Assembly (NCBI GenBank): GCA_030426845.1 | Contig: JAUHXR010000023.1 | Coordinates: 1 to 49,514 of the forward strand | Source of the DNA: Polyangia bacterium | GTDB taxonomy: Bacteria; Myxococcota_A; Polyangia; Polyangiales; Sandaracinaceae | Length of the DNA stretch: 49,514 bases | Direction: 5' to 3' | Shown: positions 1 to 49,514 of the stretch, piece after piece | Position numbering within the stretch: position 1 is the first letter of the stretch | Layout: each line of letters begins with the position of its first letter | Notes under the pieces: model-generated | What the model was told of the DNA's origin: nothing | Seen by the model: the letters and a program-made list of their open reading frames with translations, nothing else | Databases searched by the model: none | Translations under genes and position numbers: made by a program

Positions 1-1545
1 GGCCTCGGCCGCGCGGGCGATCCGCGCGCGGGCGGGCCGCTCTTCCGCATCCTCGAGGCCCAGCCGCGGATGCGCGGCACCGTCCTCGACGCGCTCCGCC
101 GCACGGTCGGCGCGCCGGGCATCGCCGCGCTCGTCGAGTCGGCCAACGACGAGGCGACCAAGCTCGAGCTCGTGCGGATGCTCGCCGCGAGCCACGACCC
201 GCAGGCCGCCGACCCGCTCGCCGCGTTCCTCGACTCGGAGAACGAGGACATGCGCCAGGAGGCCGCGTTCGGGCTGGCGGAGCTCGGCGACCCGCGCGCG
301 GTGCCCGCGCTCGTCGCGCTCGCCCAGGGGCTCGATCTCCAGGTGGCGCGCGAGGCGCTCTCGAAGCTCCAGAACCTCGGCGCGCCGGACGCGGCCGAGC
401 CGCTGATGGAGATGCTGGGCGAGGAGCGGTTCCTCGCTCGCCGCGCGAACATCCTCCGCGCGCTCGGCACGACCGGGAACGCGTCCGCCGGGCCGGCCAT
501 CGAGCGTGAGCTCGAGGGCGACGACGTCGCGAGCGCGGCCGCCGCCCTCGCCGATCTCGACTACGACCCCGCCTACGATCGCCTCCTGCGCATGGTCCCG
601 CGCGGCGACACCGACTTCTCGACGCCGTCGGTCGCCAACGAGACCGCGTTCATGAACCGCACCGCGGCCGTCCGCGCGCTCGGCCGCTACGGCCGCCCCG
701 ACGTGGCCGAGGCCCTCATGACGATCGTCGAGGATCCCCTCGACGACCGGCGCCTCCGCCACGACGCGGGCCTCGCCCTCGGCGCGGTCGCGAGCGAGGA
801 GGTCCTCACGCAGATCATCGCGAAGCTCCAGGACTCGAACCTCGACGAGGTCGCCAAGCGCTACTACGTGAGCGCGCTCTGGCAGCGGGCCTCGCCGCAG
901 GTGGCGGGCGAGCTGATGGACCTCATCGCGAACACGGAGACCCCGCCCGACGTGCGGCGCGCGGCCGCCCTCGCGGTCGGCTACGCGTCGGCGTCCTCCC
1001 TGGACAGCCGGGTCCGGACCTTCCTCGATCAGCCCAGCACCAAGCGCGAGGCGGCGTTCATGATCGTGCTCGGCGGCACCGACGAGAACGCGCGCGCCCT
1101 GCTCGCCGCGCTCGAGGGCGACGAGGAGCTGCAGCAGGTCATCCTCTACAACATCCGCGACGACGAGAGCAACGCGTTCAACCTCATCACCGGGCGCAAC
1201 TTCGAGTCCGGCGAGGTCTGGCGGCGCGCCTCGGTCGCCCACATCCTCAACGAGGGCGAGGGCGACAACCGGCACGGCTACATCTGGAACCACCTCGTCC
1301 AGCGGATGAACGCTGGCTGGGACGGCGTGGACGGGATGACCCCGCGCGAGATCCGCGAGCAGGTCTGGAACGCGCTCCGGGGCGAGGAGGAGGAGCGGCG
1401 CGCGCTGGCCGCGACGCTCCTCGCGTCGATGGACGAGCGGGGCCTGCTCATGAGTGCCCGCGACCAGGGCGGCCCGGGGTCCGAGGAGGCGCGCGAGCAG
1501 CTCCGCCGGATGAACAACCCCGAGGCCGAAGAGCAGACGCCCTGA
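1..1545 (+). CDS. HEAT-repeat protein, 5' end outside window
   Basis: The reading frame is open from the first base, so the gene begins upstream of the window; the first in-frame ATG (70) is internal. About 514 codons are visible. The protein is a chain of roughly 30-residue alpha-helical HEAT/PBS-lyase-type repeats, with recurring pieces such as DPRAVPALVALA, GDPRA and RRAAALAVGYA. Such repeats form a superhelical scaffold for protein binding. No catalytic motif or membrane segment is visible in the part present. Its TGA stop overlaps the likely CTG start of the next gene as CTGA, so the two are probably co-transcribed. The exact partner or role cannot be read from the sequence. Confidence 0.85.
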   Translation, partial: GLGRAGDPRAGGPLFRILEAQPRMRGTVLDALRRTVGAPGIAALVESANDEATKLELVRMLAASHDPQAADPLAAFLDSENEDMRQEAAFGLAELGDPRAVPALVALAQGLDLQVAREALSKLQNLGAPDAAEPLMEMLGEERFLARRANILRALGTTGNASAGPAIERELEGDDVASAAAALADLDYDPAYDRLLRMVPRGDTDFSTPSVANETAFMNRTAAVRALGRYGRPDVAEALMTIVEDPLDDRRLRHDAGLALGAVASEEVLTQIIAKLQDSNLDEVAKRYYVSALWQRASPQVAGELMDLIANTETPPDVRRAAALAVGYASASSLDSRVRTFLDQPSTKREAAFMIVLGGTDENARALLAALEGDEELQQVILYNIRDDESNAFNLITGRNFESGEVWRRASVAHILNEGEGDNRHGYIWNHLVQRMNAGWDGVDGMTPREIREQVWNALRGEEEERRALAATLLASMDERGLLMSARDQGGPGSEEAREQLRRMNNPEAEEQTP

Positions 1546-2786
1546 CGGGCGCTCGCGACGACTCGCCGGACGGCGCTGGCACGGACGGTGCCGGCACGGA
1601 CGGTGCCGGCCCGGTCGGTGAGAGCCTCGACACCCTCGCGGTCCATGGCGGTGAGCCCGCGCGCTACGCGCACGCGGCGCTCACGGCCCCGATCGTCCAG
1701 ACGGCCACGTACACCTTCCGCGACACCGCCGAGCTGCGCGACTTCTTCGAGGGCCGCGTCGAGCGCGAGGAGTACGGGCGCTACGGCAACCCGACCGTCC
1801 GGGGGGTCGAGCGCAAGCTCGCCGCGCTCGAGGGCGTCGACGACGCGGTCGCCTTCGCCTCGGGGATGGCCGCGGTCACCACCGCGATCCTCGCGCTCAC
1901 GAAGGCCGGCTCGCACGTCGTCCTCTTCAGCGATTGCTACCGCCGGACCCGCCAGTTCGTCGGGACGGTGCTGTCGCGCTTCGGCGTCGAGCACACGCTC
2001 GTGCCGCCGGCGGATCTCGACGCGCTCGAGGCGGCGCTCCGGCCCGACACCCGGCTCGTGATCAGCGAGGCGCCGACCAACCCCTACAACACGGTCGTCG
2101 ACCTCCCCCGCCTCGCGTCGATCTGCCGGCCGCGCCGCATCAAGACGATGATCGACGCGACCTTCGCGACCCCGATCAACCTGCGGCCGGCGGACCACGG
2201 CATCGACCTCGTGGTCCACTCCGGGACCAAGTACCTTGCGGGCCACAACGACGTGCTCGCCGGCTTCGTCGCCGGCGGCCGCGGGCTGGTTTCGCTCGTC
2301 CGCGATCTGCGCCACGTCCTCGGCGGGGTGATGGACCCTCACGCCGCCTACCTCGTGCATCGCGGCCTCAAGACCCTCGCGCTCCGCGTGCGTCAGCAGA
2401 ACGCGACCGCCCAGGCCCTCGCCGAGACGCTCGCCGATCACCCGAAGGTCGAGCGGGTCTACTACCCGGGCCTGCCCAGCTTCGCGCAGCACGAGGTCGC
2501 GGCGCGGCTGATGCGCGGGTACGGCGGCGTCGTCACCTTCACCCTCCGCGGCGACCTCGCGACCGGCTCGCGCTTCGTGGACGGCTGCCGCATCCCGAAG
2601 ATCGCGCCCAGCCTCGGCGGCGTCGAGAGCCTCGTCGAGCAGCCTGCCCTGATGAGCTACTACGAGCTGTCGACCGAGGAGCGCGCGGCCATCGGGATCT
2701 CCGACGCGCTGATCCGTTACGCGGTCGGGCTCGAGGACCCGGACGAGCTGATCGCCGACGTCCTCCAGTCCCTCGCGCGCGCCTGA
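1542..2786 (+). CDS. Cystathionine gamma-synthase/lyase family PLP enzyme, non-standard start
   Basis: This is a fold-type I PLP enzyme of the Cys/Met metabolism family (trans-sulfuration). The family N-terminus is present in frame (SLDTLAVHGGE, then APIVQTATYTF, YGRYGNPTV, FASGMAAVT). SGTKYLAGHND holds the PLP lysine, codon 2229-2231, and SLGGVESLVEQPA is the conserved C-terminal substrate loop. PTNPYNTVVDL resembles cystathionine gamma-synthases most. The first in-frame ATG/GTG/TTG is the ATG at 1866, which would delete about 75 conserved residues. CTG at 1542 overlaps the previous stop as CTGA and has purine-rich GAAGAG upstream, so I use it as the start, giving 414 residues. A sequencing indel near 1620 is the main alternative. 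Which substrate it uses (homocysteine or cysteine direction) is not decided by the sequence. Confidence 0.8.
   Translation: MTGARDDSPDGAGTDGAGTDGAGPVGESLDTLAVHGGEPARYAHAALTAPIVQTATYTFRDTAELRDFFEGRVEREEYGRYGNPTVRGVERKLAALEGVDDAVAFASGMAAVTTAILALTKAGSHVVLFSDCYRRTRQFVGTVLSRFGVEHTLVPPADLDALEAALRPDTRLVISEAPTNPYNTVVDLPRLASICRPRRIKTMIDATFATPINLRPADHGIDLVVHSGTKYLAGHNDVLAGFVAGGRGLVSLVRDLRHVLGGVMDPHAAYLVHRGLKTLALRVRQQNATAQALAETLADHPKVERVYYPGLPSFAQHEVAARLMRGYGGVVTFTLRGDLATGSRFVDGCRIPKIAPSLGGVESLVEQPALMSYYELSTEERAAIGISDALIRYAVGLEDPDELIADVLQSLARA
1566..1625 (+). repeat. 15-bp tandem repeat at the 5' end of the PLP enzyme gene
   Basis: Two perfect copies of ACGGACGGTGCCGGC (1581-1595 and 1596-1610) are flanked by degenerate copies (1566-1580 and 1611-1625). 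In the gene's frame they encode TDGAG repeats immediately before the conserved enzyme N-terminus. A 15-bp period preserves the reading frame. Confidence 0.85.
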
Positions 2787-2864
2787 TCGTCGCCCGCGGG
2801 CAGACGCGACGGCCGGGGTTGTCACGCCCGCGCGGTTCGCGGTGTCATGGAGCGGGGAGGCACG

Positions 2865-3857
2865 ATGCGAATCTGGGTTGTGGGGCTCGCGGCGCTGGGG
2901 ATCCTGGGGTGCGACCGACTGCTGGGGGAGGCGCCGCCGGGCGCCCCACCGTCGGCGGCCGCCAGCGAGGAGATCGTGGCCGTCGACTGGCTCGGCCGCG
3001 GCGTGCTCTACGCGGCCCGGGTAGTGGACCGCCGCGGGGTGCTCACCCGCGTGCGCTACGCCGACGGCGAGCAGGAGTGGGTGGAGGCCGACCGCCTGCG
3101 CCCCTGGCCCGACCTGAGCGGCCGAGGCGTCCAGTTCTACAGCGGGGCGCGAGCCTACGACGTGACGGTCTCCGAGATGCGCGACGGCCTCCTTCACGTG
3201 GAGTTCCCAGAAGGCGGCGACACGTGGATCTCGACCGACATGCTCTACCGCCTCGCGCCGGCCCAGCCCAGCGCGCCTCGGACCCCGACCCCGAGCGGCC
3301 CCGCGCCGTCCTTCCCCGCGCGCGCCGCGGCCGATCCGTCCCGCGTGGTCGTCGGGGCGCCCGTGCTCGCGTACTGGATCAGCGACGGAGCCCTCGACCG
3401 CAGCCGCCCATGGCGCGCCCGGGTCGCGTCGCGGAGCGGCGACACCGTCCACCTCGCCTACGCCGACGGCAGTGAGGCCGATCTGCCGGCGAGCGCGGTG
3501 CTGCGCGTGTTCGAGCCGAGCGCCCGCGCGGAGATCGGCGGCCGCTACTGGCTGGCCGACGCGGGGCCGCCCGTCGGCGTCGTGCTCGAGCGTCGGGGCG
3601 AGCTCACCAAGATCCGGGTCGGCACCGAGGAGCGCTGGCTCGAGGACTTCTCCGCCCTCGAGCCGGCGCCGCTCCTCTCGTCCGCGGCGCTCAACCCGGG
3701 GGCGTTCGTCACCGCGCTCTGGAACGGCAACGCCCTCTACCACGCGACCGTGGTCTCGACGCAGGGCGACCAGGTGACCCTCGCCTGGCACGACGGGAGC
3801 GAGCCCAGCCGGGTCCCCGTAGCCGACGTCCTCGAGGTCTGGTCCGCGGCTCCCTGA
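2865..3857 (+). CDS. Lipoprotein with Tudor/agenet-like beta repeats
   Basis: The start is ATG 2865, just after a GGGGAGG ribosome site; GTG and ATG codons at 2842-2847 lie too far upstream of it. The 330-residue product starts with a short signal sequence ending LGILGC, a lipobox with Cys at about residue 16, followed by Asp. The rest contains four or five repeats of about 50 residues with the pattern A.VV...G....V.YADG....V....L, for example TRVRYADGEQEWVEA and VHLAYADGSEADLPA. This spacing resembles small beta-barrel Tudor or agenet-like modules, but the family assignment is inference from pattern only. The Asp after Cys would favour inner-membrane retention under the enterobacterial rule, which may not hold here. 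Function unknown. Confidence 0.8.
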   Translation: MRIWVVGLAALGILGCDRLLGEAPPGAPPSAAASEEIVAVDWLGRGVLYAARVVDRRGVLTRVRYADGEQEWVEADRLRPWPDLSGRGVQFYSGARAYDVTVSEMRDGLLHVEFPEGGDTWISTDMLYRLAPAQPSAPRTPTPSGPAPSFPARAAADPSRVVVGAPVLAYWISDGALDRSRPWRARVASRSGDTVHLAYADGSEADLPASAVLRVFEPSARAEIGGRYWLADAGPPVGVVLERRGELTKIRVGTEERWLEDFSALEPAPLLSSAALNPGAFVTALWNGNALYHATVVSTQGDQVTLAWHDGSEPSRVPVADVLEVWSAAP

Positions 3858-3988
3858 GACGGTTCTCCCTGAGCCGCGGGCCCGACCTCGCGGTACCCAC
3901 GCTTCGCGGGGACCGCTCGGCCTCACTGCGCGACCCTGTGCAGCCATGGTACAGTGGACCCCGCCATCGGGATCGGGAGGGACCTGAC

Positions 3989-5740
3989 GTGAAGACAACT
4001 CGCTCGCTGGCCGCCGCCCTCGGGGGCTCGGGGCCCAGGCCCTCTACGCGTGGCCGCCCCGCGCTCCGTGCCCCCGCGGCCCGCACATCAGCCCTGTGCA
4101 GCCTCTTCCTCGGCACCCTCACCGCCTGCACCGGCGTCCTCGAGACGCCCACCGGAGGCCCCAACGGCTGCCCGCCCGGGGACCCGAGCTGCGCCCCGGC
4201 GCACGCGTCGTGCGAGGGCGATCCGTCGGAGGCGACCGCGCTCGCGCAGCACCCGCTCCGGCGCCTGAGCGAGACCGAGTACCACAACACGATCCGCGAT
4301 CTGTTCCAAGGCGTGCCATACGACGAGACCGAGCTGGTCCCGGCGCTGACCGCCGGCGGGTTCGAGAACTTCGTCGCCAACACCCGCGCGGTCAGCGACC
4401 GCGACGTCGAGGCCTTCAACGTGACGGTCGACAGCGTCGCCGCCCGCGCCTCGACCGACGCCGCGTTCCTCGCGCGCCACGGCTGCGACGATCCCGCGCA
4501 GCAGAGCGCGTGCATCGACGGATTCGTGCGTCAGTTCGGCTTGCGCGCCTTCCGCCGGCCGCTGACGAGCGACGAGGAGGCGGTCTACCGGGCGCTCATC
4601 GAGGAGACCGCCGCGACGATCGATCTGGCGGCCGGCATCGAGACGATGATCGCGTCGTTGCTCATGTCGCCCGAGCTGCTCTACCGCGTGGAGCGCCGCG
4701 GCCAGGACGCGGCCGGCCCCTACGAGGTCGCCAGCCGGCTCTCGTACCTGATCTGGCAGAGCATGCCCGACGACGCGCTCTTCGCGGCCGCGGCCGCCGA
4801 TGAGCTGTCGACCCCGGAGGAGCGCGAGGCCCAGGCCCGCCGGATGCTCTCCGACGCGCGGGCCACCGAGGCGATCGTGGACTTCCACCGCCAGTGGTTT
4901 CGCTTCTCCCGGATGGACGAGGACAAGTACGCGGCGAAGTCGCCCACCCGCTTCCCCGAGTGGACGACGGAGCTGCGCGCCTCGGTCCACGAGGAGGTTC
5001 GCCGCTTCGTCCGCCACGTCGCCGAGGAGGACACCACCCTCGCCCGCCTCTACACCGACCGCACCGCGTTCGTGGACCAGGAGATGGCCGACCACTACGG
5101 CGTGAGCGCGCCCGGCGACTGGAGCGAGGTGGAGCTGCCGGCGTCGGAGCGCAGCGGCATCCTGACGCGGGCCAACTTCCTCGCCGGCACGGGCATCGCG
5201 GGCCACGGCTCGCCCGTCCACCGCGGCATCTTCGTGTACGAGAACCTGCTCTGCCAGCACATCGGCGGCGTGCCCGACGGAGTCGACACCTCGGCGGTCA
5301 ACGACCCGCCGCCCGACCAGACGACGCGCGAGCTCTACGCGGAGATCACCTCCCCCGGCGCGTGCCGCTCGTGCCACGCGCGGGTCAACCCGGTCGGCTT
5401 CTCGTTCGAGCACTACACCTCGACCGGCGCCTACCGGACGACCGAGGTCGGCCGCGACATCGACGCGACCGGCGCGCTGGTCGGCTCCGAGTTCGAGTCC
5501 GAGGGCGTGAGCGACGCGGTGGAGCTCTCCGATCAGCTCGCGGCGAGCGAGATGGCCCACGCCTGCGCGTCCAACAAGTGGGTCTCGTACATGCTGGGTC
5601 GCCGCCTCGACGAGACCAGCCAGGACGACGCCTGCTACTCCAGCCGGATCCAGCAGGTCTTCTGGGAGAGCGGGGGCGACATGCGAGAGCTGCTGGTGAG
5701 CCTCGTCACCCAGCCCGAGTTCGTGGGAGGTGCCCAGTGA
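3989..5740 (+). CDS. DUF1592/DUF1588/DUF1585-type lipoprotein with CxxCH motif
   Basis: The start GTG 3989 follows GGGAGG at 3975-3980, giving 583 residues. A hydrophobic stretch ends in LTAC, a lipobox at about residue 47, so the protein is probably a lipoprotein. The family blocks follow in order: the DUF1587-like RRLSETEYHNTIRDLF, the DUF1595-like FGLRAFRRPLTSDEEAVY, the DUF1592 core (SYLIWQSMPDDALFAAA; FHRQWFRFSRMDEDKY), the DUF1588 segment RSGILTRANFLAGTG with CRSCH followed by NPVGFSFEHY, and a DUF1585-like tail ending MRELLVSLVTQPEF. CxxCH is the covalent haem c signature, so this part could bind haem. The family is common in planctomycetes and myxobacteria and has no established function. 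It overlaps the DUF1552 gene by four bases, which supports a joint role. Confidence 0.9.
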   Translation: MKTTRSLAAALGGSGPRPSTRGRPALRAPAARTSALCSLFLGTLTACTGVLETPTGGPNGCPPGDPSCAPAHASCEGDPSEATALAQHPLRRLSETEYHNTIRDLFQGVPYDETELVPALTAGGFENFVANTRAVSDRDVEAFNVTVDSVAARASTDAAFLARHGCDDPAQQSACIDGFVRQFGLRAFRRPLTSDEEAVYRALIEETAATIDLAAGIETMIASLLMSPELLYRVERRGQDAAGPYEVASRLSYLIWQSMPDDALFAAAAADELSTPEEREAQARRMLSDARATEAIVDFHRQWFRFSRMDEDKYAAKSPTRFPEWTTELRASVHEEVRRFVRHVAEEDTTLARLYTDRTAFVDQEMADHYGVSAPGDWSEVELPASERSGILTRANFLAGTGIAGHGSPVHRGIFVYENLLCQHIGGVPDGVDTSAVNDPPPDQTTRELYAEITSPGACRSCHARVNPVGFSFEHYTSTGAYRTTEVGRDIDATGALVGSEFESEGVSDAVELSDQLAASEMAHACASNKWVSYMLGRRLDETSQDDACYSSRIQQVFWESGGDMRELLVSLVTQPEFVGGAQ

Positions 5741-7191
5741 GACGCCGCGACTTCGTTCGTTCGCTCGCGCTCGGCGCGGCGGGGGTCACCCTCGGCTCGC
5801 TGCGCCCCTTCGAGGCGCACGGTCAGCCGGTCGCGGCGCCGAAGCGCTTCGTCCTCTGGACGACGCAGCACGGGCCGCCGCGCGACACCTGGAAGATGAG
5901 CCCGCCGGGGCTCGGGGCGGCCGGCAGCGCCGACATCACCGGCCTCGACGCGGCCCAGTTCGGCCGCGTGCTCGAGCCCCTCCACCGCGTCCGCGACAGC
6001 GTGAGCGTGCTCGAGGGCCTCTCGATGATGAGCTGCATGATCGACCGCACCGGGTCGAACAACAACCACGGCATCTCGTGGTCCAATCTGCTCGTCAACG
6101 TCCCCTACAACTCCACCGATCCGTTCGTCGGGACGGTCGCGGACAACCTCCACCCCCGGCCCGGCGGGGCCTCGATCGACTACCACATCGGTCAGCAGAC
6201 GGGCGGCGGCGCGCGCCTCGACTCGGTGATGTGGAGCAACGGCGGCGGCCGCTTCGGCTCCCAGTTCGCGTTCTCCTCGAACGACCTGGGCCAGTGGATC
6301 GTGCCCAACAGCAACCCGACGAACGCGTTCAACCGGCTGATGGGCACCGGCCTCCTCGTCCCCGACGACCCCATGGGCCCGACCGATCCGCCGGTGACCC
6401 GCGAGCAGCTCGTGCGGCAAGCTCGCTTCCGGGCCTACAACGTCGCGCTGACCCACTTCGACCGCATCGCGCCCCAGCTCGGGACGGCCGACCAGGAGTC
6501 GCTGATCGCGCACCGGAACCACCTCGAGCGCCTCGGCATGCGCTTCCGGCCCGGCGGCACCACGCCCGGCCCGGCCTCGATGGCGATGTGCACGCCCGAG
6601 TTCACGACCTCGGGCGACACGATGGACGACTTCTTCCGCCTCACCACCATCGCGCTCGCGTGCGACGCGGTGCGCACGGTGTCGATCGACGCGCGGCAGC
6701 TGCGCGGCTCGCAGATCGGCGGCGCGGACACCGACGACGTCCACCAGGCGTTCGCCCACGGCACCGACGCGCGCGCGACGATGATGATGGAGAACTACTA
6801 CCGCTTCCACGCGGAGGAGTTCGCCAACTTCATCGAGTACCTTCGCGGCGTCCCGGAGGGGGACGGCACGCTCCTCGACAGCACGCTCGTCATGTGGGTC
6901 CCGGAGCTCGCCACCGGCACCCACATGTTCGACGACGCCCCGACGATCATCGCCGGGGCCGGCGCGAGCGGCTTCTCCCCCGGCCGCTACATCCGCTTCG
7001 CCCGGGACATCCCCAACGTAGGCTGCGGCTACGGCTGCCAGTACGGCACGGTCGGCCCCGGCCGGGTCCACCTCTTCGTCAACGCCATGCGCCACATGGG
7101 CATGAGCGACAACAGCTTCGGCCGCACCAGCGCCACCGCCAACGACGGCAGCACCATCGACCTCACCGGTCCGCTGAGCGAAGTCTCGTAG
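5737..7191 (+). CDS. DUF1552 protein with Tat-type signal
   Basis: The start is GTG 5737, overlapping the preceding stop as GTGA, with GGGAGG eight bases upstream. The 484-residue product begins with a twin-arginine leader (RRRDFVRSLALGAAG), so it is probably exported folded across the inner membrane. The body matches DUF1552: KRFVLWTTQHGPP near the N-terminus, then SNNNHGISWSN, FRLTTIALACDAVRTVS and LDSTLVMWVPELATG. DUF1552 members belong broadly to the alkaline-phosphatase-like/DUF1501 group and almost always sit beside DUF1592 genes. The substrate is unknown. The partner is the upstream CxxCH lipoprotein. Confidence 0.9.
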   Translation: MRRRDFVRSLALGAAGVTLGSLRPFEAHGQPVAAPKRFVLWTTQHGPPRDTWKMSPPGLGAAGSADITGLDAAQFGRVLEPLHRVRDSVSVLEGLSMMSCMIDRTGSNNNHGISWSNLLVNVPYNSTDPFVGTVADNLHPRPGGASIDYHIGQQTGGGARLDSVMWSNGGGRFGSQFAFSSNDLGQWIVPNSNPTNAFNRLMGTGLLVPDDPMGPTDPPVTREQLVRQARFRAYNVALTHFDRIAPQLGTADQESLIAHRNHLERLGMRFRPGGTTPGPASMAMCTPEFTTSGDTMDDFFRLTTIALACDAVRTVSIDARQLRGSQIGGADTDDVHQAFAHGTDARATMMMENYYRFHAEEFANFIEYLRGVPEGDGTLLDSTLVMWVPELATGTHMFDDAPTIIAGAGASGFSPGRYIRFARDIPNVGCGYGCQYGTVGPGRVHLFVNAMRHMGMSDNSFGRTSATANDGSTIDLTGPLSEVS

Positions 7192-7246
7192 GCCCGACAA
7201 GAGTACGTGCTAGTGCACGTGCACCTCCTCGCCGCCCCGAGCGAAC

Positions 7247-7402
7247 GGCGAAGCGAGGTCTCGCCTCGCAAGCGGACGGCGAAGCGAGGTCTCGCCTCGC
7301 AAGCGGACGGCGAAGCGAAGCCTCGCCTCGCAAGCGGACGGCGAAGCGAAGCCTCGCCTCGCAAGCGGACGAGCGTAGCGCAGTCCCGCCTCGCGAGCGG
7401 AC
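7247..7402. repeat. 31-bp tandem repeat array with internal hairpin
   Basis: Four units at 7247-7277, 7278-7308, 7309-7339 and 7340-7370 are identical or differ at only one or two positions. A fifth, decayed copy follows to 7402. Each unit begins GGCGAAGCGA and ends CGCAAGCGGAC. The first two units contain GCGAGG-TCTCG-CCTCGC, a perfect 6-bp stem. There are no unique spacers, so this is not CRISPR. Confidence 0.9.
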
Positions 7403-7428
7403 GAGCGAAGCGAAGTCCCCGCCGCCGC

Positions 7429-7546
7429 CCCAGGTCCGCCCCACGCGAGACGAGCGCAGCGAAGTCTCGCCCCCCCCGCGCGTAAGCGACCCCCGACCGC
7501 CCCCAGGCCCGCCCCACGCGAGACGAGCGAAGCGAAGTCTCGCCCC
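7429..7546. repeat. Pair of ~45-bp direct repeats, each with GCGAGAC/GTCTCGC inverted repeat
   Basis: Copies lie at about 7429-7472 and 7500-7546, 72 bp apart. Both contain CCGCCCCACGCGAGACGAGC followed by AGCGAAGTCTCGCCCC. Inside each copy GCGAGAC pairs perfectly with GTCTCGC across a 12-base loop. They are related to the 31-bp array through the shared GCGAAGCGAAG core. Confidence 0.8.
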
Positions 7547-7602
7547 ACGCCGCTTAGGAGGTCCGCCCACGGCGCCGAAGGCGCCGATGTCGGGAGGGGG
7601 GG

Positions 7603-7654
7603 CCCCATTCGGATTTACTCCGAATGGGGGGGAGGGTTTGCGTCAAACCCTCCC
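7603..7654 (-). terminator. Two adjacent perfect hairpins between DUF1552 and nuo operon
   Basis: The first hairpin is CCCCATTCGGA (7603-7613) with its exact complement at 7619-7629 and a 5-base loop. The second is GGGAGGGTTTG (7630-7640) with CAAACCCTCCC (7644-7654) and a 3-base loop. Both have 11-bp stems. They lie nine bases beyond the nuoI stop, so they probably end the nuo transcript. Neither has a clear U tract, so a bidirectional blocking or RNA-stabilising role is also possible. Confidence 0.7.
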
Positions 7655-7662
7655 AGCCAGCC

Positions 7663-8247
7663 TCAGTGCCCCTGCTCGCGCGTGATCCCCGGGTGGGTGG
7701 GATCGCCCGGCTCGTGGCGGGGGTTCTCCGTGACGTACGTCCCGTCCTTGCCCGGGATCGACATCAGGGTCTCCTTGTCGAAGATGAAGTGCGAGCGATC
7801 GAACGACGCCGGGACGTGGACGCCGGTGTCCATCCGGATCGCGTCGCACGGGCACGCCTCGACGCAGTAGCCACAGAAGATGCAGCGGAGCTCGTCGATC
7901 ACGAAGACCCGCGGGTAGCGCTCGTAGCCCGCGCGCGGGTCGTCGGTGTCGTACTCCGCCGGCTCGATGTAGATGCACTGCGCGGGGCACGCGGTGCTGC
8001 AGCAGAGGCACGCCACGCAGCGCGGCGATCCGTCGGTGCGGTGGGTCAGGCGGTGGACGCCGCGGAACCGCTCCGGGTAGTCGCGCACCTCGTCGGGGTA
8101 GCGCACCGTCGCGATGACCTTGTTCTCCTCCTTGGAGAACGTGTTCTTGAAGAAGCGGCGGATGGTCAGCGCCATCCCCTTGGCCGCCTCGGGGAAGAAC
8201 GCCTGGTCACCCAGCGTGCGTTTCGGTCGGCTGATCTTGTAGGCCAT
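7663..8247 (-). CDS. nuoI: NADH-quinone oxidoreductase subunit I
   Basis: The 194-residue product is the hydrophilic complex I subunit that carries two 4Fe-4S clusters (N6a and N6b) and passes electrons towards NuoB. The two ferredoxin motifs are CVACLCCSTACP and CIFCGYCVEACP, each CxxCxxCxxxCP, about 40 residues apart as usual. The N-terminus (MAYKISRPKRTLG) fits the short amphipathic membrane-attachment region, and the C-terminus is a charged tail. It is the last gene of the operon, six bases after nuoH, with hairpins just downstream. Confidence 0.95.
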   Translation of the reverse strand: MAYKISRPKRTLGDQAFFPEAAKGMALTIRRFFKNTFSKEENKVIATVRYPDEVRDYPERFRGVHRLTHRTDGSPRCVACLCCSTACPAQCIYIEPAEYDTDDPRAGYERYPRVFVIDELRCIFCGYCVEACPCDAIRMDTGVHVPASFDRSHFIFDKETLMSIPGKDGTYVTENPRHEPGDPTHPGITREQGH

Positions 8248-8253
8248 CGGAGT

Positions 8254-9927
8254 TCAACCCAGCGCGAGGATGCCGACGCCGGTCAACAGGATGTTCACCA
8301 GCGAGAGGGGCAGGATGAGCTTCCAGCAGAGCTGCATGATCTGGTCGTAACGGAAGCGGGGGAGCGTCCAGCGGACCTGCATCATCAGGAAGACGAAGAC
8401 CGCGGTCTTGAGCAGGAACGCGAGGATCCCGATGAGCACGACCGCGCCGTGCCAGAGGGCGATGTTGAAGCCGAGCGCCTCGAAGTGGAAGCCGTCCTGC
8501 TCGAGGAAGGGCACGTCGTAGCCGCCGAAGAACAGCGTCACGATGAGCGCCGAGCTCGTGATGTGCTCGAGGAACTCGCCCGTCATGAACATGCCGAACT
8601 TGAAGCCCGAGTACTCGAGGAAGTAACCGGCCACGATCTCGGACTCGCCCTCGGGCGCGTCGAAGGGCACGCGCTTCATCTCGGCGATCGCCGCGAAGAA
8701 GAAGAGGATGAGCGCGAGCGGCTGGAGGAAGACGCCCCAGACGTGCGCCTGCTGCCAGGCGACCATCTCGTCGAGCAGCAGCGTGCCGTAGATCATGAAG
8801 CAGCCGACGAGGGTCAGGCCGAGCGTGACCTCGTAGCTGACCATCTGGCTCGCGGCGCGGAGGCCGCCGAGGAGCGAGTACTTGTTGTCCGACGAGTAGC
8901 CTGCGATCGCCGCGCCGACGATCCCCGTGCCCGCGATCGCGAACATGTAGAGGATGCCCACGTTGATGTTCGCGACCTGCAGCGGGATGACCGTGCCGTC
9001 GAACGCCGCGCCCACCGGCACCACGCTGGCGATGTAGGCGAGCGCGTCGCCCTCGGGGCCCCACATGAGGTCCGCGCCGAAGGGGATGACCGCGAAGGTC
9101 GCGAGCGCGGGGATCAGCGCGATGATCGGCGCGATCGAGTGGAGGAACTTGTCCGCGTTCGGCGGGACGAAGTCCTCCTTCCAGAACATCTTGAGCGAGT
9201 CGACCGCCGGGTGAATCAGGCCGAACACCGTGAGGTGGCCGCGCTTGTCGACGCTGTGGTGGACGAACCACGACGCGGGGAAGTGGACGAGCGCGATCAC
9301 CACGCCCCAGAACGCCATGTGGCCGTAGACCGAGGCGCTCATGCCGCTCTCGCTCACCGCCTCGAGGCCGTAGGTGCGCGCGAAGTAGATCCCGCCGATC
9401 GCGCTGGCCACCGCGAAGGCCACGCCGAGCCACGCGACCGCCTTGGCCCCCATCGTGGCCGGGCCGCGGATGAACTCCGCGATCGTGAGCTTGTCCTTGA
9501 ACGCGACCCCCGTGAGGAGCACCACCACGCCGCCCACCTGGGTCAGCGCCGCGACCGCGGTGATGAGCTGGTAGTGCCACGGGTTGTCGAGGACGAAGAG
9601 CTTCACGATCGGGCCGACCACCGGGACGGCCGCGTAGACCATCGAGCCGTCGGCGAGCGGGGCGTCGAAGTAGCGGCCGAGCGCCAGGTAGGCGGGCGTG
9701 ATCGACAGATCGAGCCCCATGCCCGCGAGGATCAGCGCGCCGCCCGCCGGGATGACGAGGCCCCAGAGCTTCATCGGGAGCGGGATGCCGGCCCGGACCG
9801 GGCCCACCCGGTCCTGCATCATCGCGCTCTGACGTCGCTCCACCCACACGAGGACGGGAGCGACGCCGAGCAGGACGGCGAGGACGAAGCCGATCTTGGC
9901 GAGGGTCGAGAGGATGAGGAGCGCCAT
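8254..9927 (-). CDS. nuoH: NADH-quinone oxidoreductase subunit H with large internal insertion
   Basis: This is the membrane subunit at the quinone-binding site of complex I. Family blocks are clear: ERRQSAMMQDRVGPVRAGI (residues 30-48), then GLIHPAVDSLKMFWKED (236-252), YSSDNKYSLLGGLRAASQMV and AEMKRVPFDAPEGESE (415-430). At 557 residues it is far longer than the usual 320-350. Residues about 49-235 are an insertion between the first two blocks, which are normally contiguous in the quinone-cavity loop. The insertion has about four hydrophobic segments, near residues 54-74, 119-143, 163-183 and 200-222, and an even number keeps the topology of the rest. The gene is three bases from nuoG and six from nuoI. 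Confidence 0.93.
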   Translation of the reverse strand: MALLILSTLAKIGFVLAVLLGVAPVLVWVERRQSAMMQDRVGPVRAGIPLPMKLWGLVIPAGGALILAGMGLDLSITPAYLALGRYFDAPLADGSMVYAAVPVVGPIVKLFVLDNPWHYQLITAVAALTQVGGVVVLLTGVAFKDKLTIAEFIRGPATMGAKAVAWLGVAFAVASAIGGIYFARTYGLEAVSESGMSASVYGHMAFWGVVIALVHFPASWFVHHSVDKRGHLTVFGLIHPAVDSLKMFWKEDFVPPNADKFLHSIAPIIALIPALATFAVIPFGADLMWGPEGDALAYIASVVPVGAAFDGTVIPLQVANINVGILYMFAIAGTGIVGAAIAGYSSDNKYSLLGGLRAASQMVSYEVTLGLTLVGCFMIYGTLLLDEMVAWQQAHVWGVFLQPLALILFFFAAIAEMKRVPFDAPEGESEIVAGYFLEYSGFKFGMFMTGEFLEHITSSALIVTLFFGGYDVPFLEQDGFHFEALGFNIALWHGAVVLIGILAFLLKTAVFVFLMMQVRWTLPRFRYDQIMQLCWKLILPLSLVNILLTGVGILALG

Positions 9928-9930
9928 CGA

Positions 9931-11565
9931 TTACTCCGCCGGAGCCGCGGACGGCTCGGTCGAGGTGGTCTCGCTGCTCGGGGGGAGCGGCTTGGGCATC
10001 GCGGTCCGGACGTCGCCGAGCCGCCGCCAGTCGATCTCCCAGCCGAGGTGGCGACCGATCTCCACGAGGGTCAGCCACGCGGGCTGGATGTCGCCGGGCG
10101 CCTGGAGCGCCTTCTTGAACTGCTGCGCCACGCCCTTGGCGTTGACGAAGGTCCCGCTGGTCTCCGCCACGCTCGCCACCGGGACCACCACCGAGGCGCT
10201 CGACGTGAGCGCGCCCGCGTTGGCCGTCAGGTTGACGTGCGCCGCCGTGCCCACGCCCTCGCTCACCAGGTTGGCGAGCGGAGCGAGCTCGGCCTCGCTG
10301 AGATCGGTGTCCGGCCCGAGCGAGAGCACCGCGCCGACGTCGCCGCGCTCGATGTCCTCGACGAGCTGCTCCATGCTGCGCGGCTCGCCCTTGGACGCCA
10401 TCGTCGCGCCGGCCCGGTTCGGGTTGGCGTCGGGGTGGCGCAGGATGTCGTCGCCGCGCCAGGGCGCGCGGGCGGTGAGGTAGAAGCGGTCGGTCTCGAA
10501 GTGATCGGCGGCGAGCTTCGCGAGGACGTAGTTGTCCTCGCTCGACGCCTGGGCGCTCAGGACCACCGCGAGGCGGCCCGGCTCGATCTTCTCGAGCACC
10601 CGCGCGGCCGCGCGGACCGCGTCGTCGCGGCTGACCTCGCTCGTGCGCCCCGAGGTGCGCACCCGGCCCGCGAGGATCCGATCCTCGTGAAACCGCTTGT
10701 AGGTCATCATGCCGTCGTCGCACATCCAGTACTGGTTGACCGCCTCGTTGTCGCGAGGCCGCAGCCGGTAGACGCGCTGGTAGCGCGGGTCGTAGTCGAC
10801 CCAGCTGTTGCAGCCGGTCGCGCAGCCCGTGCAGACGCTGGGCGCGCTCTTGAGGAACCAGACGCGCGCCTTGAAGCGGAAGTCCTTGCTCGTGAGCGCG
10901 CCGACCGGGCAGACGTGCTCGGTCATGAGCGTGTAGTCGTGGTCGAGCTCGCGGCCCGGGCTCACGACGATCTCGTTGACGTTGCCCCGCTCGCGCATGT
11001 CGAGCACGTGGTCCTTGGCGACCTCGTCGCAGAAGCGGATGCAGCGCGTACACATGATGCAGCGCTCGGCGTCGTAGACGATCGTCGGGCCGAAGCGCAC
11101 TGCCTTGGGCTTGTGCACCGGCTCGGTGCGCTTGCGCTTGAGCTTCGTCTGGGACGAGAGCCAGTAGTCTTGCAGCTTGCACTCGCCCGCCTGATCGCAG
11201 ATCGGGCAGTCGACCGGGTGGTTGAGGAGCAGGAACTCCTGCGTCGACTCCTGAGCCTTCAGCGCGTGATCGGAGCGCGCGAAGATCTCCATGTCCTCCT
11301 GCGCCGCCAGCTGACACGCGGGCTGGAGCTTGGGCTTGGTGGCCTCGACGTACTCATTCTTCTTCGCGTCCCACTTGAGGATCGGCAGCGCCATCTGGCG
11401 ACCGCTGCGGACCTCGACGAGGCACATGCGGCAGTTGGCGGCGATGGAGAGCCCCGGGTGCCAGCAGTAGTGCGGGATCTCGATCCCCTGCCGGTACGCG
11501 GCCCGGATGACCGTGTCGCCGGGCTCGAAGGGGATCTCTTGGCCGTCTAGCTTGAAGGTAGGCAT
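9931..11565 (-). CDS. nuoG: NADH-quinone oxidoreductase subunit G (short form)
   Basis: This is the iron-sulfur-rich peripheral arm subunit. The N-terminus is a 2Fe-2S domain (IPHYCWHPGLSIAANCRMCLVEV region, fourth Cys in QPACQLAA). Next come the HxxxCxxCxxxxxC N5 motif (HPVDCPICDQAGEC) and the 4Fe-4S motif CIMCTRCIRFC. A further set, CTGCATGC with a Cys about 29 residues later (YWMCDDG), matches the extra N7 cluster known in some bacteria. The rest is a truncated molybdopterin-oxidoreductase-like domain. At 544 residues it is shorter than the 680-900 of many homologues. It starts at ATG 11565, seven bases after nuoD. Confidence 0.93.
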   Translation of the reverse strand: MPTFKLDGQEIPFEPGDTVIRAAYRQGIEIPHYCWHPGLSIAANCRMCLVEVRSGRQMALPILKWDAKKNEYVEATKPKLQPACQLAAQEDMEIFARSDHALKAQESTQEFLLLNHPVDCPICDQAGECKLQDYWLSSQTKLKRKRTEPVHKPKAVRFGPTIVYDAERCIMCTRCIRFCDEVAKDHVLDMRERGNVNEIVVSPGRELDHDYTLMTEHVCPVGALTSKDFRFKARVWFLKSAPSVCTGCATGCNSWVDYDPRYQRVYRLRPRDNEAVNQYWMCDDGMMTYKRFHEDRILAGRVRTSGRTSEVSRDDAVRAAARVLEKIEPGRLAVVLSAQASSEDNYVLAKLAADHFETDRFYLTARAPWRGDDILRHPDANPNRAGATMASKGEPRSMEQLVEDIERGDVGAVLSLGPDTDLSEAELAPLANLVSEGVGTAAHVNLTANAGALTSSASVVVPVASVAETSGTFVNAKGVAQQFKKALQAPGDIQPAWLTLVEIGRHLGWEIDWRRLGDVRTAMPKPLPPSSETTSTEPSAAPAE

Positions 11566-11572
11566 CGAACTC

Positions 11573-12790
11573 TTACCTGTCGCACTCGCCGCCGATCATG
11601 TTGACCGACCCGAAGGTGGGGATGATGTCGGCGATCATGTCGCCGACGAGCATGCCCTTCACCGCCGCGAGGTTGTACCAGCAGGGCGGGCGGCAGCGGA
11701 CGCGGTAGGGCGTGCCGGAGCCGTCGGACACGATGTAGAAGCCGAGCTCGCCGTTGCCGCCCTCGGTGTAGCTGTAGACGGCGCCCTTCGGGGGCTTGAG
11801 GCCCTCCATCACGAGCTTGAAGTGCGCGATCGTGCCCTCGATCGTGTTGTAGACCTCTTGCTTGTCCGGCAGCACGTAGCGCACGTCCTCGTGCATCACC
11901 GGGCCGTCGGTCGGCATCTGGTCGAGGGCCTGACGGATGATCTTCATCGACTGGCGGATCTCCTCGAACCGGCAGACGAAGCGATCGTAGTTGTCGCCCT
12001 CGTGCCCGACCGGGACGTCGAAGTCGAACCGGTCGTAGAACATGTAGGGGTGCGCCTTGCGGACGTCGTAGTCGACGCCGGTCGAGCGCAGCATCACGCC
12101 GGAGCAGCCCATCGACAGCGCGGTCTCGGGGTCGAGGTTGCCCACGCCCTGGGTGCGGTCGAGGAAGATCCGGTTCTTCATGAGGAGCGCTTCGGACTCC
12201 ATCATGGCGTGGTCGATCTCGGGGAAGATCGCGAGGACCGTCTCCTTGAACCCCGAGGTCGGCGGCTTCGCCATCCCGCCGATGCGGCCGAAGCTGTGCG
12301 TGAGGCGCGCGCCGGTCTCCTGCTCGAGGATGTCCCAGACCCAGTCGCGGACCTTGATCAGCCACAGGAACGGGGTGAACGCGCCCAGCTCCATCGCGGT
12401 CGCGCCGTTGCACGTGATGTGGTCCGAGATGCGGGCCAGCTCGCCGAGCACCGTGCGGTAGTAGGTGCAGCGCTCGGGCACCTCGAGGCCGATCAGCTTC
12501 TCCACCGCGAGGGCGAAGCCGACGTTGTTGAGCATCGGCGAGACGTAGTTGAGCCGGTCCGCGTAGGGGAAGACCTGGGCCCAGGTGCCGCGCTCGCAGC
12601 TCTTCTCGAAGCCGCGGTGCAGGTAGCCGGGCTGGACGTCGACGTCCATGACCGTCTCGCCGTCGAGCTCGAGGACCATGCGGATGGTCCCGTGCATCGC
12701 CGGGTGCGACGGGCCCATGTTGAGGCGCATCGGCTCGGACGGGAGCTCCAGCGTCGCCTCGTGCTCGAGCAGCTCGTAGTTGGGCTCCAT
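11573..12790 (-). CDS. nuoD: NADH-quinone oxidoreductase subunit D
   Basis: The 405-residue product is the 49-kDa-type subunit, descended from the large subunit of NiFe hydrogenase, which forms the quinone site with NuoB and NuoH. Diagnostic blocks are MGPSHPAMHGTIR, QPGYLHRGFEKSCE, DRLNYVSPM, LGELARISDH, FGRIGGMAKPP and the C-terminal PTFGSVNMIGGECDR ending. The length is typical. NuoC and NuoD are separate genes here (four-base gap) rather than fused as in E. coli. Confidence 0.96.
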   Translation of the reverse strand: MEPNYELLEHEATLELPSEPMRLNMGPSHPAMHGTIRMVLELDGETVMDVDVQPGYLHRGFEKSCERGTWAQVFPYADRLNYVSPMLNNVGFALAVEKLIGLEVPERCTYYRTVLGELARISDHITCNGATAMELGAFTPFLWLIKVRDWVWDILEQETGARLTHSFGRIGGMAKPPTSGFKETVLAIFPEIDHAMMESEALLMKNRIFLDRTQGVGNLDPETALSMGCSGVMLRSTGVDYDVRKAHPYMFYDRFDFDVPVGHEGDNYDRFVCRFEEIRQSMKIIRQALDQMPTDGPVMHEDVRYVLPDKQEVYNTIEGTIAHFKLVMEGLKPPKGAVYSYTEGGNGELGFYIVSDGSGTPYRVRCRPPCWYNLAAVKGMLVGDMIADIIPTFGSVNMIGGECDR

Positions 12791-12794
12791 GGGT

Positions 12795-13475
12795 CTACTC
12801 CTCGCTCGCCGGCGTGTCGGTCACGGGCTCGGTGCGCGCGTCCTTCGAGAGCATCACGCGCTTGCCGGTCTGCACCCCGATCGACGGCGACACCTGGATG
12901 TCCCCGCCCGCGAGGCGCTTCTGCCAGTCGACGCGGCTCCACGGCTGGCCCTCGTCCGGGCCGAACGGCGGCAGCTTCTCGGTGCCGTCGACGTCGCGGT
13001 ATGCGACCAGCGGCTGGGTGCGCTCGATCGGGTAGTCCTTGCGGAGCGGATACCCCTCGAACTCCGGGTACATCAGGATGCGGCGCAGGTCCGGGTGACC
13101 GTCGAAGAGGATCCCGAACATGTCGAAGATCTCTCGCTCACCCCACTCCGCCCCGCGCCAGAGGTCGCTGACCGTGGCGACGTCCTCTCCGTCCCCGACC
13201 GTGGTGCGCAGGCGCAGCCGGTGCCCGTGTGTCATCGAGCGGACGCTGAGGAGCACGTCGAAGCGGGCCTCCTCCGGCTCACGCTCGGGGTAGTCGGCCG
13301 CGGTGATGTCCACGAAGTGGTTCATCGCCAGCGCGGGGTCCTCCCGCAGGAAGGTCGCGGCCGCCTTCCAGTCCTTGCGAGCGACCGTCGCCTCCTCGTC
13401 GCCCCGGAAGTCGGACGTCTGGAGGATGCGATCCCCGAACTCTTTCTTGAGCTGGTTGAGGGCTTTCTTGCTCAT
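12795..13475 (-). CDS. nuoC: NADH-quinone oxidoreductase subunit C
   Basis: This is a 226-residue 30-kDa-type subunit of the complex I connecting module. Family blocks are HFVDITAADYPE, RFDVLLSVRSM, VSDLWRGAEWGEREIFDMFGI and the signature HPDLRRILMYPEFEGYPLRKDYP. The tail after this (TEKLPPFGPDEGQPWSRVD onward) resembles the linker found before the NuoD domain in fused forms. It is preceded by an 88-base gap after nuoB, the longest gap in this operon. Confidence 0.95.
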   Translation of the reverse strand: MSKKALNQLKKEFGDRILQTSDFRGDEEATVARKDWKAAATFLREDPALAMNHFVDITAADYPEREPEEARFDVLLSVRSMTHGHRLRLRTTVGDGEDVATVSDLWRGAEWGEREIFDMFGILFDGHPDLRRILMYPEFEGYPLRKDYPIERTQPLVAYRDVDGTEKLPPFGPDEGQPWSRVDWQKRLAGGDIQVSPSIGVQTGKRVMLSKDARTEPVTDTPASEE

Positions 13476-13516
13476 CGTGGGATCCGTTGACTCGGGTCTC
13501 AGGGGTTGGCTCGAGG

Positions 13517-13535
13517 CGCGCCCGATCGGGGCGCG
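13517..13535 (-). other. Hairpin in the nuoB-nuoC gap
   Basis: CGCGCCC (13517-13523) pairs perfectly with GGGCGCG (13529-13535) across a 5-base loop. It lies in the only sizeable gap of the operon (13476-13563) and could be an mRNA-processing or attenuating structure. No promoter is evident on the minus strand here. Confidence 0.45.
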
Positions 13536-13563
13536 TCGCCGTCGCGGGGTCGAAGGGAGCGGC

Positions 13564-14208
13564 TCAGTGCTCGAGCTTCTTGCGCTCGGTCCCCGCCAGC
13601 TCGGCCGCGGCGGACTCCGCCTGCTCGGCCTCGAGGCGCTCCATCTGCTCGACGCCGAACTCCACCGTCGAGGCCTTCTTCTTGAGCTGCGCGAGCGCGG
13701 GCAGGTGCTTGGGCGGGACGACCAGCGGGCCGTCCTTGCCCGTCTGGATCTTCTCCTGCAGCAGCATCAACCCGTCGAAGACCGCCTCGGGGCGAGGCGG
13801 GCAGCCGGGCACGAACACGTCGACCGGGATGATCTTGTCGATGCCGGGGACGGTCGTGTAGTTGTCGTAGAAGCCGCCGCACGACGCACAGGTGCCGAAC
13901 GCGAGCACCCACTTCGGGTCGGTCATCTGCTCGTAGATCCGGCGCAGGGCCGGCGCCTGGCGCTGGCTGACGGTGCCGACGACCCACAGCAGATCCGCCT
14001 GGCGCGGGCTGAAGCGGGGCGCCTCCGCGCCGAAGCGCGCCATGTCGTAGCGGGGACCCGCGACCGACATGAACTCCATCCCGCAGCACGCGGTGACGAA
14101 GGGGTACTGGAAGAGGGAGTACTTCTGCGCCCAGGCCAACAGATCGTTGAACCGGGTGGTGACGAACCCGGCGTCGAGCCCGCCGACGACCTGCTTCACC
14201 GTTCCCAT
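13564..14208 (-). CDS. nuoB: NADH-quinone oxidoreductase subunit B
   Basis: The 214-residue product binds cluster N2, the last iron-sulfur cluster before quinone. The tandem cysteines (TACCGMEFMS), GTCASCGGFYDNY and VPGCPPRPEA are all present, which is the complete N2 ligand set. I chose ATG 14208 (MGTVKQVVGG) over the upstream in-frame start at 14319 because the extension lies inside nuoA and has no family similarity. The gene overlaps nuoA by 13 bases. The C-terminal 40 residues are charged and probably helical, beyond the usual core. Confidence 0.96.
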   Translation of the reverse strand: MGTVKQVVGGLDAGFVTTRFNDLLAWAQKYSLFQYPFVTACCGMEFMSVAGPRYDMARFGAEAPRFSPRQADLLWVVGTVSQRQAPALRRIYEQMTDPKWVLAFGTCASCGGFYDNYTTVPGIDKIIPVDVFVPGCPPRPEAVFDGLMLLQEKIQTGKDGPLVVPPKHLPALAQLKKKASTVEFGVEQMERLEAEQAESAAAELAGTERKKLEH

Positions 14209-14555
14209 TCGAGCGCTCCCTTCTTCCACGCGTAGGCGAGCGTGATGAGCAACACCGAGATGAACAGCATCATCTCGACGAGCCCGAACCAGCCGAGCTC
14301 GCGGAAGCGAGCGCCCCACGGGTACATGAACACCGCCTCGATGTCGAAGACGACGAAGAGGATGGCGGTCAGGTAGAACTTCACGCTCAGGCGCACGTGC
14401 CGCGCGCCCGTCGACTCGGAGCCCGACTCGTAGGGGATGAGCTTCTCTTCGGTCGGGTTCTTCGGACCGAGCACAGAGCTCAGCGTGAACATCGCAACCG
14501 GGATAATCACCGCGATGCCCAGCATGATGAGCACCGGTAGGTAGACCTCGAACAT
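14196..14555 (-). CDS. nuoA: NADH-quinone oxidoreductase subunit A
   Basis: This is the small membrane subunit of complex I with three membrane helices: residues about 4-25, 59-80 and 88-108. The conserved loop (PYESGSESTGARHVRLSVKF) and FVVFDIEAVFMYPWG are typical. The ribosome site GGAGG lies at 14560-14564. It favours ATG 14555 over the adjacent GTG 14558, which sits against that site. First gene of the operon. Confidence 0.95.
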   Translation of the reverse strand: MFEVYLPVLIMLGIAVIIPVAMFTLSSVLGPKNPTEEKLIPYESGSESTGARHVRLSVKFYLTAILFVVFDIEAVFMYPWGARFRELGWFGLVEMMLFISVLLITLAYAWKKGALEWER

Positions 14556-14585
14556 CACTCCTCCGAGCGGGTGGCCGTCCGGGGG

Positions 14586-14614
14586 GTTGTAGTTCCCCGT
14601 CAGATGGGTGTCAA
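14586..14614 (-). promoter_or_regulatory. Sigma-70-type promoter of the nuo operon
   Basis: On the minus strand TTGACA (14614-14609, perfect -35) is followed after exactly 17 bases by TACAAC (14591-14586, 4 of 6 to the -10 consensus). Transcription would start near 14579, about 24 bases before nuoA. It lies in the 80-bp gap between the aminopeptidase stop and nuoA. Confidence 0.65.
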
Positions 14615-14635
14615 CGCATTCCAGAGCCCGAGAAT

Positions 14636-17227
14636 TCAGGCGTTTTCCGTCTCCTCGGGGTCCCCGTCGGGGGCGCCCTCGGGCCGGACCGCGGCGACCT
14701 TCGCGCGGAGCTCGGTGACCTCCCGGCGGAGCGCGTCGACCTCGTCGGCGAGCGCCGCCACCCGGGGCGGGGTCGACAGGCTGGCCGCGAGGTCCCGGGC
14801 GCTCTCGCGGGCCGCGCGGATCACCCGGCCGTCGAGCTCGCGCTCCTCGAGCCGGCGCAGGATCGGCCCGCCGGCCGGGTCACGGAGGCTCACCATCAGG
14901 CGGGCCACCGCGATGCGCACGTTGGGGTCGTAGCTCCCGAGCTGGGCCTCGGCCGCCTCCCGGATGCGCCGCAAGGTGGGAGGATCGCTCGTGATCTCCC
15001 GGACGTCGCCCAGCGCCGCGACGATGGCCCGGCGGGTGGTGGCGGCGGTGGTCACGTCCTCGAGCGCCCCGAGGAGCGGGGGGATCGCCGCCGGGTCGCG
15101 GAGCTTGACGAGCCCCTCGGCCGCGGCCGAGCAGACCACCTCCCCCCAGCTCCCGCGATCCCCGGCGAGCGAGCGCGTGAGCCGGTCGAGCGCCCGCGGG
15201 TCCCGGGTCGCGCCGAGGGAGCGTCGGAGCGCGGCCTCGACGAGGTAGGAGCGGTCGCCGCGGTCCATCCACGCGACGAGCCGGGTCGCCGCCGCCTCGG
15301 TGCGGAACTCGCCGTAGGCCGCGGCCACCGCCCGCCGGACCCGGGGGTCGGCGTCCGCCTCGCCCGCGGTCAGCGCCTCGAACGCGGCCTCGGTGCGGTG
15401 CTTGCCGAGCGCGCCGGCCGCCTCCGCCCGGCACCCCCAGAAGGAGTCGCCCATGAGCGCCGCCGCGAGGGCCTTCACCGCCCGGGGCTCGTTCCGCTTG
15501 GCCAGCGCGCGCGCCGCGAGCCAGCGGGGTCGCGCCGACGCGGCGTCGTGGAGCTGCCCGGTGAGGAGCGCGGTCGAGAGCTTGAGCTCGATGGTGCCGG
15601 GCGCGCTCATCCGCGGGTCGACCTCGACGTGGGTCGGCGCCGAGGCGGCCTCGAGCGCGAAGGTCTCCTCGCGCCGGGTGAGCTCGAGGACGTGCTCGCG
15701 GCGGCCCTCGGCGGTGACGACGGTGACGGGCACGCGGAGGTGGTAGACGCCGTCGACGCCCTCCCCCGCTCCGGTCTGGGTCTGCCGGACCGTGACGCGG
15801 AGCGCGCCGTCGCCGTGCTCGGCCTCCACGACCAGCTTCGGGTGACCCGGGCGTTCGATCCACTGGTGGATCTGCTCCTCGAGGCTCCGCCCCGTCGCGT
15901 CCTCGAGCGCGCGCAGCAGGTCGCGCGTCTCGACCGAGCCGCCCCGGTGGCGCTCGAGGTAGAAGCCGATCCCCCGCCAGAAGGCCGCGTCGCCGAGGTG
16001 CTCGCGGAGCGCGTGGAGGATGAGCCCGCCCTTCTGGTAGAGGTGCCGGTCGAACAGATCGATCGGGTTGGCGTAGCGCTTCTCCACCACCGCGCGCGCG
16101 TAGCGCCCGTCGTGCTCGGCGAGGTAGAGGTCGAGGTCGCCCTCGAGCGCGTAGAGGTAGTCGTCGCGGCCGTCCGCGTGCTCCTTCCAGACGTGCTCGA
16201 AGTAGGTCGCGAAGCCCTCGTTGAGCCACGCGTGGCTCCAGTCGCGGCACGTGACGAGATCGCCGAACCACTGGTGCGCGAGCTCGTGGGCGACGAGCGA
16301 GTCCATGTCGACGTCGAGCGCGGCCCGCTCGTCGAGGAGCGCGCGCTCGAAGAGCGTGGTGGCGCTGGTGTTCTCCATGCCGCCGAAGATGAAGTCGGCG
16401 ACCACCACCTGGGCGTACTTCTCCCAGGGGAACGGGGTGCCGAGGCGCTCGGCGAAGAGGCGGATCATCTCGGGGGTGCGCCCGAGCGATCGCTCGATCA
16501 TCGCGCCCTTGCCCTTGGGGACGTAGTAGTCGATCGCGAGGCCGCCGAGGTCGTCGTGGGCCTCGTCGAACTCTCCCGCCGCGAGGGTCACGAGGTAGGC
16601 GGGGTGCGGCTCGGACTGCACCCAGCGGAAGCGCGTCGTCTCGGCCTTGGGCTCGCGCTCCGCGAGCACGCCGTTGCCGAGCGCGAACCAGCCGGCCGGC
16701 ACCTCCACGCTCAGATCGGTGCTCATGCGCTGACCGGGGTGGTCCTGGCACGGGAACCAGTGGCGGCCGTCCTGGTCCTGGCACTGGCTCCAGACCTGGA
16801 CGGGCCGATCGGGGCGCGCGTCGTCGGGGCGCGTGAAGTAGAGGCCGCGCCGGGGCGTCGCGCGGTAGCGCACCCGCACGTCGGTCGCGCCGCCGTCGGG
16901 CAGGTCCGACAGGTCGACGCGCAGCCGCTCGCCGTCGTAGGAGTAGGCGGCCCCCTGCCAGCGACCGTCGCTCACCCGCTCGACCGCCTCGAGAGCGAAG
17001 TCGATCGCGTCGAGCTCGGCCCAGCGCGCCTCGGGATCGATGCGGCGCAGGTGCAGCGTCGCGACCCCATCCACCGCGCGCGCGTCCAGATCGAGCGCGA
17101 CCTCGAGGGTCAGCGAGTCGAGCGAGAAGGCCTTGCCCCGCGGCCACCGGGCCGCGTCCTTGGCGAGGCGGAACGGGCGGGCCCCCGTCCCGCGATGAGC
17201 GTGCGCGCACGCGTGACGATGCTGCAT
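14636..17227 (-). CDS. M1-family aminopeptidase with C-terminal HEAT repeats
   Basis: This is a zinc aminopeptidase that removes N-terminal residues from peptides. The order is an N-terminal beta domain, then GGMEN (residues 282-286, a variant of the GAMEN exopeptidase motif), then HELAH with zinc ligands H314, H318 and E337 (LNEGFATYFE). After the catalytic domain, residues about 560-800 form HEAT-like repeats (FEALTAGEADADPRVRRAVAAAYG and similar). A short heptad-like coiled coil near the C-terminus follows (VDALRREVTELRAKVAAV). No signal peptide is seen, so it is probably cytoplasmic. Start ATG 17227 lacks a clear ribosome site and may be off by a few codons. It is divergent from the matrixin gene with a 29-base gap. 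Confidence 0.92.
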   Translation of the reverse strand: MQHRHACAHAHRGTGARPFRLAKDAARWPRGKAFSLDSLTLEVALDLDARAVDGVATLHLRRIDPEARWAELDAIDFALEAVERVSDGRWQGAAYSYDGERLRVDLSDLPDGGATDVRVRYRATPRRGLYFTRPDDARPDRPVQVWSQCQDQDGRHWFPCQDHPGQRMSTDLSVEVPAGWFALGNGVLAEREPKAETTRFRWVQSEPHPAYLVTLAAGEFDEAHDDLGGLAIDYYVPKGKGAMIERSLGRTPEMIRLFAERLGTPFPWEKYAQVVVADFIFGGMENTSATTLFERALLDERAALDVDMDSLVAHELAHQWFGDLVTCRDWSHAWLNEGFATYFEHVWKEHADGRDDYLYALEGDLDLYLAEHDGRYARAVVEKRYANPIDLFDRHLYQKGGLILHALREHLGDAAFWRGIGFYLERHRGGSVETRDLLRALEDATGRSLEEQIHQWIERPGHPKLVVEAEHGDGALRVTVRQTQTGAGEGVDGVYHLRVPVTVVTAEGRREHVLELTRREETFALEAASAPTHVEVDPRMSAPGTIELKLSTALLTGQLHDAASARPRWLAARALAKRNEPRAVKALAAALMGDSFWGCRAEAAGALGKHRTEAAFEALTAGEADADPRVRRAVAAAYGEFRTEAAATRLVAWMDRGDRSYLVEAALRRSLGATRDPRALDRLTRSLAGDRGSWGEVVCSAAAEGLVKLRDPAAIPPLLGALEDVTTAATTRRAIVAALGDVREITSDPPTLRRIREAAEAQLGSYDPNVRIAVARLMVSLRDPAGGPILRRLEERELDGRVIRAARESARDLAASLSTPPRVAALADEVDALRREVTELRAKVAAVRPEGAPDGDPEETENA

Positions 17228-17256
17228 TGCTGCGGTGCTAGCGCAGCGGGCTCAAG

Positions 17257-18756
17257 ATGCGCAAGGCCCGGTCGTTCGTCCTGGGTGTGAAGCGCCCCCG
17301 CGCCGCAGTCCGCGCAGCCCTCTCGTTCGGCCTCCTCGCTCTCGTCCCGGGCGTCGTCCTCGGGGCGGCCGCCCCCGCCGCCGCCTACACGGTGAAGCGC
17401 ACCTCCACCGGCGAGCCCATCCGCTGGAGCGTCGACGCGGTGTCCGTGGAGGTGCACGGCTCGCTCGCCCGCACCATCGGCAACCGGCCGGCGCGCGACG
17501 CGGTCGGCCTGTCGGTCGACGCGTGGCGCGGGCTCGGCGGGCCGGATCTCGTCCTCGCCCGGACCGCGTCCAACCGCGCCTACCAACCCGGTCTGGCCGG
17601 CACGCAGGTGGTGCGGCCGGACGCGTGGCCATACGACCCGCGGCTGCTCGCGGTGACGGCCACGACCTATGACGACTACACCGGACGCGTCCTCGACGCC
17701 GACGTGCTCATCAACCCCGAGGTCGACTTCGCGCTGCTCGCGGAGGGCGAGGCGGAAGACGACGACGTCTACGACCTCGGCGCCGTGCTCACCCACGAGA
17801 TGGGCCACGTGCTCGGGCTCGGCGAGACCGACGCCGATCCGCTCGCGACGATGTGGCCGCGCATCGGGCGCGGCGACACCCACCAGCGCTCGGTGGAGCT
17901 CGACGACGAAGAGGGCGTGAGCGCGGTCTACGCCTCGATCGAGCTCGCGCCCGCGGTCGGCTGCGGCGGCAACACGGTCGCCCGCGGCCCGGGGCCCGGC
18001 GCGCTCACCTGGCTCGTGGCGCTCGGCGTCGCGGCGCTCCTCGGCTGGCTCGCCTGGCGCAAGCGCAACGAGGACGGCCTCCGCCTGCGCGGCGGCGCCC
18101 GGGCAGCTCGATCCCCCGCGGCCGGGGTGGTCTTCGCCGGCGCGGTCGTCCTGCTCGCGCTCCCCACCTGGGCGGGCCGCGCCGACGACGACGCGCCGGC
18201 CGGCGTCCGCTCGGCCCGCGCCTTCGCCGCGCACCGGCGGCCGCCGCGCGAGCGCGCCGCGATGCTCGAGGACGCCCTCCGCGACGACGTCGCGTCGGTC
18301 CGGCGCGCGGCCCTCCTCGGCATCCTCGCCGGCCCCCGCCGCGGCGACGCGGCCCGGGTCGCGCCGCTCCTCGACGACCCCGAGCCGCGGGTCGCGCACC
18401 TCGCCCGCGAGGCCTGGGAGCGCAGCGTCCGCGCCGCGCCCGAGGAGGTCGTCGCCCCGGACGCCCGCTTCGCGCCCTTCGCCGACGGAGTCCGCGCGGT
18501 GACCGCCCGCGGCGTGCGCTGCGAGCAGAGCGACGACGGGATGATCATCACCCGCGTCGACGCGGACGGCGAGACGCTCACCCTGCCCGGCGGGTGCCTG
18601 GACGGGATCTGCCAGCGCTACGGCGAGGCGCTCCTCCCCGGCGAGGGCGACGCGCTCTACGTCGCCGAGGGCGCGGCCGGCGCGTGGGCGTATCGCGCGG
18701 GCGACGTCGCCTACGGCGGCTGGCTCGGGGACGGCCCCGGGGTCCGCGTGCCCTGA
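17257..18756 (+). CDS. Matrixin-like metalloprotease with altered zinc motif and HEAT-like tail
   Basis: The 499-residue product has a signal peptide (hydrophobic core about residues 21-40, AAAPAAA-Y cleavage region). A metzincin-type protease domain follows, with HEMGHVLGLGET at residues 180-191. Two His ligands (H180, H184) and the catalytic Glu are present, but the third ligand position holds Glu190 instead of His. A downstream Met (199) could be the Met-turn. After Cys236 in GCGGN come a hydrophobic helix (about 249-267) and WRKR, resembling a MYXO-CTERM surface-sorting tail but placed internally. A second hydrophobic segment and a HEAT-like region (about 325-400) follow. Whether it is an active protease is uncertain. 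Confidence 0.8.
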   Translation: MRKARSFVLGVKRPRAAVRAALSFGLLALVPGVVLGAAAPAAAYTVKRTSTGEPIRWSVDAVSVEVHGSLARTIGNRPARDAVGLSVDAWRGLGGPDLVLARTASNRAYQPGLAGTQVVRPDAWPYDPRLLAVTATTYDDYTGRVLDADVLINPEVDFALLAEGEAEDDDVYDLGAVLTHEMGHVLGLGETDADPLATMWPRIGRGDTHQRSVELDDEEGVSAVYASIELAPAVGCGGNTVARGPGPGALTWLVALGVAALLGWLAWRKRNEDGLRLRGGARAARSPAAGVVFAGAVVLLALPTWAGRADDDAPAGVRSARAFAAHRRPPRERAAMLEDALRDDVASVRRAALLGILAGPRRGDAARVAPLLDDPEPRVAHLAREAWERSVRAAPEEVVAPDARFAPFADGVRAVTARGVRCEQSDDGMIITRVDADGETLTLPGGCLDGICQRYGEALLPGEGDALYVAEGAAGAWAYRAGDVAYGGWLGDGPGVRVP

Positions 18757-18803
18757 AGGGCCGCCCTGCGGTCGCCGCGGAGGTGTGATAGAGCCGCGCC
18801 TTG

Positions 18804-20468
18804 ATGGCGCGCTCCCGGATCGGCCCGGGCCTCCTCGCGGTGGCCCTCCTCCTCGTGCCCGCGTCGGGCCTGGCTCAGGACCCGCAGGTCGGCGCCGCGG
18901 CGGAGGCCCCCGCGGCCGAGCCCGAGCCCGCCTCCGGCGTCGAGGCGATCGACGCGGCGTTCGGCGACCTGGTCGTGAAGCCGCTCGACGCGGTGCTCTT
19001 CTTCGACCTCGCGTTCTGGGACAACGACGACCCCGCCTACGCGGAGCACCCGGCCGCCGTCCGGTGGCTCGCGCAGGGGGCGCTCGCCGCGTCGGAGCAC
19101 CGCGGCGTCAACCTGCCGTTCATCGTGCTCTGGCTCGTGCTGGGCGCGCTCTTCTTCACTCTGCGCTTCACGTTCATCAACGTGCGCGGCTTCTGGCACG
19201 CCATCCAGATCACCCGCGGCAAGTACGACCGCCACGATCACGAGGGCGAGGTCAGCCACTTCCAGGCGCTCGCGTCGGCGCTCAGCGCGACCGTCGGGCT
19301 CGGCAACATCGCGGGCGTCGCGCTCGCGGTGAGCATGGGCGGGCCGGGCGCCGTCTTCTGGATGGTCGTCGCGGGCTTCCTCGGCATGAGCTCCAAGTTC
19401 GCCGAGTGCACGCTCGGGCAGATGTACCGGACGATGGACGACAAGGGGAACGTCCTCGGCGGGCCGATGCGCTACCTCTCGGGCGGCCTCGCGAAGATCG
19501 GGCGCGCGCGCCTCGGGCGCGGCCTCGCGATCCTCTTCGCGGTGATGTGCATCGGCGGATCCTTCGGCGGCGGCAACATGTTCCAGGCCAACCAGGCCTT
19601 CGCCCAGACCGCGCGCGTGATCCCCTGGTTCGCCGACAAGTCCTGGCTCTTCGGCCTCCTCGTGGCCGCGCTCGTCGGCCTCGTGATCCTCGGCGGCATC
19701 AAGCGCATCGGGCAGGTCGCGGGGACCATCGTTCCGGTGATGTGCGGCGTCTACCTCGTGGCGGGCATCGCCATCCTCGTCGTCCACGCCGACGCGATCC
19801 CGGACGCGTTCGGCAAGATCATCGGCGAGGCGTTCAGCCCGCGCGCGGGCCTCGGCGGCGTCCTCGGCGTGCTCGTGACCGGCTTCCGGCGCGCCGCCTT
19901 CTCGAACGAGGCGGGGATCGGCTCCGCCTCCATCGCGCACAGCGCGGCGACCACCGACGAGCCGGTGAGCGAGGGCCTCGTCGCGCTCCTCGAGCCGTTC
20001 ATCGACACCATCGTGATCTGCACGATGACCGGCCTCGTCGTGGTCGTGACCGGCGAGTACCTCAACACGCCCGAGGCGGGCGACTCGACGATGCGCGGCG
20101 TCCTGATGACCTCCGCCGCGTTCGAGAGCGTGTTCGAGTGGTTCCCCAACGTGCTCGCCGCGGCGGTCTTCCTCTTCGCCTTCTCGACCATGATCAGCTG
20201 GAGCTACTACGGCGAGCGCTCCTTCGTGTACCTCTTCGGCTCCGGGGCATCGGTCGTCTACCGCGTGCTGTTCTTGTGCTTCGTGGTCCTCGGCGCGGTG
20301 CTCAAGCTGGGGAGCGTGCTCGACTTCTCGGACCTGATGGTCCTGGGCATGGCCTTCCCCAACATCCTCGGCATGCTCCTGCTGCAGGGGCAGGTGCACG
20401 AGAAGCTCGCCGACTACTGGCGGCGCTACCAGTCGGGCGCGCTCGAGCCCTCGGCCGACGCAGATTGA
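18804..20468 (+). CDS. Sodium/alanine symporter family protein (AGCS)
   Basis: The 554-residue membrane protein belongs to the amino-acid carrier AlsT/DagA family, which imports alanine or glycine with sodium. Family blocks are ALSATVGLGNIAGVALAV, GPGAVFWMVVAGFLGMSSKF, GGPMRYLSGGL and FRRAAFSNEAGIGSASIAHS, followed by WSYYGERSF. About ten or eleven membrane helices are visible. The N-terminus is extended relative to the roughly 450-residue family norm. It has a signal-peptide-like start ending GLAQDP and then an acidic linker, so the N-terminus may be cleaved. ATG 18804 is preferred to the adjacent TTG 18801. Confidence 0.92.
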   Translation: MARSRIGPGLLAVALLLVPASGLAQDPQVGAAAEAPAAEPEPASGVEAIDAAFGDLVVKPLDAVLFFDLAFWDNDDPAYAEHPAAVRWLAQGALAASEHRGVNLPFIVLWLVLGALFFTLRFTFINVRGFWHAIQITRGKYDRHDHEGEVSHFQALASALSATVGLGNIAGVALAVSMGGPGAVFWMVVAGFLGMSSKFAECTLGQMYRTMDDKGNVLGGPMRYLSGGLAKIGRARLGRGLAILFAVMCIGGSFGGGNMFQANQAFAQTARVIPWFADKSWLFGLLVAALVGLVILGGIKRIGQVAGTIVPVMCGVYLVAGIAILVVHADAIPDAFGKIIGEAFSPRAGLGGVLGVLVTGFRRAAFSNEAGIGSASIAHSAATTDEPVSEGLVALLEPFIDTIVICTMTGLVVVVTGEYLNTPEAGDSTMRGVLMTSAAFESVFEWFPNVLAAAVFLFAFSTMISWSYYGERSFVYLFGSGASVVYRVLFLCFVVLGAVLKLGSVLDFSDLMVLGMAFPNILGMLLLQGQVHEKLADYWRRYQSGALEPSADAD

Positions 20469-20527
20469 GCGAGCACCAGACGCTGCTCGCCAGGGGGTGA
20501 CCTTGACCGGCCGCGCGGCGGCCCGAC

Positions 20528-22418
<1,891 letters not shown>

Positions 22419-22441
<23 letters not shown>

Positions 22442-23339
22442 ACACCGAGCCGCTCGGCGACGCGCCCTGCGCGCTGGGACCCTGCGCGCTGTGACCCTGC
22501 GCGTTGGGACCCTGCGCGTTCGGACCCTGCGCCCCGAGCTCGCGGCTGCGGTGGGTCGCGGTCTCGACCGCGTTAATGAGCGTCGTCCGCAGGCCGCCCT
22601 CCTCGAGGGTGTGGAGGCCCGCGATCGCGGTGCCGCCGGGGCTCGTGACCATGTCCTTGAGCCGGCCGGGGTGCTCGCCCGTCTCGATGAGCAGCTTCGC
22701 CGCGCCCAGCACCGTCTGAGCCGCGAGCTTCTGGGCCGACTCGCGGTGGAGGCCGACCTTCACGCCGGCGTCCGAGAGCGCCTCGATGATGAGGAAGATG
22801 TAGGCCGGCCCCGAGCCCGAGAGGCCGGTGACCGCGTCGAGCGAGCCTTCGTCGAGCACCACCGTGATGCCCACGGAGTCGAAGATGCGCGTCGTGAGCT
22901 CGACGTCGGCGTCGGTCGCGTGCGTGCCGGCCGCGATGGCGGTGGCCCCTGCGTCCACCAGGGCGGGGGTGTTCGGCATGGTGCGCACCACCCGCGCGCC
23001 CTCCGGGAGCGCCCGCTCGATCGTCTCGGCGTGCACGCCAGCCGCGATCGAGATGACGAGCGCGTCCGGCCGCAGCGCCTCGGCCACCCGCGGCAGCACG
23101 CGACCGAAGACCTGCGGCTTGATCGACAGCACCACCACGTCGGCCCACGCGCAGGCCTCCGCGAGGTCGCGCGTCACCCGGATGCCCCGCCGCTCGGCGA
23201 GCTCTTCCAGGCGCGGCGCCCGGACGTCCACCGCGGTGATGTCCGACGGCGCGCACGCCCCGGCGCGCAGCAGGCCGTCGATGAGCGCGCCGGCCATGTT
23301 GCCGGCGCCGAGGAACGCGATCTTCTTTCCGACGGTCAT
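22419..23339 (-). CDS. proC: Pyrroline-5-carboxylate reductase with repeat tail
   Basis: This enzyme catalyses the last step of proline synthesis, reducing pyrroline-5-carboxylate with NAD(P)H. The Rossmann start is KIAFLGAGNMAGALIDG. The C-terminal dimerisation domain has SGSGPAYIFLIIEALSDAG and the family signature around VTSPGGTAIAGLHTLEEGG. The core ends at about residue 267. It is followed by a roughly 39-residue tail of AQGPN-type pentapeptides encoded by a 15-bp tandem repeat and then by antisense sequence of the kinase gene. The tail is unlikely to be part of the enzyme fold. The product is 306 residues; the family norm is about 270. Confidence 0.95.
22465..22539 (-). repeat. 15-bp tandem repeat encoding the ProC tail
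   Basis: Four near-identical units of the CCCTGCGCGCTGGGA type (plus strand, starting at 22465, 22480, 22495 and 22510) are followed by one degenerate copy. On the minus strand they encode five-residue AQG repeats at the end of ProC. Confidence 0.9.
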
Positions 23340-23468
23340 CGGTGCTCCTCGCGCCCGGACGGCCGGGCGCGGCTTCGAGGCGACGCAGACCCGCGCTGCC
23401 GGGCCCGGGCCGCCTCAGGGACGTGCGTGGTGGGTTTCGTGGGTGGTGGGCCTCGAACGCGCGGGCGC

Positions 23469-25232
23469 TCAGACCCCCGAGCTGCAGGTGCCGTCGACGC
23501 AGAGCAGCGCGCCGCAGCAGTCCGTGAGGTTGACGCAGGACTCGCCCGACTCGCGGCACTGGCAGGTCTCGTCCTCACCGCACGGCATGTCGCCGCAGCA
23601 GTCGCTGTCTGCGCGGCAGCGGTTGCCGCCGCCGGCGCAGCAGACGGTCGGGCCCATGTCGACCTGCCGCCGGCACGAGAGCCCGCCGCAGCAGGGGCTC
23701 GGGGTGGCGGTGTCGCAGGTCTCCGTCTCGCGCGCGCAGCCGGTGCCGTCCGCGCAGGCGCCCGCGACGCAGATGAAGTTGTCGCCGCAGCACTCGACGT
23801 CGCGGTCGCAGAGCCCGCGGTCGCCCACGCACTCGCACTCGCCGTCCTGGCAGCGCATGCGGCCGCAGCAGTCGCCGTCGTCCGTGCACGACGTGGATCC
23901 GCCCGAGCAGCACTGCTCGACCGGCGGGGCCATCGGCTCGGTGCGGGTCGCGCTGCACGCGAGCCCGGCGCAGCACTCGGACGGCGCGGAGCAAGCCTCG
24001 GTGACGTCCTTGCACATCGTCGTGTCGGCGCGGCACTGGAACGTCTGGCAGGTGAGCCCGTCGCAGCACTCGCTCGAGGTGATGCAGAAGCTGCCCTCGT
24101 TCGAGCACGCGCAGCTCCCGCCGTTGCAGCGCGTCAGGCCGCAGCAGTCGAGCGAGTTCGTGCAGCTCCCGCCGTCGCCCATGCAGCAGCGCGGGATGAG
24201 CGGGGACGGCCGGCAGACCGAGCCCTCGCAGCACTCCTGCCCGGGCACGATGCCCCCGAGGAGGCAGGTCAGGCTGGGCCCGCGGCAGGTCGAGCAGCTG
24301 CCGAACTGACAGTGCAGCTCACCCGCGCACTCGCCCTCGGTGCCGCCCAGGTCGCAGCACATCGCCATGTCGGTGCCGCAGCCGTCGGGGGGCGTCGAGC
24401 AGATGCCGCTCGGCATCATCCGCCGGTCGCAGACCAGGCCCGCGTCGCACGTCCCGCGGGGGCTGCAGGGCGCGCCCTCGAAGCCGGTGTCGGTCGGGCG
24501 CAGGCACACCTCGCCGATGCACACGAGCCCGCCCTCGCAGTCGGTGAGCGCGCCCGTCGCGTCGGGGCAGCACGCGTTGTCGACCCGTCCGCACGCGGTC
24601 TCGGGATCGATGTTGCGGCAGGTGCCGGTCGTGACGTCGCAGCCGAGCGAGCCGACACACGGGGTCGAGCCGTCGCAGCAGGCCATGTCCTCCGAGCCGC
24701 AGCCGGTGCAGGTGCCCTCGTCGCAGACCAGGCCGGAGCGGCAGACGAAGCCGGTGCAGCACGTGCCGCCCGCGCCTCCGCAGCCCTCCTCGCCCGGCAG
24801 GTCGGTGTCCGGGTTCGCGCAGGCGCCCTCGTGGCAGACGAGGCCCGTGCAGCAGTCCGCCGAGCCCCCGCAGGCGGCGCCGCGCGGCGCGCAGCAGGTC
24901 CCCGAGTCGCACGACAGGCCGCGGCAGCAGTCCGCCGAGCGCTCGCACCGGGCCCCGCCGCCGGCCGCGACGCAGCACACGTCGCCCGCGCCACAGTCGA
25001 GGCCCAGCTCGCAGACGCGCCCGGGGCAGCAGCTCGCGCTCGACCCTCCGCACCGGGTCCCCGGCGGCGGCGTCGAGCCGTCGTCGCGCACCGCGCCGTC
25101 CATCCCCGCGTCGTCGTCGCCGCCGGGGTTGTCGGCGCAGCCGGGCACCGCGAGGGCGCCGAGGGCCAGGCCGCCGAGCAACGCGAAGGCCAGGCCGAAC
25201 CGGCGGGGCCGAGCCCCTGAAAGCAATCGCAT
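23469..25232 (-). CDS. Cysteine-rich repeat lipoprotein
   Basis: The 587-residue product has a signal sequence ending AVPGC (lipobox Cys at about residue 32), followed by an acidic spacer (GGDDDAGMDG). The rest is a tandem series of a dozen or so cysteine-rich modules with the pattern CC.G..C..G.C, for example SADCCRGLSCDSGTC, SADCCTGLVCHEGAC and DGDCCGRMRCQDGEC. This resembles Dickkopf-type small disulfide domains. Many disulfides imply an extracytoplasmic, probably cell-surface, location. No enzymatic motif is visible; binding or adhesion is a guess. The upstream intergenic region is rich in palindromes. Confidence 0.88.
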   Translation of the reverse strand: MRLLSGARPRRFGLAFALLGGLALGALAVPGCADNPGGDDDAGMDGAVRDDGSTPPPGTRCGGSSASCCPGRVCELGLDCGAGDVCCVAAGGGARCERSADCCRGLSCDSGTCCAPRGAACGGSADCCTGLVCHEGACANPDTDLPGEEGCGGAGGTCCTGFVCRSGLVCDEGTCTGCGSEDMACCDGSTPCVGSLGCDVTTGTCRNIDPETACGRVDNACCPDATGALTDCEGGLVCIGEVCLRPTDTGFEGAPCSPRGTCDAGLVCDRRMMPSGICSTPPDGCGTDMAMCCDLGGTEGECAGELHCQFGSCSTCRGPSLTCLLGGIVPGQECCEGSVCRPSPLIPRCCMGDGGSCTNSLDCCGLTRCNGGSCACSNEGSFCITSSECCDGLTCQTFQCRADTTMCKDVTEACSAPSECCAGLACSATRTEPMAPPVEQCCSGGSTSCTDDGDCCGRMRCQDGECECVGDRGLCDRDVECCGDNFICVAGACADGTGCARETETCDTATPSPCCGGLSCRRQVDMGPTVCCAGGGNRCRADSDCCGDMPCGEDETCQCRESGESCVNLTDCCGALLCVDGTCSSGV

Positions 25233-25241
25233 GGGTTCATG

Positions 25242-25452
25242 CTAGACCCTCCCGGCGGAGATCGCGATGGTTTCAGCGTGAGGCATCGGCTTCGAGATTG
25301 GCGTCGCGCGAGCCGAGGCGATGTCGCGTATCGTCGAGGCAGGCTCGGCGCCGAGATCGGCGCCAAAGACCGCGAGCAGACCGTCGCGATCACTGTCGGG
25401 AGGGTCTAGACCCTCCGACCGGAGATCGCGATGGCTTCAGCGTGGAACACCG
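25242..25452. promoter_or_regulatory. Palindrome-rich divergent regulatory region with a duplicated ~47-bp segment
   Basis: Two direct copies beginning CTAGACCCTCC (25242 and 25406, 164 bp apart) share about 85 percent identity over 47 bp. The shared core includes CGGAGATCGCGATGG. The second copy starts within a perfect 18-bp palindrome, GGAGGGTCTAGACCCTCC (25399-25416). Between the copies, GGCGCCGA-GA-TCGGCGCC (25347-25364) is another perfect inverted repeat. The copies lie upstream of the divergent lipoprotein (25232) and the plus-strand gene (25457). Operator sites are a reasonable inference; no binding protein can be named. Confidence 0.6.
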
Positions 25453-25456
25453 GGCG

Positions 25457-26851
25457 ATGAGGTCTCCCCGCGAGCGGCTCCTCGACGGCATCGAGCGGTG
25501 GCAGCTCGAGCTCGCCCGCGAGCGAGTGGCGAGCTGGCGGGGCGACCCGGACGCGGTCGACGAGGGGTCGGTCCACGCGCGCCACGCGCGCCTCCGGTCG
25601 GCCCAGGCGCAGGAGCTGCTCGGCGAGGCGGTCGATCGCGGCGACGTCGACGACGCGGACCGGGCGCTCCTCGAGGGCTGGCTGGCGGCGGCGCAGGAGG
25701 CTCCGGCCCTGGCGGCCCTCGCCCAGATCGAGCGCGCGGCCTGGGGCGCGCGGGTCCCCTACGACTCGGATCACTTCGCGGCGGAGGCCCTGCTCCCGCG
25801 GCTCGAGCGCGACCCGAGCGAGCGGCGCCGGCGGGCGCTGGGCCGCGCGATCGAGCCCACCCTGGCCGAGGTCGGCGCCCGCCGGCGCGAGCTGCGCGCC
25901 GAGCGGCCGGCGAGCGTCGACGCCGAGCGGGAGACCGAGCGCGCCCGGGCCGTCCTCGACGCGACCGAGGACGCGTGGGTCGAGGTCTGGCACCGGACGG
26001 CGCACGCCGCGGGCCAGTCGCCGCGGGCGTGGACCGACCTCGCGTTCGTGCTGAGGGCGCCGCGCTGGGACGACGCGGTCAAGCCGGGGTCGCGCTGGCG
26101 CCGCCTCGCGGGGACGCTCGAGGCGCTCGCCTTCACGGATCGGCTGCGATCGGCGGTCCGGGTCGAGCGGCGGCGCGCCGCGCCGCACGAGCGGAGCGCG
26201 CGGCTGGCGATCGTCGACGCCCCGCGAGATGTCCGCATCGGCCCCGGGTTCGAGCGGGGCGTCGCGTCCGAGCGCGAGGCGGCGCGGGCGCTCGGCCGGG
26301 CCCTCGCGGTGGCGCTGATCCACCCCGCGACGCCTCCCCACCGCGCCCGCCTGGGCAGTGGCCGCGGCGTCCTGGGCGCCCTCCTGGCCCATGTGCTCGC
26401 CGCGCCCGAGCACCTGGGGCGCGCGCACGATCTGGCGGCGCGCGAGCGGCGGGAGCTGGGGGAGCTGCTCGTCGCGCACGAGCTGGTCGGGCTGCGAACC
26501 GCGGCCGCGCGCGCCCTGCTCGCCCCGCACCTCGCGGAGCCCGGGCTGGCCGAGCGGGCGATCGAGACGCTGCGGACCGCCTGGGCGATCGACGAGGTCC
26601 CCGACGGCCTCGGGGTGCTGGTGGCCGCCGGACCCGAGCCCGGACCCGACTCCGGGCTCGCCGCGGCCGAGGCGGCCCCCCGCCTGTTCGTCGCGCTGCG
26701 CGAGCGCTTCGACGCGGACTTCTGGCGCAACCCCGCCGCGGCCGAGGAGGTCGGGGCCGCCGCCGCCGCCGGACCCGACGTCGCGGGCTGGCTCGAGGCG
26801 CTCGGCGCGACCGAGGTCGAGCTCACGCCCCGCTACGAAGAGCTGCTCTGA
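25457..26851 (+). CDS. Uncharacterised alpha-helical protein
   Basis: I do not recognise this 464-residue protein. The start is taken at ATG 25457; GTG 25442 is an alternative, and further upstream the sequence is the duplicated intergenic segment. It looks like a real gene because the protein has a regular helical pattern with aromatic residues (LLDGIERWQLELARERV, DAWVEVWHRTAH, RFDADFWRNPAAAEEV), unlike the Arg/Pro-rich shadows in the other frames. Charged residues dominate. There is no signal peptide, membrane helix or obvious catalytic motif. The C-terminal pattern FDADFWRNP recalls metallopeptidase-like helical domains, but no HExxH is present. The M24 peptidase gene follows 103 bases downstream on the same strand. 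Confidence 0.7.
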   Translation: MRSPRERLLDGIERWQLELARERVASWRGDPDAVDEGSVHARHARLRSAQAQELLGEAVDRGDVDDADRALLEGWLAAAQEAPALAALAQIERAAWGARVPYDSDHFAAEALLPRLERDPSERRRRALGRAIEPTLAEVGARRRELRAERPASVDAERETERARAVLDATEDAWVEVWHRTAHAAGQSPRAWTDLAFVLRAPRWDDAVKPGSRWRRLAGTLEALAFTDRLRSAVRVERRRAAPHERSARLAIVDAPRDVRIGPGFERGVASEREAARALGRALAVALIHPATPPHRARLGSGRGVLGALLAHVLAAPEHLGRAHDLAARERRELGELLVAHELVGLRTAAARALLAPHLAEPGLAERAIETLRTAWAIDEVPDGLGVLVAAGPEPGPDSGLAAAEAAPRLFVALRERFDADFWRNPAAAEEVGAAAAAGPDVAGWLEALGATEVELTPRYEELL

Positions 26852-26954
26852 GACAGGTCTCGAGGAGCGCGGCGCAACCGCCCGCCGCAGAGCCGCCGGG
26901 CGGGCCAGCTTTCCGGTGGTTTCGAGCCGGTGGTCGGCCTAGCCTGCGGGGCTC

Positions 26955-28259
26955 ATGGACGCGAAAATCTACGCGGCGCGGCGCCAGCGCATGCTCGAGG
27001 CGATGGGCGAGGGATCGGTCGCGGTGATCCCCTCGGCCCCGGTCGCCATCCGGAACAACGACGTCGAGCACGAGTACCGCCAGGACAGCGACTTCTTCTA
27101 CCTCACCGGCCTCGACGAGCCGGGCTCGACGCTGATCCTGAGCACCGCGCACCCCGACCATCGGGCGGTGTTGTTCGTCCGCCCGCGCAACCCGGAGCGC
27201 GAGATCTGGGACGGCCCGCGGGCCGGGGTGGACGGCGCGGTCGCGCGCTTCGGCGCCGACGCCGCGTTCGAGGCGCGCGAGCTCGACCGGCGCCTCCCCG
27301 ACTACCTCGCGGGCGCCCGCGCGCTGCACTACCGCCCGGGCAGCCACGCGCCGACCGACGAGCGAGTCTTCCGCGCCCTCGACGTGGCCCGCCGCCGACA
27401 CCGCAACGGCACCGCGTTCCCCACCGCCTTCATCGACCCCGGCGCGCACGTCCACGAGGCCCGGCTCCTCAAGGACGCGGGCGAGCTCGCGACGATGCGA
27501 CGCGCCTCCGAGATCACGCGCGAGGCGCACCTCGCGGCGATGCGGCGCGCGCGCCCGGGCGCCTACGAGTTCGAGGTCGAGGCGGAGATCCTCGGGGTCT
27601 TCCGCGCCGCCGGCTGCGAGCGGCCCGCCTACGGCCCCATCGTCGGCAGCGGACCCAACGCGACGATCCTCCATCACCGCCGCAACGACCGCCAGATGAA
27701 GGAAGGCGACTTGCTCCTCATCGACGCGGGATGCGAGCTCGGCTACTACGCGAGCGACGTCACCCGGACGTTCCCCGTCTCCGGCCGCTTCAGCGAGGCG
27801 CAGCGCGCGCTCTACGACGTCGTGCTCGGCGCGGAGGAGGCCTGCGTCGCCGCGACGAAGCCCGGCGCCGACCTCGACGCGCTCCACGAGCTCGCGGTGC
27901 GGCGCGTCACCGAGGGCCTCGTGCGCCTCGGCCTCGTCGAGGGCCCGGTGGACGCCGCGGTCGCGGAGGAGCGCTACAAGCCTTTCTACATGCACCGCAC
28001 CTCCCACTGGCTCGGGATGGACGTGCACGACGTCGGCCTCTACTACCTCGACGGCAAGCCGAGGCCCCTCGAGCCGGGGATGGTCTTCACGATCGAGCCG
28101 GGCATCTACGTGGGCGTGGACGCCGACGTAGACCCGAAGTGGCGCGGCATCGGCATCCGCATCGAGGACGACGTGCTCGTGACCGAGAGCGGTGTCGAGA
28201 ACCTCACCGACCACATCCCGAAGGACCCGGACGCGATCGAAGCGCTGCTCGCCAGCTGA
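26955..28259 (+). CDS. pepP: Xaa-Pro aminopeptidase (M24 family)
   Basis: The 434-residue product is a dimetal aminopeptidase P that removes an N-terminal residue ahead of proline. An N-terminal AMP_N domain (about residues 1-130, with EYRQDSDFFYLTGLDEPG) is followed by the creatinase-fold catalytic domain. Metal ligands appear in order: Asp in LLIDAGCELGYYASD and ASDVTRTFPVSG, His in MHRTSHWLGMDVHD, Glu in VFTIEPGIYV, and Glu in GIRIEDDVLVTESG. All five are present. Cytoplasmic, no signal peptide. It is convergent with yggS, with a six-base gap. Confidence 0.95.
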   Translation: MDAKIYAARRQRMLEAMGEGSVAVIPSAPVAIRNNDVEHEYRQDSDFFYLTGLDEPGSTLILSTAHPDHRAVLFVRPRNPEREIWDGPRAGVDGAVARFGADAAFEARELDRRLPDYLAGARALHYRPGSHAPTDERVFRALDVARRRHRNGTAFPTAFIDPGAHVHEARLLKDAGELATMRRASEITREAHLAAMRRARPGAYEFEVEAEILGVFRAAGCERPAYGPIVGSGPNATILHHRRNDRQMKEGDLLLIDAGCELGYYASDVTRTFPVSGRFSEAQRALYDVVLGAEEACVAATKPGADLDALHELAVRRVTEGLVRLGLVEGPVDAAVAEERYKPFYMHRTSHWLGMDVHDVGLYYLDGKPRPLEPGMVFTIEPGIYVGVDADVDPKWRGIGIRIEDDVLVTESGVENLTDHIPKDPDAIEALLAS

Positions 28260-28264
28260 GCGGC

Positions 28265-28951
28265 TCAGCCCGGGCGCGGGCCGAAGATCGCGGTCCCGAC
28301 CCGCACGATGGTCGCGCCCTCCTCGATCGCGACCTCGAGATCCGCGCTCATCCCCATCGAGCGCGCGGGCAGCCCGTGCGCGTCGGCCAGCGCGCGCAGC
28401 CGCGCGAAGTGGGGTCGCGTCCGCTCGGGATCGTCGTCGAAGGGCGGGATGGTCATCAGGCCCCGCAGCCTCAGCTGCGGCTCGCTCGCGATCGCCTCGA
28501 GCAGCGCGGGCAGCTCCTCGGGCGCGCAGCCCGACTTCTGCGCCTCGCCGGCCACATTCACCTGGGCGAGGACGTCGAGCGGCGCGCTCGCGCGCCGACC
28601 GAGCTCGCGCGCGAGCCGCGGCGAGTCGACCGTCTCCACCACCGCGCCGACCTCGGCGACCTGGCGCGCCTTGTTGCGCTGGAGGTGCCCGATGAAGTGC
28701 CAGCGGAGGTCCTCGAGATCCGCGAGCGCCGCGGCCTTCTCGACCAGCTCCTGCACGTAGTTCTCGCCGAAGACCCGCTGGCCCGCGGCGTAGGCCGCGC
28801 GGACCGCCTCGGCGGGGTGGCGCTTCGAGACCGCGACGAGGGTCACCTCGTCGACCGATCGGCCGGCCCGGGCGCAGGCGCGCGCGATGCTCTCGCGGAC
28901 CATGGCCAGGCGCTCGGCCACCCGCGCGGCGTCGGTCGCGCCGCCGCTCAC
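28265..28951 (-). CDS. YggS-family PLP-binding protein
   Basis: The 228-residue product is of the PLP homeostasis family (YggS/PROSC), a single-domain alanine-racemase-like barrel without known enzymatic activity. [14 protein letters not shown] carries the PLP lysine. [43 protein letters not shown] and [27 protein letters not shown] are all family signatures. The start is GTG 28951, overlapping the maf stop as GTGA; the longer frame upstream lies inside maf. Last gene of a HNH, MinD-like, maf, yggS series. Confidence 0.95.
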
Positions 28952-29523
28952 GGCCAGGCCTCCACCGCCCCGTGGCGCTCGAGGAGCGCGACCGTCTCGA
29001 ACGCCGGCAGGCCGACGACGTTCGCGTAGGAGCCCTCGACCCGCTCGACGAGCCCCGCGCCGAGCCCCTGGACCGCGTAGGCGCCGGCCTTGTCGCGGCC
29101 CTCCCCGCTCGCGACGTAGCGGCGGACGCGCTCGGCGCTCAGCGCCCCGAAACGAACCCGGGTGTGGACCGCCACCGCCTCGAGGAGCGCGCCCTCGCGC
29201 GCGAGCGCCACGCCCGTGATCACCTCGTGCCACGCGCCCGCGAGCGCCGCGATCATCCGGCGCGCGTCCGCGTCGTCGACCGGCTTACCGAGGACCTCGT
29301 CGCCCGCGACGACGATCGTATCGGCGCCGAGGACGAACCGCGCCGGGTGGCGCCGGGACACCTCGAGCGCCTTGTCGCCCGCGAGCCGCCGCGCCATCGC
29401 GGCCGGCGCCTCGCCGTCACGGGCCGACTCGTCCGCGTCGCTCGCGATCACCTCGTGCGCGACGCCGAGCGTCTCGAGGATCGCGCGGCGGCGGGGCGAG
29501 CGGGACGCGAGGATCAGGCTCAC
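28948..29523 (-). CDS. maf: Maf-type nucleoside triphosphate pyrophosphatase
   Basis: The 191-residue product hydrolyses non-canonical or canonical nucleoside triphosphates to monophosphates and is linked to septation in some bacteria. The N-terminal LILASRSPRRRAIL is the family hallmark. Next come DADES, FVLGADTIVVAGDEVLGKP with the catalytic Asp, the ITGVAL block, and DKAGAYAVQG with GSYANVVGLP near the end. It overlaps the upstream gene by ATGA and the downstream yggS by GTGA, so the three genes are translationally coupled. Confidence 0.95.
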   Translation of the reverse strand: MSLILASRSPRRRAILETLGVAHEVIASDADESARDGEAPAAMARRLAGDKALEVSRRHPARFVLGADTIVVAGDEVLGKPVDDADARRMIAALAGAWHEVITGVALAREGALLEAVAVHTRVRFGALSAERVRRYVASGEGRDKAGAYAVQGLGAGLVERVEGSYANVVGLPAFETVALLERHGAVEAWP

Positions 29524-31124
29524 GACAGCGCCCCGCGCTCCTCGAGGTAGCGCTTGAGCCGCTTCACGTAGGTCCGGCTCACGTGGGCCGCGTCGAGGCG
29601 CAGGAACTTCGCGAACTCGGTCACGAAGCCGCGCACGTAGACCGGCGCGGGGAGCGCCGAGAAGTCGTCCTTCTCGATCGCCTCGAGGTACTCGAGCCCC
29701 ACCTTGGTGCGGGCGCTGATGCGCTTGAGGTCGACGCCCTGGGACTCGCGCACCTGCCGGATGAGGGGCCCGGTGAAGTCGGTGTCCGGCGTGATCGCGG
29801 GCGGCGGCGGCAGGTCTGTCGGGCGGCGCATCGCCGCGTCGTCCTGCTCCTCGTCGTCCTCCTCCATCGGGAAGACGCTCAGCTCGTAGGGGCGGCGCCG
29901 CGCCGGATCGAGCAAGACGTCGTACGCCTCCTCGAGCCGCGTGCGGACGACCTCGAGCTCCTCCGGGTCGAACAGCCCGAAGGTCGCGAGGGCGTCGGGG
30001 GCGTAGATGTCCCGGCCCCGCTTGTAGGCGCGGCGGACCTCCTCGTCGGTCGCGCCGCGCTCGACCTCGAGCAGATCGTGGTGGCTCTCCGGCGGCACCG
30101 TCCGAGCGCCCCCGCCGCGGCCCTTGCCGGACTCGAGCGCGAGGAGGCGCCGGGCGATCTTCTCGATGCTCTTGGCCGACTTGGCCCCGGGGCTCTCGAC
30201 GAGGAGCAGGCGCCGGTTGCGCACGCAGCTCCAGACCGTGTCGTCGTAGTCGATGTGGCCGAGGTACTCGATGCCGATGCCGAGCCGGCGGCGCCCCGCG
30301 GTGCGCATCGCCTCGCCGAGCTCGAGATCCGCGCGCAGCCGGGTCTGGTTGAGCACCATCGCCGGGCGGAAGCGCTGCATCTGCTCACGCACGTTGTCGG
30401 CGAGCGGGTCGCCCTCGTCCTCGAGGATCCGCCAGAGGTCGAGCGGCGACGGCGCCTCGCCGAGCTCCGCCGCGCGCGCGAGCAGCCCCTCACGGACCGC
30501 CGCGTCGTCCACCCGGGTCTGGAGGTAGCGCACGAAGGCGTGGCGGAAGAAGCGGTAGGTGTTCTCGATCGCGGTCGGCTCGGGGAGCGTCACGAACACC
30601 GCGAGATCCGCCGCGAGGTGGAAGTCGAGAAGCGACGTCGCGACCCCGCTGCCGAGATCGACGACCACGTAGTCCGCGTCGAGCCCCTGAAGGTGCTCGT
30701 GAAGCTGCGCCCTCCGCAGCCGCCGCGGCTCGCCCGCCGCCGCCTCGTCGAGGCCCGCGTGGTGGAGCTTCAGCCCGGGCACCGGCGTATCGAGCACCCG
30801 CGGCGCGCCACCCTCTTCCTCGTCCAGCCCGCCGAGCCCGGCCGGCGGGCGGACGACCCCAAGCATCGTGTGGAGGTTCGCCCCCACCTCGTCCGCGTCC
30901 ACGAGGACGACCTGACGGCCGATGGAGGCGAGGTACACCGCCAGGTTGGAGGCGAGCACGCTCTTGCCCGCGCCGCCCTTGGCGCCCGCCACCGAGAGGA
31001 TGCGCCTCGGGCGCACCGGCATCGACGGCTGGGTGATCTCGTCGTCGCCTTCGCCCGGCTCGCGGAAGAGGTGCACCTCCTCCGAGACGGGGCTCGGGCC
31101 GCGGGCTCCGGGGCGTTCGCTCAT
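29520..31124 (-). CDS. MinD/ParA-like ATPase fused to J-like and RodZ-type HTH domains
   Basis: The 534-residue product has three parts. Residues about 40-330 form a P-loop ATPase with the deviant Walker A motif AKGGAGKS (48-55) and VLVDADEVGANLH, as in MinD, ParA and FlhG. Residues about 348-414 look like a DnaJ J-domain (DLLEVERGATDEEVRRAYK, EEAYDVLLDPARRRPYE), but the HPD motif reads APD (375-377). After an acidic linker, residues 451-512 form a RodZ/HTH_25-like domain (LIRQVRESQGVDLKRIS, YLEAIEKDDFSALPAPVYVRGF). There is no membrane helix. A role in positioning or membrane-linked regulation is inference from the MinD part. It overlaps maf by four bases. Confidence 0.88.
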   Translation of the reverse strand: MSERPGARGPSPVSEEVHLFREPGEGDDEITQPSMPVRPRRILSVAGAKGGAGKSVLASNLAVYLASIGRQVVLVDADEVGANLHTMLGVVRPPAGLGGLDEEEGGAPRVLDTPVPGLKLHHAGLDEAAAGEPRRLRRAQLHEHLQGLDADYVVVDLGSGVATSLLDFHLAADLAVFVTLPEPTAIENTYRFFRHAFVRYLQTRVDDAAVREGLLARAAELGEAPSPLDLWRILEDEGDPLADNVREQMQRFRPAMVLNQTRLRADLELGEAMRTAGRRRLGIGIEYLGHIDYDDTVWSCVRNRRLLLVESPGAKSAKSIEKIARRLLALESGKGRGGGARTVPPESHHDLLEVERGATDEEVRRAYKRGRDIYAPDALATFGLFDPEELEVVRTRLEEAYDVLLDPARRRPYELSVFPMEEDDEEQDDAAMRRPTDLPPPPAITPDTDFTGPLIRQVRESQGVDLKRISARTKVGLEYLEAIEKDDFSALPAPVYVRGFVTEFAKFLRLDAAHVSRTYVKRLKRYLEERGALS

Positions 31125-31189
31125 GGTGAGCCAAGCCCTCTATCACGCGGGGCCGTCCCGCGCAGATCGCCCGACCGCCGGGGCGCGGG

Positions 31190-31792
31190 CTACTCGGCGG
31201 CGACGGTGGCCACGAGGAACGGCTCCCACTCGCGGAAGCGCCGGCGCTGGGCCGCGAGGGTCAGGGCCATGCTCCAGCTCGGTCGGACCGGGCGCTTGAG
31301 CAGGCGCATCCCGCTGTCCTCGAGGCGTGTGCGCCCCTTCCGCAGGTTGCACGGCCGGCACGAGGTCACGAGGTTCTCCCACGTCGAGCGCCCGCCGGCG
31401 GCCCGCGGCACCACGTGATCGAGGTTCAGATCCTTCACGCCGGGCTTGGCGGAGCAATATTGACACGTATACGCGTCCCGCATGTACACGTGCCGGCGCG
31501 AGAGGCGGAGCGGCGCGCGGGGCACCCGGTTGTACTGGTTCAAGAGCAGCACCCGCGGCACGGCGAGGGGACCGCGCGCTGTCCCGATCGCCTCGTCGGA
31601 GGCGCTCGAGCCGCGGGCGATCCACTCGAGGAAATCGTGCGGCTCGTAGGACGCGTCGAGCGCGCGGGCCCGGCCCTCGAAGAGCATGGAGAAGCCCTGC
31701 TTGGCGTCCGTGATCCGCACCGGCTGGTAGCTCCGGTTGAGCACCAACACGGGCGAGCGGAGCCCCGTCCGCAGCCGCTCCCCGAGCTTCAC
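31190..31792 (-). CDS. HNH endonuclease family protein
   Basis: The 200-residue product has an N-terminal region (VLVLNRSYQPVRITDAKQGF) typical of the stand-alone bacterial HNH family. The nuclease motif follows: YTCQYC, then NLDHVVPRAAGG, TWENLVTSCRPCN. It has CxxC pairs for zinc and the DH...N...C..C core, all intact. This family is widespread in bacteria and usually has no known specific target. Nothing nearby suggests restriction-modification or a homing element. It ends 65 bases before the MinD-like gene on the same strand. The 249 bp upstream, to 32042, show only short hairpins (for example 31899-31913). Confidence 0.9.
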   Translation of the reverse strand: MKLGERLRTGLRSPVLVLNRSYQPVRITDAKQGFSMLFEGRARALDASYEPHDFLEWIARGSSASDEAIGTARGPLAVPRVLLLNQYNRVPRAPLRLSRRHVYMRDAYTCQYCSAKPGVKDLNLDHVVPRAAGGRSTWENLVTSCRPCNLRKGRTRLEDSGMRLLKRPVRPSWSMALTLAAQRRRFREWEPFLVATVAAE

Positions 31793-32041
31793 CTGGCCCC
31801 CCTCGCGCGAGCGCGTTCCGCGCGACCCCGGCGCGCATCACGCGGCCCGTCCAGGGCCTCGCGGGAGCCGGCGAAGGGGGCAGCGCTCATGGGCGCTCCC
31901 CACCGCGTGGGGGCCGTGGCTGGACGAGCGCGGCGAAGGGGTCGAACACCACGGGCACGGCAGGGAAGATAGCGCCTGCGCGGGCCGCCCCCAAGCCAGG
32001 CCGGTGACAACCTCGAGGCCGGCCGCCCGATGGGGCGGGGC

Positions 32042-33622
32042 ATGCGCTACCGATCCGCCCTCGCCTCCTCGCTGCTCTGCCTCTCGTCCTGCCTCCAGGC
32101 GCCCGCTCCGCGGCCGCTCGAGGACGGCGGGATCGACGCCGGCGCGCCCGGCTTCGCGCTCGAGTCGGTCGTCGTCGAGGACCTCACCGGCACCCCCTGG
32201 CCGGCCGACGCGGCGCCTCGTCAGCTGGTCGTGCTCGTCCGCTTCACATCCCCCCTCGCGGCCTCCGACGACCCTCCGCCCGTCGTCCTCCTCGAGGGAT
32301 CATCCGACGACGCGCTGCTCGAGGACGCGGCCCGCGCCCCCCTCCGCGCCGACACGCGAGCACGCGAGGTTCCGACCGAGCGCACGGCCCACGGCGCGCT
32401 CCTGAGGCTGCGCGCGCCGCGCCTCCCTCGCGGACAGCCGCTGACCTTGCTCCTCCCCGCGTGGCTCGAAGGCGAGCACGGCCGGCTCGACGCCCCCCTC
32501 GCGATCCCCCTCGCGGTGAGCGACGCCCCGGAGGCCGGCACCGCCCCCGTTGGCGCCTGGCCCGCGGACGGGACCACCCACGTGTCCACCGATCTTGCCT
32601 CGATCGCGATCCACCTCGACGGGCCGCTCCCCCGGCTCGACGGCGTCGGGCTGCGCGACGAGGCGGGGCGGTCGCTCGAAGCGTCAGTCGCGGGGGGCGA
32701 CTGCGCGTCCCTCGGGTGGCTCGACGGATCCTGCGTGGTCCTGACCCTGGAGGAGCCTCTGCGCGCGCACACCGAGCACACCGTCTGGATCAGCGAGGCG
32801 GCCAAGGACCAGACCGGCGCCCCGCTCGGGCCGTGGACGTCGCGCCTCCGCGCGGGCCCGGGGCCCGATCGGGACCCGCCCGTCGCGCTGCCGCTGCCCT
32901 GCGCGCTCGACGAGCTCACCGTCCCGGCCGGCTGCGCGCGGGTCGACGACCGCTCCCTCACCGTGCGGCTCACCGCGTCCGAGCCGGTGCTCGCGCGCCT
33001 CGCGGTGCTGGGTCGCCAGGTCGCCCGTCTCGCCCCGCGAGGCGAGGCCACGCTGCGGCTCGAGGGGCTCGACCGCCCCGAGGTAGAGGCGACCCTCACG
33101 CTCGAGGACCTCGCCGGCCTCCGGGTCGAGCTGCCGCTACACGCGCCCGTCCCGGCCGACCTGCCGACCGTGCAGATCACGGAGGTCCGGGCCAACCCCT
33201 ATGGCCCCGAGCCCCAGCAGGAGTACGTGGAGGTCGAGAACTTCGGTGACGCGCCGGTCGAGCTGCTTGGCCTCGCTCTCGGCGACCGGCTCGACGCGCT
33301 CGGGGACCTGATCACGCGGCCCTTCACCCTCGCGGCAGGCCAGCGGGTTCTCCTGGTCGCCGACCGCTTCGATCCCGCCGATCCAGAGGACGATCCGGTG
33401 CCGGCGGGGGTGCCGCTCCTCCGGCTGGGCGCGTCCCTCGCGACCTCCGGCCTGAGCAACGCGGGCGAGGCCGTCTACCTGCGCGACGCGGCCGGGCGCC
33501 GGCTCGCCGAGGCCCCCGCGGTGGCCGTGCCCGAGGGCCGCTGCCTCGTGCGCGCGCCCGGCGCGCCACCCCGCCACCCGACGGCCTTCGTGGTAGATGC
33601 CTGTAGCCCTGGCGATCCATGA
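32042..33622 (+). CDS. Lipoprotein with Ig-like and lamin-tail (LTD) domains
   Basis: The start is ATG 32042, which gives a compact signal peptide ending LSSC (lipobox Cys at about residue 17); the upstream GTG-type start would only add four residues. The 526-residue protein is probably on the cell envelope surface. The middle contains Ig-like regions (SVVVEDLTGTPWPADAAPR; PADGTTHVSTDLASIAIHLDG, typical of Big_5). The C-terminus, from about residue 380, is a lamin-tail domain: QITEVRANPYGPEPQQEYVE, ENFGDAPVELLGLALGD, FTLAAGQRVLLVAD. LTD modules are common in secreted myxobacterial proteins and are thought to mediate binding. The gene ends just before a 17-bp repeat cluster. Confidence 0.85.
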   Translation: MRYRSALASSLLCLSSCLQAPAPRPLEDGGIDAGAPGFALESVVVEDLTGTPWPADAAPRQLVVLVRFTSPLAASDDPPPVVLLEGSSDDALLEDAARAPLRADTRAREVPTERTAHGALLRLRAPRLPRGQPLTLLLPAWLEGEHGRLDAPLAIPLAVSDAPEAGTAPVGAWPADGTTHVSTDLASIAIHLDGPLPRLDGVGLRDEAGRSLEASVAGGDCASLGWLDGSCVVLTLEEPLRAHTEHTVWISEAAKDQTGAPLGPWTSRLRAGPGPDRDPPVALPLPCALDELTVPAGCARVDDRSLTVRLTASEPVLARLAVLGRQVARLAPRGEATLRLEGLDRPEVEATLTLEDLAGLRVELPLHAPVPADLPTVQITEVRANPYGPEPQQEYVEVENFGDAPVELLGLALGDRLDALGDLITRPFTLAAGQRVLLVADRFDPADPEDDPVPAGVPLLRLGASLATSGLSNAGEAVYLRDAAGRRLAEAPAVAVPEGRCLVRAPGAPPRHPTAFVVDACSPGDP

Positions 33623-33639
33623 CCGCCGCTCGAATGCAC

Positions 33640-33699
33640 CCGTGCTCGTGACCCCGCCGTGCTCCTGACCCAGCCGCACTCGTGACCCAGCCGCTCCCG
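33640..33699 (+). repeat. 17-bp tandem repeat at the RecD2 start
   Basis: Three copies (about 33640-33656, 33657-33673 and 33674-33690) of CCGTGCTCCTGACCCAG type cover the region where recD2 begins. The start GTG 33682 lies in the third copy. Seventeen is not a multiple of three, so copy-number change would shift any reading frame that crosses the cluster. Confidence 0.75.
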
Positions 33700-35823
33700 T
33701 TCGCGCCGCAGCGCCCCCCCGACGACGACGTCGTCCAGGGCACGGTGCGCGACCGCCGCTACGCGAGCCCCGACGGCCGGTTCGGCGTGCTGCAGGTGGA
33801 GCGCGAGGCGGCCGACGAGCAGATCCTGGTCATCGGCGACGTGGCCGGGCTCACCCCGGGCGAGGACGCGCGCTTCCGCGGCCGGTGGGAGGAGCACCCC
33901 AAGTACGGCCGCCGCTTCCGCGCCGAGGGCTGGACGCCGGTCTTGCCGACGAGCGCGGACGGCATCCGCCGCTTCCTCGGCTCGGGCCTCGTCCCCGGCG
34001 TCGGCGCCGCGCTCGCCGAGCGGCTCGTCAAGGAATTCGGCGATCGCACGCTGGACGTGGTGGCGACCCAGAGCGCCCGGCTGCGGACGGTGCCCGGGAT
34101 CGGCGCCAAGCGCGCCGGCGCCATCTCGGAGGCGGTCCGCACGCGGCGCGCGGAGGCCGAGAGCCTCAGCTTCCTTCACTCCCTCGGGGTCGGCCCCGCG
34201 CTCTCGCGCAAGCTGCTCAAGAAGTACGGCGACCGCACGGTGACGGTGCTGCGGGAGGACCCCTACCTCGCGGCCGAGGAGGTCCGCGGGGTCGGCTTCC
34301 TGACCGCCGATCGCATTGGCCGCGCGGCCGGCATCGGGCCCGATGATCCTCGGCGGGCGGCCGGCGCGGTCCTCCACCTCCTCGTGCGCGCGGTCGACGA
34401 CGGGCACGTGTATCTCCCGCGCGAACGCCTGCGCCGCGACGCGGCCCGGCTCGAGCTGCGCGAGGAGCTGGTGGACCCGGCGGTCGAGACGCTCGCGGCC
34501 CGCGAGATGGTCGTGATCGAGGAGGATCGCGTCTACGCGCCGCCGCTCCACCACGCGGAGGCCCGGGTCGCGGAGCGCTTGACCGAGCTGCGCCGTCCGC
34601 GGGCCGGGCGTGAGGCGGCCCGCGATCTCCCCGAGGAGCTCTCAGCGCGCCAGCGCGAGGCGGTGCGGACCGCGCTCACCCAGGGCCTGATGGTGCTCAC
34701 CGGCGGCCCCGGCACGGGCAAGACGACCACGGTGCGTGCGATCGTCGACACCCACGAGGCCCAGGACCTGCGCGTCACCCTGTGCGCGCCGACCGGGCGC
34801 GCGGCCAAGCGGCTGAGCGAGGCGAGCGGGCGCGAGGCCAAGACGATCCACCGCCTGCTCGAGTGGAGCCCCGCGACCGGCGGCTTCTCGCGCGACGCGG
34901 GCAGCCCGCTCGACACCGACCTCGTGCTCGTCGACGAGGCCTCGATGCTCGATCTGCCCCTCGCCCGGGCGCTCCTCGAGGCGGTGGGCCCGACCGCGAG
35001 CCTGGTGCTGGTGGGCGACGTCGACCAGCTCCCGCCGGTCGGCGCGGGCCAGGTCCTGCGCGAGATCATCCGCTCCGACGTGGTCCCCGTCGTCCGGCTC
35101 GATCAGGTGTTTCGGCAGGCCCAGCGCTCCGCGATCGTCCGCGGCGCGCACGCGATCCACGCCGGCGCGATCCCGTCGCCCACCCCGCGCGGCGAGAAGG
35201 GCGAGGGCGACCTCTTCCTCGTCCGCGCGACCGAGCCGGCCGCGATCATCGACCGGGTGCTCGCGACGCTCGAGCGCATCCCGCGCGCCTACGGTCTCGA
35301 TCCGGTGCGCGACGTTCAGGTGCTCATCCCCATGCGGCGCGGTCCGCTCGGCGCGACCAACCTCAACCTCGAGCTCCAGCGCGCGCTCAACCCGGGCCGC
35401 GGCGCTCCGGGCGCGCTCCGCGCCGGCGACAAGGTCATGCAGCTCCGCAACGACTACGAGCGCGAGGTGTTCAACGGCGACATCGGCTGGGTCGAGCGGG
35501 TGGAAGACGGCGTGACCTACGTCCGCTTCGACAGCGGCCGCCGGAGCTACGAGGCCGACGCCCTCGACGCGCTCACCCTCGCCTACGCCTCGACCATCCA
35601 CAAGGCGCAGGGCTCGGAGTTCCCCTGCGTGATCGTGGTCCTCGCGAACGCGCATCACGTCTTGCTCTCGCGCGCGCTGCTCTACACCGCGGTGACCCGC
35701 GCCAAGCAGCTCGTGGTCCTGGTGGGCGACCCGCGCGCCATGCGCCGCGCGGCCCAGACGACCCGCGACACCGAGAGCTTCTCCCGCCTCGCCGAGCGCC
35801 TGCGCGACGACGCCGCGAGCTGA
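33682..35823 (+). CDS. RecD2-like ATP-dependent DNA helicase
   Basis: The 713-residue product is a 5'-3' SF1B helicase of the stand-alone RecD2 type, found without RecBC. The order is an N-terminal OB-like domain, tandem helix-hairpin-helix segments (LVPGVGAALAERLV, LRTVPGIGAKRAGAI, GVGPALSRKLLKKYG), then the helicase core with GGPGTGKTTT (Walker A), LVDEASMLD (Walker B), GDVDQLPPVGAGQVL and a C-terminal STIHKAQGSEFPCVIVV (motif V). All helicase motifs are intact. GTG 33682 is the first in-frame start after a stop at 33649. Confidence 0.95.
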   Translation: MTQPLPFAPQRPPDDDVVQGTVRDRRYASPDGRFGVLQVEREAADEQILVIGDVAGLTPGEDARFRGRWEEHPKYGRRFRAEGWTPVLPTSADGIRRFLGSGLVPGVGAALAERLVKEFGDRTLDVVATQSARLRTVPGIGAKRAGAISEAVRTRRAEAESLSFLHSLGVGPALSRKLLKKYGDRTVTVLREDPYLAAEEVRGVGFLTADRIGRAAGIGPDDPRRAAGAVLHLLVRAVDDGHVYLPRERLRRDAARLELREELVDPAVETLAAREMVVIEEDRVYAPPLHHAEARVAERLTELRRPRAGREAARDLPEELSARQREAVRTALTQGLMVLTGGPGTGKTTTVRAIVDTHEAQDLRVTLCAPTGRAAKRLSEASGREAKTIHRLLEWSPATGGFSRDAGSPLDTDLVLVDEASMLDLPLARALLEAVGPTASLVLVGDVDQLPPVGAGQVLREIIRSDVVPVVRLDQVFRQAQRSAIVRGAHAIHAGAIPSPTPRGEKGEGDLFLVRATEPAAIIDRVLATLERIPRAYGLDPVRDVQVLIPMRRGPLGATNLNLELQRALNPGRGAPGALRAGDKVMQLRNDYEREVFNGDIGWVERVEDGVTYVRFDSGRRSYEADALDALTLAYASTIHKAQGSEFPCVIVVLANAHHVLLSRALLYTAVTRAKQLVVLVGDPRAMRRAAQTTRDTESFSRLAERLRDDAAS

Positions 35824-35835
35824 CCGGCGCCGATC

Positions 35836-35859
35836 GATCTGGGGAGCGATCTGGGGAGC
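35836..35859 (+). repeat. Two 12-bp direct repeats
   Basis: GATCTGGGGAGC occurs twice in tandem in the 50-bp gap between the convergent recD2 and beta-lactamase-fold genes. The following bases (GGCCCGGCGAGC, GTTCAGGCGAGC) look like decayed copies. Confidence 0.7.
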
Positions 35860-35873
35860 GGCCCGGCGAGCGT

Positions 35874-37010
35874 TCAGGCGAGCGCGGCGAGCACCGAGTC
35901 GTGGAACGCCGGCCGGAAGCCGTCGATGCGCAGGTTGGCGCGGCTCGGGAACGCGCGGTTGGTCAGGAGCGCGATCGCCGCCCCGGCCGCCGGGTCCACG
36001 AGGAGCGACGCGCCCGGCAGCCCCACCTGACCGAAGCTGGCCGCGCTAGCCCGCCGGCCGCACACCGCCGGCTGATCGCGGGCCGCGAAGAACCCCAGCC
36101 GTTCGTCCCCCTCGCGCCCCGCGTCCGCGATCGACGCGAGCGCGTCGGGCGGGAGCCACCCCGAGCCGGCCGCGGATCCCGCGAGCGCGTAGCCGAAGGC
36201 CGCCACCGCGCCGGCCGTGCCGAAGAGGCCCGCATGTCCCGCCACCCCGCCGAAGGCGAAGGCGTTCTCCTCGTTGACCTCACCGCGCAGCGGCCGACCG
36301 CGCCACGCGCAGCGCTCGCTCGGTGCGCAACGCGCGACCACCGCCGCGCGCTGGTCTCCCGGGAGGGCCGCCGGGTAGAGCAGGTCGTCCTCGACCTCGA
36401 GCGGCGCCGCGACCCGGCCTCGGACCACCTCGGCGAGCGGCTTGCGCAGCACGCGCGAGAGCGCCTCCCCGGCCACCAGGAAGCCGAGGTCGCTGCGCTC
36501 CGGCGGGCGCGGCCCTGTGGCCCCGGGGGAACGCCGCTCACCCTCTCGCCGCGCGGCCTCGCTGAGCAGCCAGCGACGCGCCGCGCTCGAGCCGGGCGCG
36601 TGCGGCACGTCGAGGTAGAGCCCCCCCGAGGCCGCGAGACCGCCGCGGTCGTCGAGCAGCTCGCGCAGCGTGACCCCCCCGAGCACGCCCCCGCGCGCCG
36701 CGGGCAGCGCCGCCTCCACCTCGCGGCCCAGGTCGAGCGCGCCCTCGGCCTCCGCCCGCAGCGCGGCCACCGCCACCACCGCGCGCGTGATCGCACCGAG
36801 GTCGTACAGGGTCGCCGCCCCCACCCGGGCCGCGCCGGGCGCGCGATGCCCCGCCCAGGCGGTGACGGCCCGAGGCCCTCCGTCCGCGCCGCGCCAGCAC
36901 ACCGCGCACGTCGCGCCGGGGAAGACGTGACCGGACACGCCCGCCTCGAGCAGCCTCCCGACCGCCCCCCGGACCCGCGCCTCCCGGTCGTCCCCCACCA
37001 CCTCTCTCAT
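35874..37010 (-). CDS. Beta-lactamase-fold (class C serine hydrolase) protein lacking catalytic residues
   Basis: The 378-residue product matches the beta-lactamase/EstB-type family: TLYDLGAITRAV near residue 68, ERSDLGFLVAGEALSRVL near 171, VNEENAFAFGGVAGHAGLFGTAG at 245-267, and a C-terminal FGQVGLPGASLLVDPAAG, ALLTNR. The catalytic positions are changed. The SxTK motif reads AITR (A73, R76), the YSN motif reads RSD (172-174), and the HxG motif reads QVG (Q328). The protein is probably a non-hydrolysing binding protein or regulator. The start is ATG 37010; the longer frame to 37184 runs antisense into truD. No signal peptide is evident. Confidence 0.85.
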   Translation of the reverse strand: MREVVGDDREARVRGAVGRLLEAGVSGHVFPGATCAVCWRGADGGPRAVTAWAGHRAPGAARVGAATLYDLGAITRAVVAVAALRAEAEGALDLGREVEAALPAARGGVLGGVTLRELLDDRGGLAASGGLYLDVPHAPGSSAARRWLLSEAARREGERRSPGATGPRPPERSDLGFLVAGEALSRVLRKPLAEVVRGRVAAPLEVEDDLLYPAALPGDQRAAVVARCAPSERCAWRGRPLRGEVNEENAFAFGGVAGHAGLFGTAGAVAAFGYALAGSAAGSGWLPPDALASIADAGREGDERLGFFAARDQPAVCGRRASAASFGQVGLPGASLLVDPAAGAAIALLTNRAFPSRANLRIDGFRPAFHDSVLAALA

Positions 37011-37083
37011 ATCGGTGGGCGGCGGATTGGTAAACGAGGAATCGCGGCGGGCGTCCGCGAGCCGGACGGCCCATGCTGCGGCC

Positions 37084-38139
37084 ATGCCCCTCGATGAGGC
37101 GCGCCTCGAGCGCGCCGCCGACGTCACCGCCCTGCCCCGCCTGCTCGAGGGGCCGCGCCCGCTCGCCGGGCGGATCCGCGTCACGCCCGAGGACTTCCGC
37201 GTGGTCGAGGAGCTCGCCTACGAGGCCGCGGGCGAGGGCGAGCACCTCTACGTCCGCTTCGAGAAGACCGAGCTGACCACCCCCGAAGCCGTCCGCCGGA
37301 TCGCCGCCGCGCTCGACGTGGACCCGCGCGGCTCCGGCTGGGCCGGGCTCAAGGACCGCCGCGCGATCACCGAGCAGTGGGCGAGCTTCCATCGGGCCGA
37401 CCCGGCGCGGCTCGACCGCGCGACGATCGACGGCGTCCGCATCCTCGAGGCGAAGCCGCACGGCCACAAGCTCCGCACCGGCCACGTGCGCTCGAACCGC
37501 TTCGCCCTCGTGGTGCGCGGCGAGGCCGACGTGGAGGCCACCGCGCGGGCCCTCGACGAGCTAGCCCGCCGCGGCGTCCCCAACTACTTTGGCGAGCAGC
37601 GCTTCGGCGTCGGGGGCTCGAACCTCGCGCGCGCCGTCCGCTGGCTCCTCGAGGGCGGCCGGCCCCCCCGCAAGAAGCACGAGCGCAAGCTCTTCGTCTC
37701 GACCTTCCAGTCGGCGCTCTTCAACGAGCTGCTCGGCGCGCGCGTGGCGGCGCGCGAGCTCGACGCGGTCGTCGACGGGGATCTGCTGCGCAAGGAGGAC
37801 TCGGGCGGACTCTTCGTCACCGAGGACCCGGCGGTCGACGGCCCCCGCGCGGCCGCCTTCGAGCTCAGCGCGACCGGCCCGATGTTCGGCGCGCGCATGC
37901 GCTGGCCGGAGGGCGAGGCGAAGGCGCGCGAGGAGGCGACGCTCGCCGCCTGGGGGATGCGCCCAGAGGACCTCAACGCGTTCCGGGCGGCCGGCCCGGG
38001 CACCCGGCGGCCCTACCGCGCTCAGCTGCTCGACGCGCGCGCAGAGGCTCACCCCGAGGGGGCGCGGATCGTGATGACCCTGCCGGCCGGGGTCTACGCG
38101 ACGGTCGTGCTGCGCGAGCTGCTGGAGCTGCCCGCCTGA
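37084..38139 (+). CDS. truD: tRNA pseudouridine synthase TruD
   Basis: The 351-residue product converts U13 of certain tRNAs to pseudouridine. Motifs in order are FRVVEELAYEAAGEGEHLYVRFEKTELTT (N-terminal block), GLKDRRAITEQ with the catalytic Asp (about residue 84), KLRTGHVRSNRFALVVRG, VPNYFGEQRFG and FQSALFNELLGARV. All are family signatures. ATG 37084 (MPLDEARLERAADV) is preferred to the upstream start at 37015, because residues added there have no similarity. It diverges from the beta-lactamase-fold gene with a 73-bp gap. Confidence 0.95.
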   Translation: MPLDEARLERAADVTALPRLLEGPRPLAGRIRVTPEDFRVVEELAYEAAGEGEHLYVRFEKTELTTPEAVRRIAAALDVDPRGSGWAGLKDRRAITEQWASFHRADPARLDRATIDGVRILEAKPHGHKLRTGHVRSNRFALVVRGEADVEATARALDELARRGVPNYFGEQRFGVGGSNLARAVRWLLEGGRPPRKKHERKLFVSTFQSALFNELLGARVAARELDAVVDGDLLRKEDSGGLFVTEDPAVDGPRAAAFELSATGPMFGARMRWPEGEAKAREEATLAAWGMRPEDLNAFRAAGPGTRRPYRAQLLDARAEAHPEGARIVMTLPAGVYATVVLRELLELPA

Positions 38140-38324
38140 CCTCCCCAGCTGGTTGCGCCGGTCCCCGAATTGCGTCAAGTCGACGGGCGATTCCGGTGAA
38201 ATCTTCGGCCTTCGGGGGCGTTGAGGCCCCGCGCGCGGTTCCCGGGATGGGCGCCGCGGGGCGCCGGCCCTAGACAACTCCTCGCCTTATCTATCCGGCC
38301 TCGGCCGTCGCTTCAGGAGAGCCC

Positions 38325-39062
38325 GTGGACATTCAGGAACGCTTGACCGCTTTCGCCATGCTCGGCGCCGAGTGGGTCATGTGGCTGCTGGTGCTGCTTT
38401 CGATCGTGGTGCTCGCGATCGTCTTCGAGCGCGCCTATTACATGTTCGCCACCCGGGACGACTTCGCGACCCTGCAGGCGCAGCTCCTCAAGCTGCTCGG
38501 CGCGGGCGACATCGAGGGCGCGAAGAAGCGCATGCGGGCCAGCAAGTCCTTCGAGGCGCGCATCGCCCTGTCGGGTGTGAACGCGGCTGGCGACGGCGCG
38601 GCGAGCGCCGAGGAGCGGATGGCGAGCGAATCGCGCCTCGCCAAGCTCGCGATGGAGCGAAACCTCGCCTTCGTCGGCACGGTCGGCAACAACGCCCCGT
38701 TCGTCGGGCTGCTCGGGACGGTCATCGGCGTCATCGGCGCGTTCCACGAGCTCGACCAGAGCGGCGGCCAGGTGTCGGCCGGCCTGATGAGCGAGATCGG
38801 CGAGGCGCTCGTCGCTACCGCGATCGGCCTGCTGGTCGCGATCCCGGCCGTCGCCTTCTTCAACCTGTTCCTCCGCCTCATCAAGGGGCGGCTCATGCGC
38901 GGTGAGGCCCTCGGCCACGACGTGCTCGCCCATCTCAAGGCGGACGGGGCGGCGAGCGCCGGTGCCTCGAGCGCCGGTGCCTCGAGCTCTGCGTCGAGCG
39001 GCGGCTCCAAGGGCAGCAGCAAGGCCAAGAGCAAGAAGGCCGACGCCGAGGACGAGGGCTAG
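38325..39062 (+). CDS. exbB: MotA/TolQ/ExbB proton channel protein
   Basis: The 245-residue inner-membrane protein is part of a proton-driven motor that energises TonB or Tol. It has a first membrane helix at about residues 15-36, then a cytoplasmic domain. The paired helices follow: NNAPFVGLLGTVIGVIGAFHEL and LVATAIGLLVAIPAVAFFNLF, which form the channel. The start is GTG 38325 with AGGAG at 38315-38319. The C-terminus ends in a low-complexity Ala/Ser/Lys tail encoded in part by 15-bp repeats. The 185 bp upstream show no convincing promoter. First gene of exbB-exbD-tonB. Confidence 0.92.
   Translation: MDIQERLTAFAMLGAEWVMWLLVLLSIVVLAIVFERAYYMFATRDDFATLQAQLLKLLGAGDIEGAKKRMRASKSFEARIALSGVNAAGDGAASAEERMASESRLAKLAMERNLAFVGTVGNNAPFVGLLGTVIGVIGAFHELDQSGGQVSAGLMSEIGEALVATAIGLLVAIPAVAFFNLFLRLIKGRLMRGEALGHDVLAHLKADGAASAGASSAGASSSASSGGSKGSSKAKSKKADAEDEG
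38956..39000 (+). repeat. 15-bp repeat in the exbB tail
   Basis: Two perfect copies of GCGCCGGTGCCTCGA (38956-38970 and 38971-38985) are followed by a degenerate third. They encode SAGAS repeats near the ExbB C-terminus. Confidence 0.8.
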
Positions 39063-39064
39063 CC

Positions 39065-39499
39065 GTGGCCGCGTCCGGAGGCGGCGGCGAAGAAGACGAT
39101 CTGATCACCGCGATCAACGTCACCCCGCTCGTCGACATCGTCCTCGTTCTCCTCATCATCCTGATGGTGACCGCGAGCTACATCGTCTCGAAGAGCATCC
39201 CGATGGACCTCCCGAACGCCCAGAGCGGCGAGGAGGGCCCGCCGCGGACGCTGACCGTCTCGATCGACGAGGAGGGCGGCCTCTACATCGACGCGGAGGA
39301 GGTCACCTGGGAGCAGCTCTCGAGCCGTGCGCGCAGCTTCGCGGCGAGCGAGGACGAGCCCCGCGCGGTGATCGCGGCCGACCGCCGGGTGAGCCACGGC
39401 GAGTTCATCCGCATCGTCGACGTGCTCCGCACCGCGGGCATCACCCGCTACGCCATCAACGTGAATCCGCAAGATCTGGCGCGCGAGGGCGGCGAGTAG
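39065..39499 (+). CDS. exbD: ExbD/TolR family biopolymer transport protein
   Basis: The 144-residue product has a short cytoplasmic N-terminus and a single membrane helix (about residues 20-40). The helix contains INVTPLVDIVLVLLIILMV, with the conserved protonatable Asp in PLVDI, followed by a periplasmic domain. It works with ExbB as the proton-conducting stator. The start is GTG 39065, two bases after the exbB stop, so the genes are co-translated. Confidence 0.95.
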   Translation: MAASGGGGEEDDLITAINVTPLVDIVLVLLIILMVTASYIVSKSIPMDLPNAQSGEEGPPRTLTVSIDEEGGLYIDAEEVTWEQLSSRARSFAASEDEPRAVIAADRRVSHGEFIRIVDVLRTAGITRYAINVNPQDLAREGGE

Positions 39500-39550
39500 C
39501 CGCTGCCCCCTGGCGGATCGCGCCTCGAGGTACCACGCTCCGAAGGTCCG

Positions 39551-40429
39551 ATGGAGCTCTCGCCCAAGCCGAGGCTGGTCGCGCTGTTGACGATGGGTCT
39601 CGTCGACCAGCCGATGCTCGTGGGTCTGCTGCTGTTGAGCGCGGTCGTACACCTCGCGGTGTGGTCGGTGCTCGGCGTGCTGCCTTCGGTCGAGGAGGCG
39701 CTCGCGCAGCAGCTCGCCCCCGTCACCATCGAGCCGTTCGACCCCGAGCCGGCCGCCGCTCCGGTCGAGCCCGAGCCGGAGCCCGAGGCGGAGCCCGAGG
39801 TGGAGGAGCCGGCCCCCGAGCCCGAGCCGGAGCCCGAGCCGGTGGTGGAGCGCGAACGGCCCACCACCCCGCGGCCGCAGCCCGACCCCGAGCCGCAGGC
39901 CCAGCCCGAGCCGCCGCCGGCGGAGGAGGCGATCGCGGACTTCACCGGCGAGACGCTGACCAACGACAGCGGCGAGGCCTGGGCGAGCGAGGTCGGCAAT
40001 GGCGCCGCGATGGAGGGTCCGATCGGCCAGCCCGGAGCCCAGGTCACCGGCCGGCGCCGGGAGGGCGTCCGCGAGGGCACGCCGGGCGGCGCGGGCGGCG
40101 CGGAGGAGGGCCCGAGGGTCGTCGCGGTCAGCGATCTGTCGCGCCCGCCGGCCCCGCCTGTGTCGCGCCTCCGGTCGCTGCTGAGCGACAACATGCCGCG
40201 CCGGGCCCGGGACCTCGGGCTCGAGGGCAACGCGATCGTGCGTATCCGCGTGAACCCGGATGGCCGCGTCCAGCCGCTCGCGGTGGTGCGCGAGGATCAA
40301 GAGGGATTCGGGGAGGCGTGCCGCCGCTCGATCCGCGCCTCGGGCCGCTGGGAGCCGCCGCTGGACCGGGACGGCCAGGCGGTGGCCACCATCACGACCT
40401 TCCGCTGCGGATTCACGATCAACTTCTGA
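39551..40429 (+). CDS. TonB-family energy transducer
   Basis: The 292-residue product has an N-terminal membrane helix (about residues 20-45), then a long Pro/Glu-rich periplasmic spacer (PEPEPEPEAEPEVEEP and similar). The C-terminal TonB domain runs from about residue 205 (ARDLGLEGNAIVRIRVNPDG, CRRSIRASGRWEPPLDRDG, FRCGFTINF). It carries energy from ExbB/ExbD to outer-membrane receptors or an equivalent envelope machine. The low-similarity middle (about 130-190, Gly-rich) is lineage-specific. No TonB-dependent receptor gene lies in the window. Confidence 0.9.
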   Translation: MELSPKPRLVALLTMGLVDQPMLVGLLLLSAVVHLAVWSVLGVLPSVEEALAQQLAPVTIEPFDPEPAAAPVEPEPEPEAEPEVEEPAPEPEPEPEPVVERERPTTPRPQPDPEPQAQPEPPPAEEAIADFTGETLTNDSGEAWASEVGNGAAMEGPIGQPGAQVTGRRREGVREGTPGGAGGAEEGPRVVAVSDLSRPPAPPVSRLRSLLSDNMPRRARDLGLEGNAIVRIRVNPDGRVQPLAVVREDQEGFGEACRRSIRASGRWEPPLDRDGQAVATITTFRCGFTINF

Positions 40430-40440
40430 CGCTTCGCGCC

Positions 40441-40460
40441 GATCCACCCATCGGTGGATC
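40441..40460 (+). terminator. Hairpin after the exbB-exbD-tonB operon
   Basis: GATCCACC (40441-40448) pairs perfectly with GGTGGATC (40453-40460) across a CATC loop, 12 bases after the tonB stop. No T tract follows. It is a candidate terminator or processing hairpin separating the operon from the beta-barrel gene. Confidence 0.5.
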
Positions 40461-40501
40461 AATCCGTTGCGACGAAACTCCGCTTGAGCGATGATGCTCG
40501 C

Positions 40502-42001
40502 ATGCGTGCGCGCTCGATCGTCTGGCTCGCCGCCCTCGGGGCGCTCCTCGCGTGGCCCTCCGCGAGCCAGGCGCAGGACCCGGACGGCGGCAATTTCAAC
40601 CTGATGCGCTACACCCCCGCGCCGGGGCCGCTCAACTACTTCATGGTCGAGGGCGCGCAGACGCCGGGCCACATCCAGGGCTCCGCCGGGCTCGTGCTCG
40701 ACTACGGGCACCGCCCGTTCGTGCTCTGGAACGCGAGCTGCGCGGAGGGCGCCACGGACTGCACGGTCGGCGACGAGCGCGCGACCCTCGTCGAGTACAT
40801 CGCGGCCGCGCACGTCACCGGCACGCTCACCCTCTTCGACCGCCTGCAGATCGGCCTGGTCGTCCCGGTCGCCCTGATGAACGGCGACGGCTTCTCGGCC
40901 GCGGCCGCTGGCCGGATGCCCATCGCGATCCGCGGCGGCACCTCGATCGCGCTGGCCGATCCGCGGCTGTCCCTCAAGGGCCGGTTCTTCACCGACGCGA
41001 GCAGCGGCGTGTCGCTCGGCGCGAGCGCCTTCGTGACCGCGCCCACCGGACAGCGCGCGGCCGACCGCGACCAGAACTTCCTCGGCGACAACCTGCCGAT
41101 GTTCGGCGGGCACGTGATCTTCGAGCTCGCCCAGTCCGGGTTCCGCTTCGCGGCCAACGTCGGCGGCACCTGGCGCGAGGAGGTGCAGCTCCTGTCGACC
41201 GTGGTCGGGCCGCAGCTCACCTACGGCGTCGGCGCGGGCTACGACATCACCACGCTGGTCGGGGTCTTCGCCGAGATGAACGGCGCCTCGACCTTCACGG
41301 CCCAGGTCGACGAGCACTCGCTCGAGTGGCGCGTCGGCGGCCGCCTCCACTTCGACGACTTCGACGTCCATCTGGCCGGCGGCAGCGGCCTGCCGCCGTT
41401 CGGCGTGGGCACGCCGATGTTCCGCTTCGTGGCCGGCTTCCAGTGGGCGCCGATCCACCTCGACACGGACGGCGACGGAATCGAGGACCCGCAGGACTCC
41501 TGCCCCAGCGAGGCCGAGGACACGGACGGCTGGGAGGACGAGGACGGCTGCCCCGAGGCGGACAACGACGACGACGGCCACCTCGACGCGGACGACCCCT
41601 GCCCGGACGAGGCCGAGGACATCGATCAGTTCGAGGACGAAGACGGCTGCCCGGACACCGACAACGACGGCGACGGGATCCACGACGGATACGACTCGTG
41701 CCCGGACGAGCCCGAGGACATGGACGGCGACCGGGACGAGGACGGCTGCCCCGACGACGACACCGATCGCGACGGCATCGACGACGCCAACGACCAGTGC
41801 CCGAACGAGGAAGAGGACTTCGACGGCTTCGGCGACGAGGACGGCTGCCCGGAGACCGACTTCGACGAGGACGGCATCCCGGACGACCAGGACCAGTGCC
41901 CGGACCAGGCCGAGGACATCGACGAGTTCGAGGACGACGACGGCTGCCCCGAGGAGGGCGCTCCCGCGGCGGCGCCGCACCGTCGCGGCCGCGGCCGCTG
42001 A
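40502..42001 (+). CDS. Outer-membrane beta-barrel protein with thrombospondin type 3 repeats
   Basis: The 499-residue product starts at ATG 40502, giving a signal peptide (RARSIVWLAALGALLAW...SASQAQ). Residues about 25-310 show alternating beta-strand patterns typical of a transporter-like barrel (LVLDYGHRPFVLWNA, LQIGLVVPVALMNGDGF, FRFVAGFQWAPIHL). Residues about 320-485 are five thrombospondin type 3 repeats of about 33 residues (DTDGDGIEDPQDSCP, DNDGDGIHDGYDSCP, DTDRDGIDDANDQCP) that would bind calcium. Homologues of this build usually end in an OmpA peptidoglycan-binding domain. Here the protein stops in a short RRGRGR tail, so that domain is absent. Confidence 0.88.
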   Translation: MRARSIVWLAALGALLAWPSASQAQDPDGGNFNLMRYTPAPGPLNYFMVEGAQTPGHIQGSAGLVLDYGHRPFVLWNASCAEGATDCTVGDERATLVEYIAAAHVTGTLTLFDRLQIGLVVPVALMNGDGFSAAAAGRMPIAIRGGTSIALADPRLSLKGRFFTDASSGVSLGASAFVTAPTGQRAADRDQNFLGDNLPMFGGHVIFELAQSGFRFAANVGGTWREEVQLLSTVVGPQLTYGVGAGYDITTLVGVFAEMNGASTFTAQVDEHSLEWRVGGRLHFDDFDVHLAGGSGLPPFGVGTPMFRFVAGFQWAPIHLDTDGDGIEDPQDSCPSEAEDTDGWEDEDGCPEADNDDDGHLDADDPCPDEAEDIDQFEDEDGCPDTDNDGDGIHDGYDSCPDEPEDMDGDRDEDGCPDDDTDRDGIDDANDQCPNEEEDFDGFGDEDGCPETDFDEDGIPDDQDQCPDQAEDIDEFEDDDGCPEEGAPAAAPHRRGRGR

Positions 42002-42025
42002 GGCCGGCGGTCGCTGGCCCTCCAT

Positions 42026-42085
42026 CACTGCCCCGTCGGCCACTACATCGTCGGCCACTGCCCCCTCGGCCGCTGCCCCCTCGGC
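42026..42085 (+). repeat. 15-bp tandem repeat downstream of the barrel gene
   Basis: Four non-coding units of CACTGCCCCCTCGGC type (42026-42040, 42041-42055, 42056-42070, 42071-42085) lie in the 153-bp gap before the next gene. The second unit is the most divergent. Confidence 0.85.
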
Positions 42086-42154
42086 CAATGGCGCGCGCCG
42101 CCACGCCCACCCCGGTTTCTTGACCCCGCGCCGCGCGGCGCGGTTGATGGGGCC

Positions 42155-42742
42155 ATGCGTCGCTCACTCCTCGGGGCCGGCCTCCTCGGTCTGCTCGCGC
42201 TGCTCCCCGCCTGCCGGGCGCCCCGCCTCTCTGGCACGTCCGTCGGGCAGTACGAGGTCAACGGCGAGCTGGTCGAGAACACCTGCGCGGAGGGCTACCC
42301 GGCCCCCGAGACGCTGCGGTTCTTCGTCGAGCTGCGACACGACGCCGGGGTGGTCGGCTACTGGAAGCTCGCGAACTCGCCGATCGTCGAGGGCCGGGTG
42401 GAGCGCATGACCGGCTTCCGCTTCGTCGAGGCGAGCCAGGTCGTCGCCGTCCCCGCCGATCCCACCATGGGCGTGACCGGGTGCACGCTGGCCCGCGAGG
42501 AGACGGTCGAGGGGACGCTGATGGGCGAGGCGGCGAGCGACGCGGGCATCCCGCTCGACGGCGGCGCGCCCGCGGTCCCCCCCGGCGAGACGCGCTTCGA
42601 GGGCACCACCACCGTCCAGGTGAGCGCGTCGCGCGGCGACTGCTCGGCCCTGGTGACCACCGCCGGCGGCCCCTTCCCCGCCCTGCCCTGCGTCCTGCGC
42701 TTCGACCTCGTCGGCGAGCAGCTCGACGAGCCGCTCTGGTAG
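42155..42742 (+). CDS. Small lipoprotein of unknown function
   Basis: The 195-residue product begins with a clear signal peptide ending LPAC (lipobox Cys at about residue 20). The mature part has five cysteines and beta-strand-like segments (ETLRFFVELRHDAGVVGYWKL, VEGRVERMTGFRFVEA). I do not recognise a family. It is probably anchored to the envelope. It ends 28 bases before the convergent methyltransferase gene. Confidence 0.75.
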   Translation: MRRSLLGAGLLGLLALLPACRAPRLSGTSVGQYEVNGELVENTCAEGYPAPETLRFFVELRHDAGVVGYWKLANSPIVEGRVERMTGFRFVEASQVVAVPADPTMGVTGCTLAREETVEGTLMGEAASDAGIPLDGGAPAVPPGETRFEGTTTVQVSASRGDCSALVTTAGGPFPALPCVLRFDLVGEQLDEPLW

Positions 42743-42770
42743 CTCTCGGATCGGGTGCGGCGCCCGGCGT

Positions 42771-45053
42771 CTACTCGTCGGGATCGAGCTCGACCTCGTC
42801 GATGTCCTCGACCTCCGGCTCGCTCTCGAGCCCCTCGGACTGCTCGAGCGCAACCGCGAGGGCTGCGCTCGTCTCCTCGGACGGCGGCTCGTCGGACGGC
42901 TCCGCGGCCGCGACCGGATCGGGGTCCGGCGGCGCGCTCGGCGGGCTCGGGCGCTCGCTGGGGACCGCGGGCAGCTTGCTGACCGACGGTCGCGGCATGG
43001 CGGCCGCCCGGCGCTGGGCGAGGATGATGAGCCGTGGCGAGTCGGCCCCGAAGTGCACCCCCGGGTGTGCCTCGCGCCCGCTCACCTCGACGACGCGGAA
43101 GCCCTGCTGGTGCAGCAACAGGCCAAGCTCGTGCAGCGAGTAGAGCCGCACGGTGTAGCGCGTGTCGCGCTGACGGCCGTCGTCGAGGATGACGTTGCGC
43201 TTCACCCGCAGCCGCGAGGTGATGTAGTTGACGTTGGTCTCCTCCATCACGACGCAGCCGTCGCCCTCGAACCAGACGAGGTTGGGCTGCGAGGCGACGA
43301 CGTAGTCGCGGTTGACGACGTCGAGGAGGAGCAGGCCGCCCGGCTTCAGCGCCTGGTGCAGGCGCTCGACGACGAGCCGGTTGGTGTCGTCGTCGAAGTA
43401 GCCGAAGGTCGTACCCCAGCACAGGACCGCGTCGAACGCGCCCTCGAAGTTCATCTCCCGCATGTCCGCGTGGAGGAAGTTGATCTTGAAGCCGTGCTCC
43501 TGAGCCTCGTCCGCCGCGCGCGACAGCATGGGGAGCGACAGGTCCAGGCCGACGACGAGGTAGCCACGGCGCGTGAGCTCGACCGCGTGCACCCCGAGCC
43601 CGCAGCCGACGTCGAGCAGGGTCGCGCCGCGCGGCAGCCCGAAGCGCTGCTCGATGAAGTCGCACTGGCGCTGCACTACCCGCGGGTGCGGGATGGGCAC
43701 CGTCCGCAGGTAGTCGTCGTTGAAGAGGTGCTCCCACCAGTTGCGCTTCGGCTTCTTGCTGCGGTCGAGCGTGGCCGGCGCCTCGGCTGCGCGATCGGGG
43801 GGAGGCGGCGGCGCGGCCGGCTTGCCGGGCGGGGGCGGCGGCTTGCTCGCGCGCTCCAGCAGTCCACCGTCGAGCTCCTCGGGGTCCAGCTCCGCGGTCT
43901 CGAGGTCGCTCGTCTCGAGATCGCTGGCACCGAGATCGTGCGACGCCGGGCTGGCCTCGTTCCGATCCTCTTCGAGCACCGCCTCGTCGAGCACCGCCTC
44001 GTCGAGCACAGCCTCGTCGAGCACCGCCTCGTCGAGCTCGCCCGCACCGAGATCGTCCTCGCTGATCTCGTCGTCGGCCTCGATGAGGACCTCGTCGTCC
44101 TCGTCCCCCTCCGTCGCCTCGAGGATGACGTCGTCGTCCTCGTCGGCGTCGGCATCCACGTCCACCTCGAGCACGTCGAGCTCCGGCTCGTCGTCCTCGT
44201 CGTCGAGCGGCGCCGGCTCGGGCGGCGGCTGCGGCGGCGCCCCCGTCCCGATCACGTTCACGACCCGCGACACCACCACCTGCACGACGGGCGCCGGGCG
44301 CGGCGCGGGCTCCGCCGGCGGCGGCTCGGACGTCGGCGCGGGCGCGGGGATCGACTCCGGCGAGGTATCGCGCGCCTTGTCGGGCGCCCTGTCGAACGCC
44401 ACCGCGTCGTTCGGCTCCTCGTCCGGAGTCCCGTCGACAGCGAGCTCGTCCGAGTGGAACGCGGGGGCCTCCAGCTCGGTCGCATCCGGGTGCGTGGGCG
44501 ACGGCGGCTCGCTCGGGCGTGGCGCTGGCTCGACCGGCGCGGACTCCGCCTGAACCAGGGTGGGAGGGTCGAAGTCGTCCTCCGGCGGCAGCGCGGTCTC
44601 CGCCGACGCGGCCAGGTCCAGCTCGACCTCGAGCGACCCGGGCTCGATCGTCAGCTCCACCGAGGGGTCGTCGGCCGGCGGCCGGTCGCTCGGGTGCACG
44701 AGCGTCGGGTGATCCTCGAGGTCGTCCTCCGAGGGCAGCTCCTGCGCGACCGTCGGCTCCCCCTCGAGCGCGTCGGAGGCCCCTGCGCGGGGCGCCCCGA
44801 GCAGCTCCGAGTCGAGCGCGGCGGGATCGATGGTCTCGAGGGTGTGGCGCGCGTCGTCGAACGCCGGGATCTCGACGGTCGCGCCGCCGTCGTCCATCGC
44901 GGCGGCCGCGCGCGCGAGCTCCTCCTGGGCTTCGGCTGGCCCCTCGAGGGAGAGCGGCGCCTCGGTCGGGCGCGGGACCTCGTCCACCGGGACCCGGAGC
45001 GAGCGGCGGCTGCGGCGCTTGCGCTTGCGCGCCTTGCCGGCGTCGTCGCTCAC
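42771..45053 (-). CDS. SAM-dependent methyltransferase with long acidic disordered N-terminus
   Basis: The 760-residue product has two parts. Residues 1 to about 440 are low-complexity, acidic and Pro-rich, with a basic patch at the very start (KARKRKRRSRRSLR), and include EAVLD repeats. Residues about 470-690 form a class I methyltransferase: LLDVGCGLGVHAVELTRRGY is the SAM-binding motif I, followed by VVGLDLSLPML, FDAVLCWGTTFGYFDDD and LKPGGLLLLDVVN. A Pro/Ser/Glu-rich tail follows. The start GTG 45053 overlaps the psd stop as GTGA. Substrate unknown; a lipid or small molecule is possible from context. Confidence 0.88.
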   Translation of the reverse strand: MSDDAGKARKRKRRSRRSLRVPVDEVPRPTEAPLSLEGPAEAQEELARAAAAMDDGGATVEIPAFDDARHTLETIDPAALDSELLGAPRAGASDALEGEPTVAQELPSEDDLEDHPTLVHPSDRPPADDPSVELTIEPGSLEVELDLAASAETALPPEDDFDPPTLVQAESAPVEPAPRPSEPPSPTHPDATELEAPAFHSDELAVDGTPDEEPNDAVAFDRAPDKARDTSPESIPAPAPTSEPPPAEPAPRPAPVVQVVVSRVVNVIGTGAPPQPPPEPAPLDDEDDEPELDVLEVDVDADADEDDDVILEATEGDEDDEVLIEADDEISEDDLGAGELDEAVLDEAVLDEAVLDEAVLEEDRNEASPASHDLGASDLETSDLETAELDPEELDGGLLERASKPPPPPGKPAAPPPPPDRAAEAPATLDRSKKPKRNWWEHLFNDDYLRTVPIPHPRVVQRQCDFIEQRFGLPRGATLLDVGCGLGVHAVELTRRGYLVVGLDLSLPMLSRAADEAQEHGFKINFLHADMREMNFEGAFDAVLCWGTTFGYFDDDTNRLVVERLHQALKPGGLLLLDVVNRDYVVASQPNLVWFEGDGCVVMEETNVNYITSRLRVKRNVILDDGRQRDTRYTVRLYSLHELGLLLHQQGFRVVEVSGREAHPGVHFGADSPRLIILAQRRAAAMPRPSVSKLPAVPSERPSPPSAPPDPDPVAAAEPSDEPPSEETSAALAVALEQSEGLESEPEVEDIDEVELDPDE
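43981..44040 (-). repeat. 15-bp tandem repeat in the methyltransferase gene
   Basis: Four units of GCCTCGTCGAGCACC type (plus strand) encode EAVLD repeats on the minus strand, in the disordered acidic region. A partial copy precedes them at 43968-43980. Confidence 0.85.
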
Positions 45054-45910
45054 CGGCGCACCGCCAGGGCGCGGCCCATCCGCACGGTGCTTCCCGACGC
45101 CGGCACGAGATCGACCGGGTGCTCGGGCGACGTGAAGACGATCGCGGTCGAGCCGAGGTGAAACATCCCGAGCTCGTCTCCGCGGGCGAGCGACGGGCCG
45201 CTCGCGGGATCGTAGCGGACGGTCGTCGGGCCCCGACCGACGTTGGTCATGATGGTCGGGTCGAAGCTCACGCTGATCCGTCCGACGCCCACCGCGCCGA
45301 CCATCACCGTCGCCACCTCCCCGAACCCCTCGCTGCGCTGGAACATCGCCACGCGCTCGTTGCGCGCGAAGAGCTGCGGGTAGTTCTCGAGCCCGAACGC
45401 GTTGACCGGCAGGAGCGTGCCCCCGACGTGCCGCGCGGCCACGACGCGACCGGCGACCGGCGCGTGGACGCGGTGGTAGTCGCGGGGCGACAGGTACACC
45501 ACCGCGAAGCGGCCACCCTCGAAGCGGGCGCCGTCGGCCGGATCGCCGAGCAGCTCGCCGACGGAGTAGTCGGAGCCCTTCACCCGGATCCGGCCGCCGG
45601 CGGTGACCGGGCCGAGATCCTCGACGCGCCCGTCGGCCGGCGAGACGAGGGTCGCCTCGTCGCCCTCGAGCGGGCGCGCGCCCTCGACGAGCCGCCGCGT
45701 GAAGAAGTCGTCGAAGCTGCGGAAGCCGCCGGGCGGGACGACCGCCTCGGCGAGGTCCACGTCGTACGCCTTCACGTAGAGGTCGATCGCCCGCGCGAGG
45801 AGCGCCGGCGACGCGGACCGGGCCGCGAGCCCGCCGAGCCCCCGGCTGAGCTGCTTTCGCGGCAGCCAGTGGAGGGTGCGGGCAGCGACACGCGTGGCGA
45901 TCGAGGGCAT
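45050..45910 (-). CDS. psd: Phosphatidylserine decarboxylase
   Basis: The enzyme makes phosphatidylethanolamine from phosphatidylserine at the inner membrane. FRSFDDFFTRRLVEGARPL, LVSPADGRVEDLG, KGSDYSVGELLG, VVYLSPRDYHRVHAPV, LFARNERVAMF and the self-cleavage motif LGST (in FHLGSTAIVF) are all present, so the pyruvoyl enzyme should mature. The start is set at ATG 45910 (286 residues) because this matches the family N-terminus. The in-frame GTG 45973 lies inside a hairpin likely to terminate glnA. The stop overlaps the methyltransferase start, so the two are coupled. Confidence 0.94.
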   Translation of the reverse strand: MPSIATRVAARTLHWLPRKQLSRGLGGLAARSASPALLARAIDLYVKAYDVDLAEAVVPPGGFRSFDDFFTRRLVEGARPLEGDEATLVSPADGRVEDLGPVTAGGRIRVKGSDYSVGELLGDPADGARFEGGRFAVVYLSPRDYHRVHAPVAGRVVAARHVGGTLLPVNAFGLENYPQLFARNERVAMFQRSEGFGEVATVMVGAVGVGRISVSFDPTIMTNVGRGPTTVRYDPASGPSLARGDELGMFHLGSTAIVFTSPEHPVDLVPASGSTVRMGRALAVRR

Positions 45911-45970
45911 GGACGAGGGCGCCTCAGCCGCCCCCTGATCAGCCACGCGTGCGCAGCCGGAGCTGGGGCT

Positions 45971-45997
45971 CACCGGGCCCTCGGAAAGGGCCCGGTG
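45971..45997 (-). terminator. Strong hairpin between glnA and psd
   Basis: CACCGGGCCCT (45971-45981) pairs perfectly with AGGGCCCGGTG (45987-45997) across a 5-base loop. It lies 76 bases after the glnA stop on the minus strand and is the likely glnBA terminator, although a T tract is missing. Confidence 0.65.
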
Positions 45998-46073
45998 GAG
46001 GGCGGTTCAGCAGCCTCGGATGCTAATCGAGCGCGCTCCGACTCGTCAATCGGATCGGTAGGTTACGAGCGGC

Positions 46074-47495
46074 TCAGCAGTCGTAGTACAGCATGAACTC
46101 CATCGGCGTCGGGCGGAGGTTGACCGGGTCGACCTCGTTCTCGCGCTTGAACGCGATCCACTCGTCGACGATGTCCTTCGTGAAGACGTCGCCCTGGAGC
46201 AGGAACTCGTGGTCCTGCTCGAGCGCCTCGAGGGCCCCGGCCAGCGAACCGGGGACGGTGCGGACGCCCGACAGCTCCTCGGGGCTGAGGGAGTAGAGGT
46301 CCTTGTCGAGCGGATCGCCCGGGTCGATCTTGCGCTGGATTCCGTCGAGGCCCGCCATGAGCATGGCCGCGAAGGTGAGGTACGGGTTGCCCGACGGGTC
46401 GGGGAAGCGGACCTCGATGCGCTTGGCCTTGGGCGAGTTCGAGTACATCGGGATGCGGACCGAGGCCGAGCGGTTGCGGCTGCTGTAGGCCAGGTTGACC
46501 GGCGCCTCGTAACCCGGCACGAGCCGGCGGTAGCTGTTCACGGTCGGGTTCGAGAGCGCGCAGATCGCCGGCGCGTGCTCGAGGATGCCGCCGATGTAGT
46601 GGAGCGCCATCTCGCTCATCCCGGCGTACCGGTCACCCGCGAAGAGCGGCTTGCCGTCCTTCCAGATCGACTGGTGGCAGTGCATCCCGCTGCCGTTGTC
46701 GCCGAAGAGCGGCTTGGGCATGAACGTCGCGGTCTTGTTCGCCATCCGCGCGCTGTTCTTGACCACGTACTTGAACCACAGGAGCTGGTCGGCCATGAAG
46801 GTCATCGAGTCGAACTTCATGTCGATCTCGCACTGACCCGCGGTCGCGACCTCGTGGTGGTGGACCTCCACCTCGATCCCGACCTGCTCGAGGAGCTGAC
46901 AGGTCGTGTTGCGCCAGTCCACCAGCGTGTCGACCGGCGCGACCGGGAAGTAGCCGCCCTTGTGGCGGATCTTGTGGCCGAGGTTCGGGCCCTCCTCGCG
47001 GCCGGAGTTCCAGATCGCCTCGACGCTGTCGACCTCGAAGAACGCGCCCTGCGAGGCGATGTCGTAGCGCACCTCGTCGAAGACGAAGAACTCGGCCTCG
47101 GGGCCAAAGAAGGCGGTGTCGCCGATGCCGGTCTGGCGCAGGTAGCTCTCGGCCTTGCGCGAGATGTACCGCGGGTCGCGCAGGTAGGGCTCGCGGGTGA
47201 TCGGGTCGCTGATGTCGCAGATCAGGACCAGCGTCGGCATCTCGGTGAACGGGTCCATCTGCGCCGTCGCCGCGTCGGGGACGATCAACATGTCGGACGC
47301 GTTGATCGGCTGGTAGCCGCGGATCGACGAGCCGTCGAAGCCGAAGCCGTCCTCGAAGCTCGACTCCTCGAGCCGATGGATCGGGACGCTGGTGTGCTGC
47401 CACACGCCGGGCAGGTCGATGAAGCGCAGGTCCACCATCTTGGCGCCCTGGGCCTTGGCCATCTCGATCACGCTTGCGGGGGTCTTGTCGCCCAT
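46074..47495 (-). CDS. glnA: Glutamine synthetase type I
   Basis: The 473-residue product joins ammonia to glutamate using ATP and forms a dodecamer. Family blocks are [56 protein letters not shown], the active-site [17 protein letters not shown], and [10 protein letters not shown]. The Tyr in that last block is the position adenylylated in type I-beta enzymes, so control by GlnE is possible. The ribosome site GGAGGAG lies just upstream of ATG 47495. It is 34 bases downstream of glnB, in one operon. Confidence 0.97.
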
Positions 47496-47529
47496 GGCTC
47501 CTCCAAAAGAGTCGGCAGAATTTCCTGGA

Positions 47530-47922
<393 letters not shown>

Positions 47923-47970
47923 TCACGCTCGTCACCCCGCGTTCCCTCACACCGGATAGAGTCACGCGCG

Positions 47971-48867
47971 ATGCGGGCGGTGGTGATCGTGCATGGCGGC
48001 GCGGGGGATGTAGCGGTCGAGCGACGAGCCGCCCACGCGGAGGGCTGCGGGGCCGCGGCCCGGGCGGGCCTCGAGGCGGCGCGCGCGAGCGGCGATCCGG
48101 CGGCCGCGGTCCTGGCCGCGGTCTGCGCCCTCGAGGACGACCCTCGCTACAACGCCGGTCACGGCGCCTGTCTGACGGCCGAGGGCGCGCTCGAGCTCGA
48201 CGCCTCGATCATGGTGGGCGCCGATCTCTCGGCCGGCGCGGTCGCCGCGCTCCCCCCGCACGCGAACCCCATCCTCGTCGCCGACGCGGTCCGTCGCGAC
48301 GGCCGCCACGTCCTCTTCGTGGCCGACGGCGCGGCCCGCTTCGCGCGCGAGGCCGGCTTCGCGCCTGCGGCGCCCGATGCGATGATCACCGAGGCGTCCC
48401 GCGCGCGCCTCGCCGACGTCCTCGCGGGCCGGGAGGTCCGGCACTGGGCCGGTAACACGGTGGGCGCGGTCGCCTGGGTCGACGGCCGGCTGGCGGCGGC
48501 CACGAGCACCGGGGGCACGGTGGGCAAGCTCTCGGGCCGGGTCGGGGACACGCCGATCGTCGGCGCCGGCACCTGGGCCGACGACGCGCTCGGGGCCTGC
48601 AGCACCACCGGCGTCGGCGAGGCGATCCTCCGCTTCAACCTGGCCCGCGACGCCTGCGGCCGGCTGCCCGGCGCCACCGCGCAGGCGGCGGCCGACCGCG
48701 CGATCGCGGCGTTCGGCGAGCGGGTCGGCGGCCAGGGCGGGCTCATCCTCGTCTCGCGCGAGGGCGAGCCCGCGTTCGCCCGGAACACCGCCACGATGAG
48801 CTGGGCGATCGCCCGCGTGGGCGACCCCGGCGCGCGGGGGGATGCGGACCTGGCCGTCGGCTACTAA
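47971..48867 (+). CDS. Isoaspartyl peptidase/L-asparaginase (Ntn hydrolase)
   Basis: The 298-residue product belongs to the plant-type asparaginase family (IaaA-like). It cleaves itself into two subunits and then hydrolyses isoaspartyl dipeptides and asparagine. VIVHGGAGDV, YNAGHGACLTAEG and WAGNTVGAVAWVDG (self-cleavage before Thr163, the N-terminal nucleophile) are present, as are AAATSTGGTVGKLSGRVGDTPIVGAG and CSTTGVGEAILR. It starts at ATG 47971. Divergent from glnB. Confidence 0.93.
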   Translation: MRAVVIVHGGAGDVAVERRAAHAEGCGAAARAGLEAARASGDPAAAVLAAVCALEDDPRYNAGHGACLTAEGALELDASIMVGADLSAGAVAALPPHANPILVADAVRRDGRHVLFVADGAARFAREAGFAPAAPDAMITEASRARLADVLAGREVRHWAGNTVGAVAWVDGRLAAATSTGGTVGKLSGRVGDTPIVGAGTWADDALGACSTTGVGEAILRFNLARDACGRLPGATAQAAADRAIAAFGERVGGQGGLILVSREGEPAFARNTATMSWAIARVGDPGARGDADLAVGY

Positions 48868-48877
48868 GAAGGCGGCC

Positions 48878-49514
48878 ATGGCAGATCTCGCAGGCAAGAC
48901 CCTCTTCATCACCGGCGGCAGCCGGGGCATCGGCAAGGCGATCGCGGTCCGGGCGGCCAGGGACGGCGCGAACGTCGTCCTCGCGGCCAAGACGACCGAG
49001 CCGCACCCCAAGCTCCCCGGCACCATCTTCACCGCGGCCGAGGAGGTTGAGGCTGCGGGCGGCAAGGCCCTCCCCATCAAGGTGGACATCCGCGACGAGG
49101 CCAACGTGGAGGCCGCGGTCGCCCAGGCGGTCGAGCGGTTCGGCGGCATCGACGTCCTGGTGAACAACGCGAGCGCGATCTTCCTCGCCGACACCTCGTC
49201 GACGCCGATGAAGCGCTTCGACCTGATGCATCAGATCAACACGCGCGGCACCTTCCTCTGCTCGCAGAAGTGCCTCCCGCACCTCGCGAAGTCCGAGAAC
49301 CCGCACATCCTGAACATCTCGCCGCCGCTCAACATGGACAAGCGCTGGTTCGCCCCGCACGTGGCCTACACGATGGCCAAGTACGGAATGAGCATGTGCG
49401 TCCTCGGCATGCACGAGGAGCTGCGCGGCCAGGGCATCGCGGTGAACGCGCTCTGGCCCCGCACCGCGATCGCGACCGCCGCGGTGCAGAACCTCCTCGG
49501 CGGCGACGCCGCCA
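48878..49514 (+). CDS. SDR-family oxidoreductase, HSDL2-like, 3' end outside window
   Basis: The reading frame begins at ATG 48878 and is open to the end of the window (212 codons), so the stop is missing. It is a short-chain dehydrogenase: TLFITGGSRGIGKAIA is the NAD(P)-binding glycine motif, DVLVNNASAIF follows, and HVAYTMAKYGMSM contains the catalytic YxxxK. LAAKTTEPHPKLPGTIFTAA after the first motif is characteristic of the HSDL2 (hydroxysteroid dehydrogenase-like 2) subgroup. It lies ten bases after the asparaginase stop. Confidence 0.92.
   Translation, partial: MADLAGKTLFITGGSRGIGKAIAVRAARDGANVVLAAKTTEPHPKLPGTIFTAAEEVEAAGGKALPIKVDIRDEANVEAAVAQAVERFGGIDVLVNNASAIFLADTSSTPMKRFDLMHQINTRGTFLCSQKCLPHLAKSENPHILNISPPLNMDKRWFAPHVAYTMAKYGMSMCVLGMHEELRGQGIAVNALWPRTAIATAAVQNLLGGDAA

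Follow-up and report, generated by a model that had tools for sequence, protein, structure and literature searches.

Background

Core subunits of complex I are among the most conserved of all membrane proteins, and how quinone passes through the narrow entrance in subunit H (ND1) is an open question. The bottleneck of this entrance is formed by TM1, AH1 and TM6 of subunit H (PMC8799541, PMC10663621), and simulations of the Thermus enzyme indicate that TM1, AH1 and the connecting loop take part when it opens (PMC8799541). In human ND1, Ala52, which is mutated in LHON, lies at the bottleneck (PMC10663621). A subunit H in which this loop carries a large additional segment raises the questions of what the segment is, how widely it is distributed and what it might do beside the gate. 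Such a protein is encoded in the stretch of DNA analysed here (hereafter the window), 49,514 nucleotides from a bacterium of the order Polyangiales (contig JAUHXR010000023.1), whose nuoH gene specifies 557 residues; canonical NuoH, ND1 and Nqo8 (PF00146) have about 318–372 in solved structures.

In this study we use 110 NuoH proteins extracted from the order of the window, together with genomes from elsewhere in the phylum, to reconstruct the distribution and history of the segment. It appears to be an order-specific structural variant of NuoH and is apparently undescribed: searches of openly available full-text journal papers found none that describes such inserts in the NuoH of these bacteria. 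The order amounts to a natural experiment, since the number of extra helices that NuoH carries at the gate ranges from none through two and four to more, which would allow quinone kinetics and inhibitor sensitivity to be compared directly and may reveal how accessory elements of the membrane come into being.

Results and discussion

The nuoH gene and its surroundings

The nuoH gene (8254..9927, minus strand) was delimited from its open reading frame and translation and lies between nuoG upstream (9931..11565, minus strand) and nuoI downstream (7663..8247, minus strand), within a nuoA-B-C-D-G-H-I cluster that is otherwise ordinary. It is the only PF00146 gene in its genome and matches the Pfam model with an E-value of 1.1e-96 and 324 bits against a gathering cut-off of 27, nearly the whole profile being covered in two stretches that flank the insert. 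The equivalog cut-offs of the NCBIfam NuoH models, which are thresholds for annotation and not biological features, are not reached (the best score, again in two stretches, is 281.8 bits against 305 for NF004741), probably on account of the split and of the divergence of the protein, and since Pfam, fold and gene context agree we do not take this shortfall as exclusion from NuoH. The protein retains every column that is invariant among 58 homologues, and the invariant charged and Q-loop residues are present as E30-R31, D39-R40, D243, K246, K250-E251-D252, E416, K418-R419, P421-F422-D423, E426 and E430 (window protein numbering). The protein thus shares core fold, invariant residues and gene neighbourhood with canonical NuoH, and differs from it in having, in place of the usual but non-defining short loop between TMH1 and AH1, 186 extra residues with four predicted helices.

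Several simple origins of the extra length were considered. Fusion with NuoA is ruled out, as nuoA is a separate and ordinary gene (14196..14558, minus strand; PF00507). There are no tandem repeats in the nuoH gene and no second copy of the insert in the genome. Internal duplication was likewise rejected, the first half of the insert having no match in the second (hhalign probability 3.9%). Elsewhere in the locus, a 31-bp tandem array (5.7 copies, 92% match) lies at 7240-7417, immediately outside the nuo cluster on its 3' side, and the single-copy nuoK is found on another contig (G000:C443:3219-3515), so that the complex I genes of this genome are split.

Site and predicted structure of the insert

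Alignment with phmmer to NdhA of T. elongatus (PDB 6nbq, 6hum) pairs residues 47 and 234 of the window protein with the adjacent NdhA residues 69 and 70, leaving residues 48–233 (9229..9786, minus strand) between TMH1 and AH1 without an NdhA counterpart. The original prediction, made from the DNA alone, had placed a membrane insert at 9222-9786, which is right to within a few bases. It had also taken the two conserved blocks on either side to be normally contiguous; the nearest insert-free relatives, however, join them by a 14-residue turn of the KIGKFELRL type, such as NRAVIKIGKFELRL, at the insertion point, and the net gain is therefore about 177 residues. By NdhA alignment the window insert measures 186 residues and counted from the RVGP block 191; lengths across the order are given by the second measure, which starts at the RVGP block and stops eight residues short of the DxxK block.

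An AlphaFold model computed from a 58-sequence alignment (mean pLDDT 78, pTM 0.69) has a normal NuoH core and four long helices in the insert, the number that had been predicted. The core matches solved E. coli and Thermus NuoH with Z of 32–34 (for 7z7v_H, Z 34 with 315 of 323 residues aligned at an rmsd of 2.9). The insert would begin with a low-confidence helix, TMa (residues 52–69, 9721..9774; pLDDT ~60), also present in the relative G001, followed by a net negatively charged loop, predicted to be periplasmic (residues 70–115, 9583..9720) that is disordered in the model (pLDDT < 50 over 71–115) and by TMb (residues 116–142, 9502..9582; pLDDT ~67-75). The second half, predicted with higher confidence, comprises an amphipathic start with helix TMc (residues 149–186, 9370..9483; pLDDT 80-90) and helix TMd (residues 198–225, 9253..9336; pLDDT ~80-87 over most of its length). 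TMc and TMd are common to the two-helix relatives and align with the NuoH of L003/G005, TMc at the segment starting AEFIRGP. At the base of the insert DSSP assigns two short strands in the model, residues 48–49 (9781..9786) and 231–232 (9232..9237), after which comes AH1 (model helix, residues 235–249, 9181..9225), with the quinone-bottleneck positions (PMC8799541, PMC10663621) and conserved columns at G236, D243, K246 and, just beyond the helix, K250; all of these features are on the minus strand. Predicted in isolation the insert gives a poor model (pLDDT 60), and none of the solved chains among the matches listed in sequence and fold searches with NuoH covers it.

In the predicted topology both ends of the insert are cytoplasmic and the charges satisfy the positive-inside rule, which supports the argument that an even number of helices keeps the topology: TMH1 would end in the cytoplasm, and the chain would cross the membrane four times and return there before entering AH1 and the normal NuoH fold. 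The insert by itself matches no Pfam family over cut-off and no NCBIfam model; the one candidate for a known domain, Erg28, was rejected as sub-threshold (E 0.037). Heme binding by histidines of the insert was also discarded, as the histidine of the VHFP stretch in TMd is kept in only some relatives.

Distribution within the order

The original prediction implied a peculiarity of one protein; instead, inserts of variable size are widespread in the order. Of the 110 sampled proteins, 67 have an insert at this point, with the frame kept, so that inserted forms outnumber insert-free ones, and the norm of 320–350 residues assumed for NuoH, which holds for the protein family in general, does not hold here. 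The original prediction named a widespread NuoH variant as a finding that would refute it; the insert is such a variant within the order and not in the protein family at large. By size, 31 inserts have 71–105 residues, 34 have 145–161 and two are larger (191 in the window protein and 281 in G001), while 43 proteins have the 14-residue turn. Inserts of about 90 residues correspond to two helices and those of 145–161 to four; within these insert-bearing NuoH proteins insertion point and return to the cytoplasmic side are as in the window protein and it is the helix number that differs, the two-helix forms nearest to it sharing only its last hairpin. In nearly all inserts the initial stretch ends in [LMIV]P. 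The 281-residue insert of G001 (L072) has further hydrophobic stretches between the third and fourth helices of the window protein and may have six helices or more in all.

Ten genomes belong to the window's own family, and in them every NuoH of the window type has an insert at the site (eight of 89–96 residues, that of 191 in the window protein and that of 281 in G001), the NuoH of L003, as printed, being indistinguishable from those of G005 and G006. One genome of the family also encodes a second, insert-free NuoH of ordinary type (L080 / G003:C623); G003 is listed at 4% contamination. These data bear on the suspicion that the segment is an artefact of assembly or sequencing or a fused or frameshifted neighbour, which might be entertained for an assembly of 538 contigs. 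Against this, the nine other genomes of the family all carry an insert at the site, G001 shares the first half of the window's insert, NuoA is separate and not fused, and an insert also occurs in assemblies that consist of just one or two contigs (G007, G008, G130) and in some complete genomes; we regard an artefact as having a negligible chance of being correct.

When 112 genomes from across the phylum were searched with PF00146, no such insert was seen outside the order, the main NuoH matches listed from there running unbroken through the site. Ten proteins, mostly of unusual length, were fetched, and in all nine that could be parsed the site holds 5–28 residues. The absence outside the order is a result for the sampled genomes and not for the whole phylum. 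Since hits of unusual length have been removed from at least one survey of Nuo proteins (PMC12361115), surveys filtered in this way may miss the insert-bearing forms.

Evolution of the insert

On a tree built from the NuoH core alone, presence and absence of the insert require eight changes on the best topology and the size classes eleven. The window protein groups with G001 and G005/G006 with a support of 99, so that either the first hairpin was gained together with G001 or G005/G006 have lost it. The first half of its insert is 57% identical to G001 and the second half 55% to G005; overall, the insert halves are 47–57% identical between the window and its relatives and the core 75–83%, a pattern that a part facing the lipid at the periphery, yet under constraint, would be expected to show. 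Differences at third codon positions underestimate the neutral rate here, because third-position GC in this nuoH is 0.93–1.0.

Relationships among the inserts are harder to trace. The four-helix inserts of the large family f12 and that of the window have a similar helix order and similar motifs by eye, and HMM scores between them fall inside block-shuffled controls, that is, there is no detectable sequence similarity; they may have arisen separately, or a former similarity may have been erased. Profile comparisons that include the flanks suggest a relationship between the two-helix inserts of f1 and those of f4; with the flanks trimmed, only G005/G006 exceed all 500 shuffles. As to the starting point, we propose that the module grew out of the tip of the short TMH1-AH1 turn, because the two strands of the model stand at the base of the insert where the insert-free relatives have the turn.

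Repeated changes in presence and size show that complex I works without the insert. They would also be in keeping with an elaboration that is nearly neutral, in which a hydrophobic hairpin arose in a permissive surface loop and was then enlarged, shrunk or lost with little effect on function. Sizes of 0, about 90, about 150, 191 and 281 residues inside one order, the many changes on the tree, an insert less conserved than the core and the missing similarity between the f12 and window inserts all speak for such a history. However, frame and fold have been kept over a long divergence, and within clades the size is constant (91–93 residues in the 20 inserts of f4, 145–161 in the 34 of f12), which argues for selection on the fold; we give neutral elaboration roughly one chance in four.

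The insert and the quinone gate

The original prediction placed the insert in a quinone-binding loop. The TMH1-AH1 loop does adjoin the quinone entrance but is not quinone-binding as such. In our own alignment of the ADAMK/VDSLK segment, human Ala52 corresponds to window residue 244, eleven residues past the insert, and because the insert occupies the TM1-AH1 loop, which moves on opening, the extra helices would sit beside the quinone gate.

From this position a change in the kind of quinone used had been suggested, and two observations might seem to favour it: the site adjoins the entrance (PMC8799541), and futalosine-pathway genes (PF02621) occur in 25 of 43 insert-free genomes against 2 of 67 carriers. 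The two routes, through MenD and through futalosine, nevertheless both make menaquinone. MenD exceeds its curated cut-off in 12/12 carriers tested and in 6/10 insert-free genomes, and three of the other four of the latter have futalosine genes (in the insert-free G025 there is only a part-length MenD match, below cut-off); genes for menaquinone synthesis are thus present in the carriers and in most insert-free genomes tested. Ubiquinone hydroxylases stay below their cut-off in every genome tested. That futalosine genes are rare among carriers is moreover confounded with ancestry, from which it cannot be separated with so few independent contrasts. An altered quinone is accordingly very improbable.

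The reading that best explains the data as a whole, and which we hold with about even confidence, is that the window protein is the functional NuoH of its genome's complex I and that the insert is a fast-evolving, clade-specific accessory membrane module, built into the subunit and packing against the quinone gate. This module would most likely be an accessory domain, covalently attached, that is surrounded by lipid at the heel of complex I next to TMH1 and AH1. There it would lend stability to TMH1 and to the place where membrane arm and peripheral arm meet, and would restrain or shape the approach to the quinone entrance from the lipid side, rather than bind quinone or pump protons. The existence, site and distribution of the insert and the retained core are established from the data, helices and topology are predicted, and where the module packs and what it does are inferred. 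In E. coli NuoH, TMH1 and part of the TMH1-AH1 loop are not resolved because of their mobility (PMC8357420); that this NuoH does without any such module is a point against an accessory-module role.

Comparison with accessory subunits

Extra helices beside ND1 at the quinone-entrance end are known from the heel of the mitochondrial enzyme, where they belong to NDUFA1, NDUFA3 and NDUFA13. NDUFA1 fills the groove between TMH1 and TMH7 of ND1 (PMC8762328), and Y30 of human ND1, which contacts NDUFA1 (PMC9696053), is near the insertion point. These are separate single-helix proteins, unlike the helices of the window protein, which are part of a core subunit, and the comparison is one of working likeness only. 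A broader proposal, which we put forward tentatively, is that in this one order the TMH1-AH1 loop, part of the quinone gate, has become a membrane domain, variable in size with two to about six helices, which controls the access of quinone or lipid, an internal counterpart of the eukaryotic accessory subunits possibly acquired more than once.

The heel could also be a place of contact, with the insert serving as a docking site for a supercomplex partner (for instance a quinol-oxidising complex) or for a lineage-specific accessory protein. Mitochondrial accessory subunits do bind at the membrane helices of the heel (PMC8762328), and the clade-wise presence of the insert is what co-evolving partners would lead one to expect; its fast divergence argues against one conserved interface, and we consider docking improbable.

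A helix built into subunit H itself has a precedent in Thermus Nqo8, which has an extra transmembrane helix where NDUFA13 sits in eukaryotes (PMC8762328). This helix, TMH9, is at the C terminus, and the window protein has no such tail. C-terminal extensions of ~67–88 residues with one more hydrophobic helix, absent from the window protein, were seen in L094-L110, L157, L164 and other NuoH proteins of f12 and f7, and in the f12 examples printed they end in SPMQA or a close variant.
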